Shown in pieces: positions 1 through 64,000 of a DNA stretch of 64,000 nt. This DNA is from Paenarthrobacter aurescens (lineage in GTDB: Bacteria > Actinomycetota > Actinomycetes > Actinomycetales > Micrococcaceae): contig NZ_CP157456.1 in assembly GCF_041549525.1 (NCBI RefSeq), positions 3,162,001 to 3,226,000 of the forward strand, in the 5' to 3' direction. The translations under genes were made by a program, and so were the position numbers. Under the pieces are notes generated by a model. The model saw only the letters and a list, made by a program, of their open reading frames with translations. It made no database searches and was not told the origin of the DNA. Each line of letters begins with the position of its first letter. Positions within the stretch are counted from its first letter, which is position 1.

Positions 1-778
1 CACCGGTGACGTCAATGACGTCGTCGGCCAGCTGGAAGGCCACGCCAACTTTCTCACCGTATTCCACCAGCAGATCCTCGTAGGATTCGTCGGCACCGGC
101 GAAGATCGCACCCAGCTGGCCGGATGCTGCAACCAGCGAGCCGGTCTTGTCGGCGATGACGGACAGGTAGTGCTCCACAGGATCTTCGTCTTCGCGCGGG
201 CCCACGGTTTCGTGGAGTTGGCCCAGGCACAGCCGCTCGAAGGTACGCGCTTGAATACCCAGAGCACGGGAACCGAGCTCGGACACCAGGATGGAGGCGC
301 GGGCAAAGATGAGGTCGCCGGTAAGGATGGCCACAGAGTTGCCCCATACTTCGTGGGCGGTGGGAGCACCGCGGCGGAAGGGAGCGGAATCCATCACATC
401 GTCGTGATACAGGGTGGCAAGGTGCGTGAGCTCAACAACAACAGCGGCCTGAACAACCTCGGGACGTGAAGCATCACCAAGGTGCGCACACAGCAGGGTC
501 AGCAGCGGACGAATCCGTTTGCCACCGGCCTCCACCAAGTGGCGGGACGTGGCGTCGGCCAGAGGGTCCGAGTTTGAGATGGCTTCACGCAGCTTCTTCT
601 CAACCCGGGCGAGGTTGGTGGTGATGGCAGGGCCGAGCTCAGCATCGCCGGCAATGGCAGCGAAACCGGCGGGAAGCTGGAGTCCCGTTGCGATCGCGGT
701 GGTGTTGGGAGCAGGCTCAACAGTCTGCGGCAAGCCGTGCCCGGCGTGCGTCCAGCTGTGTTCGGCAGAGTTCGTCAC
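1..778 (-). CDS. polyprenyl (heptaprenyl-type) diphosphate synthase, 3' end cut by window
   Basis: Trans-isoprenyl diphosphate synthase that would condense isopentenyl diphosphate units into the menaquinone side chain in the cytosol. I translated it by hand from GTG at 776-778. The sequence shows the substrate signature GGKRIRP, the first aspartate-rich motif YHDDVMD with following RRG, and the start of the second (QLADDVID) at the window edge. About 259 residues are visible of an expected 340-370. It is followed on the same strand side by a MenJ-like reductase and MenG, the arrangement seen around grcC1 in mycobacteria, which supports a menaquinone role. Exact chain length cannot be read from the sequence. 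Confidence 0.9.
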   Translation of the reverse strand, partial: MTNSAEHSWTHAGHGLPQTVEPAPNTTAIATGLQLPAGFAAIAGDAELGPAITTNLARVEKKLREAISNSDPLADATSRHLVEAGGKRIRPLLTLLCAHLGDASRPEVVQAAVVVELTHLATLYHDDVMDSAPFRRGAPTAHEVWGNSVAILTGDLIFARASILVSELGSRALGIQARTFERLCLGQLHETVGPREDEDPVEHYLSVIADKTGSLVAASGQLGAIFAGADESYEDLLVEYGEKVGVAFQLADDVIDVTG

Positions 779-787
779 GGGTTAACC

Positions 788-2131
788 CTAACTAGTTGTT
801 GCGGAAACCGCGGAGTCGGTGCCTGCCGGCGTAAGGGCGCGGGCAGAGGAAGTGTTTGATGTTGCCGGAACCAGCATCTCGAGGACCCTGATAACACGGT
901 CTTCGAAGCCCTTCGCGGAGGGATCCGTGAGGTTCGCGAGCATTCGAACCACAAAGCGCATAAGCACAGGGATGGGCATTCCCGTGCGCAGTGCAAGCTT
1001 CATCACGGCAGGCTTCCCAATGAGCGAAGCAAAGAGACGGCCCAAGGTGAAGTGTGAACCCCACTGGTCCCGCACATAGTCCGCGTACCGCGAAAGGTGG
1101 GCATCGGCGTCGTGCGCTGACCAACCGGCCGAGGCCGAACGCGACGAAGCGTCAATCAGGAACTCGGCCGCGAACCGCGCTGATTCCATCGCGTAGGAGA
1201 TGCCCTCGCCGTTGAAGGGTGAGACCATGCCGCCGGCGTCGCCCAGCAGGAGCAGCCCCGGAGAGTAGTGCGGCGTGCGGTTGAAGCCCATGGGCAGTGC
1301 TGCGCCGCGGATCTCCCCCACCTGATTTTCGGGCGTGAAGCCCCATTCGGACGGCATGCCGGCGGTCCATTCGCGCAGGACCTGCTTGTAGTCGAGCTTG
1401 CCGAATTCCTTGGACGAGTTCAGGATGCCAAGGCCCACGTTGGAGGTGCCGTCGCCAACGCCGAACACCCAGCCGTAGCCGGGCAGCGGCTTACCGGACT
1501 TGCCGGGAAGTTCCAGCCAGCCTTCCATCCAGTCATCCTCGTGCCTGGGCGAGGTGAAGTAGGTGCGCACAGCCACGCCCAGCGGACGGTCGTCGCGCTT
1601 GTGCATCCCCAGCGACACCGCGGTTCGCGTCGAGTTACCGTCAGCGGCGAGTACGACGTCGGCGTGGAAGTCGCGCGTTTCGCCCGTCTTGCGTCCGGAC
1701 TCGTCCAGGATGGAGGCGCGGGCGCCAATGACACGGCCGTCGTCGGCAGTCAGCGCGGAGGTGACGCTGTGACGTTCAAGCACGACGGCGCCGGCGGACT
1801 CAGCGTGACGGGCGAGGGCTTCGTCGAAACCGAGCCGGGTCCGGATCAGGCCGTAGGTGGGAAAGTCTGAAACCTCGGGCCACGGCAATTCGATGGTGCG
1901 GCCGCCGGCAATGAGGCGAAGGCCCTTGTTCCGCCTCCAACCCTCCGAAACATCATGAGGCAGCCCGAGCTTCTGAATCTCGCGGACCGCACGAGGAGTC
2001 AGGCCATCACCGCACACCTTTTCACGGGGAAACGAAGTCTTTTCCAGCACCGTGACATCAATGCCCTGCTGGGCGAGGTAATACGCGGCGGTGGACCCGG
2101 CCGGGCCTGCGCCAACAATCAGTACTTTCAC
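788..2131 (-). CDS. geranylgeranyl reductase family FAD oxidoreductase (MenJ-like)
   Basis: A 447-residue flavoprotein of the geranylgeranyl reductase family. The N terminus has the Rossmann motif GAGPAG (residues 7-12), then the family motif KVCGDGLTP near residue 40, and a C-terminal FAD-binding LLLGDAGG near residue 290. In Mycobacterium, MenJ of this family saturates one isoprene unit of menaquinone. The position here, between menG and the polyprenyl synthase, makes the same job the best inference. It ends 9 bp upstream of the start of the polyprenyl synthase gene and starts 27 bp after menG ends, so all three are probably one operon. A carotenoid or archaeal-type lipid reductase is the alternative, less favoured by context. 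Confidence 0.85.
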   Translation of the reverse strand: MKVLIVGAGPAGSTAAYYLAQQGIDVTVLEKTSFPREKVCGDGLTPRAVREIQKLGLPHDVSEGWRRNKGLRLIAGGRTIELPWPEVSDFPTYGLIRTRLGFDEALARHAESAGAVVLERHSVTSALTADDGRVIGARASILDESGRKTGETRDFHADVVLAADGNSTRTAVSLGMHKRDDRPLGVAVRTYFTSPRHEDDWMEGWLELPGKSGKPLPGYGWVFGVGDGTSNVGLGILNSSKEFGKLDYKQVLREWTAGMPSEWGFTPENQVGEIRGAALPMGFNRTPHYSPGLLLLGDAGGMVSPFNGEGISYAMESARFAAEFLIDASSRSASAGWSAHDADAHLSRYADYVRDQWGSHFTLGRLFASLIGKPAVMKLALRTGMPIPVLMRFVVRMLANLTDPSAKGFEDRVIRVLEMLVPATSNTSSARALTPAGTDSAVSATTS

Positions 2132-2158
2132 GACGTCCTAATCAACAGGCTGTGCTGG

Positions 2159-2920
2159 TTAGCCGGCTTGGTGGCGCGGCTTGATCTGGCGGCGAAGCTT
2201 AGCCACCGGAACACTTTCGCGGTGCTCGGCAGGCTTCTGCGCGCGGTGCACGGCAACAATGCCGCCACTGAGGTTGCGGTAGGTGACATCCGTCCAGCCG
2301 GCATCCTGAAGCCACTGGGCCAGGTGGTCCTGATCCGGCCAGGCACGGATGGACTCTGCGAGGTAAACGTAGGCGTCCGGGTTGGAGGAGACCTTGGTGG
2401 CGATGGCCGGAAGCGCACGCATCAGGTACTCGGTGTAAAGGTTCCGCCACAAGGGAACAACGGGGTGTGAGAACTCGGCAATGACCAAACGGCCTCCGGG
2501 CTTGGTGACCCGCAGCATCTCTTCGAGCGCCTTGCGGGGTTCCACCACGTTGCGGAGGCCGAAGGAGATGGTGGAGGCATCAAAGCTGTTGTCAGCGAAG
2601 GGCAGGTTGGTGGCATCACCGGCAATGAAATCGATGTCCGGGCGGCGGCGCTTGCCTACCTTGAGCATGCCCAGGGAGAAGTCGCAGGCCACTACGTCCA
2701 CGCCGGCATCGGCGTAGGGTTCGCTGGATGTTCCCGTTCCGGCGGCAAGATCCAGGACTTTCTGACCCACCTTGACGTCCATGGCATCAACCACGATCCG
2801 GCGCCAACGCCGGGTCTGCCCCATGGACAGGACGTCATTGACGACGTCGTATTTTGGGGCGACATCATCAAACATCGTCGCAACTTCGTCCGGACGCTTT
2901 TCCAAGGATGCTCGGTTCAC
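2159..2920 (-). CDS. menG: demethylmenaquinone methyltransferase MenG (UbiE family)
   Basis: S-adenosylmethionine-dependent methyltransferase for the last step of menaquinone synthesis (demethylmenaquinone to menaquinone). It has 253 residues, slightly longer than typical (about 230-250). The SAM-binding motif [11 protein letters not shown], is at residues 55-64, and the UbiE signatures [17 protein letters not shown] (about 24-40) and SFGLRNV (about 120) are visible. It is the first gene of the leftward men operon. The gene divergent from it, menF, starts 91 bp away, so the short gap must hold both promoters. Confidence 0.95.
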
Positions 2921-3011
2921 CTTGTAATTGTCTCAGACATTCAACCGACTTTGCTGCGCTGTAGAAGTCGGCTCAGATTCTGGCGGACCACGGGAGTACT
3001 GTTGTTCCATC

Positions 3012-4367
3012 ATGACGAGCACGCTCCGCACCTTGACAGTCCCCCTCGATGTTGAATCATCCTCCGGGGGGCTGCCGTCATTTCTGGTGCGGGACGACGT
3101 CCTGTGCTGGTCCCGCCGCGAGGCCGGCCTGGTTGGCTATGGCGAACTGACCCGCTTCAATGCCACCGGTCCCGAGCGGTTCCTTGAGGCCGATATCTGG
3201 TGGCGGCACCTCATTCTTGAGGCGGAAATCACGGACCTGGTGGAGGTTCCGGGCACCGGTCCGGTGGCTTTCGGCTCCTTTGCCTTCTCCAAAACCTCCC
3301 CGCACGTCTCCCGCTTGATCCTTCCGGAGCTGGTGATCGGCATCCGCGACGGCCGTGCCTGGGCCACGCAGCTGACGTTCGACGACGCCCCCCTCACGCA
3401 GGAAGGCGTCCTCGCCTCAGTTGACCGCTGGCTCACTGAGCCCGAAGCCCTTGGCGAGGATTCCACGGCAGGAGGGCCCGACGTCGGACTCTCACCTGAG
3501 GTGATTGCCGCGGATGGTTCCGCCGGTCACCTGAGCAGTGGCTCCCTGAGTGAGGCCGCTTGGATGCAGGCAGTATCCAACGGTGTGGAGGAAATCCGCG
3601 CCGGAAAGCTGGAGAAGCTTGTGTTGGCTCGCGACGTCGTAGCTAACCTTCCGGAGGGCGTCAACGCCGCGGAGGTACTTCGCCAGCTTGCCGCGAGGTA
3701 CCGCGAGTGCTGGACGTATGGCGTGGATGGGCTCGTGGGTGCTACGCCGGAGATGCTGATTCAGGTGGAGGGCCGCACGGCGCAGGCACGCGTGCTGGCA
3801 GGAACCCTGGATCGCCGCGACGCGGACGGCATGGACGGATCCCCCATGGAGTATGCCGAACGGGTATTGGCTGGTTCGGAAAAGCAGCGCCACGAGCACG
3901 AGATCGCCATTGATTCACTGACCCGGCAGTTGGCTCCCTTCTCGGAAGCCATGAATTCCCACAGCGAGCCGTTCATTCTTGAACTGCCTAACGTGTGGCA
4001 CCTGGCCTCGGATGTGAAGGCTGAACTGGCCGATATTGAGGGGCACGTTCCTACCTGCCTTGCCCTGATCAACGCGTTGCATCCCACGGCGGCAGTCTGC
4101 GGAACGCCCACCTTGGTGGCCGGTGCCTTGATCCGCAAGCTCGAGCATCTGGATCGCGGCCCGTACGCCGGGCCGGTTGGTTGGCTGGACGCTGCCGGCA
4201 ATGGCGAGTGGGGCATTGCACTGCGTGGGGCGGTCATTGAAGACGCCAACACGGTGCGCCTTTACGCCGGTTGCGGGATTGTCGAAGGCTCCGTGCCGGA
4301 AGCAGAACTGGCGGAGACGTGGGCGAAATTCCGGCCGATGCTGGAAGCCCTCGGTATTCGACGCTGA
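3012..4367 (+). CDS. menF: isochorismate synthase MenF
   Basis: Converts chorismate to isochorismate, the entry into menaquinone synthesis. I chose ATG 3012 (451 residues). An in-frame upstream start at 2928 would add a cysteine-rich leader unlike the family. The chorismate-binding domain fills the C-terminal half: KLVLARDVV, GATPEMLI, SEKQRHEHEIAI, LHPTAAVCGTP, GPYAGPVGW and AGCGIVEGS are in family order. An anthranilate or PabB-type enzyme is less likely because no glutaminase partner is nearby while menG, menD and menC all lie within 10 kb. Confidence 0.92.
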   Translation: MTSTLRTLTVPLDVESSSGGLPSFLVRDDVLCWSRREAGLVGYGELTRFNATGPERFLEADIWWRHLILEAEITDLVEVPGTGPVAFGSFAFSKTSPHVSRLILPELVIGIRDGRAWATQLTFDDAPLTQEGVLASVDRWLTEPEALGEDSTAGGPDVGLSPEVIAADGSAGHLSSGSLSEAAWMQAVSNGVEEIRAGKLEKLVLARDVVANLPEGVNAAEVLRQLAARYRECWTYGVDGLVGATPEMLIQVEGRTAQARVLAGTLDRRDADGMDGSPMEYAERVLAGSEKQRHEHEIAIDSLTRQLAPFSEAMNSHSEPFILELPNVWHLASDVKAELADIEGHVPTCLALINALHPTAAVCGTPTLVAGALIRKLEHLDRGPYAGPVGWLDAAGNGEWGIALRGAVIEDANTVRLYAGCGIVEGSVPEAELAETWAKFRPMLEALGIRR

Positions 4368-4525
4368 ATCTGGGATCCCGGACTGATTGCCGCTTGCGCC
4401 GCTTGCCAAAACGCTAAAGTAGTTATCCAATAGTGAAACTTAGTTTCCTGTGATGCACATCTCAGGTTCGGCGCTACACTAAAACCGACTCAGTTCAGCA
4501 TCCACCGCAACAAAAGGTAAACAAC

Positions 4526-5323
4526 ATGCAGATCTCCCGTTCGGTTCTGTCCGGCACCAAGATTGCCGCCGTGCTCGCAGCCGGCGCCCTGGCCTTGACC
4601 GCCTGTGGTGGTTCCTCCACCCCCGCTGCCACCAACGAATCGGGCCTCGCGCTCATCAACGCCGGCAAGCTCACGGTCTGCTCGGACGTTCCCTACGAGC
4701 CCTTCGAGTTCCAGAAAGACGGCAAGATCGTCGGCTTCGATATGGACATCGCCGCCGAGATCGCCAAGGACGTCAAGGCCGAACTCAACGTGGTGGACAG
4801 CTCCTTCGAAGCAATCGAAACCGGCACCGCGCTGACCGGTTGCGATGTTTCCATCTCCTCGATTTCCATCACCGACACCCGCAAGAACGTCATGGACTTC
4901 TCCACCCCCTACCTCGACGACGACCTGACCCTCGTGGCAACGTCCGCTTCCGGGATCACCAACCTTGACGGCGCAAAGGGCAAGAAGGTGGGCGTCCAGC
5001 AGGCAACCACCGGCGCCCAGTACGCCAAGGACAAGGGGATTGACGCCCAGCAGTTCGAAGACTCCGGCCTCCTGGTCCAGGCGCTCAAGGCCGGCACCAT
5101 TGACGCCGCCGTGGGCAACCAGTCCGTCCTGGGCTACGCCATCAAGGACGACTCCAACCTCAAGCGCGTTGAAGACTACGCAACGGGCGAGAAGCTGGGT
5201 ATCTCCATCAAGAAGGGCAACACGGCCATGGCCGACGCCGTGAACGCAACCCTCAAGCGCATCACCGATGACGGCACCCTGAAGAAGTTCGAGACCACCT
5301 GGTTCGGCGAAGCCACCAAGTAG
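4526..5323 (+). CDS. polar amino-acid ABC transporter, solute-binding lipoprotein
   Basis: Extracellular family 3 solute-binding protein of 265 residues. The signal peptide ends in the lipobox LTAC with lipidated Cys27. The mature part has the family's LTVCSDVPYEPFEF opening strand and the VGVQQATTGAQYA hinge segment. It feeds the permease and ATPase genes that follow. Glutamate, glutamine or another polar amino acid is a reasonable guess from the family, but the ligand cannot be read with confidence. A strong hairpin separates it from the permease, which fits the usual excess of binding protein over membrane components. Confidence 0.9.
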   Translation: MQISRSVLSGTKIAAVLAAGALALTACGGSSTPAATNESGLALINAGKLTVCSDVPYEPFEFQKDGKIVGFDMDIAAEIAKDVKAELNVVDSSFEAIETGTALTGCDVSISSISITDTRKNVMDFSTPYLDDDLTLVATSASGITNLDGAKGKKVGVQQATTGAQYAKDKGIDAQQFEDSGLLVQALKAGTIDAAVGNQSVLGYAIKDDSNLKRVEDYATGEKLGISIKKGNTAMADAVNATLKRITDDGTLKKFETTWFGEATK

Positions 5324-5348
5324 TCCGGGCTCCGGCTCCCTAGATCAC

Positions 5349-5399
5349 GCAGGCGGGCCCCGAAACGATCTGTTCAGGTCCTTTCGGGGCCCCACCTGC
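5349..5399 (+). terminator. hairpin between binding-protein and permease genes (attenuator)
   Basis: GC-rich inverted repeat with arms GGGCCCCGAAA and TTTCGGGGCCC flanked by matching GCAGG and CCTGC ends, around a loop of about 15 nt. It has no T tract. Its place inside an ABC operon suggests partial termination, or protection of the upstream transcript's 3' end. Confidence 0.6.
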
Positions 5400-5421
5400 G
5401 CAACATGAATGTGAGAACCCC

Positions 5422-6213
5422 ATGGCAATGACTGCACGTCAACGAGCCAAAGTCAGTTTGTACGTCCAGGCCGGAATCTTCGTCGTGGTTGTGGTCGCAG
5501 TGATCCTTGCTGTGGACTGGAAAACCATTGGCAACAGCGTCTTCAACTTCGCCAAGATCGGCCCGATGTTCCCGGATATCTTCCTGGTGGGCCTCAAGAA
5601 CACCCTCATCTACACGGCCCTCGGATTTATTGTGGGCTTGTCCGGCGGCCTCCTGCTCGCCCTGATGAAGCTCTCCTCCTTCCCCTTGTACCGCTGGCTC
5701 GCCACCGGCTACATCGAATTCTTCCGCGGCGTTCCCGCCCTGCTGGTCTTCATCGCGTTCGGCTACGGCGTTCCCCTGGCCTTCGGAATCCAGTGGGACG
5801 TCAACATCATCGTCATGGTCTCGCTTGGTATGGTCGCTGCCGCATACATCGCTGAAACCCTCCGCGCCGGCCTCCAGGCCGTGCCCAAGGGCCAGATGGA
5901 AGCAGCCCGATCCCTGGGCATGCCGCACTGGCGCGCCATGATCTCAATCGTCATCCCGCAGGCTTTCAAGATTGTCCTGCCCCCGCTGACCAACGAGATC
6001 ATCCTGCTCACCAAGGACTCCTCGCTGATCTACGTTCTGGGCCTCACCGCCTCCCAGTACGAGCTCACCAAGTTTGGCCGCGACGGCATCTCCAGCCTCG
6101 GCGCAGGCCTCACGCCTCTGCTCGTGGCCGGCGCTTTCTACCTGGTCATCACCATCCCCTTGAGCCTCCTGGCACGGAAGTTCGAAAGCCGCTCCGCGCG
6201 GACCAAGCGATAG
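5422..6213 (+). CDS. polar amino-acid ABC transporter, permease
   Basis: Inner-membrane subunit of 263 residues with a hydrophobic N-terminal segment (about 15-35) and further membrane helices. The cytoplasmic EAA loop reads [14 protein letters not shown] (about residue 157), which docks the ATPase. It belongs to the His/Glu/Gln/Arg/opine permease family. Only one permease gene is present, so the channel is probably a homodimer, unlike corynebacterial GluCD. The next gene, the ATPase, starts 11 bp downstream. Confidence 0.9.
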
Positions 6214-6224
6214 GCAGGACAGTC

Positions 6225-7019
6225 ATGAATAACTCCACCGGGAGCACGTCCACCGTTCAAGCCGCCGGCGTAAGCATCAAGGACCTGCGCAAGTCCTACG
6301 GCAGCAACGAGGTCCTCAAGGGCATATCGCTGACCGTGGAACCGGGCCAGGTTGTTTGCCTGATCGGCCCCTCAGGTTCGGGCAAGTCCACCCTCCTGCG
6401 CTGCGTCAATCTGCTCGAACAGCCCAACGGGGGCACCATCAACGTGGGTTCGTTTGAAGCCACTGACCCTGACGTGGACCTCAACAAGATGCGCCGGAAC
6501 GTTGGAATGGTGTTCCAGCACTTCAACCTGTTCCCGCACCTGAGCGTCCTGGACAACTGCACCATCTCCCAGATGAAGGTCCTCAAGCGCTCCAAGTCCG
6601 AGGCCGGCCAGGTGGCACGCCGCAACCTTGAACGCGTTGGTTTGGGACACCTCGCTGACCGTTTCCCGGACCAGCTCTCCGGTGGCCAGCAGCAGCGTGT
6701 CGCCATTGCCCGCGCGCTGTCCATGGACCCTCAGCTGATGCTTTTCGATGAGCCCACCTCCGCGCTCGACCCCGAAACCGTGGGCGATGTCCTGGCCGTC
6801 ATGCGCAAGCTGGCCCAGGAAGGCATGACCATGCTGGTGGTCACCCACGAGATGGGCTTCGCCCGCGAAGTTGCCGACCGCGTGGTCTTCATGGACGCCG
6901 GTGTTGTGGTGGAAGAAGGGCCGGCGGAGAACGTCATCAGCGCCCCCACCCAGCCGCGCACCAAGGAATTCCTGCGCCGCGTCCTGGACCCCACGCATAT
7001 TGACGTGGTGGAAGACTAA
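6225..7019 (+). CDS. polar amino-acid ABC transporter, ATPase
   Basis: Cytoplasmic ATPase of 264 residues that powers the preceding permease. Walker [10 protein letters not shown] is at residues 48-56, the Q loop is in [13 protein letters not shown], the signature is [15 protein letters not shown], Walker B with D loop is [12 protein letters not shown], and the switch histidine is in VVTHEM. It is full length for the GlnQ/HisP class. A Rho-independent-looking hairpin 31 bp past the stop closes the operon. Confidence 0.92.
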
Positions 7020-7050
7020 AGCCTTTCCAGCGCATCCTCGTAGCGCCACT

Positions 7051-7094
7051 AACGGGAGGGTGACACCCATATTCGGGCGTCACTCTCCCGTTTT
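7051..7094 (+). terminator. terminator of the amino-acid ABC operon
   Basis: Inverted repeat with arms AACGGGAGGGTGAC and GTCACTCTCCCGTT (one offset) followed by a short TTTT, directly after the ATPase gene. It is the classic place and form of an intrinsic terminator. Confidence 0.75.
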
Positions 7095-7101
7095 GCGTCA
7101 T

Positions 7102-7875
7102 TTGGGTGTCCCAGGAACGCACGACGGCGGCGGCGCACCCTTTCACGCCCGGCGCACCCTTTGTTCACCCGCAGCGCACCCCTACGCGCCATCCGCACCA
7201 GAGGTTACGGGTGCGATCGGCGGGAACGGTAGCGATACCCCTTCCTACGCCGACCAACGAATCCGCGTGCCCAGTAACGCGCGACGGCGGCGGCGCACCC
7301 CTTCGCGCCCGGCGCACCACTCCTTCACCCGCAGCGCACCCCTACGCGCCATCCGCACCAGAGGTAACGGGCGCGATCGGCGGGAACAGTAGGGATACCC
7401 CCTCCTACGCCGACCAACGAATCCGGGTGTCCCAGTCAGGCACGACGGCGGCGGCGCACCCCTTCGCGCCCGGCGCACCACTCCTTCACCCGCAGCGCAC
7501 CCCTACGCGCCATCCGCACCAGAGGTAACGGGCGCGATCGGCGGCAACGGTAGCGATACCCCCTCCTACGCCGACCAACGAATCCGGGTGTCCCAGGAAC
7601 GCACGACGGCGGCGGCGCACCCTTTCACGCCCGGCGCACCACTCCTTCACCCGCAGCGCACCCCTTCGCGCCATCCGCACCAGAGGTAACGGGCGCGATC
7701 GGCGGGAACGGTAGCGATACCCCTTCCTACGCCGACCCACGAATCCGGGTGTCCCAGGAACGCACGACGGCGGCGGCGCACCCCCTCGCGCCCGGCGCAC
7801 CACTCCTTCACCCGCAGCGCACCCCTTCGCGCCATCCGCACCAGAGGTTACGGGCGCGATCGGCGGCAACGGGTG
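7102..7875. repeat. five tandem copies of a 161-bp intergenic repeat
   Basis: The block fills the gap between the convergent ABC operon and menD. The segment CGACGGCGGCGGCGCACC begins at 7122, 7282, 7443, 7604 and 7765, a period of 160-161 bp. Each unit carries the core GCACCAGAGGTTACGGG (or GAGGTAACGGG) followed by GCGATCGGCGGG. Related units occur at 21.75 kb and 25.0-25.7 kb. The open frames through it are repetitive and arginine/proline-rich with no start signals, so I do not call genes. Its function is unknown. Confidence 0.85.
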
Positions 7876-7894
7876 CGGGTTGGGCGGAGCGGGG

Positions 7895-9604
7895 TCAACC
7901 TGCCGTCAGGACTTTCCCCACTGCGGCCGAGATTGCTTCTTTGATCCGGGCGTGGAGTGCACGGAGATCCGTCCGGTCCACGCGCACTTCCACAATGGTG
8001 CGGCCCTTCACCGGTGACTGAAGAGCCTTGGCGAGATCCGCCGTCGTGGTTACTGCTTGGTGTCCGACGCCGTATGCGGCCGTGAGTGCCGCAATGTCCA
8101 CGGAGTGCGGGGTAGCGAAGAGTCGTTCGACGGCGGTGCCGTAAGCTCCGGAGTCTTCCACGGCACCGTGTTCGAGAAGGCTGAAGATGGCACCGCCGGA
8201 GTCGTTGAGCACCACGATCCGGAGGTCCGGCACGGGCTCTCCATGGCCCAGAAGGAGTCCACCGGCGTCGTGGAGGAAGGTGACGTCGCCAAGCAGGACA
8301 GTGGTTTCGCGGCCACTGCCCAAGGCGATTCCGGTAGCGGTAGCAATGGTTCCGTCGATGCCCGCCAAGCCGCGGTTGGCGTAAACCGTGGCGATGGGTT
8401 CGGTGTGGGGTTGGCCGGCGAGGTCCACGTCACGGATGCCATTGGAGGAACCGAGCACCAACTGCCCGCGGGTGTGCGCCCAGACGGTAGCACCCACCGA
8501 TGGGCCGGTTGCGAGGTCCTCCCCCGCGAGCACGCCGTCAAGGCCATGTTGGGCTGCAGCGCCCGCGAGGAGCCAGGAATCCAGCCATTCGGCAGAGCCA
8601 CAGCCAGCGAAATCGGCGAGTTCCGGCAGAGTTTCGAGGGGGGTTTCGCGGCGTCGGCCCGCCTCATACCAAGCAACGGGAACGGGCTGGTAAATGGCGG
8701 ATTCAACAGACTCACGCGCCAACAAGGAAGCCACGGGGCGGGAGAGAGTCGCCCGACCGAACAGGACAACCCGCTCAATCGGCGCGGGAGAATCCGGACC
8801 GAAATGGGCCAGAAGGACCCTATACGGGCCAACGGCATTTGGACCAAAACGTGCGTTGGATGAAGGCTCCGCCAACAAGGGCAGTCCATGGGCGCGGGCG
8901 AATGCTTCAGCTACGGGTCCGGCGTCGTGGCCGGCGAGGACCACGGTGCGTCGCTCAGCAAGTTCGCTTGATGCTGCCGGGAGGTCCAATGCCTGGGGTC
9001 CGGCGTCGTAATGGAACACGCCACGGCCCGCTGCGGCGGGAAGGGCATCGCCCTCGGCCGGTACCAAGGGATCGCGGAAGGCGAGGTTCACCTGGACAGG
9101 ACCGGGAGGGGTGTCTTCCAGGGCGCCAGTAGCCGCGTAGAGGGCAGTGGCAATCGCCTTTTGCGGATGGTCACCGGCAGGGACGTCGACGGCGAATCTC
9201 ACGTGATCGCCGAAAAGGTCCAGTTGGATGGTGGTTTGGTTTGCCCCGGTGCCGTGAAGTTCTTCTGGACGGTCAGCGGAAATCACCACCACGGGGACAG
9301 CGGAATGATTGGCCTCCATGACAGCGGGTAGCAGGTTGCCCACCGCTGTCCCGGATGTGGTCACCACTGCCACGGGAGCTTGGGTGGAGAGGGCAAGTCC
9401 CAGGGCAGTGAATCCAGCATCCCGCTCGTCAATGCGAACGTGGAGCCGGACACGGCCTGCTGCTTCAGCTTCCGCCAGTGCGTACGCCATGGGTGCCGAA
9501 CGTGAACCGGGCGCTACCACCACGTGCCGCACACCGCCGTCGAGCAGTGCCGTAACGGCGATCCGTGCGGCACCGATGGATGTCAGAGAGTCCTGGGAAG
9601 TCAC
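7895..9604 (-). CDS. menD: SEPHCHC synthase MenD
   Basis: Thiamine-diphosphate enzyme joining isochorismate and 2-oxoglutarate in menaquinone synthesis. It has 569 residues, normal for MenD. The N-terminal Pyr domain has VVAPGSRSAPMAYAL (about residue 30), and the glutamate-bearing RIDERDAGFTALG (about 57-69) is the expected cofactor-activating region. The C-terminal PP domain has GLAGIDGTIATATG and the metal-binding GDVTFLHD and NDSGGAIF. It uses the product of menF, encoded 3.5 kb away. The start ATG is clear. Confidence 0.95.
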   Translation of the reverse strand: MTSQDSLTSIGAARIAVTALLDGGVRHVVVAPGSRSAPMAYALAEAEAAGRVRLHVRIDERDAGFTALGLALSTQAPVAVVTTSGTAVGNLLPAVMEANHSAVPVVVISADRPEELHGTGANQTTIQLDLFGDHVRFAVDVPAGDHPQKAIATALYAATGALEDTPPGPVQVNLAFRDPLVPAEGDALPAAAGRGVFHYDAGPQALDLPAASSELAERRTVVLAGHDAGPVAEAFARAHGLPLLAEPSSNARFGPNAVGPYRVLLAHFGPDSPAPIERVVLFGRATLSRPVASLLARESVESAIYQPVPVAWYEAGRRRETPLETLPELADFAGCGSAEWLDSWLLAGAAAQHGLDGVLAGEDLATGPSVGATVWAHTRGQLVLGSSNGIRDVDLAGQPHTEPIATVYANRGLAGIDGTIATATGIALGSGRETTVLLGDVTFLHDAGGLLLGHGEPVPDLRIVVLNDSGGAIFSLLEHGAVEDSGAYGTAVERLFATPHSVDIAALTAAYGVGHQAVTTTADLAKALQSPVKGRTIVEVRVDRTDLRALHARIKEAISAAVGKVLTAG

Positions 9605-9831
9605 CGTTCCAGTCTATTGGCGCAGCCAGACCCGTTCGCTCTCTCACATCACTAGCGCTTCCGGCCAACCGTCTCTCACCCAGGTGACGTTAGGCTTCCT
9701 TGACGTCCAGGACTACCTCGTTATGGCGGAGGAACCAGGGCTTGAAGGGAGGGCCAAACCGGGCGAACCTGGGTAGACCCGCCGATGTCAGTCCGGACAA
9801 CAAACTCAAGAAATAGTCCTCATCCGCACCT

Positions 9832-9970
9832 CGACGTGAGAGAGGGATGGGCTTAAGCACGCGGGACGTGAGAGAAGGATGGGCTTAAGCATGCGGGACG
9901 TGAGAGAAGGATGGGCTTAAGCATGCGGGACGTGAGAGAAGGATGGGCTTAAGCAGGCGGGACGTGAGAG
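9832..9970. repeat. 32-bp tandem repeat, about four copies
   Basis: The unit GGGACGTGAGAGAAGGATGG plus GCTTAAGCATGC repeats at a strict 32-bp period (CTTAAGC at 9852, 9884, 9916 and 9948). It lies in the 443-bp gap between menD and the PhoX gene. The rest of that gap (9605-9831) contains only scattered CTCTCAC/GTGAGAG motifs and presumably the menD promoter. A single GGGACGTGAGAGA copy recurs at 41.57 kb. Confidence 0.85.
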
Positions 9971-10047
9971 CGGGTGCGGAAACGAGAAACTCCCCCACCC
10001 GCCGCAGCGGGAGAGGGAGCATTCGTCAGTATTGGAGGAGCCAGCCG

Positions 10048-12135
10048 TTACTTGCGGAAGACCTGCACCACCGAGGGGCGAGGTGCCCGTGCTGCGCCGG
10101 CAGGAGGCGTGGTTCCGGCTGGAACGTAGTCCGGGAAGAAGGAGTTCTGGGCCGCGAACGAGCCGTCTTCACCGGGGTGCTGGACGGCGACGAACACTGT
10201 GCGCTCTTCGTCGTGGATGATGGGTCCGCAGGTTTCGGCATCACGCGGAACAGCGAGGAACTGCTCCACCTTGCCGCGCTCAGGACCTTCCAGGGTGACC
10301 TTGAACAGGCCGTCCGCGTAGCCGATGGTGCCAGGGGCGCCGTCGGTGGAGATCCAGAGGTTGCCCACGGAGTCGAAGGCCACGTTGTCCGGGCAGGAGA
10401 TGGGCGAAACCTTATCCGCCGGGAACCCGGAGAAGTAGGTGGAGGTGTTCTTCGCGGGGTCACCGGCAACCAGCAGAAGGTTCCAGTTGAACTTGGTGCC
10501 TGTCTGCCCGGGTCCTTCGGTGATCTCCACAACGTGGCCGTCACGGTTCAGGTTGCGCGGGTTGACCTCGGTGGCGCTTTCCTTGCCCGGCTTGCCGCGG
10601 TCCGAGTTGTTGGTGCAGGCGACGTAAACCTTGCCCGTGCGGGGGTTCGGCTCTACGTCCTCGCAACGGTCCATCTTGGTGGGGCCAACCTTGTCAGCGG
10701 CCAGGCGGGTGTACACCAATACCTCCGGTACGGTCATGCCGGGCACAGCCGACGTTCCGTTGACCACCAGCGGAAGCCACTCGCCGGTGCCATCAAAGGC
10801 GCCGTCCGCGGGGAGCTTGCCGGTGCCGTCGATGTCCGCGGGAGAGTCGCCCGTGAAGCGGGCAACGTAAAGATCGCCTTCGGAAAGGAGGCTCATGTTG
10901 TTCTTGCGGGCTTCCTTGGAGTCACCGGCCTGGTACTTGCCCTTGGAAACAAACTTGTACAGGTAGTCAAAGCGTTCGTCGTCGCCCATGTAGGCCACTA
11001 CATGACCTGACGGGGCAACAATCACGTTGGCGCCTTCGTGCTTGAAGCGGCCCATGGCGGAGTGCTTCTTAGGGGTGGAGGTGGGGTCGAAGGGGTCCAC
11101 CTCAACGATCCAGCCAAAGCGGTTGGTCTCGTTGGCGTAACCGGCGTTGCGGGTATCGAAACGCGGCTCGTCGAGCTCCCACTTGCGGGTGGTCGCCTTG
11201 GCGGTGATGCCGTAGCGCTTGTCGCCGTCACTGGTGCCCGGGGCGGCGAAGTAGCCGTTGAAGTTCTCTTCACCGGAGAGGATGGTTCCCCACGGGGTGG
11301 TTCCACCTGCGCAGTTGCCCAGTGTGCCCTTGATCCAGCGCCCGGCGGGATCCTCAATGGTCTTGACCAGGTTGGTGCCGGCTGCGGGTCCGGTGAGTTC
11401 GTAGACAGTGTCTGTGAGGAAGCGTCGGTTCAGCGGTGCGCCCTGAACGTAGCTCCACGGCTTGTTCTTGTTCTTGCGCTCGAGTTCAACCACGGCCAAA
11501 CCATGCCCGGCGCGACCGATTGCCCGCGCTTCGGCGGGGTCGAAACCCTCGGGGAGCATGATGTTCTCGTTGGTGTACTCATGGTTGCTGAACAGCACGG
11601 CACGGCGATCCTTGGAACCGGGAATCGGCAGGATATCCGTGTAGTCGTTGTTGTAGCCGAACTGGCGGGCCTGTGCTGCGGCGGTCTGGGCATTGAGGTC
11701 AAAGGCGGGCGAGTCAGCGAAGAGGGGATCTCCCCAGCGGATAATCGGCTTCCAGTCGAATCCCTCGGGCACGGTAAAGGCATCCACCGCTGCGTCCACG
11801 GGCTTGATCGCCGTGAACTTGAGCTTGGATTTCTCAAAGCCCTTCTTTGCAGCATCGGAAAGGCCATTACCCGAGTCGGCCACGGCGACGTCGCCACCAT
11901 TTACAGCGCCACCGAGGACGATCGCCAGCGCCCCTGCGGCACCGAGCCCCAGGGCTGCGCGGCGGGACATGGCAGTTGAGGCGATATCGCGGAAGTATCC
12001 GTTGGCGCTGGTGTTGCAGACATCACCTGAACAGGCGTTGTCGCACTTCAAAGCACACGTGACGGCGCTGCGCTTGCCTTTGGTGTGGCCGAGCATGGGG
12101 AGCAGCGGAAGCGTGCGTCCGGTGGTTTCAGACAT
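10048..12135 (-). CDS. PhoX family (DUF839) secreted phosphatase
   Basis: A 695-residue protein of the PhoX/DUF839 family, calcium-dependent phosphatases that release phosphate outside the cell. An unusually long N-terminal extension with four cysteines (about 27, 31, 35, 40) precedes a twin-arginine-type signal, SRRAALGLGAAG (from residue 57). Family motifs include NHEYTNENIM, a glycine-rich CAGGTTPWGTILSGEENFNGYF and the C-terminal GNLWISTDGAPG. No phosphate regulator gene adjoins it. It ends at 10048, next to the 32-bp repeats. The family name is secure; the substrate is inferred. Confidence 0.9.
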   Translation of the reverse strand: MSETTGRTLPLLPMLGHTKGKRSAVTCALKCDNACSGDVCNTSANGYFRDIASTAMSRRAALGLGAAGALAIVLGGAVNGGDVAVADSGNGLSDAAKKGFEKSKLKFTAIKPVDAAVDAFTVPEGFDWKPIIRWGDPLFADSPAFDLNAQTAAAQARQFGYNNDYTDILPIPGSKDRRAVLFSNHEYTNENIMLPEGFDPAEARAIGRAGHGLAVVELERKNKNKPWSYVQGAPLNRRFLTDTVYELTGPAAGTNLVKTIEDPAGRWIKGTLGNCAGGTTPWGTILSGEENFNGYFAAPGTSDGDKRYGITAKATTRKWELDEPRFDTRNAGYANETNRFGWIVEVDPFDPTSTPKKHSAMGRFKHEGANVIVAPSGHVVAYMGDDERFDYLYKFVSKGKYQAGDSKEARKNNMSLLSEGDLYVARFTGDSPADIDGTGKLPADGAFDGTGEWLPLVVNGTSAVPGMTVPEVLVYTRLAADKVGPTKMDRCEDVEPNPRTGKVYVACTNNSDRGKPGKESATEVNPRNLNRDGHVVEITEGPGQTGTKFNWNLLLVAGDPAKNTSTYFSGFPADKVSPISCPDNVAFDSVGNLWISTDGAPGTIGYADGLFKVTLEGPERGKVEQFLAVPRDAETCGPIIHDEERTVFVAVQHPGEDGSFAAQNSFFPDYVPAGTTPPAGAARAPRPSVVQVFRK

Positions 12136-12163
12136 GGGGGTAGACCTTCCAGAGGGTGTACGA

Positions 12164-12192
12164 GGTTCCCGCTGAGCCTTTCAGCGGAACCC
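12164..12192 (-). terminator. hairpin after menC
   Basis: Inverted repeat GGTTCCCGCTGA / TCAGCGGAACC with a 5-nt loop, between the menC stop and the start of the PhoX gene. It probably separates the two transcripts. No T tract follows. Confidence 0.5.
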
Positions 12193-12213
12193 AAAATTGA
12201 GAGGTCTCTCTGG

Positions 12214-13230
12214 TTAAGACCCGGTGAACAAACCGTGCTGGTTTCGCACTAACACTGTGTGCACGCGGCGTAGCCGGTCCAGCCACCAGTCCCTGCGCTC
12301 CCCCGGTGCCGCGTACTGCTCAAGCAGTCCCGGATCGGCAACGGCCTCACGCAAGCCGATGGCGCCGTCGTCGGCCACTAAGGGGCGGAGCGTGATGTCA
12401 GAGGCGAAGAGTGAAACTGTGCCAAGGCCGCAGGCATAGGGAAGGGACGGCAGAGCCGCTGCGAGCGCCAATCCGGCACGGATTCCCACGGAAGTATCCA
12501 ATGCGGAACTTACGACGGCGGGCAGCCCGGCCTGCTTCACAATGTCCAGCGCCCGGGCGACTCCCCCGAGAGGTGCCACCTTGACCACGATCAGGTCAGC
12601 CGCGCCGGCCCGTGCAACGCGAAGGGGGTCCTCTTCCTTACGGACGCTCTCATCCGCGGCGATGAGGACCGGCGTTCCCGCTTCACCTAACCGACGGCGG
12701 ACTTCGGCCAGGCCCTCAATGGTGGGAACGGGTTGTTCTGCATATTCCAGGCCAACCGCGGAGAGTTTGCCAAGCGCTTCCACAGCCTGATCCATGTCCC
12801 ATCCCCCGTTGGCGTCCACCCGGATGGCTGCCTCAGGCAAGGCATTGCGTACTGCATGTACTCGCGCGAGATCGTCCTCCAACGACTGTCCCCGCTCCGC
12901 GACTTTGATCTTGACGGCGTCAACCCGCCCGAACCGCGCCAGCACCTCAGGCACGCGGTCTGCTGGGACGGCGGGAACTGTGGCGTTGACCGGGATCGTG
13001 TCCCGCAATGGGGCGGGGAAACCAAGCCAGCCCGCTTCACAAGCTGAGGCCAGCCAGCGGGAGGATTCGTCGTCGTCGTACTCGGGGAAGGGACAGAACT
13101 CACCCCAGCCCAATGGTCCTCGCAAGAGGAGGGTCTCGCGCTCCATGATGCCGCGGAATTTCACGCGCATGGGCAGCGAGACTACATGGGCGGAATCGAG
13201 GAGTTCTTCAAGGGAGGGAAGTGCAGGCAT
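12214..13230 (-). CDS. menC: o-succinylbenzoate synthase MenC
   Basis: Enolase-superfamily dehydratase that makes o-succinylbenzoate from SHCHC in menaquinone synthesis. I chose ATG 13230 (338 residues); an in-frame start at 13257 adds nine residues not needed by the family. Catalytic and metal residues appear in order: the KxK lysines in DAVKIKVAERG, then RVDANGGWD, EQPVP, IAADESV and the second lysine in VVKVAPLGG. The gene stands alone between a hypothetical gene and PhoX, with a hairpin behind it. Confidence 0.92.
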   Translation of the reverse strand: MPALPSLEELLDSAHVVSLPMRVKFRGIMERETLLLRGPLGWGEFCPFPEYDDDESSRWLASACEAGWLGFPAPLRDTIPVNATVPAVPADRVPEVLARFGRVDAVKIKVAERGQSLEDDLARVHAVRNALPEAAIRVDANGGWDMDQAVEALGKLSAVGLEYAEQPVPTIEGLAEVRRRLGEAGTPVLIAADESVRKEEDPLRVARAGAADLIVVKVAPLGGVARALDIVKQAGLPAVVSSALDTSVGIRAGLALAAALPSLPYACGLGTVSLFASDITLRPLVADDGAIGLREAVADPGLLEQYAAPGERRDWWLDRLRRVHTVLVRNQHGLFTGS

Positions 13231-13291
13231 ATTGCCACTGTACCGGCGGCCTTCCACCTGGAATGCAGGGCAATTCGGCTATGTGGAAAAG

Positions 13292-13894
13292 TCACTCGTC
13301 CCAGTACTTCCGGACTCCTGCCAAGGCTTCAGCGAGCTGCTCCCAGGACAGGGAAAGGGTGCTTTCCGGTATTCCCAATGCCTGCCAGCGCACCACCAGC
13401 GTGGTGTCTTCCATTGGCAACGGCCACAACCAGTACCGTCCGGAGAACTGGACGAACTCGGAATTATTGCTTCCTCCGCCGCCTCCCAGAGTGGTCAATA
13501 CGGGGCCGGTGACGTGGGCGTCGTTGAACGCTGACGGCCGGTGGATAGCTGCCACAGCACTGCGTCCGTCCGCGTAGGCCACACCCACTTCCAATCCTGT
13601 CCGGGTATCAAGGCTGGACCGGGGATGGTTGTAGCTCTCCTCCACCACCTCACGCCATTGCTGGTCCGATTCACTGCCCCGCTGCACTGACCACACCAAA
13701 TCCAGCAGGCACCCTGTGGAGTAAACCTCCACAAGTTTCAGCACCACCACCATCTGCGGGCTCTTGTGCACAAACCCGCCAACGCGCGCTATGCCCGGCA
13801 GCTCGTCCGACGGCGGCCCGAACCATCCGGGCTGGGCCGGCTGCGGTTCGCGCGGCTGAGCGGGAGGCTCAGGGAGGTCATCGAAGAAGCTCAT
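13292..13894 (-). CDS. conserved hypothetical protein, proline-rich N terminus
   Basis: About 200 residues from the start MSFFDDLPEPP (ATG at 13894); a longer frame to 13957 looks non-coding. Residues 8-35 are rich in proline and glutamine, then comes a globular part with LGGGGGSNNSEFVQFSGRYWLWPLPM and a tryptophan-rich ending (LSWEQLAEALAGVRKYWDE). No signal peptide or membrane segment is visible. The layout resembles actinobacterial proteins of unknown function. It is transcribed away from the next gene, whose start is 103 bp upstream. No function is assigned. Confidence 0.7.
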   Translation of the reverse strand: MSFFDDLPEPPAQPREPQPAQPGWFGPPSDELPGIARVGGFVHKSPQMVVVLKLVEVYSTGCLLDLVWSVQRGSESDQQWREVVEESYNHPRSSLDTRTGLEVGVAYADGRSAVAAIHRPSAFNDAHVTGPVLTTLGGGGGSNNSEFVQFSGRYWLWPLPMEDTTLVVRWQALGIPESTLSLSWEQLAEALAGVRKYWDE

Positions 13895-13997
13895 GGCTCC
13901 ATCCTTACACCGCCATAAAAGGACCGGGAGGGTTTCATGGCAAGCGAGAGGCCGCAATCACGATATTCTCAGAACCACGACTCAATGCGGGGGAATA

Positions 13998-14651
13998 ATG
14001 ACTCAATCAATGCCAGGTTCCACGACGCCTCCGGGCTGGTACCCGGACCCTTCGGACCCACGTTTCGTCCGCTGGTGGGACGGACGGGCCTGGACAGCAC
14101 AACAAGCGCCGGCCCAGTTCCAAGGACAGTTCCAGGGGCAGGGACAGTTTCAGCCACCTGTTCAGGTGCCCCGTCCCAAGCTCAGCCCGGAAACTCCCGT
14201 GTACAACCCTTTCATTTGGGCGATCACTTTGTTGCCTCTGCTCTCCGTGCTGCTCCTGCTGACCTGGCAGCCGGAATTCCGAATGATCACCACCCGGCAG
14301 GGCGTCACCACCATGGATCCTTTCTCCATGTACACCCCCGGCTACTTCCTGCTCATGGGCGCAGGCTTCCTGTCCTACGGCCTCTCTGTCTTGTTCGCTT
14401 TCCTGGACCGTCAGCGCCTGCTCAAGTCCGGCGTCGTCCGTCCGTTCCACTGGGCCTGGGCGTTCCTTAGCGCCGTTGTCTACTTAATCGGCCGCTCGGT
14501 GATCGTCAACAAGGTGGCTCCCAAGCGTGGACTGTGGCCTGTGTGGGCCACCATCGCTGTGTTTGTCATCAGCATGGTGATTACGGGCATTTGGATGTCC
14601 AACTTCATGCAATCCATGTACTCCCAGTTGGGCTACTCAGTTTCGACTTAG
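13998..14651 (+). CDS. DUF2510 membrane protein
   Basis: A 217-residue protein starting at ATG 13998 (preceded by GCGGGGGAAT). The N-terminal DUF2510 module shows PPGWYPDPSDPRFVRWWDGRAW, described here as the GWYPDP and RWWDG motifs (about residues 11-30). A glutamine-rich linker and about four hydrophobic segments follow (about 72-90, 118-140, 158-175, 190-210). The domain is common in actinobacterial membrane proteins and its role is not known. The gene ends 78 bp before the LacI regulator but is separated from it by an operator-like site. Confidence 0.8.
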   Translation: MTQSMPGSTTPPGWYPDPSDPRFVRWWDGRAWTAQQAPAQFQGQFQGQGQFQPPVQVPRPKLSPETPVYNPFIWAITLLPLLSVLLLLTWQPEFRMITTRQGVTTMDPFSMYTPGYFLLMGAGFLSYGLSVLFAFLDRQRLLKSGVVRPFHWAWAFLSAVVYLIGRSVIVNKVAPKRGLWPVWATIAVFVISMVITGIWMSNFMQSMYSQLGYSVST

Positions 14652-14677
14652 CCTGGGGGGTTGGTGACAGACCGCAT

Positions 14678-14693
14678 CCTCACACGCGTTAGG
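14678..14693. promoter_or_regulatory. LacI-type operator upstream of its own gene
   Basis: CCTCACACGCGTTAGG matches the perfect palindrome at 20695-20710 (CCTAACACGTGTTAGG) at 14 of 16 positions. It lies 37 bp upstream of the lacI-type start codon, so it likely mediates autoregulation. Confidence 0.7.
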
Positions 14694-14729
14694 TAGACTG
14701 CTGACTAATCGGCAGGAGAGGACAACACC

Positions 14730-15782
14730 ATGAACCGCAAGGCCACCGCACTGGACGTCGCCAAGAAGGCGGGCGTCTCCAGGAGTGCGGTCTCGCTGGT
14801 TCTGAATGGACGCGGCGACGGCAATGTTGCCAAGGAAAGCCAGGACCGGATCCGGCAGGCTGCTCTGGAGTTGAACTACTCCCCCAACGCCATTGCCCTG
14901 AGTTTGAGGAACCAGCGGTCCCGCGTGATCGGGATCCTCTCCGACGAAGTGGTGGTCAGCCCCTTTGACGGCAACATTATTGGCGGCGCCGACGACGTCG
15001 CCCGCGCCCGTGGTTTCGTCACCGTGGTGATGGACACCGAGCGCGATGCCGCGAGGGATGCGAGCGCTATTGAAACTCTTTTGGACCGGCAGGTTGATGG
15101 GCTTATGTACGTCACTGTCGGCCTGAAACCTATCGAGATCCCGCACGGCATGCTCCGCGTCCCCTCGGTCCTGGCCAACTGCTACGACGACCAGCCCCAA
15201 CCACAGCTGCATCACGTCATTCCGGACGAGGTCACGGGTGGAAGAGAAGCCACTGAGCACTTGTTGGAGCTGGGCCACCAGGACATTGCCCTGCTTGCCG
15301 GGTCAGAGGATTCGCCGGCAGCGCCACTGCGGGTTCAGGGCTACCGGGATGCGCACGCCGCGGCTGGCATCTCTGTGCGGAACGACAGGATCTTCATGGC
15401 CGGTTGGGACATCGACGCCGGCTTCGGCGGTGCCATGAAACTGCTCGACGGCGTGTCCCCGGTTGAGCGGCCCACGGCCATCATGTGCGCGAACGACCGC
15501 CTGGCAGTAGGGGTGACCCTCGCCGCAGCGCGCTTGGGGCTCCGTGTCCCTGAGGACCTGTCCGTCATGGGCTACGACGATGAAACCAGGATCGCCGACA
15601 CCATGGTCCCCTCCCTCACAACCATGGCGTTGCCCCTTCGGGAAATTGGCCGCGCCGCCATGACCACGCTGCTGGACGCGATCGAGGGCACGGGCGAAGC
15701 AGGTAGTGGGACTCCTGTCGAAACGATGGTCCCCTGCCGTTTGGTGGTTCGCGAGTCCACCGGCCCCGTGCCGACTCGCTGA
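14730..15782 (+). CDS. LacI family transcriptional repressor of the fructoside locus
   Basis: A 350-residue repressor. The N-terminal helix-turn-helix begins TALDVAKKAGVSRSAVS (about 5-21) and is followed by the hinge helix with NYSPNAIALSLR. The effector domain is periplasmic-binding-protein-like, with GYDDETRIADTMVPSLTT near the C terminus. It is convergent with a GH32/ABC operon whose promoter carries two matching operators. It probably represses that operon and itself until a fructoside or its product is present. The ligand is inferred from the neighbouring hydrolase. Confidence 0.92.
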   Translation: MNRKATALDVAKKAGVSRSAVSLVLNGRGDGNVAKESQDRIRQAALELNYSPNAIALSLRNQRSRVIGILSDEVVVSPFDGNIIGGADDVARARGFVTVVMDTERDAARDASAIETLLDRQVDGLMYVTVGLKPIEIPHGMLRVPSVLANCYDDQPQPQLHHVIPDEVTGGREATEHLLELGHQDIALLAGSEDSPAAPLRVQGYRDAHAAAGISVRNDRIFMAGWDIDAGFGGAMKLLDGVSPVERPTAIMCANDRLAVGVTLAAARLGLRVPEDLSVMGYDDETRIADTMVPSLTTMALPLREIGRAAMTTLLDAIEGTGEAGSGTPVETMVPCRLVVRESTGPVPTR

Positions 15783-15783
15783 T

Positions 15784-15925
15784 ACCCACGTTGCGGGGCC
15801 CGCTCTGCGCCCCAAACCAAACCCCAAACCCGCAAAGCAGGCCCCACAACGCACCCCCACCCACGTTGCGAGGCCCACTCTGCGCCCCAAACCAAACCCC
15901 AAGCCCGCAAAGCAGGCCCCACAAC
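15784..15925. repeat. two tandem 75-bp units, each an imperfect inverted repeat
   Basis: Units begin ACCCACGTTGCG at 15784 and 15859. Within each unit CGTTGCGGGGCC is mirrored by GGCCCCACAACG with one mismatch, giving a stem of about 12 bp round a loop rich in CCAAACC. The block separates convergent genes and may act as a bidirectional terminator. Confidence 0.75.
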
Positions 15926-15949
15926 GGAAGTACGACGCCGGCCTGCCGC

Positions 15950-17389
15950 CTACGCCGGGAGCGTCAACTCCCACACGTCGGCGGTCGCGCCCGTGGGCAA
16001 GGTGAGCTGCCAGCCCTCTCCCGGAGCGGGGTATGCCCTGAGGGTGGTGGCCACTGAACCCGAACGGTATACCTCTACCAGGGATGCATCGATGAAGATC
16101 CGCAATTCCTCGCCCGGAGCCACAGTCCCCGAGTAGACCACCTGGGAGTCGGCACCCAAACCAAGCACCAACTCCACGGACCTGGCACCGGCCCCGGGAT
16201 CAGCACCAGCACCACCCCGCACCAGCACTTCAGCAAAGCCCGGAACCACCACGGAACCAGCGGAACCGGCAGCCACCGAAGCCCCACGATACGCCTCAAC
16301 CTCGGGCGCAGGAGTCACCACCAGTGCCCCGTCAGCCACGGACAGAACGCGGGGATGGGTCAGCACACCGGACCACCCGGCGTCGTCGATTTCCTCCTGG
16401 GTCCGGCCCCGGCGGCCATCGCGCCCGGGACCTTCGTTGGCCCAACCCCACAGCAGCGCAGCAGGCTCAGCAGCGGCAGCATCAGGATCAGGATCATCAA
16501 CATCAGCTGAACCATAAGCGAGCTGCACAATCTGCGGGGCGTAGAAGTCACGGCCGAAATCGGACTTCCCACCGGAGGAGGGCTCAAAAACCGGCAACCC
16601 GGTCTCAGGGTCTGCGGACAGGGAGCCGATCAGGTGCCCTACACCGTTGGCGTGCTCGTGGTCGTCGCCGGAGAGCCACAGGGAGAACATCATCACCCAG
16701 GCAGAGCCACCCGAAGCTGAGGGTACTTCCACCAGCTGCGGGCATTCCCAAATCTCAGCGGGCGTATGCTCGGCAGCAACAGGGTGGGCAGTGGTCAGCC
16801 AGATCCCCTTGTACTCCCAGGAATTCATGTAGGACACGGAGTACAGCAGCAAGGCGGCGCGTCCGTCGGCAAGACCCGCCCCCTGCATGGCGTAACGTGC
16901 ACCGCCAAACAAGAAAATAAAAGGGTCCCGCACAGCCGTAACCATGGGATCCTCAGGCATTGACGCAGCAACGTGCCCGTCCTGCTCCCAGGAAACAAGA
17001 TCGGCGGAGCCGCGGGCGATCACCACTTGCGAGTGCCCGCCGTGGTCCTGGACACCCGAATAGCACGCGGTGGGCACGCCATCATCCAAGGTCACCACGC
17101 CGGTCCAGCATCCGGCGGAGTCGGGCCCGCCAACCTGCGGCACAAGGGCCACAGGGTGCTCTTCCCAGCGCACCAGGTCAGGAGAGCTCACGTGCCCCCA
17201 CTGGATTTGTGAGTGCCGCGCGGACAGGGGGTTGTACTGGAAGAACACGTGATAGCGGCCGTTGATGTAGCTGACGCCGTTGGGATCGTTGATCCAGCCT
17301 TGTGCCGGCCGCGGGTGGAAGCGTGGGAACGCAGGATCCGGGTGCATCGAAGCGGAGACAAGGGAGGAAGAGAGTGCAAGGTCCGTCAA
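15950..17389 (-). CDS. glycoside hydrolase family 32 (beta-fructosidase/sucrose hydrolase)
   Basis: Hydrolyses terminal beta-fructosyl bonds (sucrose, inulin- or levan-type oligosaccharides). I place the start at TTG 17389 because AAAGGGG sits at the right distance before it; a TTG at 17404 is also in frame. Family landmarks are present: WINDPNG with the nucleophile Asp (about residue 35), the transition-state Asp in RDPFIF, and the acid/base Glu in IWECPQL. No signal peptide is evident, so the enzyme is probably cytoplasmic and acts on imported sugar. It is the last gene of the operon headed by the sugar-binding protein. A run of GADPGAGARS-like low complexity marks the C-terminal sandwich domain. 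Confidence 0.9.
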   Translation of the reverse strand: MTDLALSSSLVSASMHPDPAFPRFHPRPAQGWINDPNGVSYINGRYHVFFQYNPLSARHSQIQWGHVSSPDLVRWEEHPVALVPQVGGPDSAGCWTGVVTLDDGVPTACYSGVQDHGGHSQVVIARGSADLVSWEQDGHVAASMPEDPMVTAVRDPFIFLFGGARYAMQGAGLADGRAALLLYSVSYMNSWEYKGIWLTTAHPVAAEHTPAEIWECPQLVEVPSASGGSAWVMMFSLWLSGDDHEHANGVGHLIGSLSADPETGLPVFEPSSGGKSDFGRDFYAPQIVQLAYGSADVDDPDPDAAAAEPAALLWGWANEGPGRDGRRGRTQEEIDDAGWSGVLTHPRVLSVADGALVVTPAPEVEAYRGASVAAGSAGSVVVPGFAEVLVRGGAGADPGAGARSVELVLGLGADSQVVYSGTVAPGEELRIFIDASLVEVYRSGSVATTLRAYPAPGEGWQLTLPTGATADVWELTLPA

Positions 17390-17419
17390 CGGAACCCCTT
17401 TCAAACGATGAGAAAGAAA

Positions 17420-18292
17420 CTATTTGCCCGTGCCTGCGGTGAGCCCGTCCTGCAGCGCACGCTGGCCGAACATGAACACCACCAGCGCGGGAATCATGGA
17501 CAGGACAACGCCGGCCAGGACTACGGAGATGCTTCCGGTCCCGAGGTTGCCTTGGAGTGAGACCAACCCCAGCGGCAGCGTGAAGTTCTGCTCGGAGATG
17601 GTCATGATCAGTGGCCTGAAGAACTCGTTCCAGTGGAAGTTGAACGCCAGGATGCCCACGATCGCCAGGCCCGGCATGGCCAGCGGCGCGTACACGGAAC
17701 GGAACGTCCGCCAGGGTGATGCGCCGTCAATCGCGGCCGCTTCAGCGAGCTCACCGGGCAACCCCATGAAGTACTGGCGCATCAGAAAGGTGCCGAACGC
17801 CGTCGGGATGGCCGGAATGATCAGCGCCAGCAGTGTGTCAGAGAGCCCAACGCCGCGGATGAGCATGAACACGGGAACTATGGTGACCTGCGCGGGCACC
17901 ATCATGGTGGCGAGCACAATCGAGAACAGTGCGCCGCGTCCGCGGAAGCGAAGGTGTGCAAAGGCGTAGCCGGCCAAGGCGGCCGTGATCATTTGCCCCA
18001 CTGCGATCAGACCGGTTACCAGCGCGCTGTTCAGCACCAGCAGCACGATGTTGAGTTGCTTGAACACCTGCTCGTAAGAGGTGAAGTCCGGGTTCAGGGG
18101 AAGGAAGGCCGGCGGTAGTTGGAAGGATTCCGACGGCGGTCGCAGGGAGGTGGACAGCGTCCACAGCACCGGGCCCAGGATGAAGACGGACGCGATCAGC
18201 AAGACGACGATGCGGACGGCCACTGACCAGTCGCGCTTCTTCCGCTTCACTACAGGCGCCGTGGTAGTGACACGTTCTTGAATGGTAGTCAT
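17420..18292 (-). CDS. carbohydrate ABC transporter permease (MalG type)
   Basis: A 290-residue inner-membrane protein from ATG 18292. It has six predicted membrane segments, the first at about residues 27-47, and the EAA loop ELAEAAAIDGASPWRTFRSV. It pairs with the MalF-type permease immediately upstream (8 bp gap). The longer open frame to 18589 runs through the end of that upstream gene in another frame and is not real. It lies before the GH32 gene in the same operon. Confidence 0.93.
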   Translation of the reverse strand: MTTIQERVTTTAPVVKRKKRDWSVAVRIVVLLIASVFILGPVLWTLSTSLRPPSESFQLPPAFLPLNPDFTSYEQVFKQLNIVLLVLNSALVTGLIAVGQMITAALAGYAFAHLRFRGRGALFSIVLATMMVPAQVTIVPVFMLIRGVGLSDTLLALIIPAIPTAFGTFLMRQYFMGLPGELAEAAAIDGASPWRTFRSVYAPLAMPGLAIVGILAFNFHWNEFFRPLIMTISEQNFTLPLGLVSLQGNLGTGSISVVLAGVVLSMIPALVVFMFGQRALQDGLTAGTGK

Positions 18293-18300
18293 GGCGGGCC

Positions 18301-19266
18301 TTACTGGTAGAAGACGAATCGTTTGCTGAGCCGGAACTGCGCGGCGGTGATGGCCATGATGATCAGCGTCAGGATCACTCCAATGGCCGAGGCCTGGCCG
18401 AACTCGAGGCGCTGGAATGCGGACTCGAAGATGACCATCACGGCTGTGCGCGTTGAGTCTCCGGGTCCACCGCGTGTCAGCACGTAGGGCTGATCGAACA
18501 CTTGCAGCGCGTTGATGATGGCCATGACCGAGGCCACCAACGTGGTGGGGCTCAGCAACGGCAGCGTGACGAACCAGTGCTTGCGCCAACCCGTGGCCCC
18601 ATCAATGGACGCGGCCTCGTACGTCTCCACCGGAATGGAGGCAAGGCCACCGATGAACAGCAGGAATGAGAACCCGAAGTTCTGCCACACGTACACAAGA
18701 ATCACGACGGCGGCGGACCCGGTTGGCGTTGTCAGCCAGGGAACCGCTGGGATGCCCACGATGGAAAGCAACCAGTTCACCACGCCGAATTGCTCGTTGA
18801 AGAGGTACCGCATGAAGATGGAGACCGACGCCGCGGAGAGGATCAGCGGGAAGAAGAATGCTGAACGGAAGAACACCCTGAGCCAGGCCGGGAGCTTCTC
18901 TTGGACCATGATCGCCAGGCCAAGTGCCAGTCCGAGCTGGAGGGCCACAGCTACCACCACAAACACGATGGTGTTCAGGAATGACACCCGGACGGTGGGG
19001 TCTTGTACTACCTCTGCAAAGTTGTCGAAACCCACGAATGTTGGCGCCGAGATGATGTCCCAGCGGAAGAATGCCAACGCGATCGAAGCGATGATCGGCA
19101 GCAGGGTGAAGATGCCCATGCCCACGATGGTGGGGGCAAGGAAGGCCCAGGGAAGCCAGCGTTGTTGCACGCGGCCGCGCTTGGATCCTTGCACGTTTTT
19201 GTGGACGGCCTGGCGACGGCCCGGCTCGCTCCCCGTTCCTGTTGGCGTACTGGTTGCGGTGCTCAT
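18301..19266 (-). CDS. carbohydrate ABC transporter permease (MalF type)
   Basis: A 321-residue permease with a charged cytoplasmic N terminus of about 40 residues before the first membrane helix (WAFLAPTIVGMGIFTLLPII). The EAA loop reads YEAASIDGATGWRKHW. Its start overlaps the stop of the binding-protein gene by 4 bp, indicating translational coupling. No ATPase gene is present in the locus, so a shared MsiK-like ATPase encoded elsewhere is presumably used, as in many actinobacterial sugar importers. Confidence 0.93.
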   Translation of the reverse strand: MSTATSTPTGTGSEPGRRQAVHKNVQGSKRGRVQQRWLPWAFLAPTIVGMGIFTLLPIIASIALAFFRWDIISAPTFVGFDNFAEVVQDPTVRVSFLNTIVFVVVAVALQLGLALGLAIMVQEKLPAWLRVFFRSAFFFPLILSAASVSIFMRYLFNEQFGVVNWLLSIVGIPAVPWLTTPTGSAAVVILVYVWQNFGFSFLLFIGGLASIPVETYEAASIDGATGWRKHWFVTLPLLSPTTLVASVMAIINALQVFDQPYVLTRGGPGDSTRTAVMVIFESAFQRLEFGQASAIGVILTLIIMAITAAQFRLSKRFVFYQ

Positions 19267-20681
19267 GGCTGCCTCCTCAGGGCCAATTCAAGATCGCGCT
19301 GCATGGAACTGAGCGCGTCCTTGAGTTGACGCTCGTCTCCACTGACAGCCAGGCTTACGTTTTTCATCAGGGCGGTCTCGACGGCGGCCTGCTGGGGTGG
19401 CGCTGGAATGGGACCTGTGGTGGGGAACCTGTCCAGGGTGTCGTAGAAGACCTTCCAGTTACGCGGACCGGTGCCCGCATAGAGCTGCTCGTTGACCATG
19501 GACCGCCGGGCGGGCGTGGTGTTCGGCGTGGGGAACACAATCTGCATGGCTTCTCGGCTGGAGCTGAACTTAACCCATTCCCAGGCGGCGTCCTTGTCCT
19601 TGGCGGTCTTCATGATCGCGTAGCCAGCGGTGCCGAACTGGTGGCGCTGGCTCCTCCACTTCGGGAAGAACTGGACGTCAAAGTCGCTCTCTGTCATCCC
19701 CGCCTCGTGGAGACCTTGGACCCAATAGCCGCCCGCCGGCGTCGTACCTATCCTGTTGGAGGCGAACAGGCCGATCAGTGCGCTGCCGCCGCCTTCCTCA
19801 GGCCGGACACCCAATCCGTCCTTCACGAGTCCGCGGAGGTAGTCGAAGGATTCGAAAACCCTGGGATCATCGGCGTTGGGTTCCAGCCATTGGTAGCCGC
19901 CGGAGCGCAGGCCTCGTGAGGGGTCATTGGCGTAGAAGCCGTCCCACAGCCATTCGCCGCCCGGGGACTTGGTTTCCTTGAGGAAGCTGGTGTCGTTGGC
20001 GTAAAGCCACGGCACCACGCCGCCGAAGAGCCGGTTGGTCCAGTAGTAAGGGGTGAAGTCCTTGGGGTTGGCCTTCTTCATGGCGGCCAGGGTGTTGCGG
20101 AAGTCCGTGTGCGTCCAGTTGTCGGAGGGCCTTCCCAAGCCGGCTTTACTGAGCGCAGTGGTGTTGTAGTACATGTTGGCGGCGTTCCAGTCGATGGGGA
20201 GCTGGAACAGGCTGCCTTTGTACATGAACGCTTCCACCAGGCTGGGGTGGACGTCCGCGAAGTACTCACGCATATGGTCGGCGTCGCGGCGCAGATATTC
20301 ATCCAACGGGTGGGCCAGTTTCTCGGCGAAGAGCTGGGCTCCTTCCGTGGCTACGTACACCACGTCCGGCGGGGTGCCTGCTGCAACCATGGTGAGGATC
20401 TTGGTGAAGAAGTCCTTCCAGTCCACTGCCTGGATCGCCTGGACCTTGACCTTGATTTCGGGGTGGACTTTGGCGAAAGCGTCGATGACCTTCTGGCGGG
20501 CGGCGGCGTCCGCGGCGGTGCCCATGATGGCGATGCTGAGGCTGTTGTCTCCGCGGCCTGGGATATCGGCCCCTGTCAGGCGCGGCCACGATGCCGCGGT
20601 GACTCCAACAATTCCTGCGCCGAGGGCTGTGAGGGCACTTCTACGTGTGAATTCACGCAAAGCTCCATTGGTTCCCGACAT
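19263..20681 (-). CDS. carbohydrate ABC transporter solute-binding protein, Tat-type signal
   Basis: Extracellular sugar-binding protein of 472 residues (ATG 20681; an upstream in-frame start adds seven residues). The N terminus has FTRRSALTALGAG, a twin-arginine-like signal, but no lipobox cysteine, which is unusual for a Gram-positive binding protein that must stay near the membrane. Family features include the opening LSIAIMGTAADAAARQ and GTPPDVVYV. It is the first gene of the operon and is preceded by two LacI operators. Confidence 0.88.
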   Translation of the reverse strand: MSGTNGALREFTRRSALTALGAGIVGVTAASWPRLTGADIPGRGDNSLSIAIMGTAADAAARQKVIDAFAKVHPEIKVKVQAIQAVDWKDFFTKILTMVAAGTPPDVVYVATEGAQLFAEKLAHPLDEYLRRDADHMREYFADVHPSLVEAFMYKGSLFQLPIDWNAANMYYNTTALSKAGLGRPSDNWTHTDFRNTLAAMKKANPKDFTPYYWTNRLFGGVVPWLYANDTSFLKETKSPGGEWLWDGFYANDPSRGLRSGGYQWLEPNADDPRVFESFDYLRGLVKDGLGVRPEEGGGSALIGLFASNRIGTTPAGGYWVQGLHEAGMTESDFDVQFFPKWRSQRHQFGTAGYAIMKTAKDKDAAWEWVKFSSSREAMQIVFPTPNTTPARRSMVNEQLYAGTGPRNWKVFYDTLDRFPTTGPIPAPPQQAAVETALMKNVSLAVSGDERQLKDALSSMQRDLELALRRQP

Positions 20682-20694
20682 GTAGATTTCCTTC

Positions 20695-20742
20695 CCTAAC
20701 ACGTGTTAGGAAGCCTAAGCCTGCCACCTAACACGTGTCAAG
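20695..20742. promoter_or_regulatory. paired LacI-type operators of the fructoside operon
   Basis: Operator 1 is the perfect 16-bp palindrome CCTAACACGTGTTAGG (20695-20710), 14 bp upstream of the binding-protein start. Operator 2, CCTAACACGTGTCAAG (20727-20742), differs at two positions. The centres are 32 bp apart, about three helical turns, so two repressor dimers could bind the same DNA face. Confidence 0.85.
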
Positions 20743-20836
20743 CGTCACAGGAATGTTGCCGAGGTCTCACATTTGCCCGCCACGCTCAAGCCCGGCTCAC
20801 ACCGGCCTTCCAGAGAACTGTGGCAGTCTAGTCAGA

Positions 20837-21745
20837 ATGAGTTCCCAGCAATTCCGCACCAGCGGGAGGTCGAGCAAACGGCCGCTTCAAGGACGCGACG
20901 CAGGCAGCGGCACAGGCTTTCTGTTCTGCCTCGCCACGATTGCCAGCGCCATCGGCTTGGCCGCAACGTACTACTTCTTTGTGCGGACCACTGCAGGCCA
21001 GTTCATCGACGAGTCCGCGCTGGTTGAAGCCACAGAGTTGGGCGGCACAGCGGGCAGGGCCTCCACTGAATTCCTGGACATGCTTCCCATGTTGTCGCTG
21101 GCCGTCGCAGCCATCATGGTGCTTTTTGTCACCGTAGCCCGCCGGCGCTGGACCGCCGCCGGAATCGCCGTGGCAGCCTGCATCGCCGCCAATGCCGCAA
21201 CACAAATCCTCAAGCTACTCATTCCGGACAGGCCCGACCGCGGCGTCCAAACCCTGGAACTGAACTCACTCCCCTCCGGACACACCACGCTTGCAGCATC
21301 CGCCGCGGCCGCAGTGTTCCTCATGGTTTCTCCCCGCTGGCGCCCCCTTGCCGGCTTCCTTGGCAGCACCTTCGCCGTGGCCACCGGCGTTTCCACGCTC
21401 ATCAACCAGTGGCACCGCCCGGCAGACGTCGTGGCAGCATTCCTGGTGGTGGCTGCCGTGATGCTCCCAGCCGGCTGGCTCATCCTCCGCACCGGCAACA
21501 GCTGGAATGTGTGGAAAGGGTACGGCGAACACTGGGCCTCTTCGCGCCTCTGGGTGTGGCTTACCTTTGTGGCACTGGTGATCGCGGTCCTCGTTGCGGG
21601 CTACTCGCTCATGCAGGTCCCAGGCCTCAGCACCGACAGCACCATCGACTACTTCTGGGCCGGCACCGCATTCATTGTCATTGCCGGATACCTCTCCGCG
21701 CTTGGCGGCACCTGGCTGTTTGGGTTGGCTGCGCGCAAGGGCTAA
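20837..21745 (+). CDS. PAP2 superfamily membrane phosphatase
   Basis: A 302-residue integral membrane protein starting at ATG 20837. The three phosphatase signatures are readable: KLLIPDRPDRG, the PSGHTT catalytic histidine motif, and INQWHRPADV. It likely dephosphorylates a lipid phosphate such as phosphatidic acid or undecaprenyl diphosphate at the outer face of the membrane. About six hydrophobic segments are visible. It is monocistronic, with repeat DNA directly behind it. The exact substrate cannot be read. Confidence 0.88.
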   Translation: MSSQQFRTSGRSSKRPLQGRDAGSGTGFLFCLATIASAIGLAATYYFFVRTTAGQFIDESALVEATELGGTAGRASTEFLDMLPMLSLAVAAIMVLFVTVARRRWTAAGIAVAACIAANAATQILKLLIPDRPDRGVQTLELNSLPSGHTTLAASAAAAVFLMVSPRWRPLAGFLGSTFAVATGVSTLINQWHRPADVVAAFLVVAAVMLPAGWLILRTGNSWNVWKGYGEHWASSRLWVWLTFVALVIAVLVAGYSLMQVPGLSTDSTIDYFWAGTAFIVIAGYLSALGGTWLFGLAARKG

Positions 21746-21887
21746 ACGCGGGCTGGCGGGGTGCAACGTTCGGCGCACCCGTTTCCGCCCCACGCACCAC
21801 TAACGCGACGGCGGCGCACCCGTTTCCGACCCACGCACCAGAGGTTACGGGTGCGAAGGGCGCAAAAGGGTGCGCAACCCCGGAAGC
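21746..21887. repeat. single degenerate unit of the dispersed GCACCAGAGGTTACGGG repeat
   Basis: This gap between two convergent genes contains GCGACGGCGGCGCACCC followed by GCACCAGAGGTTACGGG and GTGCGAAGGGCGC. The same elements, in the same order, form the 161-bp units at 7.1-7.9 kb. I see no terminator apart from this. Confidence 0.7.
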
Positions 21888-22160
21888 TTAGTCCGCCGGC
21901 CCCACGGAGTCGAAGAACCTGGGCTCTTCCGAGGGAGCAGATCCGCGGGCATGCGCCTGCTCCCGGATGAAGTGACGGTCCTCATCCGTAAGGTGCGTGC
22001 CACCGTGACCGTCCACGGCCTCGCTCTCCCCCGTTTCGCCATTGATGATCGCCGTGACGGTGCGCGGCACAATCATGGTTCCCGGGTTGTCGATCAGCCA
22101 TTGCTGCGTGGCCGGAGAAAGCTGGTCCCAGAATTCTTTGATGTGCACAACGATCAGCAC
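21888..22160 (-). CDS. small conserved hypothetical protein
   Basis: A 90-residue acidic soluble protein beginning MLIVVHIKEFWDQLSP. It has a WLIDNPGTMIVPRTVTAIIN segment and a charged C-terminal helix with LTDEDRHFIREQA. The composition and codon use are coding-like, and it stops next to repeat DNA. I recall similar small proteins of unknown function in Arthrobacter, but no function can be assigned. No signal peptide or membrane helix is present. Confidence 0.65.
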   Translation of the reverse strand: MLIVVHIKEFWDQLSPATQQWLIDNPGTMIVPRTVTAIINGETGESEAVDGHGGTHLTDEDRHFIREQAHARGSAPSEEPRFFDSVGPAD

Positions 22161-22382
22161 TGCCCTTCATTGGTGGGGGTGGATTCGCAAGATGCGGCAT
22201 GTGTGCGCCGGGTGAAAACTCGGGTATTCGGAGTAGCCGTTCTTCTTCAAGGCTACGCCCGGACCTCCCCATAACAACACGGTTGTTCCAACCTTTTCTG
22301 AGGATGACGTCGACCCTCAACTCTTCATGCGTTACAGTTAATCCAATCGATGGATAAAGAGTGGCTAATGTCAGGAGATTCC

Positions 22383-23738
22383 ATGTCGTCAACTTTCACT
22401 TCCGCCTCGCGCAGAGGCGCCAGTCCGCGTGCTGCTGTCCCCGCTTCCCGCGATCTTGTGGTGGACTTCATCCGCGTTGCCTGCATGTTTGCTGTGGTGG
22501 CCGTTCACCTGCTCATGATGGGAATCAGCGTTGACGAATCCGGCATTGGCGTAGGCAATCCCCTCACGTCCCTGAGCTGGTTTGCCCAGGGCACCTGGTT
22601 TGGGCAGGTCATGCCGTTGTTCTTCATCGTGGGCGGTTTCGCTTCGCTCACTTCGTGGCGGAGCCTGCAGCGCAAAGGCGGCGACGGCGGCGACTACCTG
22701 AGGAACCGGGTGCTGCGGTTGGTCAGGCCCACAGTGGCCCTTTACATCTTCCTCGCCATTGCCCTGTGGAGTGCGACGGCGGCTGGCGTGCCCGTCGATC
22801 TGCTCGCCGTTATCGCTGCGGGCGCCGGAGTTCAGCTATGGTTCCTCGCCGCGTACCTCATCTGCCAGGCAATGGTTCCCACCATGTCCAGGTTCCATGA
22901 GGCAGCGCCGTACCGGACCCTTGCAGCGCTGGCCGCGGGCGCCGTCGTCGTTGATGTTCTTCGCCTGGGTTTGGAGCGCAACCCTTGGGGTTTCGACTCG
23001 AACCCGATTGGTCTGCTGAACATGGTGTTCGTGTGGGGCCTCCTGCAACAGCTTGGGTTCTTCTACGCCGATGGGTTCTTTGACCGTTTCGCCAAGTGGA
23101 AGCTCGTTCTGGCCGCTGCCGGGTGTTACGCCGTGATGGTTCCGCTCACTCACGCCGGGCCGTATCCGGTTGACATGCTGACCAGCCAGAACCCGCCCAT
23201 GTTTCCGCTGATCCTGGTGGGACTGGCGCACATTTTGTTGGTGAAGGCCGCGTACCCGGTGCTGCAGCGATGCGTCCAGGTTGGCTGGGTGCAGAAGGTG
23301 ATGTTCGTGGTGGGCAGCCGGGCCATGACCATCTACTTGTGGCACCTGCCCTTGATCATTGCCATGTTTGGCATTGCGTTGGTCCTCCGCCTGCCGTTCC
23401 CCGAGCCTGCCGGCACCGAGTGGTGGCTCAGCCGGCCCCTGTTTTATGTAGCAGTCTGGGCCCTGGTGCTGCTGGTTTCCACCCCGCTGGTCCGGCTGGA
23501 ACTTGCCAGCACCGCGCTGGCACCGGGTGCGGTCCGGCCCGCCATGTGGCGCATCGTCCTCGGAACCGTGTTGGCCATCATTCCGCCGTTCGTGGTGATG
23601 AGGTCGGCTCTGGATGTTGGGAACGCAACGTGGGGGTTGGTGCTCTTGGTGATCGCCGTGGCATTGGTGTCCGGGAAGGTTCCGGACCGGGCGTGGAAGA
23701 CGCCCCGGGTTGTTGCGCCGGGGTCCGTGGCTTCCTGA
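22383..23738 (+). CDS. acyltransferase 3 family membrane protein
   Basis: A 451-residue polytopic membrane protein. ATG 22383 is chosen because AGGAG lies 5 nt before it; an in-frame ATG at 22350 lacks such a site. It has about ten membrane segments and the acyltransferase-3 opening DLVVDFIRVACMFAVVAVHL with its catalytic-type histidine. Such proteins O-acylate cell-surface carbohydrates. It stands alone, convergent with the MFS gene 13 bp away, so the acceptor is not suggested by context. Confidence 0.85.
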   Translation: MSSTFTSASRRGASPRAAVPASRDLVVDFIRVACMFAVVAVHLLMMGISVDESGIGVGNPLTSLSWFAQGTWFGQVMPLFFIVGGFASLTSWRSLQRKGGDGGDYLRNRVLRLVRPTVALYIFLAIALWSATAAGVPVDLLAVIAAGAGVQLWFLAAYLICQAMVPTMSRFHEAAPYRTLAALAAGAVVVDVLRLGLERNPWGFDSNPIGLLNMVFVWGLLQQLGFFYADGFFDRFAKWKLVLAAAGCYAVMVPLTHAGPYPVDMLTSQNPPMFPLILVGLAHILLVKAAYPVLQRCVQVGWVQKVMFVVGSRAMTIYLWHLPLIIAMFGIALVLRLPFPEPAGTEWWLSRPLFYVAVWALVLLVSTPLVRLELASTALAPGAVRPAMWRIVLGTVLAIIPPFVVMRSALDVGNATWGLVLLVIAVALVSGKVPDRAWKTPRVVAPGSVAS

Positions 23739-23751
23739 GAGCAAACAAGTG

Positions 23752-24969
23752 CTAGTAGTTGCGCCGATGCTTCAGCCGCGGAATGGCGACGGCGAACACC
23801 GCTGCCGCCGCGAACCCCAGTACGCCTGTGGCCCAGACGCCGGCCGACAACGAGAATGCAGCCGTTAACCCGGAGAGCAGCACTGGTCCTCCCGTGCCAC
23901 CCGAGTCCGCCATGAATCGCCAGATCCCCAGAAAGTGGCTCCGCCCGTTGTCCGGCGAGAAGTCAGCACCGAGCGTCATGATCAGCCCGGAACTGATGCC
24001 GTTGCCGAATCCGATGAGCAAAGCAACCAGAAGGAGCGGGACGAATCCGGCGGTGAACGGAACCAGAATCAGAGCGCTACCCATGATCAACGTTGACGGG
24101 ATGGCAACCCACTGACGCCCCTTCCTGTCCATGAGTTTCCCGGCAGGGTAAAACACCAGCATGTCGATCGCTCCGGACAAGCCGAAAATCAGCGAAGCGT
24201 GGGTGGCGTCGAGTCCCAGATGATCGGCCCACAACGGGATGACAACCTGCCTCGATGCCCGCAGGGCACTGAGCAGGAGAATGCCGAAGCCCACCGTCAG
24301 GAACACCCCGGCATGGGAAACCGCCACGCTCCGCAGGGTGGACGCCGGGGGCCGGGGACCGCCGTCGGACGTTCCGGGGGCCACCAGGTCCGGGATGGTG
24401 AGCGACAAAACAGCCGCGGCCATCATGCCGCCAAACCCCACCCAATAAGCACCGCTGATGCCGGCGAACTGCATCACGCCTGCGCCCACGAAGGGCCCTA
24501 TGAACAGGCCTATCCGGGTAACACCGCCCAGGGTTGAGAGGGCTCGCGCGCGGAACATGACGGGCACGGCCTCGGTGAGGAACTTCTGCCGGGCAAGGTT
24601 GAAGACGCTGGCCGACATTCCCACCAGGGTCATGGAGGCGGCCAGCAACCACAGTCCATGTTCCATTTGCGGGGCGAACGCTGCCGCACCAAGGGCAATG
24701 GCACCCACGGCTCCGGCCCCCACAATGGACCATCGCTCACCGAATTTCTCCGTGATGATCGACGCCGGGATGTTGAACAACCAGGAGCCCAAACCGATCA
24801 GCGTCACGATCAATGCCGATACGGCCACCGATGCGCCAAGGTCGCGTGCTGAGAGCGCAATGACCGGGAGGACAGCACCCTCCCCGATACAGAAGAGCAC
24901 AGCTGGCCCGAATGCCGGTAGCGCTACGCTGCGGAGGCTGAAGTTCTTGTCTGCTTGGGTGGTGGTCAT
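23752..24969 (-). CDS. MFS transporter
   Basis: A 405-residue major-facilitator protein (start MTTTQADKNF; an ATG three codons upstream is possible). About twelve hydrophobic segments are visible, with a conserved-type loop RARALSTLGGVTRIG between helices 4 and 5 and LMDRKGRQW after helix 8. It looks like a drug- or metabolite-efflux member of the family. Its promoter side faces the repeat array at 25 kb. No regulator adjoins it and the substrate is unknown. Confidence 0.88.
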   Translation of the reverse strand: MTTTQADKNFSLRSVALPAFGPAVLFCIGEGAVLPVIALSARDLGASVAVSALIVTLIGLGSWLFNIPASIITEKFGERWSIVGAGAVGAIALGAAAFAPQMEHGLWLLAASMTLVGMSASVFNLARQKFLTEAVPVMFRARALSTLGGVTRIGLFIGPFVGAGVMQFAGISGAYWVGFGGMMAAAVLSLTIPDLVAPGTSDGGPRPPASTLRSVAVSHAGVFLTVGFGILLLSALRASRQVVIPLWADHLGLDATHASLIFGLSGAIDMLVFYPAGKLMDRKGRQWVAIPSTLIMGSALILVPFTAGFVPLLLVALLIGFGNGISSGLIMTLGADFSPDNGRSHFLGIWRFMADSGGTGGPVLLSGLTAAFSLSAGVWATGVLGFAAAAVFAVAIPRLKHRRNY

Positions 24970-25039
24970 CCCTTTCATCCTATGACCGCCCTCGAGTGGT
25001 GGCGGGCGGTATGACGGTTCATGATTCTTGTCTGGGGTT

Positions 25040-25725
25040 TCTCTTTTCTGCGGTGCGCCCTTTTCCGCCTCGTGCTCCGTTTGTGGATGTGGATCGCACC
25101 CTTTCGCGCCATTCGCACCAGAGGTTACGGGGGCGATCGGCGGGTACGGGAGCGGCGGAGCTCGGGATCGGTCAATGAGGCGGTGCGCTCTGGCATGGGG
25201 CGTGTATTGGTGGGCTGGGCGTGTCTCGCGATCCCGTCGCGCACCCTTTTCCGCCTCGCGCTCCCCTCACGGTTCCGGGCCGCACCCTTTCGCGCCATTC
25301 GCACCAGAGGTTACCGGGGCGATCGGCGGGTACGGGCGCGGCGGAGCTCGGGATCGGTCAATGAGACGGTGCGCTCTGGCATGGGGCGTGTATCGGCGGG
25401 CTGGGCGTGTTTCGCGATCCCGTTGGGCACCCTTTTCCGCCTAGCGCTCCCCTCACGGTTCCGGATCGCACCCTTTCGCGCCATTCGCACCAGAGGTTAC
25501 GGGGGGGGGCGATCGGCGGGTACGGGAGCGGCGGAGCTCGGGATCGCTCAATGAGACGGTGCGCTCCGGCATGGGGCGTGTGTTGGTGGTCTGGGCGTGT
25601 TTCGCGATCCCGTTGAGCACCCTTTCCCGCCTAGCGCTCCCCAAACGGTTCCGGATCGCACCCTTTCGCGCCATTCGCACCAGTAGTTACGGGAGCCATC
25701 GGCGGGTACGGGAGCGGAGGTTTGC
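25040..25725. repeat. four tandem copies of a 186-bp repeat
   Basis: CATTCGCACCAGAGGTTAC begins at 25111, 25296 and 25482, with a variant at 25672 (CAGTAGTTAC), giving periods of 185-190 bp. Each unit also has CTTTCGCGCCATT, GCGATCGGCGGGTACGGG and GCGGAGCTCGGGATCG. The third unit carries an extra G run. The core is shared with the repeats at 7.1 and 21.75 kb. The remaining gap (24979-25863) holds the likely MFS promoter and a terminator. Confidence 0.85.
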
Positions 25726-25798
25726 TTGAACTGGGCCGCCCCTGCAGGGCGCGGGTGTTTGAGATCTGCGGGTTGGCGAGGGGCGGATGATGCTCGCA

Positions 25799-25834
25799 GT
25801 TGTTGCGGCTCCGGAAAGCCGGAGCCGCAACAAC
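25799..25834 (-). terminator. 16-bp perfect-stem hairpin after the surface-protein gene
   Basis: GTTGTTGCGGCTCCGG and CCGGAGCCGCAACAAC are exact reverse complements around a 4-nt loop, 30 bp past the stop of the gene at 25864. It is probably an intrinsic terminator, although no T tract is obvious. Confidence 0.7.
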
Positions 25835-25863
25835 TACATGCGAAGTGAGATTACTTCCTTGGC

Positions 25864-27837
25864 CTAGCGACGGTTAGTTGCTGCCTTGCGGCGACCGACC
25901 AATGCAAGCACGAGCCCCATCAGGAGCAGGCCCCCTGCCAAAAGGATCCACTGACCGTTCAGACCGGTGTTGGCCAGCGTGTTGGCACTTACGACGGCGG
26001 TGGAGGCTGCCGCGGTCCATGCACCTTGCGTGGCACCCTGGGCCGTTACGTTGCTGGCTTGCGTGCTGGCGCCGGTGTTGGTCATGCCCGCTGCAGGCTG
26101 GTTAGCAGCCGGCGAGTTCACAACAGGCGGGTTCACAACCGGCGGGTTCACAACAGGCGGGTTCACAACCGGAGGATTCACAACAGGCGGGTTCACAACC
26201 GGAGGATTCACAACAGGCGGGTTCACAACCGGAGGATTCACAACAGGCGGGTTCACAACCGGCGGGTTCACCGTCGAGGTAGATCCCCCACCAATTCCAA
26301 CCGAGGTGGAGCCCAGGCTGATCGGAGCCGTGATGGGGATGATCAGCTGCGTGCCTGAAAGGATTCCGTCGTTACCGGTGGTGGTGCTGCCGGACGTTGA
26401 GCCACCCGGAGCAGTACCGCCCGCGGTGCCAGTGTTCGTAGCCGAGGAATCACCCAACAGACCAGCCGAGGTGGAACCCAAGCTGATCGGAGCAGTAATC
26501 GGAGCAACAACCTGCGTACCCGAACCAACACCATCCGAACCGTTGGTGCTGCTGCCGGACGTTGAGCCACCCGGAGCAGAACCACCAGCGGTGCCAGTGT
26601 TCGTAGCCGAGGAATCACCCAACAAACCAGCCGAGGTGGAACCCAAGCTAATCGGAGCAGTAATCGGAGCAACAACCTGCGTACCCGAACCAACACCATC
26701 CGAACCGTTGGTGCTGCCACCCGACGTTGAACCAGCCGGAGCAGAACCACCAGCGGTGCCAGTGTTCGTAGCCGAGGAATCACCCAACAAACCAGCCGAG
26801 GTGGAACCCAAGCTAATCGGAGCGGTAATCGGAGCAACAACCTGCGTACCCGAACCAACACCATCCGAACCCGAAGTGCTGCCACCCGACGTTGAACCAG
26901 CCGGAGCAGAACCACCAGCGGTGCCAGTGTTCGTAGCCGAGGAATCACCCAACAAACCAGCCGAGGTGGAACCCAAGCTAATCGGAGCAGTAATCGGAGC
27001 AAGAACCTGCGTACCCGAACCAACGCCATCCGAACCGGAAGTGGAAGCACCCGAAGCAGAAGGAGCGGAAGGAGCAGTCCCACCGGTGGTACCCGTGCCG
27101 GACGTACCTGTGCCGGATGTGGCGGAGGAGTCCCCGCCCACACCCACGGCAGTGGCTCCGATGTTAACAGGGACCGAAATCGGAGCCACTACCTGAGCGC
27201 CGGACGCGATACCTTCTCCCCCCGACGTCGTTGCCTGCGCCGGAGCCGGGGCCGCTGCAGGAGCTGAGCCCTGGGCCGGAGCAGGAGTTGAGGATGTTGC
27301 AGCCGAGTCGCCCAGCACTCCCGCGGAAGTGGATCCAACAGTGATAGGAATCGTCACCGGGGCAACAACTTGGGTTCCGGAGGCGATGCCGTCGGAGCCG
27401 CTGGTGCCGGCCGCAGGCGCTGGAGCCGCGGGTGCGGCAGGTGCGGCTGAGCTCGCCGCAGTGGAGCCCCCCAGCAGACCCACTGACGACGAGCCCAGGT
27501 TTATGGGCACCGTTACCGGAGCAACTATCTGCGTTCCGGATCCGATGCCGTTGGATCCATTGGTGCTGGCAGCCGGAGCCGCGCTGGCAGCCTGAGCCGT
27601 GCCCGAACCTGCAGCAGGTGCCGGCGCGGACGTCGTAGCTGCTGAATCCCCCAACAGTCCAAGCGATGTGCCTCCGAGGCTGATCGGCGCTGTTACTGGC
27701 GCAACCACCTGCGTGCCGGAAAGGAGTCCATCCTTGCCGCTGGTGGTGTCCGCGGCGTTTGCCGCAGTCGCGCTGAGGACAATCATGCCCCCGGCAAAGC
27801 ATGTGCCAATGAGGCACTTGCGTATGGTGGTGTTCAT
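25864..27837 (-). CDS. secreted surface protein with nine chaplin-like repeats and LAxTG sorting signal
   Basis: A 657-residue cell-wall protein. It begins with a Sec signal peptide (cleavage near residue 29, ANAAD). Nine repeats follow, each DGxxSGTQVVAPITAPISLG plus STSAGLLGDSSAT with a Ser/Gly/Thr/Ala/Pro linker. Units 5-8 are almost identical at 55 residues. Ten NPPVV pentapeptides span a stiff stalk. The C terminus is LANTG, a hydrophobic helix and RRKAATNRR, a sorting signal of the LAxTG kind used by class E sortases. The repeat core resembles the chaplin domain (SGN-VQVPV-PVNV-GLL) but has no cysteines. An adhesive or hydrophobic coat role is inference. Confidence 0.85.
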   Translation of the reverse strand: MNTTIRKCLIGTCFAGGMIVLSATAANAADTTSGKDGLLSGTQVVAPVTAPISLGGTSLGLLGDSAATTSAPAPAAGSGTAQAASAAPAASTNGSNGIGSGTQIVAPVTVPINLGSSSVGLLGGSTAASSAAPAAPAAPAPAAGTSGSDGIASGTQVVAPVTIPITVGSTSAGVLGDSAATSSTPAPAQGSAPAAAPAPAQATTSGGEGIASGAQVVAPISVPVNIGATAVGVGGDSSATSGTGTSGTGTTGGTAPSAPSASGASTSGSDGVGSGTQVLAPITAPISLGSTSAGLLGDSSATNTGTAGGSAPAGSTSGGSTSGSDGVGSGTQVVAPITAPISLGSTSAGLLGDSSATNTGTAGGSAPAGSTSGGSTNGSDGVGSGTQVVAPITAPISLGSTSAGLLGDSSATNTGTAGGSAPGGSTSGSSTNGSDGVGSGTQVVAPITAPISLGSTSAGLLGDSSATNTGTAGGTAPGGSTSGSTTTGNDGILSGTQLIIPITAPISLGSTSVGIGGGSTSTVNPPVVNPPVVNPPVVNPPVVNPPVVNPPVVNPPVVNPPVVNPPVVNPPVVNSPAANQPAAGMTNTGASTQASNVTAQGATQGAWTAAASTAVVSANTLANTGLNGQWILLAGGLLLMGLVLALVGRRKAATNRR

Positions 27838-27935
27838 TGTGGTTCTCTCCTGAAGACGTTGTTCCCATGGGCGTCCGAGTGACGGATCGCCTGAATGACC
27901 GTCTGCCGCGAAGAGCTGCGCGGCTGGCTGGGGAA

Positions 27936-29036
27936 CTAGTCAGGAGAGGAGCCGGGGTCGAAGCACACCGGCTTTGGATGTTGTACATCGCCGGCCGTTG
28001 CAAGGCCGGGAAGAGCGTCGACGGGAATGATCAAGGCGCCCTGCAGGAATGCTGCTGCGGGGCTGGGTGGACCGTTTTGGGAGTTCCCGGATCCGGCACC
28101 CGTCAGGCTACCGGGCACTGCTGCGGGGTCGGACGGAAGGTCTGCAGGTGTGGCGGGATCGGCGGGTGAGGAGGCGCCGCCGAGCACCGCGGTGATCCCC
28201 GTGGGACCGAAGTTTCGGGCCGGATTCAGGAGCGCTGATACACCGGCGTTCACCCCTGGCGGAGTGGCGCGGGACTGAAGCTCGGGAACTGTTGCGTCCG
28301 TGGAATGTACGACGCCGGTAGTCGCCGCAGTGCCAGCGTTCGCCGTCGCGCTGTCAACAGCAGCGTCGGTTCCGGTCACGCTGGGGGCCTCAACCGCGGG
28401 TGTTGTGACCGACGGTGCAAGCACCGGCGGAACTACCTCTGGCGCGACTGGAGGAACAACAGTTGGCGGAACCACCAGCGGTGGAGCCACCACCGGCGGA
28501 ACGAGTGGTTCGACGGGTTCCAGCACGGTGTCCACTACGCCAACAATGGGATCCACAACCGGGGTTACCACGTTGGTAATGGGCTCGAGCCGGGCCGGTT
28601 CCAAAACTTGATTTACCGGCGGCACAACCACATTGACGGTGTGGTCCACGGTGTTGGTGACAGGAGCCACCACCGTGTTCACCACAGTCCCTGCCGTGTC
28701 CGGCGGAACCACCGTGTTCACCACCGGAACAGCTGAAACCACCTGATCAACGGTGCCGCCAACGTGTTCCACCAGGGGTGTCACTGTGGGCACGTGCACG
28801 CTGATCTGGTTGGTGGGTACCAGCCCTTTAACCACATTGGGCAGGGGCACGTTCGGCACCGGAATATTTACCGATGTTGAAGACGTGACACTGCCCAAAA
28901 GGTGGTTTTCGGTGGTTCCGGTTTCTGCACTCGCGGCTGTAGCGGAGAGTGCCATCCAGATTGCGGTTCCGGCGCCCGCGACCATGACAGAGCGGAGAAT
29001 GCTGGCAGCACGCGGAAACACGCGTGAACCCTTCAT
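27936..29036 (-). CDS. secreted valine/proline-rich protein of unknown function
   Basis: A 366-residue secreted protein starting at ATG 29036 (GGGGGTGT before it; an in-frame ATG at 29078 adds 14 residues). A Sec signal peptide ends near ASAE (about residue 38). The body has imperfect valine-rich strands such as VNIPVPNVPLPNVV, a VVPP-rich region (about 120-220) and an alanine/threonine-rich tail. There is no sorting signal or lipobox, so it is probably released or held by its neighbour. It lies 98 bp upstream of the chaplin-like protein on the same strand. I do not recognise the family. Confidence 0.7.
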   Translation of the reverse strand: MKGSRVFPRAASILRSVMVAGAGTAIWMALSATAASAETGTTENHLLGSVTSSTSVNIPVPNVPLPNVVKGLVPTNQISVHVPTVTPLVEHVGGTVDQVVSAVPVVNTVVPPDTAGTVVNTVVAPVTNTVDHTVNVVVPPVNQVLEPARLEPITNVVTPVVDPIVGVVDTVLEPVEPLVPPVVAPPLVVPPTVVPPVAPEVVPPVLAPSVTTPAVEAPSVTGTDAAVDSATANAGTAATTGVVHSTDATVPELQSRATPPGVNAGVSALLNPARNFGPTGITAVLGGASSPADPATPADLPSDPAAVPGSLTGAGSGNSQNGPPSPAAAFLQGALIIPVDALPGLATAGDVQHPKPVCFDPGSSPD

Positions 29037-29150
29037 CTCGACACCCCCAGGTAGTCGCGAACCATCGGTCGCCTTCATCCTAGGACGGCATCACGCGGTT
29101 AGTCCATGGCTGGGAGTAAACAAAATGACAAATTTGTAAGGAACCTTGTT

Positions 29151-30041
29151 TTACGAGGGATAAAAGCCGGTCTTATCCGGCCCAAAGTCCGGAGTGCCTA
29201 ATGAAGGACGCCCGTGGGCGTTGGTTTCCTGGAGCCTCTTGATAAACCAGCGGGATTGTTCCGGCCCGTAAGGCAGAACAGGAATGGCCTTTGTGGCATC
29301 GGAAGGCATATCGCGAATGGACTGCGTTGCCTGCCTGACCGCCGTGCTCATGGTGTCAGCCATGGTCTTGACGAATTGATCGCTGACGGGTTCGCCGTGC
29401 CCGGGGACCAGGTATTCGTAGCGGTGGCGCAGTGCGGAAATGTGCCGCAGGGCATCCGCCCATTCCTCCGGATACGAGTCCTCGAATGACGGGTGAGCGC
29501 CCTGTTCCACGAGGTCGCCTACAAACAGGGTGGAGCTGGTGCCCACCAGGAGGTCGCCGTCCGTGTGTGCCCGGCCCAGGTAGAACAGCGTGGCGGTGAT
29601 GCCGCCGAGGTCAACCAGGACAGGCTGATCGTGGACCAGGGCATTGGGGACAACGACGTCGACGGCGTCGCCCTCCCCCGCTGCCATCTCAGGTTCGTTG
29701 GTGGCCACGAAGCGTCGCTGAGTGTCTGCGTCGCGTTCGATAGTGGCAGCACAGTTGGCGTGCGCCCAAAACTCCGTGACGCCGTCGTCGGCAAATACTG
29801 CGTTCCCAAAGAAGTGGTCGTAGTGGGCGTGGGTGTTCACCACCACCAGCGGAAGCTGGGTCTTTTCGCGAACGGCAGCGAGGATCTCCCGGCCCTGGCG
29901 CGGGCCGCAGCCGGTGTCGATGACCATGGCGAGCTCTGAGCCCACCACAAGCCCGGTGTTGAGTAACGATCCCTCGGTTTTCAAGACGTAGTTGTCCGGT
30001 CCGAGTTCTAGCCAAGCTGACAATTCGTGCTCCGTATCCAC
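29151..30041 (-). CDS. metallo-beta-lactamase-fold hydrolase
   Basis: A 296-residue soluble metalloenzyme. The zinc motif HAHYDH is at residues 71-76, with further ligands in GRAHTDGDL and VPGHGEP. The fold covers glyoxalase II, lactonases, and quorum-quenching and arylsulfatase-type hydrolases, so the substrate cannot be fixed. There is no signal peptide. It lies downstream of the protease on the same strand but is separated from it by a strong terminator. Confidence 0.88.
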   Translation of the reverse strand: MDTEHELSAWLELGPDNYVLKTEGSLLNTGLVVGSELAMVIDTGCGPRQGREILAAVREKTQLPLVVVNTHAHYDHFFGNAVFADDGVTEFWAHANCAATIERDADTQRRFVATNEPEMAAGEGDAVDVVVPNALVHDQPVLVDLGGITATLFYLGRAHTDGDLLVGTSSTLFVGDLVEQGAHPSFEDSYPEEWADALRHISALRHRYEYLVPGHGEPVSDQFVKTMADTMSTAVRQATQSIRDMPSDATKAIPVLPYGPEQSRWFIKRLQETNAHGRPSLGTPDFGPDKTGFYPS

Positions 30042-30110
30042 TGCAATCCGGCGATGTTCAGGCCTCTACTCTACCCACCGAACCCGTGCGGATGCTGGAA
30101 GGAAACGGAA

Positions 30111-30143
30111 ACGGCCCGGAAGCAATCAATGCTTCCGGGCCGT
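30111..30143 (-). terminator. terminator of the subtilase gene
   Basis: ACGGCCCGGAAGCA and TGCTTCCGGGCCGT form a perfect 14-bp stem with a 5-nt loop, 11 bp after the protease stop. Confidence 0.8.
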
Positions 30144-30154
30144 GTCATCAAGTG

Positions 30155-32377
30155 TTACAGGAAGGCGTTCATGGTGTTCCAGCCGACGCCAACCTGCTCG
30201 GAGTACAGCCACCAGCTGTAGCCGTTGCCGGCATACAGGACCAGTTCGCCGCTGCTGGTGCGCCCAAGAACGTCCACTTTGCCGTCGCCGTCAAAGTCGC
30301 CTGGCGCTTCAATGGCGTTGAAGATGTTCCAACCGGCACCCACCTGGCTGGCCGCAAGCCAGCCACCGGATCCGTTGCCCGGGTAGAGCAGCAGGGCTCC
30401 AGATCCGTTGCGGGCAATGACGTCAGCTTTGCCGTCGCCGTTGAAGTCTCCAACGCCGTCGATAGCTGTCATCACGTTCCAGCCGGCACCGATCTGGCGG
30501 GGCTGCAGCCAACCGCCGGTGCCGTTGCCGGGGTAAAGCCACAGAACGCCGTTGCCGTCACGGCCAATGACATCAGCAGTGGCATCGCCGTTGAAATCAC
30601 CTGTGGACTTGATGGAGGTCATCACGTTCCAGCCGGCACCGATCTGGGTGCGTCCCAACAAGCCACCCCAGCCGTTGCCTGGGTACAGCCACAAAACGCC
30701 GTTGCCATCGCGGGCAATAACGTCCGCATAGCCGTCTCCGTTGAAGTCGCCGGGGGCTTCGACGGCGGTCATCATGTTCCAGCCGACGCCGATTTGGGTG
30801 CGGCCGCCCCTCCAGTTGCCGTAGCCGGTGCCCTTGTAGAGCCACAAAGCGCCATTGGAATCGCGGGCAACCACATCGCTGGTGCCATCACCATTGAAAT
30901 CGGTGAGCTTTTGGTGCGGCGCGGGAAGTGGAGCGGCACCACCGAACTTCTTCAGCGCCGTGGTGGCGTCAACCAAACCCGCACCGCAGCCGGCGGCGCA
31001 ACCGGCCGGAAGTGGCCGGGCCGATTCCTTGAGCTGCTGCTCCAGCAACTGGGGAGTCAGCGTGTTGCCTTCAGCGGCGAAGAGGAGAGCCGCGATTCCT
31101 GCCACATGGGGAGAAGCCATGGAGGTGCCCTGCATAAACGCGAACGCGGGCTCTTCCTGGGTGGTGGTTCCGTAGTTCAACGTGGACAAGATGCCATGGG
31201 TGACGTCATTTGTCATGTCGCCGCCGGGCGCTGTTATGTCGATGGCGGTTCCGTAGTTGGAGTACGGTGCCCGCGCACCGGCCTTGGTGCTTGCCCCCAC
31301 GTTGATGACGTTCTCGCAGTTGCCGGGGCTGACGTCCGATGCAGGGCGGTTGGAGTTACCGGCGGAGACCACTACTGCCGCGCCTGCGTTGTAGGCGAAG
31401 TTGATGGCGTTTTGGTACGTGGCGGAGCAGGTTGCCACGCCGCCGAGGCTGACGTTGATCACCTTTGCCGGGTTGGGGTTGACGGGAAGGTCGGTCACCA
31501 CGCCGCCCGCGGCCCACACGATTGAGTCAGCGATGTCCGAGGTGTACCCGCCACAAACGCCCAACGCCCGCACCGGGAGAATCTTGGACTTCGGCGCAAC
31601 ACCGCTGATGCCAATGTTGTTGTTTCCCACTGCGGCTACGATTCCCGCAACGTGGGTTCCGTGCCAGGAGGAACTTTCGGCGGGGCTGCCGGCCTCGCAT
31701 TCTTCGGCAGGGACCCAGTCGCCCTGGTCAGTGGGGTCCGGATCGCGGCCGGTTCCGTCCCGCGCGTCAGCTGCGCTGGAGATCATGTCATATCCAGGCA
31801 ACACATTCGCGCTGAGCTCGGGGTGGTTGGTGATGCCCGTGTCAACAACGGCCACCACCACGCCTTCGCCCTGGTTGTAGTTCCAGGCGCTGGGGGTGCG
31901 GACGCCGGAGAAGTTATCCCACAGGTTCCACTGCTCCGTGTAGCCGTAGTCTTTCGAATGAGCTGTGGGGTGCATGATGGCGTCGGGCTCAGCGTAGGCA
32001 ACTGCGGGGTCAGCGCGAAGCGTCTCCACAAAAAGCTTGGCTTCGGAGGGCGTGAGTGCTTCGTCGAGCTTGATGACGTGGCCGCCCGTGGCGTTCACGC
32101 TAGCGCTTTCTGCCGAGACTCCGAGCTTGGTTGCTGCCTGGTCTGCCGCATTCTCTGCCTTCACCGCGGCCGCCTGTGCAGCGTTGTCGCGGATACCAAC
32201 AATGAACTGGTCCGTAGCCGTCTCGGGTGTGGGCTGCAGCGCCTGCGGGGTGCTGGGCACGATGTCGTTGAGATCGGCGGCGGCTGCAGGCTGAACAGCC
32301 AGACCCCCGCTGATAAGAAGTGTGGTTACTGCTATGCCAATGGAACTCAGCGGGCGCAGTCGGAGGTTTTTCACCAT
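30155..32377 (-). CDS. secreted S8 (subtilisin-like) serine protease with FG-GAP-type repeats
   Basis: A 740-residue exported protease. A signal peptide (about 1-33) and an inhibitor-like propeptide (about 50-135) come first. The catalytic domain has Asp179 (VVDTG), His239 (SSWHGTHVAG), oxyanion Asn341 (SAGNSN) and Ser419 (GTSMASPHVAG). The C-terminal 250 residues hold about five repeats built on DFNGDGxxDVxxRD-type metal-binding motifs separated by LWLYPGNG strands, a beta-propeller of the FG-GAP/VCBS kind. Such domains usually bind ligands or calcium. The gene is monocistronic. Confidence 0.93.
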   Translation of the reverse strand: MVKNLRLRPLSSIGIAVTTLLISGGLAVQPAAAADLNDIVPSTPQALQPTPETATDQFIVGIRDNAAQAAAVKAENAADQAATKLGVSAESASVNATGGHVIKLDEALTPSEAKLFVETLRADPAVAYAEPDAIMHPTAHSKDYGYTEQWNLWDNFSGVRTPSAWNYNQGEGVVVAVVDTGITNHPELSANVLPGYDMISSAADARDGTGRDPDPTDQGDWVPAEECEAGSPAESSSWHGTHVAGIVAAVGNNNIGISGVAPKSKILPVRALGVCGGYTSDIADSIVWAAGGVVTDLPVNPNPAKVINVSLGGVATCSATYQNAINFAYNAGAAVVVSAGNSNRPASDVSPGNCENVINVGASTKAGARAPYSNYGTAIDITAPGGDMTNDVTHGILSTLNYGTTTQEEPAFAFMQGTSMASPHVAGIAALLFAAEGNTLTPQLLEQQLKESARPLPAGCAAGCGAGLVDATTALKKFGGAAPLPAPHQKLTDFNGDGTSDVVARDSNGALWLYKGTGYGNWRGGRTQIGVGWNMMTAVEAPGDFNGDGYADVIARDGNGVLWLYPGNGWGGLLGRTQIGAGWNVMTSIKSTGDFNGDATADVIGRDGNGVLWLYPGNGTGGWLQPRQIGAGWNVMTAIDGVGDFNGDGKADVIARNGSGALLLYPGNGSGGWLAASQVGAGWNIFNAIEAPGDFDGDGKVDVLGRTSSGELVLYAGNGYSWWLYSEQVGVGWNTMNAFL

Positions 32378-32544
32378 ATGCGGTCATCCTAGGGAAAGCG
32401 CGAGCAGCCTCAGTACGGCGGATCGCGGGCAACTGGAGACCACCAGCTGACCCCCAGGAAATTGTAAGCTGACTCTCGCCTGGAACGGGTACACAACGTG
32501 TTTGTGACATTTTGGACCGGCTGAACGCGGGGAGTGTCGATGCG

Positions 32545-32757
32545 TCAGACGCGGCCTTTGATGATCGCGGCGATCAGTTCTTTGCTGCAGCCCACGGCAG
32601 CAGCCAAGGCACCATAGGACCACCGTTGGGGATCTTCCTGGCGGGCACGGCGTATAAAAGCATCCCGCTGCTGCCGATGCCTTTCCGCGAGCGCAAGGGC
32701 ATCGGCAGCGCGGCGGTGATGCTCGCGAGCCTGTTGAATGCTTGAGTCAGATGACAC
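32545..32757 (-). CDS. 70-residue helix-turn-helix-like protein overlapping the TROVE gene
   Basis: A small charged protein. The first half is a long basic helix (REHHRRAADALALAERHRQQ, about 11-30). The second half reads WSYGALAAAVGCSKELIAA, which fits a helix-turn-helix. Its ATG lies upstream of the TROVE stop, an 11-bp overlap, so the two are translationally coupled. Functionally related roles are therefore likely: an operon regulator or an RNA-binding partner are both possible. No family is recognised. Confidence 0.75.
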   Translation of the reverse strand: MSSDSSIQQAREHHRRAADALALAERHRQQRDAFIRRARQEDPQRWSYGALAAAVGCSKELIAAIIKGRV

Positions 32758-34375
32758 GGGCCGAAAAGTCGTTCAACAAAGTGGGCAATGATGCGTCGAA
32801 ACCAGCAATGTCCAGCATGCCCGGGTCAGCAGGATCGGCAATGCTGAAGTCCGTGGACGTCAGTCCAACCACAGCCAGCCGGGCATCTATTCCTGACCAA
32901 TCCCGGTACCTGCGCAAGGCCTCATGCGGGTGAATGCGGCCTGCCCAGGTCTCGTTGTCGGTGTAGATGACGAATGTGTCCACCTTTACCTTGTTTGCCG
33001 TAGCCCACAACATCGGCAGCGCACAGTCCGTCCCGCCGAAAGGCAACCCGGAGATTGTGCCCAGCACGTCATCCAGCCTCTGCCGGGGTGAGATTGGCAA
33101 CGGCGAGATTCCGTCCATTGCCACCTTGCGCTGGAACAAACCCGTCCTGACGGCGCCCGAGTTGGACGTGAAGCCGAGGGTAGTGGTTTTGGGCTCCGTT
33201 GCAGCCGTGACCAAAGCCATCGCAGCCGAGACTTCCCGGGCCGTGATGGGCAAACCCGAAACGGGCATGGTCATGGAACCGGATACGTCCAGTGCGAGCA
33301 GAGTCCGCTTGTTGGCGGGCGTCACTGTTGCAAAGGAAGCGTAGAAGGCAGCATCCAGAGCATCCACCACCTGACTTACGGGTTCCCACGAGGACTTTCC
33401 GCGTGCGGAAGTGCCGGAAGCGTAGGTCCGCGCAGCCACCAGGACGTTGACCGGGTGCACCCTGGCCTTCTGCAGCCTGGTGCTGTCCGTGAGCTGGCGA
33501 GTGACGGCGTCGAGCGTTTCCGACATCGGCGCGAGCAGGCCAAGGCGCGTCAGCCGGGGCAGCTGCCGCATGAGTGCCGTCTGCGGGATGCCGTTGTCCA
33601 GGAGCTTTGACCAGACAGCGGGTTCCCGAAGGGCAGCATTGGGCAGCATTTCCCACGACAACTGCTGGTAGTCCTCCAAGAGGGCAACCCATTCAGCGGG
33701 CGTGGTGGCAGCCTGCACCTTCTCGAATCCCTCAATGAGCTGCGGCCCCTCAGTGCCGCGGCCACAGATCCAATCGAAGAGCTGCTTGCGCTTGGCTTCA
33801 GTTGTAGAGGGGTGTGCGAGGCGCAGAAGATCCTTGTGCGCCCAGCCGCCACGCTGCCTGTACTTCACAGCCTGGTAAGCCACCTCGTCCACTGGCTTGG
33901 AAACGTACCAGTCAGCAACTGCGCGGCGCAGACCACGGCCCCAACCACGGAACTGCTCAACGTAACCGGCAAAGAGGAACAAGTGCGTTCCGGTGCGCGC
34001 CACCTTGGGCAGCGCTGTCAGCGCGGCCTGCCGTCCGTCCAGGTCACCCAGAGCCGCGGCGGCGGCCAGGCAGAACAGCGCAGGGTTGTTCCGCGGCGCG
34101 CGCCCGGCATCGGAAATCGCGAGGACTTCGTTCACGAGTTCGGTGGTCCTTTCACGGGCCCACCCGAGTACGACGTCGGCGTTTTCCACCGTTAGCGCGT
34201 GTTCGGAGCTGTAGTACGTGCCGCCGTCGGTACCGAGCACCAGAAAGCGGCGCAGGCGTTCCAAAGGCGCCACAGTGAAGGCATGACCGCCAGCGTTGTT
34301 GGGAACCTGGCGGGAATCGGAGGGCTGCGACTGGGGCGTAGCCCGTAGGTTAATTGCGCTTAGTGCATCGGCCAC
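32747..34375 (-). CDS. TROVE domain protein (bacterial Ro60/Rsr homologue)
   Basis: RNA-binding ring protein of the Ro60 family, 543 residues. I chose GTG 34375, since GGGAGG lies 6 nt before it; the longer frame to 34435 would be read through the Y RNA. HEAT-like TROVE repeats fill residues 40-340, with the highly conserved YRQRGGWAHKDLLRLAHP (about 172-189). A von Willebrand A domain follows, with MIDAS motif DVSGSM (Asp363), a GGTD threonine and YTDNETW. Known homologues bind Y RNAs and misfolded RNA and work with exonucleases under stress. The gene is directly preceded by a Y-like RNA and overlaps a small HTH-like gene. Confidence 0.95.
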   Translation of the reverse strand: MADALSAINLRATPQSQPSDSRQVPNNAGGHAFTVAPLERLRRFLVLGTDGGTYYSSEHALTVENADVVLGWARERTTELVNEVLAISDAGRAPRNNPALFCLAAAAALGDLDGRQAALTALPKVARTGTHLFLFAGYVEQFRGWGRGLRRAVADWYVSKPVDEVAYQAVKYRQRGGWAHKDLLRLAHPSTTEAKRKQLFDWICGRGTEGPQLIEGFEKVQAATTPAEWVALLEDYQQLSWEMLPNAALREPAVWSKLLDNGIPQTALMRQLPRLTRLGLLAPMSETLDAVTRQLTDSTRLQKARVHPVNVLVAARTYASGTSARGKSSWEPVSQVVDALDAAFYASFATVTPANKRTLLALDVSGSMTMPVSGLPITAREVSAAMALVTAATEPKTTTLGFTSNSGAVRTGLFQRKVAMDGISPLPISPRQRLDDVLGTISGLPFGGTDCALPMLWATANKVKVDTFVIYTDNETWAGRIHPHEALRRYRDWSGIDARLAVVGLTSTDFSIADPADPGMLDIAGFDASLPTLLNDFSARVI

Positions 34376-34392
34376 AGTGGTCCTCCCATAAG

Positions 34393-34545
34393 TGAAAGTG
34401 GCGGCGGGCGTGTTTGTGAGGTCCGGGATGCCCAATGCTCTACCAATATGAGCTACCGGAGCGTACTCCGGGCGGGATTCGAACCCGCCACCTTTGGGTC
34501 CTTAACAGAGGTAACCGGATCTCTCCGGCCCGCCGCCACTTTCAG
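34393..34545 (-). ncRNA. Y RNA (YrlA type) with circularly permuted tRNA-like domain
   Basis: Basis is direct folding of the sequence. The ends pair as a 17-bp perfect stem (34544-34528 with 34409-34393; TGAAAGTGGCGGCGGGC). Above it lies every tRNA element except the anticodon loop, in permuted order. These are anticodon-stem half CCCAA, 5-nt variable loop AGGTG, T arm GCGGG-TTCGAAT-CCCGC, acceptor stem CCGGAG/CTCCGG closed by a TACG tetraloop, the linker TA (positions 8-9), D arm GCTC-ATATTGGTA-GAGC with GG and flanking A residues, one base, and TTGGG pairing with CCCAA. A GAGA-capped hairpin (CCGGA/TCCGG) sits near the base. YrlA RNAs next to Ro60 genes are known to mimic tRNAs. The 3' stem arm ends 6 nt before the TROVE ribosome-binding site. 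Confidence 0.9.
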
Positions 34546-34570
34546 TTTCGTGTGCGTGGACGTATTTGAT

Positions 34571-34657
34571 AACCGTCGGATCATCTCTTGCCGCCCCGAT
34601 AACTCAAAGCAGCAAGGGCAGGGATCGAACCTGCTTTATACCAAGTAACCGACGGTT
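34571..34657 (-). ncRNA. second, shorter Y-like RNA candidate
   Basis: A closing stem AACCGTCGG / CCGACGGTT (9 bp) surrounds a perfect T arm, GCAGG-TTCGATC-CCTGC. A hairpin follows with arms CTTGCTGC and GCGGCAAG (one G-U pair) and a 14-nt loop. The D arm is not clearly present, so tRNA mimicry is only partial. It lies 25 nt upstream of the first Y RNA on the same strand and may be transcribed with it. Confidence 0.6.
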
Positions 34658-34680
34658 TTCGGCCCACTCACTATTTAGGA

Positions 34681-34718
34681 GTGTAATGCATTACACCCCC
34701 TACGCGAAAGGGTGTAAT
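34681..34718. promoter_or_regulatory. operator-like palindromes upstream of the Y RNA/TROVE unit
   Basis: GTGTAATGCATTACAC (34681-34696) is a perfect 16-bp palindrome. A third half-site, GGTGTAAT, at 34711-34718 forms a second dyad with ATTACACC (stem of 9 bp). On the minus strand it is followed by TCCTAAATAGT, a possible -10 region. It may also end transcripts from the DUF4177 gene. The binding protein is not known. Confidence 0.55.
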
Positions 34719-34736
34719 CCGAAAGTTTGGAAGGGC

Positions 34737-34949
34737 TTAGCCGACCCGCTCAAACACCATGGTGGCCTGGATCCGATCGCCCCCGCCGATCACGCCCTTG
34801 CTCCCACTACTGGCCGTGGTGATGGTGTGCAGCCGGTAACCTTTGGCGGCTTGATCGTTGATGGCCTTTTCCAGGGAGGGAAGATTCCCCGATCCGGCGC
34901 CCCACATCTTCTCTTTCAGGATCACTTGGAGAACAACGTACTGCTGCAT
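34737..34949 (-). CDS. DUF4177-like small protein
   Basis: A 70-residue protein starting at MQQYVVLQVI (ATG 34949, AGGAAG upstream). It has the DUF4177 pattern of a beta strand, a helix ending LEKAINDQAAKGYRLHTI, and a final strand QATMVFER. Upstream residues in the longer frame are arginine-rich and not plausible. Function is unknown. It is transcribed toward the Y RNA operon and separated from it by the palindromic region. Confidence 0.75.
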   Translation of the reverse strand: MQQYVVLQVILKEKMWGAGSGNLPSLEKAINDQAAKGYRLHTITTASSGSKGVIGGGDRIQATMVFERVG

Positions 34950-34990
34950 TTGCGCCACTTCCTTCTGTTGCTGGACGGTTGCGTGCAAGG

Positions 34991-35119
34991 CTACTCGACG
35001 CCGACGGGTCCTCCATCGAGCTCGACGACTGCCACTCCGACAGGAACAAGCACGCCGTAAAAACCCCCAAAAAGCCACCGGCAAGCGGGCCAGAAAATCT
35101 GACCGCAATCCGTAAGCAT
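34991..35119 (-). CDS. possible 42-residue membrane peptide
   Basis: An open frame starting MLTDCGQIFWPACRW has one hydrophobic segment, GGFYGVLVPVGVAVVEL. It ends 42 bp before the DUF4177 gene on the same strand. Similar short membrane proteins precede DUF4177 genes in relatives to my recollection, but the ribosome-binding site is weak. Treat it as a candidate. Confidence 0.35.
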   Translation of the reverse strand: MLTDCGQIFWPACRWLFGGFYGVLVPVGVAVVELDGGPVGVE

Positions 35120-35186
35120 TCTGCGGTGGGTTCGGTAGCATCGAATGACTGAAAGCCATTTGTTGCCGAAATCGATGAGGACGATC

Positions 35187-35759
35187 ATGGGCAAAGTCGC
35201 TTGGGGTTTCACTTGTTCACTCGACGGCTTCATCGCGGGACCTGATCATGACATGAGCTGGCTGGCCGCTGCGGAGCCCCTGGCCGAGGGTGTCACTGAA
35301 CGCTTAGCCGGGGAAGTCGCAGTCATCATCGCAGGAAGAAACGGCTACGACGCAGCACAAGCCCAACGCAACGAGCGGGACGAGATGACGTCCGAGGCAT
35401 ACGGCGGGGCATGGTCAGGAACCGAGATCATCCTTACCCACCGACCCCACGAGATAGCCCACGATCCTTCGATCGTCGCGATGAACTGCGGAATTGTTGA
35501 GGCGATAGATCGCGCTCAACAGATCGCCGGTGACCGGAACATACAAATCATCAGCGCGGACATCGCCCGCCAGGCCCTCGAGCACAACCTCATCGATGAG
35601 CTGCAGGTCTTCGTCGCGCCGGTGTTCCTCGGTGATGGCATCCGGATCTTCGAGGTATCTGGCGGATACCGGTACGACTGGGAACTCGCAGAAACTTACG
35701 AGGGGGCCGAACGCAGCTTCGGCCGGACATATCGCCCAAGACGCCACCGCCCGAGCTAG
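35187..35759 (+). CDS. dihydrofolate reductase family (RibD C-terminal fold) protein
   Basis: A 190-residue NADPH-dependent reductase-fold protein. ATG 35187 follows GAGG by 6 nt. The family opening is VAWGFTCSLDGFIAGPDHDMSW; later motifs are VIIAGRNGY, IQIISADIARQALEHNLIDE and VFVAPVFLGDGIRIFE. These stand-alone proteins are distinct from true dihydrofolate reductase and mostly have unknown substrates. It is a single gene. Confidence 0.85.
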   Translation: MGKVAWGFTCSLDGFIAGPDHDMSWLAAAEPLAEGVTERLAGEVAVIIAGRNGYDAAQAQRNERDEMTSEAYGGAWSGTEIILTHRPHEIAHDPSIVAMNCGIVEAIDRAQQIAGDRNIQIISADIARQALEHNLIDELQVFVAPVFLGDGIRIFEVSGGYRYDWELAETYEGAERSFGRTYRPRRHRPS

Positions 35760-35811
35760 CGTTCAACGACCAACCTCGTAATTTCAGCGTTCATCGATTC
35801 AGCTGCCCGGA

Positions 35812-36129
35812 CTAGCCCGACATACCGCTGAGCTTCGCATCCGATGGCTTCACTTGGCAGTAAGCCTTAGCCGAGAGCTTGTAGGCAGTTACTTTAAGTG
35901 CACTGGGATTCGTTTCGCCCTTATCCGCATAGATCTTCTTAATGACGTTGGTCTGGTCCCCGGACTTCATGGCGTTGAAGTCCTTGCAGTTGGTGTTGGC
36001 CCCAGGGGTCCCACACGATGTCAGCCCGGCAGCAAAAACCAAAGCTAGGGCCAGCAACCCAGCACGTTTGCTTGCCGATACTCCGGATTTCAACACAGAG
36101 ATGCCGTTGGATTTGTGTGAAGTTTCCAT
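35812..36129 (-). CDS. small putative lipoprotein
   Basis: A 105-residue protein with a positively charged start, hydrophobic segment LLALALVFAAG and lipobox LTSC (Cys about 39). The mature part has two further cysteines (TNCKDF and AYCQVK) that could form a disulfide. It is divergent from the response-regulator gene 241 bp away. No family is recognised. Confidence 0.7.
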   Translation of the reverse strand: METSHKSNGISVLKSGVSASKRAGLLALALVFAAGLTSCGTPGANTNCKDFNAMKSGDQTNVIKKIYADKGETNPSALKVTAYKLSAKAYCQVKPSDAKLSGMSG

Positions 36130-36370
36130 GGCTGGATTCCCTTCGAATAGAAGAACCGCAATTGCGGAAGTGGTTCAAACTATGAATCCAGGAGGAGCCT
36201 TGGGAACCGCTGGAGAGCTGAGTGTCACCACAAATGGTGACCTCACCAAGGGCTCACACCTTCAAACCTTCAAAGTGATACTCCACTTCAGCCCGAGTCG
36301 TCTGCCGCAGCTCGAAGGCCGAACATATGCTGGCGTCAAAAGAGTCAGGCTGCATCGCGAGGGGGCTAAA

Positions 36371-37042
36371 TTGAGGCGTCGTGTGGTGAGGGTGGGAGTG
36401 GTCGATGACCATGAAGCAGTTCGAATAGGGTTCGCAGCGGCTGCCTCGTTGGACGCTAAAACGGCCGAAGTGCCTGTTGTAGCCGTTCGCCTGGCCGACA
36501 CTGTGAATTCACTTTTGTCTGGAGGCAATACTGTTTTTGACGTCGTTGCCTTGGACATGTCACTTGCAGATGGGTCACGCCCCAGGGAAAACGTCCGCAG
36601 GCTACTCGCGGCCGGTTATCCCGTGCTGGTGTTCAGCGTTGGGGACAGACAAGAGGATTTGCGGGAGGCACTGGCTGCTGGAGCTTCGGGGGTCTCCCGG
36701 AAGTCAGAAAATATACGTCAGACTCTGGAACTGATTCGGCAGGTTGCCTGTGGCAAGACCATTGACAACCAGGAACTGGCTGCGGCCATTGATGGTGACC
36801 GTGAGTTCGTCGCGGCTCAGCTAAGCGACCGAGAGCAGGAAACCCTCCGCCTGTACGCGGCCGGATTCACGCGATCCCAGACTGCATCGCGGATGAACGT
36901 GACCGCCAATACTGTGGGGACGAATATTCGGCGCATTCGCGAGAAATATGCGGCCGCCAACCGTCCGGCGACTTCCAAGCTTGAGCTCTATCATCGAGCG
37001 GTCGAGGACGGACTTTACACACCACAGAATGGCCTCGACTAG
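36371..37042 (+). CDS. LuxR/NarL family response regulator
   Basis: A 223-residue regulator. TTG 36371 is chosen because GAGGGGG lies 5 nt before it; upstream in-frame ATGs run through the divergent promoter region. The receiver domain has the acidic pair in VVDDHEAV (Asp12-Asp13), phospho-acceptor Asp62 (VVALDMSLADG) and a lysine in GVSRKSENI. The C-terminal LuxR helix-turn-helix starts LSDREQETLRLYAAGFTRSQ. It is probably phosphorylated by the kinase encoded 121 bp downstream. Confidence 0.9.
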   Translation: MRRRVVRVGVVDDHEAVRIGFAAAASLDAKTAEVPVVAVRLADTVNSLLSGGNTVFDVVALDMSLADGSRPRENVRRLLAAGYPVLVFSVGDRQEDLREALAAGASGVSRKSENIRQTLELIRQVACGKTIDNQELAAAIDGDREFVAAQLSDREQETLRLYAAGFTRSQTASRMNVTANTVGTNIRRIREKYAAANRPATSKLELYHRAVEDGLYTPQNGLD

Positions 37043-37163
37043 CCAGACCTTGCAAAGCATCCATGTCACCTGTTCTGATGACGAAAAGCTTGATGGGCGG
37101 ATCCGCCCTGAAGTTTCTTCCGGCATCCGGATAGTCTTCCGACAATAGTTTGGAGGATCCGCG

Positions 37164-38381
37164 TTGAGCCAGACAAACGTCGAGAATAGCAACCAACCGT
37201 ACTCCAGGGCGAACATCGAGTACCTTCTAGCCCGATGCTCAGGTTTGGCGGCCCTGGTTTTGTACTGCCTTGCTCTTCCGGAGATTGTGTCTCAAATACC
37301 GCTGCACTCGCCCCTCTGGGATCTGACATTCATGGCCGGGATCCCTATCGCCATTATCGGAACGCTGGTGAGTCGCCGGTCTCTGAAGCGGATCAAAGTC
37401 AGTGCCGGAATCGCGGCTGCATTGATCCTTTGCGGCTTCTCATTTTGGCATTTCGGCTTTATCGGAGACGGCAGTCAGGTTGAGTCCAGGCCTTGGTCAA
37501 ACGGAGCAGCATCCATAGGTGTTGCTTTGGCGGCAGTCGCCGTCCGCCCCGCGGCAGCCACCATCTATAACGTCCTTTTCAGCATGATGCTTGTGCTGGT
37601 TCCAGCAACGGGATACGGCAACACCCGGGGTTGGTATGACTCAGCGCAGGATGGACTCCTGTCTCTGGCACTCGGAATTGTGATTGTCACACTGATGTGG
37701 GCTCTGCGTGACGCGGCGTCCGCGTCTGACCGTGCTGCAGTGAGAGCTGTCGAAAGATTTGGCCAAGTAGCTCGGTCAGAAGCCATAAGAACGGAAAGGG
37801 CGCGGCTCGACGGGCTCATCCACGACACGGTGATGGCCACGCTGATAGTCGCGGCCCAGGCCCGCTCCCAGGAAGTATTCGATGCAGCACGTAAAGCGGC
37901 GGCCTTAGCGTTGGCCGAGCTCGCTGCGATCATGTCGGGCCGTGAGGACGACAGCACGTCTATCAGTCGTCAAGAGTTTGTGAACAGACTTCAGGCTGCC
38001 ACATCCGGCTACTCCCCTGTCTTTACCTGTGAGCCAGGACGAGATCCGATGATGTTCCTCCCACTGGGTTCCGCGCGTGCCATCATTCAAGCCGCCACAG
38101 AAGCCGTGCGAAACAGCTGCATGCATGCCCCCGGAACCCCGCCTCACATCGTGGTCCGTTTTGGTCCGTCGCAGCCGATGTCAGTCCGGGAAGTCACTGT
38201 GCAGATATCGGATCAGGGGCCGGGCTTCGAAGTATCCCATGTGTCGCCCCGCAGGCTGGGTGTCCGTGTTTCCATCATCCAGCGGATGACCGAGGCCGAC
38301 GGCGAAGCCCAAATATCTTCCTCAAAACACGGAACAACGGTGCGGTTGACTTGGCGCGAAGGATGTGACGGCCGTGGATAG
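37164..38381 (+). CDS. two-component sensor histidine kinase (HisKA_3 type)
   Basis: A 405-residue membrane kinase beginning at TTG 37164 (GGAGG 7 nt before). About five N-terminal membrane segments (25-180) are followed by a dimerisation helix with phospho-acceptor His220 in ARLDGLIHDTVMATL. The ATPase domain has ATEAVRNSCMHA (N box) and ISDQGPGFEVSHV (G box). No large extracellular sensor domain is present, so it probably senses a membrane or intramembrane signal. Its stop overlaps the next gene. Confidence 0.9.
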   Translation: MSQTNVENSNQPYSRANIEYLLARCSGLAALVLYCLALPEIVSQIPLHSPLWDLTFMAGIPIAIIGTLVSRRSLKRIKVSAGIAAALILCGFSFWHFGFIGDGSQVESRPWSNGAASIGVALAAVAVRPAAATIYNVLFSMMLVLVPATGYGNTRGWYDSAQDGLLSLALGIVIVTLMWALRDAASASDRAAVRAVERFGQVARSEAIRTERARLDGLIHDTVMATLIVAAQARSQEVFDAARKAAALALAELAAIMSGREDDSTSISRQEFVNRLQAATSGYSPVFTCEPGRDPMMFLPLGSARAIIQAATEAVRNSCMHAPGTPPHIVVRFGPSQPMSVREVTVQISDQGPGFEVSHVSPRRLGVRVSIIQRMTEADGEAQISSSKHGTTVRLTWREGCDGRG

Positions 38382-39384
38382 ATCTCTATCAAGGCGTGTC
38401 ATCCTGGCGTGCAGCATTCCCTATCCAGTTGTCCACATTATTCTCGGCCTTGCCAATCTACATCGAGTAAATTCAGCCGCACCGCCCCTGGCTGCCATGG
38501 CTATTTGTGTTGCCGTGATAGTCATCGTTTCCGTCTCGGACGCCCAGCGGCCGCTTGGCGTAGTTGCCGCCTGGGCTGCTACGGCCGGCGTCTTGACTAT
38601 TGAGGTTCTGGCTAAGAGCGCGCTGCCCGTGGGTACGCATCCCGGCTACGCGGCTTGGCATTGCGGAGCAATCCAGATGCTATTGGTAACCGTTGCCCTC
38701 CGAGGCCGAAAAGTAATTGCCTGGTTTGGAATTGGCGTCTTCGCCGTGGTCGATTTCGTGGCTTCCCTTGCGCAGCAGCTGACTCTGAATGCGGCGCTGG
38801 CAATGGTAGTGACTCCGCTCCTGTGGATGGGTATGGCGACGGCCCTGAGTTTCATCCTCAGGCGTTGCGCGAGGCAAACCACCGCTTTCACTGAACAAGA
38901 ACAGTCTTCGGCCAAGACCTTGGCCACCCAAAATGCACGCGACCTTGCTCAAAATGAATGGATGCGTGATCTCAGCAGGGCGGCACGGCCAATGCTGGAA
39001 CGCATCGCCGAGGGCGCGATTGGGCCGGCTGAGCAGGAAGTTTGCGTCCTTCTCGAAGCCGAGCTGCGGGATCAAATTCGTGGGAGGTCCTTGGCCTCTT
39101 CGGCTGTATTGCATGCAGCCCGAGCCGCAAGAGCAAGAGGCGTCAGGGTAGATATTCTGGATGACCGTGCCACTGACCTTCCCGAAGAATTACTCTCAGA
39201 GGCGACCGCACAGTTACTCGGAGCCCTTAATCGCGCTGAGGACGGAGCTGTGAAATGCCGAGCCCTCCCTGAAGGCGCTGACGTCGCCGTCACAATCCTG
39301 GCCTTCAGCGAAGACGCGGACGAAGAGGCTCTGTTTATGGAAATCCGGCACGAATCGAAGGACGTAGTCAGTCACCAGTTGTAG
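38374..39384 (+). CDS. membrane protein with degenerate kinase-like C terminus
   Basis: About 336 residues from GTG 38374 (GAAGG 11 nt upstream; a GTG at 38365 is too close to that site). About five membrane helices (to residue 165) are followed by a coiled, charged stretch (QEQSSAKTLATQNARDLAQNE, trimmed here to QEQSSAKTLA) and a 160-residue domain. The latter resembles an ATPase lobe (SEATAQLLGALNRAEDG), but I see no phospho-acceptor His motif and no G box. It overlaps the kinase stop by 8 bp. It may tune or form a heterodimer with the true kinase. Confidence 0.75.
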   Translation: MDRSLSRRVILACSIPYPVVHIILGLANLHRVNSAAPPLAAMAICVAVIVIVSVSDAQRPLGVVAAWAATAGVLTIEVLAKSALPVGTHPGYAAWHCGAIQMLLVTVALRGRKVIAWFGIGVFAVVDFVASLAQQLTLNAALAMVVTPLLWMGMATALSFILRRCARQTTAFTEQEQSSAKTLATQNARDLAQNEWMRDLSRAARPMLERIAEGAIGPAEQEVCVLLEAELRDQIRGRSLASSAVLHAARAARARGVRVDILDDRATDLPEELLSEATAQLLGALNRAEDGAVKCRALPEGADVAVTILAFSEDADEEALFMEIRHESKDVVSHQL

Positions 39385-39506
39385 TGACATTTACAGCTGA
39401 CCGAGGGCTTGAACTACCTCAGGCACTTAGCCTTCAAGAAGCCAGAGTCAAACGATTCCGGAACGTCCGGTCATCGCCACTCTGAGATCAGAAGGTCGTG
39501 ATCATC

Positions 39507-39896
39507 ATGTCGGCACAGCCAATCCAGGTTTCTCCCCGACCGGGTACCAGCCATCATGCAGAACTCTCACCCCAAGCCGAGACCACTTTGGCCATGTTCG
39601 CCCATCTGAGTGGGCTCTTGGGCATTGTGGGGCCCTTAGTTGTATTTCTCGTTTTGCAGGAGAAATCGCAGTTCGCCCGCAAGCAAGCCCTGGAAGCGAT
39701 CAACTTTCATATCACGGTGATCCTTGCAGTGCCGGTTGGCATTGCCTTCGTATTCGCAGGGAACCTCTTCGGCTCATACCAACCCATCACGGTCATTGTG
39801 GCTGCCGCCTTGATCTTCCCCATAGTGGCAGCGACCAACGCGGGAACCGGCCAGTTCTACCGGTACCCCTTGGCAATTCGCTTCATCAAGATCTGA
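39507..39896 (+). CDS. DUF4870 small membrane protein
   Basis: About 129 residues from ATG 39507 (AGAAGG 11 nt upstream; GTG at 39498 also possible). After a hydrophilic start it shows the DUF4870 pattern: AMFAHLSGLLGIVGPLVVFL, the charged loop QEKSQFARKQALEAINF, then two membrane helices. Function is unknown; homologues are often near stress or envelope genes. It is followed 24 bp later by a lipoprotein gene. Confidence 0.8.
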   Translation: MSAQPIQVSPRPGTSHHAELSPQAETTLAMFAHLSGLLGIVGPLVVFLVLQEKSQFARKQALEAINFHITVILAVPVGIAFVFAGNLFGSYQPITVIVAAALIFPIVAATNAGTGQFYRYPLAIRFIKI

Positions 39897-39920
39897 TTCA
39901 AGGCTCGAGAGAGAAAACCC

Positions 39921-40619
39921 ATGCCTAAAAAATTTTCACGCACAGCGATCACCATGGTCACCCTCATCGGCCTTGCCTCGTTGACTGCTTGCGCGGCTCC
40001 GTCACCTGAGGTGGCCGAGCAACCCTTAGCTGAAGAGGCATCCTCGTCCAGCTATTCGGCGCCCGCTTCTCCAACAGCGACGCCAACGAAATCCATGTCA
40101 AGCACCCCTTCAGAGACTGGAACTGCCGCACCTTCTGGATCGGCCTCTGCAAGCCCCACGGCAACTTCCAGATCAACAACCACCACGTCTGGCTCCTACA
40201 GGCTTACCGATGTGGCGGCGGCAGCGTGGGGCAACGGTTTCAACACCGAGGATGGAGTGACCATCCAAACCACCAAGTTCGCTGAAGCAATTGTGGGCAG
40301 CTATCCTTCCAGCTCCACCAACAAAACGAACACGGCGTCGTGGGCCTTGAAGGGACTGTGTACGTCTTTTACGGTTTCCGTTGGTCAGGATGCTGCTTCC
40401 CCTGACGTTGGCGGAAGCACCCACTTCATCGTCTTTGTTGACGGAGCTGAGAAGGCCCAAGAATCAAAAGGCCCTTACGATCAGCCGACTGAGCTGACAG
40501 TCGATGTCACGGGCGGCAATCGTCTGGAGCTTCTGGACCTGCGAACCCATCAAGACGGTCATAACGTCTGGGGCAGCCCCCGGATTGCTTGCTCACAAAA
40601 CCCATCCCCCAAGAAATGA
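39921..40619 (+). CDS. lipoprotein with NPCBM-like carbohydrate-binding domain
   Basis: A 232-residue protein with signal peptide and lipobox LTAC (Cys24). A Ser/Thr/Pro-rich linker (about 38-92) follows. The C-terminal domain has WALKGLCTSFTVSVG, HFIVFVDGAE and LELLDLRTHQDGHNVWG, matching the NPCBM/NEW2 galactose-binding-like fold. It probably tethers to or senses cell-surface glycans. Its end is 20 bp from another lipoprotein gene. Confidence 0.8.
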   Translation: MPKKFSRTAITMVTLIGLASLTACAAPSPEVAEQPLAEEASSSSYSAPASPTATPTKSMSSTPSETGTAAPSGSASASPTATSRSTTTTSGSYRLTDVAAAAWGNGFNTEDGVTIQTTKFAEAIVGSYPSSSTNKTNTASWALKGLCTSFTVSVGQDAASPDVGGSTHFIVFVDGAEKAQESKGPYDQPTELTVDVTGGNRLELLDLRTHQDGHNVWGSPRIACSQNPSPKK

Positions 40620-40639
40620 CTCCGGACAAGGTAAAGCTC

Positions 40640-41494
40640 ATGGGCAACAAGCTTCTTTCCATACCAGTACTTGCTGCAGCCGTGGCACTTGCGGGGTGCT
40701 CAGGGGGTGCCCCTGCGGCAGGCCAACCCTTGCCAGCGTTTGAGTCGACCGCACGGCCAACCGCGGAGACTTCATCGGCGCCGCCACCTTCATCTACACC
40801 AACCATTGCCACGCCGCCTGAAGTAATCTCTCCAGCACCCCACACCATGGACTGGAAATTCGCCAACGACAGCGGTTACAGCTACACCATGTCAATCGGA
40901 CTTTGGGACACTGTGACAGTTCCAGCTAGTGGACCTGTTGCTCACCCTGGGAAGAGTAGTTTCGTCTTGGGAGGCACCTGCACCTACGACCCTCAGCGGG
41001 ATGCCGTTATTCCCGGCGCCCTTGTAGCCAAAGTGACCACCGAATCCTTTACAACAACAGTAAGTATGAAAGCCATCATTTCCAGTTTTGGGCTGGACCT
41101 CGAGAAGTATTCCGGAGCGGGGGTGGCACCGGCACGCGAGGATAAACGCATTCAAATTGCCCAGTCATTCAAATCAGGTCCGAGCTGCCAAGCATTCTCG
41201 AGCGAGAACTCTGTGGGCTACGGCGAAGCCGGTGGGTTTGGCGTGAAGTGGGCGGATCCTCAACCGCCGGGCACCACAATGTCGCACCATTTCTTCATCA
41301 TCGTCAAGAACTACCGGAGTCCAGCTACACCCGCTGGAGACCAAGAACTTCTCAACGCCATTGGTATTCGTCCAATTTCCAGCGGCGACACTTCAGATGC
41401 CGCGAGCGTGTTCAAGGAAGTGGGAGAACCAACTCAGGGCAAACGCAGCTACCGAGGGCTAACACTCTCAGGCATGGTCACAAACGGTCCGTGA
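40640..41494 (+). CDS. putative lipoprotein
   Basis: A 284-residue protein from ATG 40640 (AAGG upstream). The signal peptide ends with lipobox LAGC (Cys20). A Pro/Ser/Thr linker is followed by a globular region of about 220 residues with two cysteines (GTCTYDP and PSCQAF). I do not recognise the fold. It probably forms a transcription unit with the preceding lipoprotein and DUF4870 genes, closed by a strong terminator. Confidence 0.75.
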   Translation: MGNKLLSIPVLAAAVALAGCSGGAPAAGQPLPAFESTARPTAETSSAPPPSSTPTIATPPEVISPAPHTMDWKFANDSGYSYTMSIGLWDTVTVPASGPVAHPGKSSFVLGGTCTYDPQRDAVIPGALVAKVTTESFTTTVSMKAIISSFGLDLEKYSGAGVAPAREDKRIQIAQSFKSGPSCQAFSSENSVGYGEAGGFGVKWADPQPPGTTMSHHFFIIVKNYRSPATPAGDQELLNAIGIRPISSGDTSDAASVFKEVGEPTQGKRSYRGLTLSGMVTNGP

Positions 41495-41501
41495 CATGCG
41501 G

Positions 41502-41540
41502 CTCCAGTGGTCCTTCCCAGAAGGGGAAGAACCACTGGAG
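41502..41540. terminator. bidirectional terminator
   Basis: CTCCAGTGGTCCTTCCC and GGGGAAGAACCACTGGAG form a long stem with few mismatches and a 4-nt loop between convergent genes. GGGACGTGAGAGA at about 41568 matches the 32-bp repeat at 9.8 kb. Confidence 0.8.
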
Positions 41541-41582
41541 TGAGAGACCGTCCGGAAAAACCCCACGGGACGTGAGAGATGG

Positions 41583-43070
41583 TCACATGTCCGCGAGGGC
41601 GCCGCCTGGGTTTTCGATTGCGTCGGCTACGTACCGGAGGAAGCCGGCTGCGGTTTCGCCGTCGCATACCCGGTGATCGAATGCCAGGGTCAGCTCGGTG
41701 ACCTTGCGGACGGCCAGCTGACCGTTGACCACCCAGGGCTTGTCGATGATGCGGCCCACTCCCAGCATGGCCACCTCGGGGTAGTTGATGATCGCTGCGG
41801 AACCGTCCACACCAAACACGCCGTAGTTGTTCAGGGTGAAGGTGCCGGAGCCCAGTTCGGCGGGGGTCGCCTTTCCATCACGTGCGACGGCGGTGAGTCG
41901 GCGGATCTCTGCGTCCAGTTCGCGGGCACTCAACTCGTGGGCGTTGCGCACGGACGGGACTACGAGTCCGCGGTCGGTCTGGGCAGCGAAGCCAAGGTTG
42001 ATGCCGTCGAAGCCAACGATCTCCTGCGAACCGTCCGCAGCAGTTTCAAAGCGCGTGTTCAGCGCCGGGTACTTTTTTAACCCAGCCGTGACAAAACGGG
42101 CAATGAAAGCCAGCAGACCAGGAGTATCGTGCGGTGCGCGCTTCTTGAGCTCAGCCCGCATCTCCAGCAGCGCTGTTGCGTCCACGTCCACCCACACCGT
42201 GGCTTCGGGGATTTCCGAGCGGCTTCGGGTCATGTTGGCAGCGACGGCCTTGCGCACCCCACGGACGGGCGTCCGGGCAGAGACGGACAGACCGGTTCGG
42301 CTATCAACGGCACCCGCATCAGCAGAGGCAGCGACAGGCGCAGCAGCAACAGGCCCAGCAGCGGGAGCAGGAGCTTCAACAGAAGGAGCAGAAGGCGAAG
42401 CAATCACAGCTTCCACATCCCTGCGCATGATCAATCCGCTGGCACCGGAGCCCTCAATCGCGTCGAGGGAAACACCATGGTCGCGCGCCATCTTGCGGAC
42501 CAGCGGCGAGATGACGGCACTGAGCTTGCCGGGGATACGCGTCCCGGCAACAGCCGGCTCCATCACCGGCACAGCAACAGGCTCAACAACCGAAGAAGCA
42601 ACAGAAACACTCGCCTTCCGCGGACGGGTCCGGCCACCGGTCACTCCCCCGGGCGTTCCGTACCCAATGAGCACGTTGCCCGAGCCTGCCTTCTCCTCGG
42701 TCCGGTACGTCTCGGCGGCAGCTTCCACCGCGGAGGAAACGTCAAGACCGGAGGACACCGGCGACGGATCAACGGAACCAGCAGGAACCGGGGCCGCGGC
42801 AGCGGGCGCACCAGCGGAAGTACCAGCACGAGCGATCGAGATCAGCGGCTTGCCGACGTCGAGCGTTTGACCGGCTTCACCGTGCAGCTCGGCAACGGTG
42901 CCGGCGTACGGCGAGGGCACCTCAACCATGGACTTGGCGGTTTCAACCTCGGCGATGGGCTGGTCAACCACAATCTCGTCGCCCACGGCAACGAGCCAGT
43001 TCACCAGTTCGGCCTCGGTGAGGCCTTCACCAAGATCGGGCAGTTTGAAGACCTGCATATCTGAGCTCAC
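41583..43070 (-). CDS. dihydrolipoamide acyltransferase (E2) of a 2-oxo acid dehydrogenase
   Basis: A 495-residue E2 component. GTG 43070 is chosen because GGGAGG lies 7 nt upstream and it starts 2 nt after the E1-beta stop. The N-terminal lipoyl domain has DLGEGLTEAEL and the lipoylated lysine in ETAKSMVE. An Ala/Pro linker follows, then the E3-binding domain (SPLVRKMARDHGVSLDAI). The catalytic domain ends with FDHRVCDG, the HxxxDG acyltransferase motif. Linked E1 genes and the divergent Lrp gene point to branched-chain keto acids. No E3 gene is present. Confidence 0.93.
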   Translation of the reverse strand: MSSDMQVFKLPDLGEGLTEAELVNWLVAVGDEIVVDQPIAEVETAKSMVEVPSPYAGTVAELHGEAGQTLDVGKPLISIARAGTSAGAPAAAAPVPAGSVDPSPVSSGLDVSSAVEAAAETYRTEEKAGSGNVLIGYGTPGGVTGGRTRPRKASVSVASSVVEPVAVPVMEPAVAGTRIPGKLSAVISPLVRKMARDHGVSLDAIEGSGASGLIMRRDVEAVIASPSAPSVEAPAPAAGPVAAAPVAASADAGAVDSRTGLSVSARTPVRGVRKAVAANMTRSRSEIPEATVWVDVDATALLEMRAELKKRAPHDTPGLLAFIARFVTAGLKKYPALNTRFETAADGSQEIVGFDGINLGFAAQTDRGLVVPSVRNAHELSARELDAEIRRLTAVARDGKATPAELGSGTFTLNNYGVFGVDGSAAIINYPEVAMLGVGRIIDKPWVVNGQLAVRKVTELTLAFDHRVCDGETAAGFLRYVADAIENPGGALADM

Positions 43071-43072
43071 GG

Positions 43073-44161
43073 TTAGTCCTCCCATTGAAGGTCGTCAACG
43101 GCGTCGAGGATGCGGTCGACGCTTGGCAGGTAGTAGTGCTCCAGCTTGGGAGACGGGAACGGGACGTCGAAGCCGGTCACACGGAGGATGGGCGCGGCGA
43201 GGTAGTGGAACGCGCGTTCCTGGACGCGGGCCACGATCTCCGAGGACACGGAGGCGAACCCGTGGGCTTCGGCGATCACGACGGCGCGTCCCGTCTTGCG
43301 TACTGACGCGCACACGGTCTCGTCGTCGAAGGGGACGAGGGTGCGGACGTCGATGACTTCCAGCGATCGGCCCTCTTCGGCGGCGGCAGCCGCAGCGGCG
43401 AGTGCGGTGGGAACGGACGGTCCGTAGGCGATCAGCGTGGCGTCCGTGCCGGGACGGGCAACAGCCGCGCGGCCCTCGGTGGAGGTGCCGGCGTCGTGCT
43501 CTGCCCGCAGCGCACCCAAGTCAACCTGGTCCTTGGACCAGTAGAGCTTCTTGGGTTCCATGAACATCACGGGGTCATCGGAATCGATTGCTTCGCGGAG
43601 CATGCGGTAGCCGTCGGCCACGGTGGCCGGGGTGTAGACCTTGAGCCCGGCGGTGTGGGCGTAGTAGGACTCGGAGGAGTCGCAGTGGTGCTCCACTCCC
43701 CCGATGCCGCCCGCATAGGGAACACGGATGACCATGGGCATTTTGAGTTTGCCCTTGGTGCGGTTGTGCATTTTGGCTACGTGGCTGACGATCTGTTCGA
43801 AGGCCGGGTAGGCGAAGGCGTCGAACTGCATTTCGATGACGGGTCGCATACCGTTGATGGCCATACCCACAGCCATGCCCACGATTCCGGATTCGGCCAG
43901 TGGGGTGTCAAAGCAGCGTTGTTCGCCGAATTCGGCCATGAGGCCGTCGGTGATGCGGAAGACGCCGCCCAGCATTCCCACGTCCTCGCCGAAGACCAGG
44001 ACGGAAGAGTCGGCGCGCATGGCATCGGCCATGGCTGTGTTCAGCGCCTTGGCCATGGTGAGGCTTTGCGGGCCGGTGGCTTCGGCTGTGGCTGCTGCGG
44101 ACGCGGCGGCGCTGGCGGTGGCTGCGCTGACGTTGCCGTTAGCGGTGGTGGTGACGGTCAT
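43073..44161 (-). CDS. 2-oxo acid dehydrogenase E1 component, beta subunit
   Basis: A 362-residue E1-beta. An Ala/Thr-rich N-terminal extension of about 30 residues precedes the family start MAKALNTAMADAMRAD. Conserved segments include FGEDVGMLGGVFRIT, LAESGIVGMAVGMA and PYAGGIGGVEHHCDSSES. It pairs with E1-alpha, whose stop it overlaps by 4 bp (ATGA). In the complex it supplies half of the thiamine diphosphate site and the subunit interface. Confidence 0.93.
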   Translation of the reverse strand: MTVTTTANGNVSAATASAAASAAATAEATGPQSLTMAKALNTAMADAMRADSSVLVFGEDVGMLGGVFRITDGLMAEFGEQRCFDTPLAESGIVGMAVGMAINGMRPVIEMQFDAFAYPAFEQIVSHVAKMHNRTKGKLKMPMVIRVPYAGGIGGVEHHCDSSESYYAHTAGLKVYTPATVADGYRMLREAIDSDDPVMFMEPKKLYWSKDQVDLGALRAEHDAGTSTEGRAAVARPGTDATLIAYGPSVPTALAAAAAAAEEGRSLEVIDVRTLVPFDDETVCASVRKTGRAVVIAEAHGFASVSSEIVARVQERAFHYLAAPILRVTGFDVPFPSPKLEHYYLPSVDRILDAVDDLQWED

Positions 44162-45384
44162 TTTGCGCTCTCCGTTCCGGTGTTGTGGGTGGCACCGGCG
44201 CTTTCGGCGCGGGCGAGTTCGCTGGCCAGCAGCTCGGACTGTTCTTTCAGCTGCGGCGTTTGCTTGGCGAAGACGTACTTGAAGAGGTCAAGCGGCTGGA
44301 CGGGGACATCCTCGCCCAGGCCTTCACGGAGCTGGGTGGCCACGGCTTCAGCGTGGGCAGCAATCCGCTCGTTCGCAGCAGAATCCAGCAGCCCCTTGTC
44401 CGTGAGGTATGACTTCATGCGTGCCAGTGGGTCCTTGGCCTGCCACTCGGCAACTTCACTGTCCGGACGGTAGCGGGTGGCGTCGTCGGCGTTGGTGTGT
44501 GCCTGCATGCGGTATGTGTGGGCTTCGATCAGCAGCGGGCCGGAGCCTTCGCGGGCCAGTTTCACGGCCCGGTCCATCACGGCGAGCAGCGCCACGAGGT
44601 CGTTGCCGTCAACGCGCTCACCGGCCATGCCGTAGCCAACAGCCTTGTGGGCCAGCGACGGAGCAACGGACTGGTGGCTGAGCGGTACGGAGATGGCGTA
44701 CTTGTTGTTCTGCACGAAGAAGATCACGGGCAGGTGGAACACGGCGGCGAAGTTCAGGGCTTCGTGGAAGTCGCCTTCGCTGGTGGCGCCGTCGCCGCAC
44801 ATGGCCATGACCACGGTGTTTTCGCCGCGCAGTTTTGCTGCGTGGGCCACGCCGACGGCGTGCAGCAGTTGGGTGGTGAGCGGGGTGCACTGGATGCCCA
44901 CGTTGTGCTCTTTGGGATCGTATCCGCCGTGCCAGTCGCCGCGGAAAATGGTCATCACCTCAACGGGGTCCACCCCGCGGGTCATGACAGCGACGGCGTC
45001 ACGGTAGGTGGGGAACAGCCAGTCACCTTCGCTGAGGCACATGGCAGCTGCAACCTGGCAGGCTTCCTGGCCGTGGCTTGAGGGGTAGACGGCCATGCGG
45101 CCCTGCCGGACCAGCGCAGAGTTCTGATCGTTGACGCGACGTCCGACGACGAGCTGCTCGTACGCGGCCATCAGTTCGGAGTCGCCGGGTGTGGGGTATT
45201 CGTGGCCGGGTTCGGTGCCTTGCTCGTCATGGGAGCGGAGGGTGCCGTCCGGGTTCACCATTTGAATCTGGTGCCGGGCGGGGAGCATGTAGTCCTCAAC
45301 GCTGATGCCGAATTTTGTCCGAACGTCAGCAGCTTGGTCCTCTACAGCCGTTTCCGGCGCAGAGTGATCTGCGTGGATCGTCAT
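44158..45384 (-). CDS. 2-oxo acid dehydrogenase E1 component, alpha subunit
   Basis: A 408-residue E1-alpha that decarboxylates the 2-oxo acid. The thiamine diphosphate motif is GDGATSEGDFHEALN through VQNN (about 190-220). The segment HTYRMQAHTNADDATRYR is the usual regulatory-loop region. It is the first gene of the E1a-E1b-E2 operon. The 172-bp gap to the divergent Lrp gene contains the AT-rich dyad ATTGCAAT, a plausible Lrp target. Pyruvate versus branched-chain substrate cannot be decided by sequence alone; context favours branched-chain. Confidence 0.93.
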   Translation of the reverse strand: MTIHADHSAPETAVEDQAADVRTKFGISVEDYMLPARHQIQMVNPDGTLRSHDEQGTEPGHEYPTPGDSELMAAYEQLVVGRRVNDQNSALVRQGRMAVYPSSHGQEACQVAAAMCLSEGDWLFPTYRDAVAVMTRGVDPVEVMTIFRGDWHGGYDPKEHNVGIQCTPLTTQLLHAVGVAHAAKLRGENTVVMAMCGDGATSEGDFHEALNFAAVFHLPVIFFVQNNKYAISVPLSHQSVAPSLAHKAVGYGMAGERVDGNDLVALLAVMDRAVKLAREGSGPLLIEAHTYRMQAHTNADDATRYRPDSEVAEWQAKDPLARMKSYLTDKGLLDSAANERIAAHAEAVATQLREGLGEDVPVQPLDLFKYVFAKQTPQLKEQSELLASELARAESAGATHNTGTESAK

Positions 45385-45556
45385 TGGTCCGTCCTTCTCT
45401 AGCCACTATGTGCTTCCAGTATGTTCCCCGGGCTTGTTTCGTATCCAGCTTTCGGCCAAATCATGGAAGCCCTTGCCTAAACTGGGTACTCTGAAAGACG
45501 AATTGCAATTGTGAGCTGGGTAACGTGCCCGTGCTGTAGACGAATTGGAGCCTGCT

Positions 45557-46021
45557 TTGAGTGAGACGGAGGCCGAGCAAACCACGGTGCCCCTGGACAG
45601 TGTGGACCGGGACATCATCCGCGAGCTGACCACTGACGGGCGCATGTCCATCACGCAGGTGGCGGAGAACGTCCACATCAGCCGCGCCCACGCTTACTCC
45701 AGGATCGCCCGGCTCACCGGTGAGGGCGTGCTGACCAAGTTCACGGCATTGGTGGATCCCATCAAGGCTGGCCTGCGGTCCTCCGCGTATGTGACGTTGA
45801 AGGTTCAGCAGCATTCGTGGCGCGAATTGAAGGAACAGCTGCGCGCCATCCCGGAGATCCATCACATTGCTTTGGTGGGCGGCGACTTCGACGTCATCCT
45901 TCTGGTCCGTGCCACGGACAACATTCACCTGCGCCGCGTGATCTTTGATCAACTGCAATCCATGGACGGGATCCTGGATACCCAAACTTTCCTGGTGTTC
46001 GAGGACGTAGACACCCGGTGA
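45557..46021 (+). CDS. Lrp/AsnC family transcriptional regulator
   Basis: A 154-residue regulator from TTG 45557 (TTGGAG 6 nt upstream; TTG 45545 is an alternative). The N-terminal helix-turn-helix is LDSVDRDIIRELTTDGRMSI through HISRAHAYSRI. The C-terminal RAM domain has HIALVGGDFDVILLVRA. It is divergent from the dehydrogenase operon, the same arrangement as BkdR with bkd in Pseudomonas, so it likely responds to branched-chain amino acids. It overlaps the next gene by 4 bp. Confidence 0.92.
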   Translation: MSETEAEQTTVPLDSVDRDIIRELTTDGRMSITQVAENVHISRAHAYSRIARLTGEGVLTKFTALVDPIKAGLRSSAYVTLKVQQHSWRELKEQLRAIPEIHHIALVGGDFDVILLVRATDNIHLRRVIFDQLQSMDGILDTQTFLVFEDVDTR

Positions 46022-46566
46022 CGGTCAAACGAAAGCTCGCCTGGACGCTGGTGGCCAGCGTCTTGGCGGCTCTGTTGTGGCTGATTGCTGCTTTCCAGCT
46101 CTTTCACAATCCGCCTCAGGCCACTCCCCAGAGGACCGATGCCATTGTGGTTCTGGGCGGTATGAGCAGCGAACGGCTCCCGGTTGGCCTCGCCTTGCGG
46201 GAGCAGCTGGGCATCAAGGACCTGGTGGTTGTCACCACTGGCTTGCCCGCCAACGCCGGCTCGGATGAGTTTTGTGAAGCGCACGACGGCGTTGCTCACC
46301 TTGACTGCTTCCGTCCGGATCCGCTGAACACCAGGGGCGAGGCCTCTAGGTTGCGGGATCTTGCCGCCGAGCGCGGATGGGAGTCCCTGACTGTTGTAAC
46401 GTCCGATTATCACGTCCAACGGGCCGGCACTCTGATGAAGCAGTGCATCGCTGCCGACGTATATATGGTGGGCACCGAACCGGAGCTCTCCCCCGTGGGC
46501 TGGGTGCGGAGATTTGTGGTGGAAACCGGTGGTCTTTTGGACGTGTGGATCCGGCCTGAATGCTAA
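46018..46566 (+). CDS. YdcF/SanA-type (DUF218) membrane protein
   Basis: A 182-residue protein starting at GTG 46018 inside the Lrp stop (GTGA overlap). One N-terminal membrane helix (about 7-27) is followed by the DUF218 domain: TDAIVVLGGMSSERLP, VVVTTGLP, LNTRGEASRL and VVTSDYHVQRA. Such proteins act at the envelope; related ElyC and SanA affect cell-wall integrity. Coupling to an Lrp gene is unexpected and its meaning is unclear. Confidence 0.88.
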   Translation: MTVKRKLAWTLVASVLAALLWLIAAFQLFHNPPQATPQRTDAIVVLGGMSSERLPVGLALREQLGIKDLVVVTTGLPANAGSDEFCEAHDGVAHLDCFRPDPLNTRGEASRLRDLAAERGWESLTVVTSDYHVQRAGTLMKQCIAADVYMVGTEPELSPVGWVRRFVVETGGLLDVWIRPEC

Positions 46567-46670
46567 GTGTTCTGCGGCTGCTGGTAGGGCGAAAGCAAGT
46601 AGTGTCGTGTCCTTACTGAAGAAAAACGAGTACCCACTACTCTTACCCTCGTCTTGTCTAAAGGGCCAGC

Positions 46671-46802
46671 ATGACAGGCATGACTACCTACATTGTTGAA
46701 CCAGGCGCACTTGTCCACCGTTGCCAATGCTGCGGGGAACTCGCAGATCGGCTCTTTTGCGAAGATTGCCAGCCGCACGTCAGGAACAACGGCAAGGTCT
46801 AA
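46671..46802 (+). CDS. 43-residue zinc-ribbon-like peptide (candidate)
   Basis: Read by hand in the 553-bp gap between the YdcF and wecB genes. ATG 46671 opens a 43-codon frame with HRCQCCGELADRLFCEDC, two cysteine pairs spaced like a zinc ribbon. The ribosome-binding site (AAGGGCCAGC) is weak and ATG 46680 is an alternative. The other parts of the gap (46567-46670 and 46803-47119) show no further gene; they should contain the promoter of wecB. Confidence 0.5.
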   Translation: MTGMTTYIVEPGALVHRCQCCGELADRLFCEDCQPHVRNNGKV

Positions 46803-47119
46803 GCACTAATTTTGCAATGCTCAGGTGTCTCCGATGCATATGCAAACTCACCCGGGCGTCAGGCCTTCCCGTCGACCCTCGCTGCATGACTGGGACAGAG
46901 GCCCCTAATCCGCGTCCTGAAACCAGCGGTTGTCCGTCAACCATTCGTCCCGGCATTCCTTCCGGATGCTGACCAAATCTCTGGAACGGCTCGACACACG
47001 GGCTCCCACGTGGCTGATCGGCTCGTAGCAAAGGCGTCTGATTCTGCCGAGGGAGCGATGCTCCGTTAGGATGACTTTGGTCTTTGCCTTACACCAGCTC
47101 GCTCTTTGGGGGATATATC

Positions 47120-48274
47120 GTGCACAGGATTATGCCAATTTTCGGCACCCGCCCGGAAGCCATCAAAATGGCTCCCATTGTCCGCGCTTTGCAGGAATCA
47201 GAGCATCTTCACTGTGTCGTCACGGTAACAGGTCAACACCGCGAGATGCTTGACCAGGTGAACGAACTCTTTGGAATCACGCCTGATCACGATCTTAACA
47301 TTCTTCAGCCGGGCCAATCACTGACCGACATCATGACGCGAACAATGAGTGGCCTTGACACTCTATTCGCCCGCGAGAAGCCAGACGCAGTGGTTGTCCA
47401 AGGTGACACGACTACATCTACCGCAGGTGCTATCGCTGCCTTTTACCACGGCATTCCCGTAGTCCACGTGGAAGCAGGTCTGCGAAGCGGCAATCTCCTT
47501 TCCCCATTCCCAGAGGAGGCAAACCGTAAAATCACTAGTCAAATTGCCTCATTGCACCTCGCACCCACCAGCACCAGCCGCGCCAATCTCCTGGCTGAGG
47601 GCGTGCCCGCAGAAGACATCGTGGTGACAGGAAATTCCGTCATTGATGCATTGCTGACGACCGTCAATAAGAAGGTTCCTTTCTTGGACCCTAGCCTGGA
47701 AGAACTTGCAGATAGCGGGCAGAAAATCCTTCTGGTGACAACGCACCGACGCGAAAATCAAGGCGATGCCATGCGAGGCGTCGGCAGAGCGTTGGCCCGT
47801 ATTGCCGACTCTAATCCAGACCTGGTTATCGTCCTTCCTGTGCACAAGAACCCACTTGTCCGCGAAGCCGTCCTACCAGCCATTTCAGCAAAGCAAAACG
47901 TGCTTGTCACAGAGCCTTTGGCTTACGGTGAGTTCACTCGCATGCTGTCCCTTGCCCACATCGTCCTAACCGACTCCGGCGGAGTGCAAGAAGAGGCTCC
48001 GAGTTTGGGCAAGCCGGTGCTTGTCATGAGAGACAACACAGAGCGCCCCGAAGCCGTCATAGCAGGCACAGTGTCTCTGATTGGTACTGATGAGGAACGT
48101 ATCGTGAATGAAGTTTCGCGACTCTTGAAAGATCCTGAGCACTTTTTGGCCATGGCCAACGCTGTCAATCCTTACGGCGACGGTCGCGCGTCGGTCCGCA
48201 CCGTCGCAGCTATAGCAGAGTTGCTGGGCGTTGGGCAACGAGTGGAAGAGTTCCGTATGTCCGTGGCGGTCTGA
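47120..48274 (+). CDS. wecB: UDP-N-acetylglucosamine 2-epimerase (non-hydrolysing) WecB
   Basis: Makes UDP-N-acetylmannosamine from UDP-GlcNAc for polysaccharide synthesis. GTG 47120 is chosen, with GGGGGA 6 nt upstream (384 residues, normal size). Motifs are FGTRPEAIKMAPIVRAL, VQGDTTTS, HVEAGLRSGNL, FPEEANRK and TDSGGVQEEAP. It opens the exopolysaccharide region and stands apart from wecC, 7 kb away. GC content by eye is lower than in the men genes. Confidence 0.95.
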   Translation: MHRIMPIFGTRPEAIKMAPIVRALQESEHLHCVVTVTGQHREMLDQVNELFGITPDHDLNILQPGQSLTDIMTRTMSGLDTLFAREKPDAVVVQGDTTTSTAGAIAAFYHGIPVVHVEAGLRSGNLLSPFPEEANRKITSQIASLHLAPTSTSRANLLAEGVPAEDIVVTGNSVIDALLTTVNKKVPFLDPSLEELADSGQKILLVTTHRRENQGDAMRGVGRALARIADSNPDLVIVLPVHKNPLVREAVLPAISAKQNVLVTEPLAYGEFTRMLSLAHIVLTDSGGVQEEAPSLGKPVLVMRDNTERPEAVIAGTVSLIGTDEERIVNEVSRLLKDPEHFLAMANAVNPYGDGRASVRTVAAIAELLGVGQRVEEFRMSVAV

Positions 48275-48419
48275 ACACACTGGTCACGGCATCTCCGGCT
48301 TCCAATCACTCGCGCAACTTTGAGGATGACGACTTAGCTCGTCGATGCTATTCGCAAGCGTGCCCTCAACTGTCACCCTTGCGAATAGCAGCAGGCACAT
48401 AAACTCGCGCCCCGTCCAC

Positions 48420-49667
48420 CTATCCGGCCCTGTGTCTTCCTTTCGGTCGGGAAGCACAATACACGGCAACCAATAGCAAACTTCGGAGACATTCTGCCGC
48501 AACCACAATTCCCGCCATTTTGAAGGCGGTTACCTGACCGGCATATAGGACTCCCCCCAATATGGCAATCAGTTGCGTGGCGCTAATCCAAGCAAAAAAA
48601 CGTTCCCGTCCGCTAAGCGAGAGAGCGCTGCCGACGGAACTGGTAAGAGCATTGACAAAGGAGGCAACGGTCAGCAGCAGGCTTGGCAGCCAAAGTGCGC
48701 TGTACTCGGGGCCCAGCACAGTACCAACCCACGCTGGGCCTGCCAGAACCAGTAAGATTGCCAGCACTCCAGGTATGAATGCAGATGCGACGGCGCTTGA
48801 AATGAGAAGGCTCAGGGTCTCCTTTCGACGGTGGGCCTGCAGGTTTGAAGACAGTTTTGGCATGACTGCCGTTGACACTGCACTAACGCTTACAGAACCA
48901 GCCGCTTGAAACCGCTGGGCAATGTCGTACTCTCCAGCCATCCGAGCCGATGCTGCGCCAACGAAGAAAATCGGTGATCTGACAGCAAGCGCGGTTAGCG
49001 ATGAACCAATAGCGATGACAAAAGCTGACTTCCACCGAATCTTGGGCACAGCAACACGGCCCTTCATCACTGGGCGCAACGCAGATACACCGAAGAGCGC
49101 TGTTATCGACAGGACCGCTAACCCCTGACCGAGCAGAAACCCATCGGTGCTGTCACGGGGCGAGAGAACGGCGGCAACTATCCCAGCTGCAGGAAGGGCA
49201 AGAGACTCGCATATCTGTCCAAATAAAGAACGTCCTCGTGCTACCAAGCTGACGAACCACAATCTTTGAAGTGCCGAAGCTGCGCACGCAATTGCCAAAA
49301 CAGGAAGTAACACGCCGGATGCACCCCAAGCTACGGTAGCGACTCCCCAGATCAAGACAGCAACCGAGGCTACAGAGCCCCAGATCGCTGTCAGAGCGCG
49401 CGTATCCCGTAACGCCACACTCGCTATAAAGGAACCCGAAAGATCACTGTTTGGGTCGGTTGAATCCTTAAGGCCTAAAACCTCAAGACCCAGCGGTCCG
49501 GCCACACGAAATATTACAATTGCGCTCCAGAAGATTCCGTTGATTCCTACAACTTCGAGCCCAAAAAGGTACGCCACTGTGGCCACTTGAAGAATTAGCA
49601 GCAATGCACCGCCTATGCGGATAGCGAAAAGGCCGGCGGCGCGCCCCAATAGGGAAGGTATTTTCAT
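48420..49667 (-). CDS. Wzx-like polysaccharide flippase/exporter
   Basis: A 415-residue membrane protein with about twelve hydrophobic segments, some with the conserved-type spacing of the MOP/oligosaccharidyl-lipid flippase superfamily (LLILQVATVAYLFGLEVVG near the start, SARMAGEYDIAQRFQA near residue 240). It would flip lipid-linked repeat units across the membrane. It is last in a seven-gene leftward operon and its start overlaps the acetyltransferase gene by 4 bp. Confidence 0.8.
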   Translation of the reverse strand: MKIPSLLGRAAGLFAIRIGGALLLILQVATVAYLFGLEVVGINGIFWSAIVIFRVAGPLGLEVLGLKDSTDPNSDLSGSFIASVALRDTRALTAIWGSVASVAVLIWGVATVAWGASGVLLPVLAIACAASALQRLWFVSLVARGRSLFGQICESLALPAAGIVAAVLSPRDSTDGFLLGQGLAVLSITALFGVSALRPVMKGRVAVPKIRWKSAFVIAIGSSLTALAVRSPIFFVGAASARMAGEYDIAQRFQAAGSVSVSAVSTAVMPKLSSNLQAHRRKETLSLLISSAVASAFIPGVLAILLVLAGPAWVGTVLGPEYSALWLPSLLLTVASFVNALTSSVGSALSLSGRERFFAWISATQLIAILGGVLYAGQVTAFKMAGIVVAAECLRSLLLVAVYCASRPKGRHRAG

Positions 49668-50098
49668 CCGCCGTCAGTGGCTTTGGAAGACTCAAGAGGT
49701 ACGGCCAACGGCGCAATCATCGTAACCCCCGGCGCAACGTCTTTAACCACCAAGGCATTGGGGCCAATCTTTGCATCGTCCCCAACCCTGACCTTGCCAA
49801 CGACCTTGGCACCAGGAAACAATTTGACCCGATTTCCAATGTTCGGAATAGCGCCTGCAACTGATCGCCCCCCTATAACGACCCCAGGGGAAATAAGGCA
49901 GTCATTCCCAATGACTGCGCTGGCGTGGACAACAACTCCAGAACCTCCGTAGGCCAATTTGGTACCCGAACCGATGGTGCAGGTGGAGGGAACATAGGCA
50001 CCGAAAACCACTTGACCTAGCAACGTGCATATTTTAGGAAGAATTGGAATTCCGCGCCGATGGAAGGAGTTACCGAGTCTATAGAAAAGGAGATACAT
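49664..50098 (-). CDS. hexapeptide-repeat acyltransferase (serine acetyltransferase-like)
   Basis: A 144-residue left-handed beta-helix protein. Hexapeptide repeats run from TIGSGTKLAYGGSG through NRVKLFPGAKVVGKVRVG to IGPNALV, and a C-terminal VPLESSKATDGG tail follows. It probably O-acetylates a sugar of the polysaccharide rather than serine, given its neighbours. It lies 4 bp after the WecG-family gene and overlaps the flippase gene by 4 bp. Confidence 0.85.
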   Translation of the reverse strand: MYLLFYRLGNSFHRRGIPILPKICTLLGQVVFGAYVPSTCTIGSGTKLAYGGSGVVVHASAVIGNDCLISPGVVIGGRSVAGAIPNIGNRVKLFPGAKVVGKVRVGDDAKIGPNALVVKDVAPGVTMIAPLAVPLESSKATDGG

Positions 50099-50102
50099 GA
50101 TT

Positions 50103-50858
50103 TCAGCTTCCTAGCCTAAGACGACCACGAACGACGTAATAGATGAACTTGGCATTACCCACCAAGTAACGCCGCATCATGCGGCGCGGTTCCTGTAAGA
50201 GCCTAAAGAACCATTCGAGACCATAACGTTGCATCCAGATCGGTGCACGGGTCGTCTCTCCAGCCACGACGTCAAATGAGCCACCTACGCCAACGCAAAG
50301 CTTGACCCCAAGCCTGTGCAGATTGTCGGCGAGAAAGATTTCCTTGAACGGCGAAGGCACTGCGATGAACAAAATATCGGGAGTAGTTGCAGCAACTTCT
50401 TGGCAAATTTCCAAGTCCGATTTGGATTGGCGCCAGTATCCATCGTGATGGCCGACTACCTCCGCGCCGCGCTCTCGGAACGCATTAGCGGTCGCCTCTA
50501 CCACGTGGCTCTTTGCACCCAGCAGGTAAATTCTAAGTCCGTGCTTCGCCGATTCGTCCACCAAGCGGTTCATGAAGTCGATGCCGGCAACCCTCTCTGG
50601 AAGAGCGTCGCCTAACAGCCTACTCGCCCAAACCACCGACTGACCATCAGCGTTGACTATAGAGCAACCGTTAATTGTGCTTCGGACCGCTTCATCCTCA
50701 ACAGCGGCGACTACTTTTGCGGCATTTACAACAACATGCTGGTGGGGGCCTCCGCTTGCAATGAGCTCCAGCGCTCGTTCCACAGACTCGTCCATGCTTA
50801 GGCGATCGACTGTGAGCCCGAGCAAGTCAGCTCTACTAGTTTGATTCTGCAACAGCAT
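50103..50858 (-). CDS. WecG/TagA/CpsF family glycosyltransferase
   Basis: A 251-residue GT26 enzyme. Family motifs are VVNAAKVVAAVED, NADGQSVVWASRLLG, ERVAGIDFM, YLLGAKSHV, IAVPSPFKE and KLCVGVGGSFDVVAGETTRAP. Family members transfer ManNAc or ManNAcA to lipid-linked GlcNAc. The presence of wecB and wecC makes UDP-ManNAcA a likely donor here. Its start overlaps the toroid-protein gene by 23 bp. Confidence 0.9.
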   Translation of the reverse strand: MLLQNQTSRADLLGLTVDRLSMDESVERALELIASGGPHQHVVVNAAKVVAAVEDEAVRSTINGCSIVNADGQSVVWASRLLGDALPERVAGIDFMNRLVDESAKHGLRIYLLGAKSHVVEATANAFRERGAEVVGHHDGYWRQSKSDLEICQEVAATTPDILFIAVPSPFKEIFLADNLHRLGVKLCVGVGGSFDVVAGETTRAPIWMQRYGLEWFFRLLQEPRRMMRRYLVGNAKFIYYVVRGRLRLGS

Positions 50859-51903
50859 CCCTCTTTGCTAGCTTGGCAAGAGCCAGGACTGCATGGCCCT
50901 GGTTCCATCTGAGAAAAAGTGGCCCGCGCGGTGAGGACCTGAAGGCACCATTACTGTCTTGTGTTGACAAAAGCACACGCAGTACGGACGGCCTTAATTC
51001 TGACAAACCCATTTCAGAGCCATAATCAGCAATAGCACCCAGCACGGTTGCATTGTTATGAATTTCACGGGTCGATGTGGTGTCCTCGGCAAAATACTTA
51101 GGCTCGCCGCTGTTGGTGAAGAACGACTCCTTCCAATGCCGAAGACCCCTGGTTGGGGCCTCGTCCACAAGAAACCCGCGACGCCCCAGTTCCGTTAAAC
51201 TGTCGATGACATAGACAGTGTGAAAGCTGTCCTCCCATTCAAGCCCAGGCGCGTCCCCGTATGCCCAGCCACCATCCGGCCGCTGATGGCTGATGGTCTT
51301 CGTGATAGCTTTTTGGACCAAATCCTCATGAAGTCCCAACCGCCCCAAGGACTCTGCAGCCAGAAGGCTGCCATTGTGAACAAGCTTGTCGGATGTGTCG
51401 GTGTAGTAAAAGTACCCCCGCTTGTCGTAAAGGTTTCTTAACCATTCGCCAATTGCGGGAGAAACCTCATCTGTTCTACCTACGGAATCAATGGCACGTA
51501 TCGCGAATGTTGTTGCCACAACGTTCGGAGTTCCTTGCGGATAGTAGGCCCATCGCGTCTGCACATCGAACTCATAGCCCCACGGGCGGCCCGATCCCAT
51601 GTGCAGAAGGTCATCGACGAGAGAGTTAGCAAGATTGATGTCGCCCAGCTCCTTGGCAGCCATGGCGAACAGCGCCAGACTTTTTGCCATCCGAACAGGC
51701 TTAACACCGACCAAGCGCCGAGTTCTTTCGCCTGATCGCTTAAGGAGCTGTATCCAGGCTTGTCGTGTCAGTTTTGTGTTCAAGAGCTTAGCCAGCGGCG
51801 AAGATAATCCGTCATAGGGATCTGCGCTATAAAAGTCTTTATTGACTGCCAGCGCTAGACCTGCAGCAGCAGCTCTAGAGACTTCCATACTGCTATTGGT
51901 CAT
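50836..51903 (-). CDS. terpene-cyclase-like alpha/alpha-toroid protein
   Basis: A 355-residue protein from ATG 51903 (eight residues inside the longer frame). It has repeated helical segments with QRPDGGWAYGD and DSNGAFRSSPRGPLFLRWNQGH, like the QW motifs of prenyltransferase/squalene-oxidase repeat proteins. The DxDD catalytic motif of cyclases is not evident. Its place inside a polysaccharide operon suggests a sugar- or lipid-linked role. Function unknown. Confidence 0.75.
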   Translation of the reverse strand: MTNSSMEVSRAAAAGLALAVNKDFYSADPYDGLSSPLAKLLNTKLTRQAWIQLLKRSGERTRRLVGVKPVRMAKSLALFAMAAKELGDINLANSLVDDLLHMGSGRPWGYEFDVQTRWAYYPQGTPNVVATTFAIRAIDSVGRTDEVSPAIGEWLRNLYDKRGYFYYTDTSDKLVHNGSLLAAESLGRLGLHEDLVQKAITKTISHQRPDGGWAYGDAPGLEWEDSFHTVYVIDSLTELGRRGFLVDEAPTRGLRHWKESFFTNSGEPKYFAEDTTSTREIHNNATVLGAIADYGSEMGLSELRPSVLRVLLSTQDSNGAFRSSPRGPLFLRWNQGHAVLALAKLAKRDAVAESN

Positions 51904-52948
51904 TATTGTACCGCCGATCGATTGCACTGCAGTATATTTTATCTAAGCTCCGGCGATAAGTTTCAATCGAGTAGGTGGTCTCCCAAGAACGTCGCGCGTT
52001 GAAGCGGATGCTGTCGGAAGCGGATTTTTCCCGAAATGCTTCTTCAATGGCTGCTGCCAAAAGCTCGGCATTATTTACCTCAACTATGATTCCATTACGT
52101 TTATGCGTGATGACCTCAGGAATGCTCCCCACTGGGGTCACAACCGGCATCGCTCCGTGCGCCATAGCATCCAGAAGCGACAGAGGCAGTCCTTCGGCAT
52201 GCGAGGGAAGAGCAAATACGGCAGCTTCGGACATGAGCTCCCCAAGGCGTCTCTGGTCAACCCACCCATGCCATCGGACTGGGGCTGAGCTGTTCTCGAT
52301 GGCTGCGACGATCTCCGAATCAGGACAATCGCCGGCCAGATCCAGAGACCAAGAGATATCTTCGGAGACAAGCTCTGCGGCACGAAGTAATTCTCGGATG
52401 CCCTTCGAAGATACGAGTTTTCCGGCAAAAAGGACACGGTTTTGACGTTCCCCAGGATTCAGGGTGGCCGGACCAGGCACAGCGTTGGGAAGAACACAAA
52501 CAGCAGACGACTTGACCCCAAGGTCTGAAACAACGAAGTCCTCCCACACGCGACCTAGGACGATAACGAATGCAGCGCCCCGAAAGAAGCGACGGACGAC
52601 CCATTTCAATGGACGAGGGAGCTTGGCATAGAAGCGCTGATAGCCTCCACCGTGCAAGTGGATGACATACGGAACCCGACGTAATTTAATGATTTCGGTT
52701 AGCAGAATCTTTCTAAGACTCGAACCAGAGGAGGCAACATTTACATGGGCGACGTCACAGCGGGGGTTTTTGATTAGCCCTGCGACACAGGCGAGGAAGG
52801 ACTGCAGTCGACGCTTCCCGGATGCGCCGGTATCTATGAACCGTAACTGCGAGACCTCCGAATATGAAGATTGAACATGACTCATCATGACCCCGATTCC
52901 TCCAGCGGATCCTGGCAAGGGACCCAGAACTAGAGCACGAACGATCAT
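51893..52948 (-). CDS. GT4 family glycosyltransferase
   Basis: A 351-residue GT-B enzyme. The N-terminal domain opens VLGPLPGSAGGIGVMM and contains the HLHGGGYQRFYAKLP loop. The C-terminal donor domain has LFAGKLVSSKGIRELL and the catalytic region FALPSHAEGLPLSLLDAMAHG. It transfers a sugar with retention. It overlaps the CapK-like gene by 4 bp and the toroid gene by 11 bp. The donor cannot be named. Confidence 0.9.
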   Translation of the reverse strand: MIVRALVLGPLPGSAGGIGVMMSHVQSSYSEVSQLRFIDTGASGKRRLQSFLACVAGLIKNPRCDVAHVNVASSGSSLRKILLTEIIKLRRVPYVIHLHGGGYQRFYAKLPRPLKWVVRRFFRGAAFVIVLGRVWEDFVVSDLGVKSSAVCVLPNAVPGPATLNPGERQNRVLFAGKLVSSKGIRELLRAAELVSEDISWSLDLAGDCPDSEIVAAIENSSAPVRWHGWVDQRRLGELMSEAAVFALPSHAEGLPLSLLDAMAHGAMPVVTPVGSIPEVITHKRNGIIVEVNNAELLAAAIEEAFREKSASDSIRFNARRSWETTYSIETYRRSLDKIYCSAIDRRYNNDQ

Positions 52949-54327
52949 TTTTTCACCGCGGATGGGATGTGCTGTTCGATCAGACGGATCTTGGCGTTGG
53001 GCGTCGGTGGCAGCGAGGCGACTGATGATGTGGTGAATTTGATCAGGTCGAGGCAGCTCTTTTGCAACTCTGACCCAAAGCCTTGAACATCCTCCGGAGT
53101 AGCACCGATCGCTGGAACCACAAGAACTTCGGCCTTGCCTGCCTCAAATTGGCGAATTCTGAATGCAAAAATCTTCTCATATATAGCCGAATGTAAGTTG
53201 AGCGCAGCAATAGAGACGGTTCCGCCCGACTCGGTTACCAGGTGCTCTTGAGCCCGCCTTCCACGGATGTCGCGGATTTCGAGGCCCCCAGTCGACACCT
53301 CGACCAGCTCGGCAGTGTCTCCAGTGTCATACCGAAGCAGCGGCATAGCTGTTAACCGCAGCCCCGTCGCAATGACTCGTCCTCGCTCACCTACCGCTAC
53401 TGGACGATCTAAGTCGTCCAGAAGTTCAACGTATCCGTACAGAGGGTAGAACGAATACGTGTCCTTCTGCGGGTTGTACCGTGCCATGGCAACCCGCTCG
53501 CTCAGTCCATATGAGGGCAAGAATGTAGCGTTTGGGAATGCATTTTGGATCAAGGCTTGCTGATGGGGCAGCGTTCCCTCAGAGACCGGGAAGATACCCT
53601 GCACACTTAATCGAAAGTTGCTGTCGTCAGCTATAGCTGCCTTAGCTAAGGCAGCTATAGCTGACGGATAGCCATGAATGAAGCGAATGCGGTTCTGCTT
53701 AGTCAGCTCCCAGTAGTGAGCCGACGTTGCCTCATCCAACCCCATCGCCGAGAGCATTAGCTCCGAGGTTGCTCGCGACCGCTTCCATCTCCTAGGGGGA
53801 CGCCCACCCAGATGGACTCCTCGGATAACTGTTCGCCAATTGCCCGGCTTGTAGCCTGATTCGCCCCAGGCATGACAAACATAGGCCCATTCTGAGGCAG
53901 CACGTCGGCGGTCAAGATAAAAAACAGCTGGCTCTCCCGATGAACCGCTTGTCGTGACCTTGTCAACCATGTCCAAGCCGGTCGCAAGAAACTCCTCGGG
54001 CCGGCCTCGGAAATCATCTTTATAGAGAATCGGGAGAGAAGCCAAGACCTTAGCGGGGTCATCGACAGAGGAATTGAGCATCGAGTAGCGAGGATCGGAG
54101 CTGTAGGCGGGCACATCACGAGCTCGCAGAAGAAGCGTCCTTAGCAGCTCCAACTGACTCGCGCGGGCGACTTGGGGAGAGCCGAGGGCCCTCGCGATTG
54201 ACTCACTTGCCACCACGAAGTCTTGACCGTAACGAAGCTTAGGCGGCAGCCACTGAGCAACCAGCCCCAACATTTCTCTGAGTGCAGGCGAGCTGTGAGC
54301 GAGGTACTCGCGGATCCTACTCAACAA
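52945..54327 (-). CDS. phenylacetate-CoA-ligase-like adenylating enzyme (CapK type)
   Basis: About 460 residues. TTG 54327 is chosen because GGGGGA lies 7 nt upstream; an ATG at 54363 is the alternative. The adenylation motif is TTSGSSGEPAVFYLD (about residue 120). Later motifs are FLPSYGLSER, TGLRLTAMPLLRYDTGD and IRDIRGRRAQ. CapK-like proteins in capsule clusters are thought to activate acids for attachment to sugars. A perfect 42-bp palindrome (53625-53666) lies inside, encoding the alanine-rich AIAALAKAAIADDS. Confidence 0.85.
   Translation of the reverse strand: MLSRIREYLAHSSPALREMLGLVAQWLPPKLRYGQDFVVASESIARALGSPQVARASQLELLRTLLLRARDVPAYSSDPRYSMLNSSVDDPAKVLASLPILYKDDFRGRPEEFLATGLDMVDKVTTSGSSGEPAVFYLDRRRAASEWAYVCHAWGESGYKPGNWRTVIRGVHLGGRPPRRWKRSRATSELMLSAMGLDEATSAHYWELTKQNRIRFIHGYPSAIAALAKAAIADDSNFRLSVQGIFPVSEGTLPHQQALIQNAFPNATFLPSYGLSERVAMARYNPQKDTYSFYPLYGYVELLDDLDRPVAVGERGRVIATGLRLTAMPLLRYDTGDTAELVEVSTGGLEIRDIRGRRAQEHLVTESGGTVSIAALNLHSAIYEKIFAFRIRQFEAGKAEVLVVPAIGATPEDVQGFGSELQKSCLDLIKFTTSSVASLPPTPNAKIRLIEQHIPSAVKK
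53625..53666. repeat. 42-bp perfect palindrome inside the CapK-like gene
   Basis: The right half, from 53646 on (CTAAGGCAGCTATAGCTGAC then G), is the exact reverse complement of the left half, with no spacer. It stays in frame. Confidence 0.85.
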
Positions 54328-54464
54328 TATGCAATCCCCCATGGTGAAAGTTAGAACCGACATAGAGCAGGTCCAGCATCAGTATCGTAGTAGATGTGGG
54401 AACCCGCAAAGAAATCCCTGCAAAAGCGTCGTCACCCGCCGGCTCTGGCGGTCATCGGGCCGAA

Positions 54465-54899
54465 TTAAACGGCTGAATCTCGGATGCCGACCCGGCGGGC
54501 AGGGATCCCAGCCCAAATCTCGTAGTCACCTGTAGAGGACATCAGCACCGCATTTGCAGCGATGATCGTTCCATTTCCGATAGACGTTATCCCATCCCCA
54601 GCAAGCACCTTAGCGCCTGGAAAGATCACCACATCGTCGCCAACAATCAAACGTTCCATTTTGGACTGTGCGAGCGGCAGGTGTGCGTCTTTTCGACCTA
54701 GTGTGACCTGATGGTAAATACGAACATTTGTTCCGATTGTCGTCAACGGGTAGAAGACGGTACCCCGTCCACTGTGAACCAGACGCAAACCTTCACCTAC
54801 CACCATCTGGGCTGGGCTATCGATACCGAAAACCAGAGACAGAATGGCACGGACAACCCTGAATCGCCGGAGGTAAACCAGTCGTTCTACAAGTGTCAT
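54465..54899 (-). CDS. serine acetyltransferase-like hexapeptide protein
   Basis: A 144-residue acetyltransferase. Beta-helix repeats start at VFYPLTTIGTNVRIYHQVTLG, with a loop GRKDAHLPLAQSKME, then IVGDDVVIFPGAKVLAG and IGNGTIIAANAV. It is first in the leftward operon, 137 bp before the CapK-like gene. It differs from the second acetyltransferase of the operon, so the polysaccharide may be O-acetylated at two sites. Confidence 0.83.
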   Translation of the reverse strand: MTLVERLVYLRRFRVVRAILSLVFGIDSPAQMVVGEGLRLVHSGRGTVFYPLTTIGTNVRIYHQVTLGRKDAHLPLAQSKMERLIVGDDVVIFPGAKVLAGDGITSIGNGTIIAANAVLMSSTGDYEIWAGIPARRVGIRDSAV

Positions 54900-55362
54900 G
54901 GGAACAGTTTAGGTGGACGTACACGGTGACCCTGACACTGGAGAGCCGGCCACGCTGAACCCCACGCTTCGACTAAGAAAAGTCGACCCCGCTCCGAAAC
55001 TTACACAGTTGCTTCTCACGCTGGCGCGAGAAAGTTCAGTCGTTCTCGCCCGCCCTATCGTTGTGGAAGCAACCACATAACGTAGATTTACTCGAAGCGT
55101 TTGCGCTCCTCGCACCTTGCCTGTCAAAGTTAGCTTGAGTCATAAGGAGTGACAGAAGAGTCACTCTCCGCGTCACGGTTGGTCCCCGGCGCTTAGACTC
55201 ACATGCACATTAGCCGTAGGTCTCAAAGCAACGTACGCCCGGGCAGGTTTTCTAGCGACCTGCGCGAGCGAGGTACCTCAGCCTTTGGACGATAGTCCGA
55301 CGAGCGTCGAAACCGCCAAATCTTTAGCCAGTTCATTAACCAGAAGTATGGGGAGCATTGCG
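54900..55362. other. divergent intergenic region, no gene seen
   Basis: 463 bp between the acetyltransferase operon and wecC. It should hold both promoters. A 7-bp hairpin GAGTGAC / GTCACTC at 55147-55166 is the only structure seen. Short frames here lack start signals and coding composition. Confidence 0.6.
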
Positions 55363-56643
55363 TTGAATACGATCAATCGCGTAGCAGTCATTGGTTTGGG
55401 TTACATCGGATTGCCGACCGCTGCCATTTTGGCGACGAATGGCATAGAAGTTATCGGAGTAGACGTCAACCAGCGGACAGTAGACGCTGTGAATGCCGGC
55501 CAGGTTCCGTTTGTGGAACCGGACCTGGGAGTTCACGTGGCTGGTGCCGTGAGCCACGGACACCTCACTGCCAGTATTTCGACTCCGAGGGCAGACGCCT
55601 ACATTGTCGCCGTTCCCACACCGTTCAAAACGGACCGGTCAGCGGACTTGAGCTATATCGAAGCCGCTGCCGAGGGTATCGCACCGCAGCTGATCGGTGG
55701 CGAATTGCTGATCTTGGAGTCAACCTCTCCCCCCGGGGCCACAGAACACATGGCGCAGTACATCCTCGACCTTCGCCCGGACCTAAGTTTGGACGGTGCT
55801 GATTCCAAGCCTGCGATTCTCGTAGCACACTGCCCCGAACGCGTCCTGCCGGGCAGAGTTATGATCGAACTCGTCATCAACGACCGCATCGTTGGGGGCA
55901 TTACTCCCGACGCAGCCGAAAAAGCCAAAAATCTATACTCGGTCTTTTGCAAGGGTGAGATTCTAACCACTGATGCTGTCACTGCCGAGATGGCCAAACT
56001 AGTAGAAAATTCGTACCGCGACGTCAACATTGCCTTTGCCAATGAACTCTCAGTAATCAGCGATAAACTTGGAATTGATGTTTGGGAGTTAATTCGCCTC
56101 GCCAATCACCACCCTCGGGTAAATATTCTTCAACCGGGCCCAGGCGTGGGTGGTCACTGCATTGCTGTGGACCCTTGGTTTATTGTTTCGGCCGCCCCAG
56201 AGGAAGCTCGCCTTATCCGCACCGCGCGAGAAGTTAATGACGCAAAGCCGGAATGGGTCTTCCAACAAGTACTGTCGGCCCTCGAACTTCTCCCTCCCGC
56301 CGCTGAAGTTTCGGTTCTGGGATTGGCCTTTAAAGCAAACATCGATGACCTACGAGAATCTCCCGCCATAGAAATCGCTGCACACCTAGCGGAGGCCCTT
56401 CCGAGTACACGATTCAATGTGGCCGAGCCCCACGTAGCCGAACTTCCCGCGCAACTCTTGGGCCGATCCAACGTGAAATTGGTGCCAATTGACGAGTCTG
56501 TCTCACGTTCCGATGTAATCGTCGTTTTGGTCGATCACGACGACGTCAAGGCGATTGAAATTGAGCAACTCGAAGGTAAGGTCGTGATAGACACGCGCGG
56601 CGCGCTGCGTCGCGAGCCCGTTCTAAACACACTTGATGCATAA
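55363..56643 (+). CDS. wecC: UDP-N-acetyl-D-mannosamine dehydrogenase WecC
   Basis: Oxidises UDP-ManNAc (made by WecB) to UDP-ManNAcA with NAD. TTG 55363 is chosen, with GGGGAG 7 nt upstream (426 residues); ATG 55348 is in frame too. The Rossmann motif VIGLGYIGLP is near the N terminus. The catalytic region reads TAEMAKLVENSYRDVNIAFANEL, trimmed here to KLVENSYRDVNIAF, and PGPGVGGHCIAVDPWF carries the catalytic Cys. LGLAFKANIDDLRESPA is in the C-terminal domain. Confidence 0.93.
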   Translation: MNTINRVAVIGLGYIGLPTAAILATNGIEVIGVDVNQRTVDAVNAGQVPFVEPDLGVHVAGAVSHGHLTASISTPRADAYIVAVPTPFKTDRSADLSYIEAAAEGIAPQLIGGELLILESTSPPGATEHMAQYILDLRPDLSLDGADSKPAILVAHCPERVLPGRVMIELVINDRIVGGITPDAAEKAKNLYSVFCKGEILTTDAVTAEMAKLVENSYRDVNIAFANELSVISDKLGIDVWELIRLANHHPRVNILQPGPGVGGHCIAVDPWFIVSAAPEEARLIRTAREVNDAKPEWVFQQVLSALELLPPAAEVSVLGLAFKANIDDLRESPAIEIAAHLAEALPSTRFNVAEPHVAELPAQLLGRSNVKLVPIDESVSRSDVIVVLVDHDDVKAIEIEQLEGKVVIDTRGALRREPVLNTLDA

Positions 56644-56689
56644 GTTCTTCATTCCGACGACATGCCGTCGGGACGCTCTCCACATTTGC

Positions 56690-56724
56690 TAGGGGCGGTT
56701 CTCAAAGCATGAAAACTGCCCCTA
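56690..56724 (+). terminator. terminator of wecC
   Basis: TAGGGGCGGTT / AACTGCCCCTA (one G-U pair) with a 13-nt loop, 46 bp after the wecC stop and followed by ACAAAA. Confidence 0.75.
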
Positions 56725-57423
56725 ACAAAAGTCTGCCATTCGTGGCTGCGTATAGGTGCACATTCACGCGCCACCGGAAGCCTGGCGCCAGACGTACGCC
56801 GGTGCCCTAAGTCGCGCTCCCTGAACCCCTTACCCTTCGGGCTAATGGTTGAAGGGTCATTCACTCCAGTCGCATCGTCCCAACCGAAGAGAGTTCCGAG
56901 TTGATTGACAAGATCCTTGGTGTCCACCGACGCCGCTGACTCGGCGTAAGTCTTGAAGGGCTTGGGCAGATGCTCATGCCTCTGCCTGCAGGCCTAATCA
57001 AACTAAGAACCGAGCTGCCCCCCAGATACATACTTTCGGCCTTGCAGGTAGTCATGATTGACTGAGGAGCGCAGCGAGCAGCAGCGCGCTCCAATCCCCT
57101 CAGTATGAGGGGCTGACGCTAACCACATTATGTACGCCTAGGAATAGCCGCTAGGGCACTATAGGCCTGTCCATCGAGCTGATACCGCCATCACCGGCGC
57201 ACTCGAACCTGGCCCGCGGGGGGGGCTGTCGACGTCACGGCGTTGAAATCTACCTGTCGGACTAGCCTGCACCGTCAACTACTTCCGGTTCATAGGTGAG
57301 TCAAATCTTTGACTCACCCCTACTGTGTGATGGGCTGCCGCCAGTCGATGCGGTAGGCACATCAATTCGCTTCTGCCGAAGGCTAAGAGCTTGCTCCAAG
57401 GCGCGCGACGGGCTGCGAGTCCG
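56725..57423. other. gene-poor region with a possible gene remnant
   Basis: About 700 bp without a convincing gene. On the minus strand near 56780-56990 one frame reads PKPFKTYAESAAS, then VDTKDLVNQLGTLFGWDD, with no proper start; it may be a decayed fragment. Hairpins occur at about 57096 (CCCCTCA / TGAGGGG) and 57295. Low-GC composition suggests a rearrangement scar between the wec genes and the polymerase. Confidence 0.45.
57295..57318 (-). terminator. hairpin after the O-antigen-ligase-like gene
   Basis: GGTGAGTCAAA / TTTGACTCACC is an 11-bp perfect inverted repeat, 106 bp beyond the stop at 57424 on its transcript side. Terminator or operator; no T tract. Confidence 0.5.
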
Positions 57424-58659
57424 CTATACCGCTCGGGGAAGAGCCGCCGTTTCAACAGTCCCACTGGCCTTTTGAGCGCGGCCGTGACCGGCAAGATTGG
57501 CCGAGTAAATGGCCATACCCCAAAAAACTGCGAGCCCAGGACGGTCGAGCAGAGTGTTGCTAAGGACCATTCCCGCCAGCGCAGCCGTTAGCGCCATCGA
57601 CCCCACAGGTGACAACATGCGCCTCGTGGCGATTATGCATATGACGAAGAAAAGAAGCCCCACGAGACCAAACTCCATGATCAATGTCACCAGATCGGAG
57701 TGTGCGGACTTTTCTTCCCACCACCAAAGGGGTGTCACGCGGTAATCAGAGTAGGCGCCACCGCCGAATAACTGGAAGATAAAGCTCTCATTGAGGAAGA
57801 TATGCAGCCGCTCATTCCAAGCATCAAGCCGCCCCGATCCCAGTGCGCCTGCGCCCAGTTGCCCCACAGTGCCACCCTCAACTGAGTTCTCATCTCTATA
57901 AAGTACCGAGCCTAAGACCATAAGCGAACATAACGCCACAATTAGCCAGCGGGGCCATTGTCTTCTATTTGCCACCCAAAAAATTGCAAAAACCCCAAGC
58001 ATCAACATCTCGGTGGCACCACCGTAAGCTAGCAGCAAGGCGAAAGCCGTGCAAATAAATACTAGCTTGACTGGCCACCGCCAAGGGGACGTCCAAATGA
58101 CTATCGCGAGAGCGCTGATGACAATCGCGGACGAATGGAATCCTTCTTCGCCGCCGACAAAGGCTCCTGCTCTTACCACGCCAGCGACTGTCACTCCGGG
58201 CGCAGTAATTGCCACAACAGAGGCATACATCAGAATAATGGCTGCTGCGCACGACAGAAGCCTCCTTATGTCGCCCAAGGGTAGGCGAATAAGCACAAAC
58301 AATGCGGCCAGCGAGATGCAATATCTGGTCAATGCATCCATGTTCTGCGGTATACCTACCCAACTCATGGATAGCCCCATAAACAGCATAAAACCTAGCA
58401 GCAAGAGAACTGAGGTCATCTTTCTAGGACACAGCAGGCTGCCGAGCAGCAGGGAGGCAACGACACAGAGAGCCACTAAGCCAGACAAAGCCGGCCGCAT
58501 CGCAACCAAGGTGTTGAACCCAACAGCGTAGGCGAAGGAGACGGCTACGGACACAACCCCAACAGCCTGCGCCAAAAAATCCGGCTTCACTGGAATGTAG
58601 GCGATAGTCGTCTGTGGTTGAGCCATCGAACGCCCTAGCAAGCTTGAGTTCCTGGTCAT
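57424..58659 (-). CDS. O-antigen ligase/polymerase (Wzy-like) membrane protein
   Basis: A 411-residue protein with about eleven membrane helices. ATG 58659 follows GAAAGG by 5 nt. A large extracellular loop (about 250-330) contains GSGRLDAWNERLHIFLNES and GGAYSDYRVTPLWWWEE, typical of the Wzy_C/O-antigen ligase family. It likely polymerises or attaches repeat units. It lies downstream of the BY-kinase gene on the same strand. Confidence 0.85.
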   Translation of the reverse strand: MTRNSSLLGRSMAQPQTTIAYIPVKPDFLAQAVGVVSVAVSFAYAVGFNTLVAMRPALSGLVALCVVASLLLGSLLCPRKMTSVLLLLGFMLFMGLSMSWVGIPQNMDALTRYCISLAALFVLIRLPLGDIRRLLSCAAAIILMYASVVAITAPGVTVAGVVRAGAFVGGEEGFHSSAIVISALAIVIWTSPWRWPVKLVFICTAFALLLAYGGATEMLMLGVFAIFWVANRRQWPRWLIVALCSLMVLGSVLYRDENSVEGGTVGQLGAGALGSGRLDAWNERLHIFLNESFIFQLFGGGAYSDYRVTPLWWWEEKSAHSDLVTLIMEFGLVGLLFFVICIIATRRMLSPVGSMALTAALAGMVLSNTLLDRPGLAVFWGMAIYSANLAGHGRAQKASGTVETAALPRAV

Positions 58660-58789
58660 CAGGGCCTTTCATCGTCCACGAGTCGCTACGAGATCGACTA
58701 CGTTCCCTCTGTCCTAAACTGGACATTCAAGCGCGACATTGACGCCGTTTGCTCGCCGTCGGGGGCTTAGCCAGGGATACTTTGGAAAT

Positions 58790-60331
58790 TCATTGTGGGA
58801 GCCGAGACTTTGGAAATTTCGTGGGTGGCTGAAGCCGGTCGGCTGGAGCGTTCTGTGATGAACGTTTGGTCGTATCAACCGGCCCGAAGTTCCGAATCTC
58901 TGGTGACGCACCGTCCGAGTCTCCAGATTTATAACGTCTCTTGCTGATGGGCGCGTCTCGGCCGCTTCGACCGTCACGTGGAGATTCGCGACGTTCGTAG
59001 GAGTAGGAGTAAGCATCCGCGCCCTTAGACGGCAATTGGTTCAGAACGATACCAAGTATTTTCGTGTCAACGAGCTCGAGCGCCCCAAGGGAACGCTCAA
59101 GGTCGTGGCGCTTGGTGGAGTGAGCACCGACGACAACTATTACACCGTCTACATGTTGAGCAAGCACAGTCGCGTCGGTCACGGGAAGTACCGGCGGCGT
59201 ATCAATGATGACGGTGTCGAAAGTGCCGGAAAGACGATTCAAGAGCTGCTTCATGTCCGCGGATCCCAAGAGTTCGCTTGGATTCGGTGGGATCTGTCCT
59301 GAAGCCAGCACATATAGATTTTCCTCGCCCCAGGGTTGCAGCAAGTCATTCAAATCCGCTGCGCCCAAAAGTGCAGTGGTCAAACCTGCATTGCGATCAA
59401 GTCCAAGATACTCACTGACCATCGGTCTCCGCAGGTCAGCGTCGACAATGCAAACGCTATGACCTGCCTGGGCCATTGCGATGGCTAGATTGGTTGCCGT
59501 CGTGCTCTTACCTTCACCGGGGAGGGATGAGGTCACCATTACAGTTCTTGCGTGGCCAGCAACGTTGGCAAACTGCAGATTCGTACGCAGCTGCCTGAAC
59601 GTTTCTGCCCTCCGGCTTTGGAGAGGGGCCTGTGTTAGGAGAGGCTTCTTGACAGCGTCCTGATCAAAAGAAATACCGCCAAGCAAGGCCGTGCTAGTAA
59701 GAGCCCTGAGATCAGCCTCTCCACGAATGCGGTTGTCCGTCTTTGCACGAACGATGGCGATCGCCAACCCCAAGAGCAGCCCCGAAGACAGTCCAAGAAG
59801 CAAGTTCATACGCACGTTTGGTGCAGAGGGAGCGGAAGGTGCCTTTGCAGGAGCAATGACCGAGAGATTGACGGGTGAATTACCTCCCGTTTGAGGTTTC
59901 TCAAGCCAGGCAACCGTCGTGATCAAACTGTCAGCTACCGCTTGGGCGATCGCTGCAGCCTGCACGGCTGAGTTGTCAGTCACAGAGATTGTAATCAAAA
60001 CCGTGTTCGGGTCCGCCGTAGCCTTGACTCGCGGAGCTAGTTGCTCTGGCGCCATGGACAAACCCAATACATCGATGGCAGGCTGCAGGACCTTCGGAGA
60101 CTGAACAGTCCGGACGTACGATTGCACCCTTGCTTGAATGAAGGTATTGCCTTGCTGCAGTTCTTGTACAGAGCCGGAACTCTGGATTGCCACAAAAAGC
60201 TGCGTCTCGGCGGTATAGGTAGGCTTCGAGAGTAGTGATGCGCCCCCTCCTACAAGTAGACCTACCAACCCGACGGAGATGATGATCATCCAGTTGCGAC
60301 GCAATATGCGTATGTACTCGTGAAGATCCAA
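58790..60331 (-). CDS. Wzz-domain tyrosine autokinase (BY-kinase), chain-length regulator
   Basis: About 513 residues. TTG 60331 is chosen because GGGGA lies 6 nt upstream (ATG 60391 is the alternative). A Wzz domain with two membrane segments (about 15-35 and 175-195) precedes the kinase. Walker A is SSLPGEGKSTT, Walker A' is VCIVDADLRRP and Walker B is VIIDTPPVLP. The C terminus has a tyrosine cluster in AYSYSYERRE, the expected autophosphorylation site. The fused form is usual in actinobacteria. Confidence 0.93.
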   Translation of the reverse strand: MDLHEYIRILRRNWMIIISVGLVGLLVGGGASLLSKPTYTAETQLFVAIQSSGSVQELQQGNTFIQARVQSYVRTVQSPKVLQPAIDVLGLSMAPEQLAPRVKATADPNTVLITISVTDNSAVQAAAIAQAVADSLITTVAWLEKPQTGGNSPVNLSVIAPAKAPSAPSAPNVRMNLLLGLSSGLLLGLAIAIVRAKTDNRIRGEADLRALTSTALLGGISFDQDAVKKPLLTQAPLQSRRAETFRQLRTNLQFANVAGHARTVMVTSSLPGEGKSTTATNLAIAMAQAGHSVCIVDADLRRPMVSEYLGLDRNAGLTTALLGAADLNDLLQPWGEENLYVLASGQIPPNPSELLGSADMKQLLNRLSGTFDTVIIDTPPVLPVTDATVLAQHVDGVIVVVGAHSTKRHDLERSLGALELVDTKILGIVLNQLPSKGADAYSYSYERRESPRDGRSGRDAPISKRRYKSGDSDGASPEIRNFGPVDTTKRSSQNAPADRLQPPTKFPKSRLPQ

Positions 60332-60559
60332 ACCGCGTCCCCTATTTCTCTGCACACCTGAAGCCCGCCGCTGCATAGGACGGTGGCGCACGATTGTGTT
60401 TTCTCAAGTGTAACGGGCGTGATCAAAGGTTCCGAGTGTCCGAAACGCCAGAACTAGCCGTATCACTACGAACTGAGAGGAGCTGCAGTACGCAGAACAG
60501 TGCACCGTTCCGTCACTGATTTTGGTTCTCGACCCAGCAGTAACAGTACACTCAGCCAT

Positions 60560-61570
60560 ATGAAAGTCTTGGTCACCGGAGGCGCCGGATATATCGGTTC
60601 ACACACCGTCCTTTGCCTTCTCAATGATGGCCACGAAGTTGTCGTTCTAGATAACCTGCGGAACTCCAGCCCCGAATCATTGCTCCGAGTAGAAGAACTC
60701 GCAGCCAAACGTATCGATCTGCGTCGAATAGACATACTGGACGCCGCTGCCCTTGACCAGGTGCTGGCTCAAGGAGAATTTGAGGCAGTCATTCACTTTG
60801 CCGGTCTGAAGGCCGTTGGGGAGTCGGTCGAAAATCCGCTCAGTTACTATAGAAATAACGTTGTCGGCACGCTCAACTTGCTTGAAAGCATGGAAAGAGC
60901 TGGAGTAAAGAAGCTGGTCTTCAGTTCTTCGGCCACCGTTTATGGCGATTCGGAGCATGTTCCGCACGTCGAAAAGGCACCCCTTGACGCAACCAACCCG
61001 TACGGTAGAACCAAGGAGCAGATTGAGGACATCCTAACGGACCTGGGTGCAGCCAAACCTGAATGGGCCATTGCCCTGCTCCGCTACTTCAACCCCGTCG
61101 GAGCGCATGAGTCTGGCCTGATTGGCGAAGACCCTCGAGGCACTCCGAACAATCTTCTACCTTTTGTTTCACAAGTCGCGATCGGACGAAGAAAAAAAGT
61201 CACAGTGTTCGGCAATGATTACCCTACCCATGACGGGACCGGAGTCAGGGACTACATACACGTAATGGATCTGGCTTCCGGCCATCTGGCCGCCTTGAAC
61301 TTTATCGCACCAGCAAATGGCGTGTACCGCTGGAATCTGGGAACTGGGCGCGGATCGTCAGTTCTAGATGTCATTGAAGCTTTCAGACTGGCGTCCGGCC
61401 GCTCAATTCCCTATGAGTTTGCGGCCAGAAGACCGGGTGATGTGGCAATCAGCTACGCCGACGCCTCAGCAGCCCTAGCCGATCTCGGATGGTCTGCTGG
61501 TAAGAACCTCTCGCAGATGTGCGAAGACCACTGGCGTTGGCAGAGCTTGAATCCGCTTGGATACTCCTAG
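60560..61570 (+). CDS. galE: UDP-glucose 4-epimerase GalE
   Basis: Interconverts UDP-glucose and UDP-galactose. ATG 60560 begins MKVLVTGGAGYIGSH; 336 residues, normal. The NAD-binding glycine motif (GGAGYIG), the catalytic YxxxK in NPYGRTKEQIE and SSSATVYGD are visible. It is divergent from the BY-kinase with 228 bp between, which likely holds both promoters. It supplies galactose donors for the exopolysaccharide. Confidence 0.94.
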   Translation: MKVLVTGGAGYIGSHTVLCLLNDGHEVVVLDNLRNSSPESLLRVEELAAKRIDLRRIDILDAAALDQVLAQGEFEAVIHFAGLKAVGESVENPLSYYRNNVVGTLNLLESMERAGVKKLVFSSSATVYGDSEHVPHVEKAPLDATNPYGRTKEQIEDILTDLGAAKPEWAIALLRYFNPVGAHESGLIGEDPRGTPNNLLPFVSQVAIGRRKKVTVFGNDYPTHDGTGVRDYIHVMDLASGHLAALNFIAPANGVYRWNLGTGRGSSVLDVIEAFRLASGRSIPYEFAARRPGDVAISYADASAALADLGWSAGKNLSQMCEDHWRWQSLNPLGYS

Positions 61571-61961
61571 TAATCGCTGATTTGTGATCATCGGTCGGCA
61601 ATACCAGCATTCACCACCCGGCCTCTTCGCCTACGCGTAGTGAATGAGGGCTAGAGGATCCGCGGTCTGGATGCCGCCGCTACAAACCGAATTTGCTGCC
61701 CTTGTTTCGCATTATGACCTAAGACTCAATTAGGCGGGTACGTCCGCAAACTATCTTCGGTCTCCGCCGAAACAGACACGGCTGCAACAGAACACTGAAA
61801 GGAATATGCGTGGTCACCCTGGTCTCACGCCAGCGGAGGTCGCAGCGCGCTCTCTGGAAGACTCTTCGTAATCGAAGGCACCCGGCTCGTGACAATGCAG
61901 CATTGCGAATGCTTGCGTAGGCCCATGTATCCTTACGACGGGGTTCTTCCTACACGAACAC
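61571..61961. other. intergenic region, no gene seen
   Basis: 391 bp between galE and the sugar-phosphate transferase. Small dyads such as GCATTGCGAATGC and a possible promoter (TTGCGT ... TACGAC at about 61914-61938) are present. No coding frame or RNA fold convinced me. Confidence 0.5.
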
Positions 61962-63422
61962 ATGCCTACACTTGGGGATTACACATTGGGGACCGAATCT
62001 GATTGGCGACCACGATCATCGCGTCTTCTCAGGTTTGCCGATGCTTTCGTCATAGTCTGGGCTGTTTCAGGTGCCTATGTCATTCGTTTTGGTCTCGAAC
62101 CGAACTTTCTGGTGACGTCACAGGAGCCGAACTACGTCTGGCTATCAGTAGCGTTGGCCATCGCCTGGTGGCTCATGCTGGGCGCTTGGAACACTCGCCA
62201 GAGTCGGATCCTCGGCGCCGGGCCAGATGAATACAAGAGGGTTGCTGCCGCCTCGCTCTGGCTATTCGGACTGATTGCAATTTTCTCGTACGTCTTTCGC
62301 ATCGAGACCGCACGTGGTTATGTTGGCATCGCTTTGCCAGTTGGCCTGCTAGGACTCCTTCTCGCCCGATGGCTGCTTCGGCAGCACCTTAGCGTTGCTC
62401 GACAAAAGGGCAGCAGCATGTCAAGGCTACTCCTTCTGGGCGGACCGAGTGCCGTTGCGCACCTAGCCAAGTCGCTTCACAGTGCCAAGCACGCCGGCTA
62501 CCTTCCCGTTGCGGCCTTCACGCCAGGCGCGCGAGATCAGCCACGTATCGAACCCAACTCCGGGCTGCCCATATTGGGAAGTGGAACGGACACACGGGCC
62601 GTCCTAGAAGCCATCGATGAATGCCAAGCCGATGCGGTTGCTGTCTCCGCTGGTGTGCAGTTACACCCACAGACAATTAGGCACCTTGGCTGGGAGCTCG
62701 CCGCACGTAACGTGGGGTTGATTATGGCTCCGGCCTTGACTGATATCGCAGGGCCCCGTATCCATACACAGCAAGTTGCTGGGTTGCCGCTTATTCACGT
62801 GACCACACCGACCCTCGAAGGTGGGCAACGCGTTGCAAAGCGTTTGTTTGATGTCCTGGTCTCCGGCTTATTGATCATCTGCACCCTTCCTCTGATGTTG
62901 CTAATCGCCGGTTTAGTGAAGGTTGGAAGCAAAGGGCCGATCCTCTTCAGGCAGGATCGAGTTGGCAAGGAGGGAAAGCATTTTCAAATGCTGAAATTCC
63001 GGTCCATGGTCGTTGATGCCGAAGCCCGACTCTCAGAACTTGAACACCGGAACGAAGGTAAGGGCCTTCTATTCAAGATCAAAGATGACCCCCGAATCAC
63101 GCGTATTGGGGGTATCCTCCGGAAGTACAGCTTGGACGAACTTCCGCAGTTATTCAACATACTCGCCGGCTCGATGAGCCTCGTGGGACCGCGTCCACCA
63201 CTGCCTCGCGAAGTCGCTGAGTATGAGCACGACGTTCGGCGAAGGCTTTTGGTAAAACCAGGACTCACTGGTCTTTGGCAAGTTAGCGGCCGTTCCAACC
63301 TCTCTTGGCAGGATTCTGTACGGCTCGACCTTTACTATGTGGAAAACTGGTCTCTGGCCGGCGATCTAGTCATAATTCTCCGCACGGTAAGGGCGGTGTT
63401 TCAAAGCAGCGGCGCCTACTGA
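61962..63422 (+). CDS. polyprenyl glycosylphosphotransferase (WcaJ/WbaP family)
   Basis: A 486-residue membrane enzyme that starts repeat-unit assembly by moving a sugar-1-phosphate to undecaprenyl phosphate. Four to five N-terminal membrane segments and a CoA-binding-like middle domain come first. The C-terminal sugar transferase domain begins at KRLFDVLVSGLLIICTLPL and contains FRQDRVGKEGKHFQMLKFRS, SLVGPRPPLP and KPGLTGLWQVSGRS. Confidence 0.93.
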   Translation: MPTLGDYTLGTESDWRPRSSRLLRFADAFVIVWAVSGAYVIRFGLEPNFLVTSQEPNYVWLSVALAIAWWLMLGAWNTRQSRILGAGPDEYKRVAAASLWLFGLIAIFSYVFRIETARGYVGIALPVGLLGLLLARWLLRQHLSVARQKGSSMSRLLLLGGPSAVAHLAKSLHSAKHAGYLPVAAFTPGARDQPRIEPNSGLPILGSGTDTRAVLEAIDECQADAVAVSAGVQLHPQTIRHLGWELAARNVGLIMAPALTDIAGPRIHTQQVAGLPLIHVTTPTLEGGQRVAKRLFDVLVSGLLIICTLPLMLLIAGLVKVGSKGPILFRQDRVGKEGKHFQMLKFRSMVVDAEARLSELEHRNEGKGLLFKIKDDPRITRIGGILRKYSLDELPQLFNILAGSMSLVGPRPPLPREVAEYEHDVRRRLLVKPGLTGLWQVSGRSNLSWQDSVRLDLYYVENWSLAGDLVIILRTVRAVFQSSGAY

Positions 63423-63483
63423 GCGTTCTGAGAGCGGCGCGCTCCCTGACCGATCAAGAAAACTGAATGAGGCTATAGCAGCA

Positions 63484-64000
63484 ATGTCATCGAGATCTGG
63501 CACTACTCCAGTTCGCTCCACGCGCATCCTGCGGAAGCGCATTAAAATCATCAGCGTCTTCACTGCAGCAGCAGCTATTGTTCTGCTCGGAGCAGCAGCA
63601 TGGATGAGCTCAATAGCAGCGACCATTAACTCGGAACTGCAGAGTGCCACGCGCCTAGTGCCAAACCTAAAGGCTCAGATAGCCGCAAACGATGCGGAAG
63701 GGGCAACCCAAACTGTTGAAGACCTAATCCGACACACTGGGGCAGCCCGGGATGCTGCTGATGACCCCGTATGGACTGCAGCCACAGCAGTGCCGTGGCT
63801 CGGCCCCAACGTGCAGACGGCCACTGAAGTTGCACGGTCCGCGGATGATGTAGCTCGCCTCGGGGCAGTTCCTTTGGTGAACGCCTTTCACTCCCTCAAC
63901 TGGGCAACGCTGGCACCATCCCCCTCTGGTATGGATCTTGAACCACTCAAAGATGCGGCTCCACAAGTCGATGCAGCTGCTCACGCAGTTCGCGAGTCGT
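63484..64000 (+). CDS. DUF4012-like membrane protein, 3' end cut by window
   Basis: Translated by hand from ATG 63484; about 172 residues are visible. A basic N terminus (STRILRKRIKII) precedes a single membrane helix (about 20-42, FTAAAAIVLLGAAAW). The following extracellular part has TAVPWLGPNV, the hallmark of DUF4012 proteins often found in actinobacterial polysaccharide clusters. It starts 61 bp after the sugar-phosphate transferase gene and is probably in its operon. Function unknown. Confidence 0.75.
   Translation, partial: MSSRSGTTPVRSTRILRKRIKIISVFTAAAAIVLLGAAAWMSSIAATINSELQSATRLVPNLKAQIAANDAEGATQTVEDLIRHTGAARDAADDPVWTAATAVPWLGPNVQTATEVARSADDVARLGAVPLVNAFHSLNWATLAPSPSGMDLEPLKDAAPQVDAAAHAVRES

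Follow-up and report, generated by a model that had tools for sequence, protein, structure and literature searches.

The minus strand of a 64,000-nucleotide stretch of Paenarthrobacter aurescens DNA (the window) carries a predicted RNA, Y1, whose sequence adds it to the YrlA class of Y RNAs, a class already known. Y1 belongs to a cassette that also holds a second Y RNA (Y2), the gene for Ro60 (Rsr) and a small HTH-like gene, and which is best read as a self-regulating Y RNA-Ro60-HTH unit in which expression, binding and repression are predicted. Bacterial Y RNAs as such are an established class. An earlier note on this DNA had described Y1 and left its strand unnamed; the minus strand carries all of the features. 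That note had overlooked Y2, the dyad that resembles an operator, and the HTH-like gene downstream of Ro60. The parts of the cassette are the following:

32510..34735, minus strand: whole cassette (missing at this place in G273, a genome of the same genus)
32545..32757, minus strand: 70-residue HTH-like protein, predicted autoregulator (reading frame, profile, relatives, AlphaFold2)
32747..34375, minus strand: Ro60 (Rsr) gene, 542 amino acids, GTG start (Pfam, structure match)
34393..34544, minus strand: Y1, full YrlA-type Y RNA (Rfam match, fold z, covariation, sequence)
34552..34671, minus strand: Y2, second tandem Y RNA, a half mimic (R1 match, fold z, family covariation)
34681..34696, minus strand: perfect palindrome GTGTAATGCATTACAC, predicted operator (sequence, genome uniqueness, dyad-HTH association)

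The span originally given for Y1, 34393..34545, is right at its start and one base too long at its end, which lies at 34544. The ends of the RNA form a perfect 17-bp stem as had been proposed, with TGAAAGTGGCGGCGGGC (34544-34528) paired to GCCCGCCGCCACTTTCA (34409-34393), and every tRNA element listed in the earlier note is found base by base, in permuted order, on the minus strand:

34528..34544, minus strand: 5' strand of the 17-bp stem (partner 34393-34409)
34515..34523, minus strand: 5' strand GAGATCCGG of the second, Ro60-side stem (partner 34418-34426, one mismatch)
34494..34498, minus strand: anticodon-stem-like CCCAA, tRNA positions 39-43 (pairs with TTGGG, 34431-34435, positions 27-31)
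34493-34489, minus strand: AGGTG, 5 nt (sequence)
34472..34488, minus strand: T arm GCGGG-TTCGAAT-CCCGC (sequence, Rfam match, covariation)
34456..34471, minus strand: acceptor-like stem CCGGAG-TACG-CTCCGG, 6 bp, sealed by TACG (sequence, covariation)
34455-34454, minus strand: TA linker (sequence)
34437..34453, minus strand: D arm GCTC-ATATTGGTA-GAGC (sequence, Rfam match, covariation)
34436, minus strand: single A (sequence), followed by TTGGG at 34435-34431

The acceptor-like stem has 6 bp compared with the 7 of tRNA, and the D loop contains GG. For the minus strand the computed folding energy is -75.5 kcal/mol (z -5.36), and none of 200 shuffled sequences does as well. Energy cannot assign the strand of Y1 because the plus strand folds better still (-85.6 kcal/mol, z -7.28); the plus strand was considered as the RNA and rejected, since despite its better energy it has no Y RNA match. 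The minus strand is assigned on account of the letters of the T and D loops, an Rfam YrlA match found on that strand only, and the orientation of Ro60.

This Rfam match (RF02553) reaches 50.3 bits (E 3.9e-9) as a local match that covers positions 23-85 of the 114 in the model, so that the proposed search with the YrlA covariance model does find Y1, on the minus strand only, at a score below the curated gathering score of 69 bits. Y1 is therefore filed under the functional class and not under the curated Rfam set. It has what marks the YrlA class, namely a Ro60 neighbour, permuted T, acceptor and D arms, and a long end stem with a Ro60-side module, and its identity as a YrlA-type Y RNA is borne out by the Rfam E-value, the adjoining Ro60 gene and compensatory changes across 60 RNAs. 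No Rfam family reaches gathering level in the window or in loci L007, L033, L087 and L126. Because all five sources examined (5/5) fall below the curated score, such RNAs are easily missed by annotation, as the earlier note had expected.

Conservation was assessed in 80 Ro60 loci, the best 80 of 117, that came from scanning genome contigs. Alignment A1 comprises 60 full-type RNAs beside Ro60 from 48 sources, including Y1 of the window; it was reached from 74 rows, of which 70 had their ends found, 64 scored at least 19 and 60 were left after four misassigned RNAs had been dropped. The pattern used for picking demanded T, acceptor and D pairing together with the outer stem. The consensus has 29 pairs, 21 of them with at least one two-sided change, a count that is partly inflated because helices 1, 3, 4 and 5 were required by the picking pattern and are thus partly present by selection. 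In the alignment 97.2% of cells are paired, and covariation is 0.485 compared with 0.168 for shuffled and at most 0.156 for slid alignments. Two stems lie outside the picking criteria and so provide the fairer test. The Ro60-side stem (helix 2) is paired in 94.6% of cells with two-sided changes in 6/8 pairs, and the anticodon-like stem forms 4 or 5 of its 5 pairs in 33/60 RNAs, while 2000 shuffles give a mean of 8.4 and a maximum of 17 RNAs. The fold is thus kept with compensatory changes in the 60 RNAs, these two stems included, so that the lack of conservation and compensation which the earlier note had named as refuting does not apply. The closest relative of Y1 is found in Arthrobacter sp. 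MYb23 (L007), with an identical 17-bp stem and 8 differences in the 130-nt core.

The alignment also alters how two features of Y1 are to be seen. The completeness of the fold, which had been held to be exceptional, is usual for the class, since the aligned relatives have the same fold. The 17-bp stem had been taken for the Ro60-binding stem; the stem itself is real, and the conserved Ro60-side module is made up of its inner end (GGGC/GCCC), an internal loop that is asymmetric, and a second stem that covaries; the outer stem ranges from 7 to 20 bp among the 60 aligned RNAs.

Some aligned RNAs (such as those of L012, L022, L033 and L059) have a CCA-CTnnnnA-TGG hairpin just 5' of the variable loop. 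Its 7-nt loop is anticodon-like (C32 U33, variable 34-36, mostly purine at 37, A38), and two folds compete at this site because TGG can also pair with the 3' side. A loose CACT test flags 34/60 of the full-type RNAs. Nocardia Y RNAs (L008 2818-2946 and L012 2826-2955) have D arms (GGCCGAGTGGTAGAGGC and similar) which we take to resemble those of class II (Leu/Ser) tRNAs, and these arrays also hold class I-like D arms.

A covariance model, R1, was built from the 60 RNAs of A1 and run on the window, the 80 loci (best 80 of 117) and four phage loci. Y1 scores 110.9 bits as a member of the training set, whose RNAs match by construction. Y2 lies outside the training set and matches at 46.6 bits (E 3.4e-7), with a fold z of -3.59. 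It consists of a T arm (34618-34634), a hairpin (34587-34616) and a Ro60-side module like that of Y1; inspection of its sequence after the hairpin finds no D arm such as YrlA RNAs have. Y2 is a Y RNA in that it shares the Ro60-side module and adjoins Ro60. Counting all matches at E <=0.01, of which the weak myxobacterial ones may be true tRNAs, R1 finds an RNA within 1 kb upstream of Ro60 in 69/80 of these best 80 of 117 loci, solely downstream in 5/80 and none in 6/80, one of the six being L010 with only 107 nt of upstream DNA. Among the 69 loci, 16 have a single match, 27 have two, 10 have three and 16 have four. Beyond the training set R1 matches all four phage loci (Cashline 113.3, BearBQ 97.5, Sparky 93.4 and Alice 90.0 bits) and 23/26 IMG/VR loci, the three misses being cut off at or inside Ro60. 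T-arm patterns resembling true tRNA genes are arrayed near Ro60 in the myxobacterial loci L067, L070, L072 and L078.

Three types of Y RNA can be distinguished in these arrays: full, half (T arm and acceptor-like hairpin, no D arm) and short, the last of about 64 nt. The half-type RNAs of alignment A2 (25 of 29 listed) have the Ro60-side module in common, with two-sided changes in 9/15 consensus pairs. Others may already have noticed the half and short forms.

Could Y1 be what is left of two adjacent tRNA genes, with halves that happen to look like a permuted tRNA? Most genomes of the genus have, at one place, an R1 match of about 36 bits (positions 24-102) which might be such a pair of neighbours. 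Y1 itself sits within a Ro60-specific module at its far higher score, and ARAGORN calls no tRNA in the window, so that we regard such an origin as improbable to the point of being negligible. Degenerate or tandem tRNA genes were rejected as candidates in that the two acceptor strands pair with one another, closed by a 4-nt loop, and show covariation among relatives. When Y1 is reordered to tRNA order, with CCA added at its end and a filler in place of the anticodon loop, ARAGORN does call a tRNA; it does so for 61/63 reordered RNAs, 103/315 with swapped halves and 4/63 in native order, a result that is support and not proof because ARAGORN is lenient and the control rate is high. The weak matches of about 36 bits lie away from Ro60 in most of the 41 genus genomes (such as G264:C1:2922163-2922394) and are perhaps tRNA or other tRNA-like genes.

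The Ro60 protein scores above the Pfam cut-offs for both TROVE (152.1 bits) and vWA_Ro60 (205.1 bits), and its nearest solved structure is Rsr of Deinococcus radiodurans (2nvo, E 1.2e-116). Against the NCBIfam Rsr equivalog NF041674 it scores 533.9 bits, below the cut-off of 900. The gene is preceded by a Shine-Dalgarno-like GGGAGG (34387-34382). Scanning found no terminator-like site between Y2 and Ro60 and one such site within Ro60 (33064-33048), which is at chance level.

From the end of Y1 it is 5 nt to the Shine-Dalgarno-like sequence and 17 nt to the Ro60 GTG, and in 45/59 actinobacterial loci the R1 match nearest to Ro60 ends 25-64 nt before the start codon (71-246 nt in the other 14/59). 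This proximity agrees with a cis role, in which Y1 in the leader of the Ro60 mRNA would be bound by Ro60 and control its translation, any role in trans being secondary. A simple leader switch needs neither the tRNA-like domain nor several different Y RNAs per locus, and reviews describe bacterial Y RNAs as separate Rsr-bound RNAs (PMC4726728), all of which makes a primarily cis-acting Y1 distinctly improbable. Roles in cis and in trans can coexist.

The HTH-like gene overlaps the stop of Ro60 by 11 nt. A profile built from 24 proteins finds it in 31/85 loci (80 genomic, the best 80 of 117, together with four phage loci and the window). The protein of the window passes no HTH cut-off in Pfam, PHROG or NCBIfam, scoring 17.3 of the 27 bits required for HTH_31 and 14.8 of 23 for HTH_3. 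Its best Pfam match is mitochondrial ribosomal L20, whose cut-off is passed by the relative in L042. A protein search yields 90 relatives, which are unnamed or bear automatic names. AlphaFold2 predicts a long helix and two short helices (mean pLDDT 95.5), and structure searches give weak matches to DeoR-type DNA-binding domains and mitoribosome chains about equally well, with no clear relative from Foldseek or VIA-align. Five phage records, representing four phages, encode the protein, always beside Ro60. Truncated relatives (P0085, P0086 and P0087; L106 3143-3257) retain the C-terminal part only, and one of them adjoins the upstream neighbour at the expected cassette site. L146 (2446-3183) has a relative whose upstream DNA contains both a spacer-6 dyad and a match to a Y RNA, and no Ro60 is found in the available sequence.

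The palindrome GTGTAATGCATTACAC lies upstream of Y2, and its 3' half overlaps a -10-like TACACT (34685-34680). It occurs once in the 4.36 Mb genome, even when two mismatches are allowed. The corresponding pattern TGTA-N6-TACA, fixed after the palindromes had been noticed, is present within 1150 nt upstream of Ro60 in 30/31 loci with the HTH gene, the sole miss being L010 with its 107 nt of upstream DNA. Loci without the gene have an upstream dyad in 3/54 cases, spacers of 0-10 being allowed; two of these (L037 and L048) end right after Ro60, where the gene could not show, and the third (L089) has a spacer of 7. A control scan of Ro60 coding DNA finds the dyad in 0/85. The Fisher p of 1.9e-18 for the association of HTH gene and dyad ignores relatedness.

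A separate test is offered by the IMG/VR set of 26 loci with the HTH protein, 24 of which have Ro60 in the available DNA. The testable loci (gene at most 35 nt from Ro60, more than 1100 nt upstream) have a spacer-6 dyad in 12/15 cases, or 9/12 without two duplicates and the Sparky-like L138, which had already been counted, and the background is 0 in 72,323 nt. L129, L140 and L147 have the HTH gene and no spacer-6 dyad, nor is one found in L142, L144, L145, L148 and L149, where the gene lies 73-737 nt from Ro60; the remaining loci have too little upstream DNA or no Ro60. Relatedness was addressed with a quick Ro60 tree of 102 rows, 98 of which were used (L010, L032, L037 and L048 were left out and the spacer-7 dyad of L089 was coded as absent). 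The HTH gene shows 10 independent differences; in 5.8 of these on average the dyad differs in the same way, and in 0 in the opposite way, with a median p of 0.031 (range 0.016-0.125). In a first coding the five viral loci whose HTH gene lies further away were either omitted or scored as lacking it; the result was 7.4/9 in the same way, 0 opposite and a median p of 0.016.

The 3' half of the dyad is TACA(C/G)T, a -10-like hexamer, in 31/42 dyads, a position at which a repressor would be expected to sit. Scanning for consensus promoters gave no hit, where 0.6 were expected. Measured in 28 dyads of 27 loci, the distance from the dyad centre to the next R1 match is 14-61 nt; several loci (such as L014, L031, L041 and L054) have a further Y RNA upstream of the dyad, and in L015 the dyad follows the Y RNA and precedes Ro60. 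Two TGTA-N6-TACA dyads occur in L023, 668 and 320 nt upstream of Ro60, each shortly before a Y RNA.

These observations bear on the rival view that Y1 is a standard YrlA Y RNA without a dedicated repressor, the small protein binding RNA or ribosomes and the dyad being a co-inherited site of some other factor. Such a view has to account for an HTH gene and a dyad that change together with 0 opposite cases, for the overlap of most dyads with a -10-like hexamer, for a small-protein gene that overlaps Ro60 in the window and in relatives, and for the agreement of the viral set. It is rather unlikely, though it deserves more weight than any other rival. The reading that we favour, and consider probable, is that Y1 is a permuted-tRNA Y RNA of YrlA type which tethers Ro60 to a tRNA-recognising effector (PNPase, for example) and that its operon is repressed by its own HTH-like protein.

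At the site of the cassette G273 has 27 bp where the window has 2,226 bp, and G273 has no Ro60 at E 1e-20. Ro60 is found in 1/245 family genomes sampled and 1/41 genus genomes, and strong R1 matches in 1/41 genus genomes, the window's own each time. Across 396 genomes of the phylum the HTH profile has one strong match (again the window's own) and two weak ones (26-27 bits), and TROVE occurs in 11; with one strong HTH match among 396 genomes a phylum-wide test of the regulator is uninformative and was set aside. G264 retains a 35-residue C-terminal piece of the HTH gene beside the upstream neighbour, so that at least one loss of the cassette has occurred. Insertion may thus not be its sole history: the absence in G273 is clean, but the remnant in G264 speaks for loss. 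In the quick tree the Ro60 of the window groups with those of Arthrobacter sp. MYb23 (92%) and an actinomycete MAG, within a clade whose 14 members include 9 viral contigs, and Ro60 relatives are present in 340/50,697 phage records. The GC content of the cassette (61.6%) is close to that of the window (60.2%) and composition therefore does not mark it as foreign. On these sequence comparisons a phage-borne origin is likely. The downstream neighbour (30155-32377, minus strand) encodes a subtilase with FG-GAP repeats; a subtilase also lies downstream of Ro60 in Arthrobacter sp. MYb23, and it is retained in G273 without the cassette.

Among known systems Y1 can be compared with Salmonella YrlA (rsr-yrlBA-rtcBA operon; 6CU1), which likewise has permuted T, acceptor and D arms and a Ro60-binding stem and lies beside Ro60 (PMC8394870 and PMC7790460). 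According to the same sources DusA and TruB modify YrlA, the tRNA-like domain being the effector side (PMC8394870), and the Salmonella unit is an RNA-repair operon under RtcR (PMC7790460). Unlike in Salmonella, the RNAs of the window are upstream of Ro60, a half mimic stands in tandem and an HTH-like gene overlaps Ro60; in addition RtcB was not detected in the genome of the window, and no RtcR-type control was seen. According to PMC4726728, the Ro60 of bacteria attaches to Y RNA at its lower stem, and a Y RNA is the tether between Rsr and PNPase in D. radiodurans. The likeness to this RYPER complex, drawn by analogy, would lie in a Ro60 related to 2nvo, a PNPase that scores over the cut-off in the genome and a Y RNA that may act as the tether. 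Mycobacterium smegmatis, in which a Yrl RNA is reported to be bound by Rsr (PMC4726728), and mycobacteriophages and other actinophages resemble the window in having tRNA-mimic RNAs upstream of Ro60. Unlike the window, the eight mycobacterial chromosomal loci sampled (L019, L021, L026, L049, L052, L055, L059 and L084) have neither the HTH gene nor the dyad.

It is proposed that a single transcript would start at the palindrome just before Y2 and run through Y2, Y1 and Ro60 into the small protein, and that the Y RNAs may be excised from the leader of this Ro60 transcript. Ro60 would bind them via GGGC/GCCC, the internal loop and the second stem, leaving the tRNA-like domain free to meet PNPase and enzymes that modify tRNA. 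The small protein would bind TGTA-N6-TACA over the -10 region and thus repress its own operon.

The Y RNA-Ro60-HTH unit is not recognised in the literature searched, which comprised titles, abstracts and term counts, with the main Y RNA papers lying outside that scope, and the link of a regulator-operator pair with Y RNA and Ro60 is provisionally new. A wider and more tentative reading, which we think unlikely to hold as a whole, is that Y RNAs, Ro60 and HTH protein could constitute a compact, self-repressing mobile cassette of phages and actinobacteria, in which full and half tRNA mimics would be interchangeable handles, an assault on tRNA would be sensed or decoyed, and the HTH protein would set the threshold for switching on. 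With their full, half and short mimics the arrays form a ready-made series in which the parts of the tRNA shape that count could be sought. If the dedicated regulator-operator pair is real, it names a promoter, a protein and a site to test in a harmless bacterium, and would mean that a single control governs the making of Y RNAs and Ro60 together.
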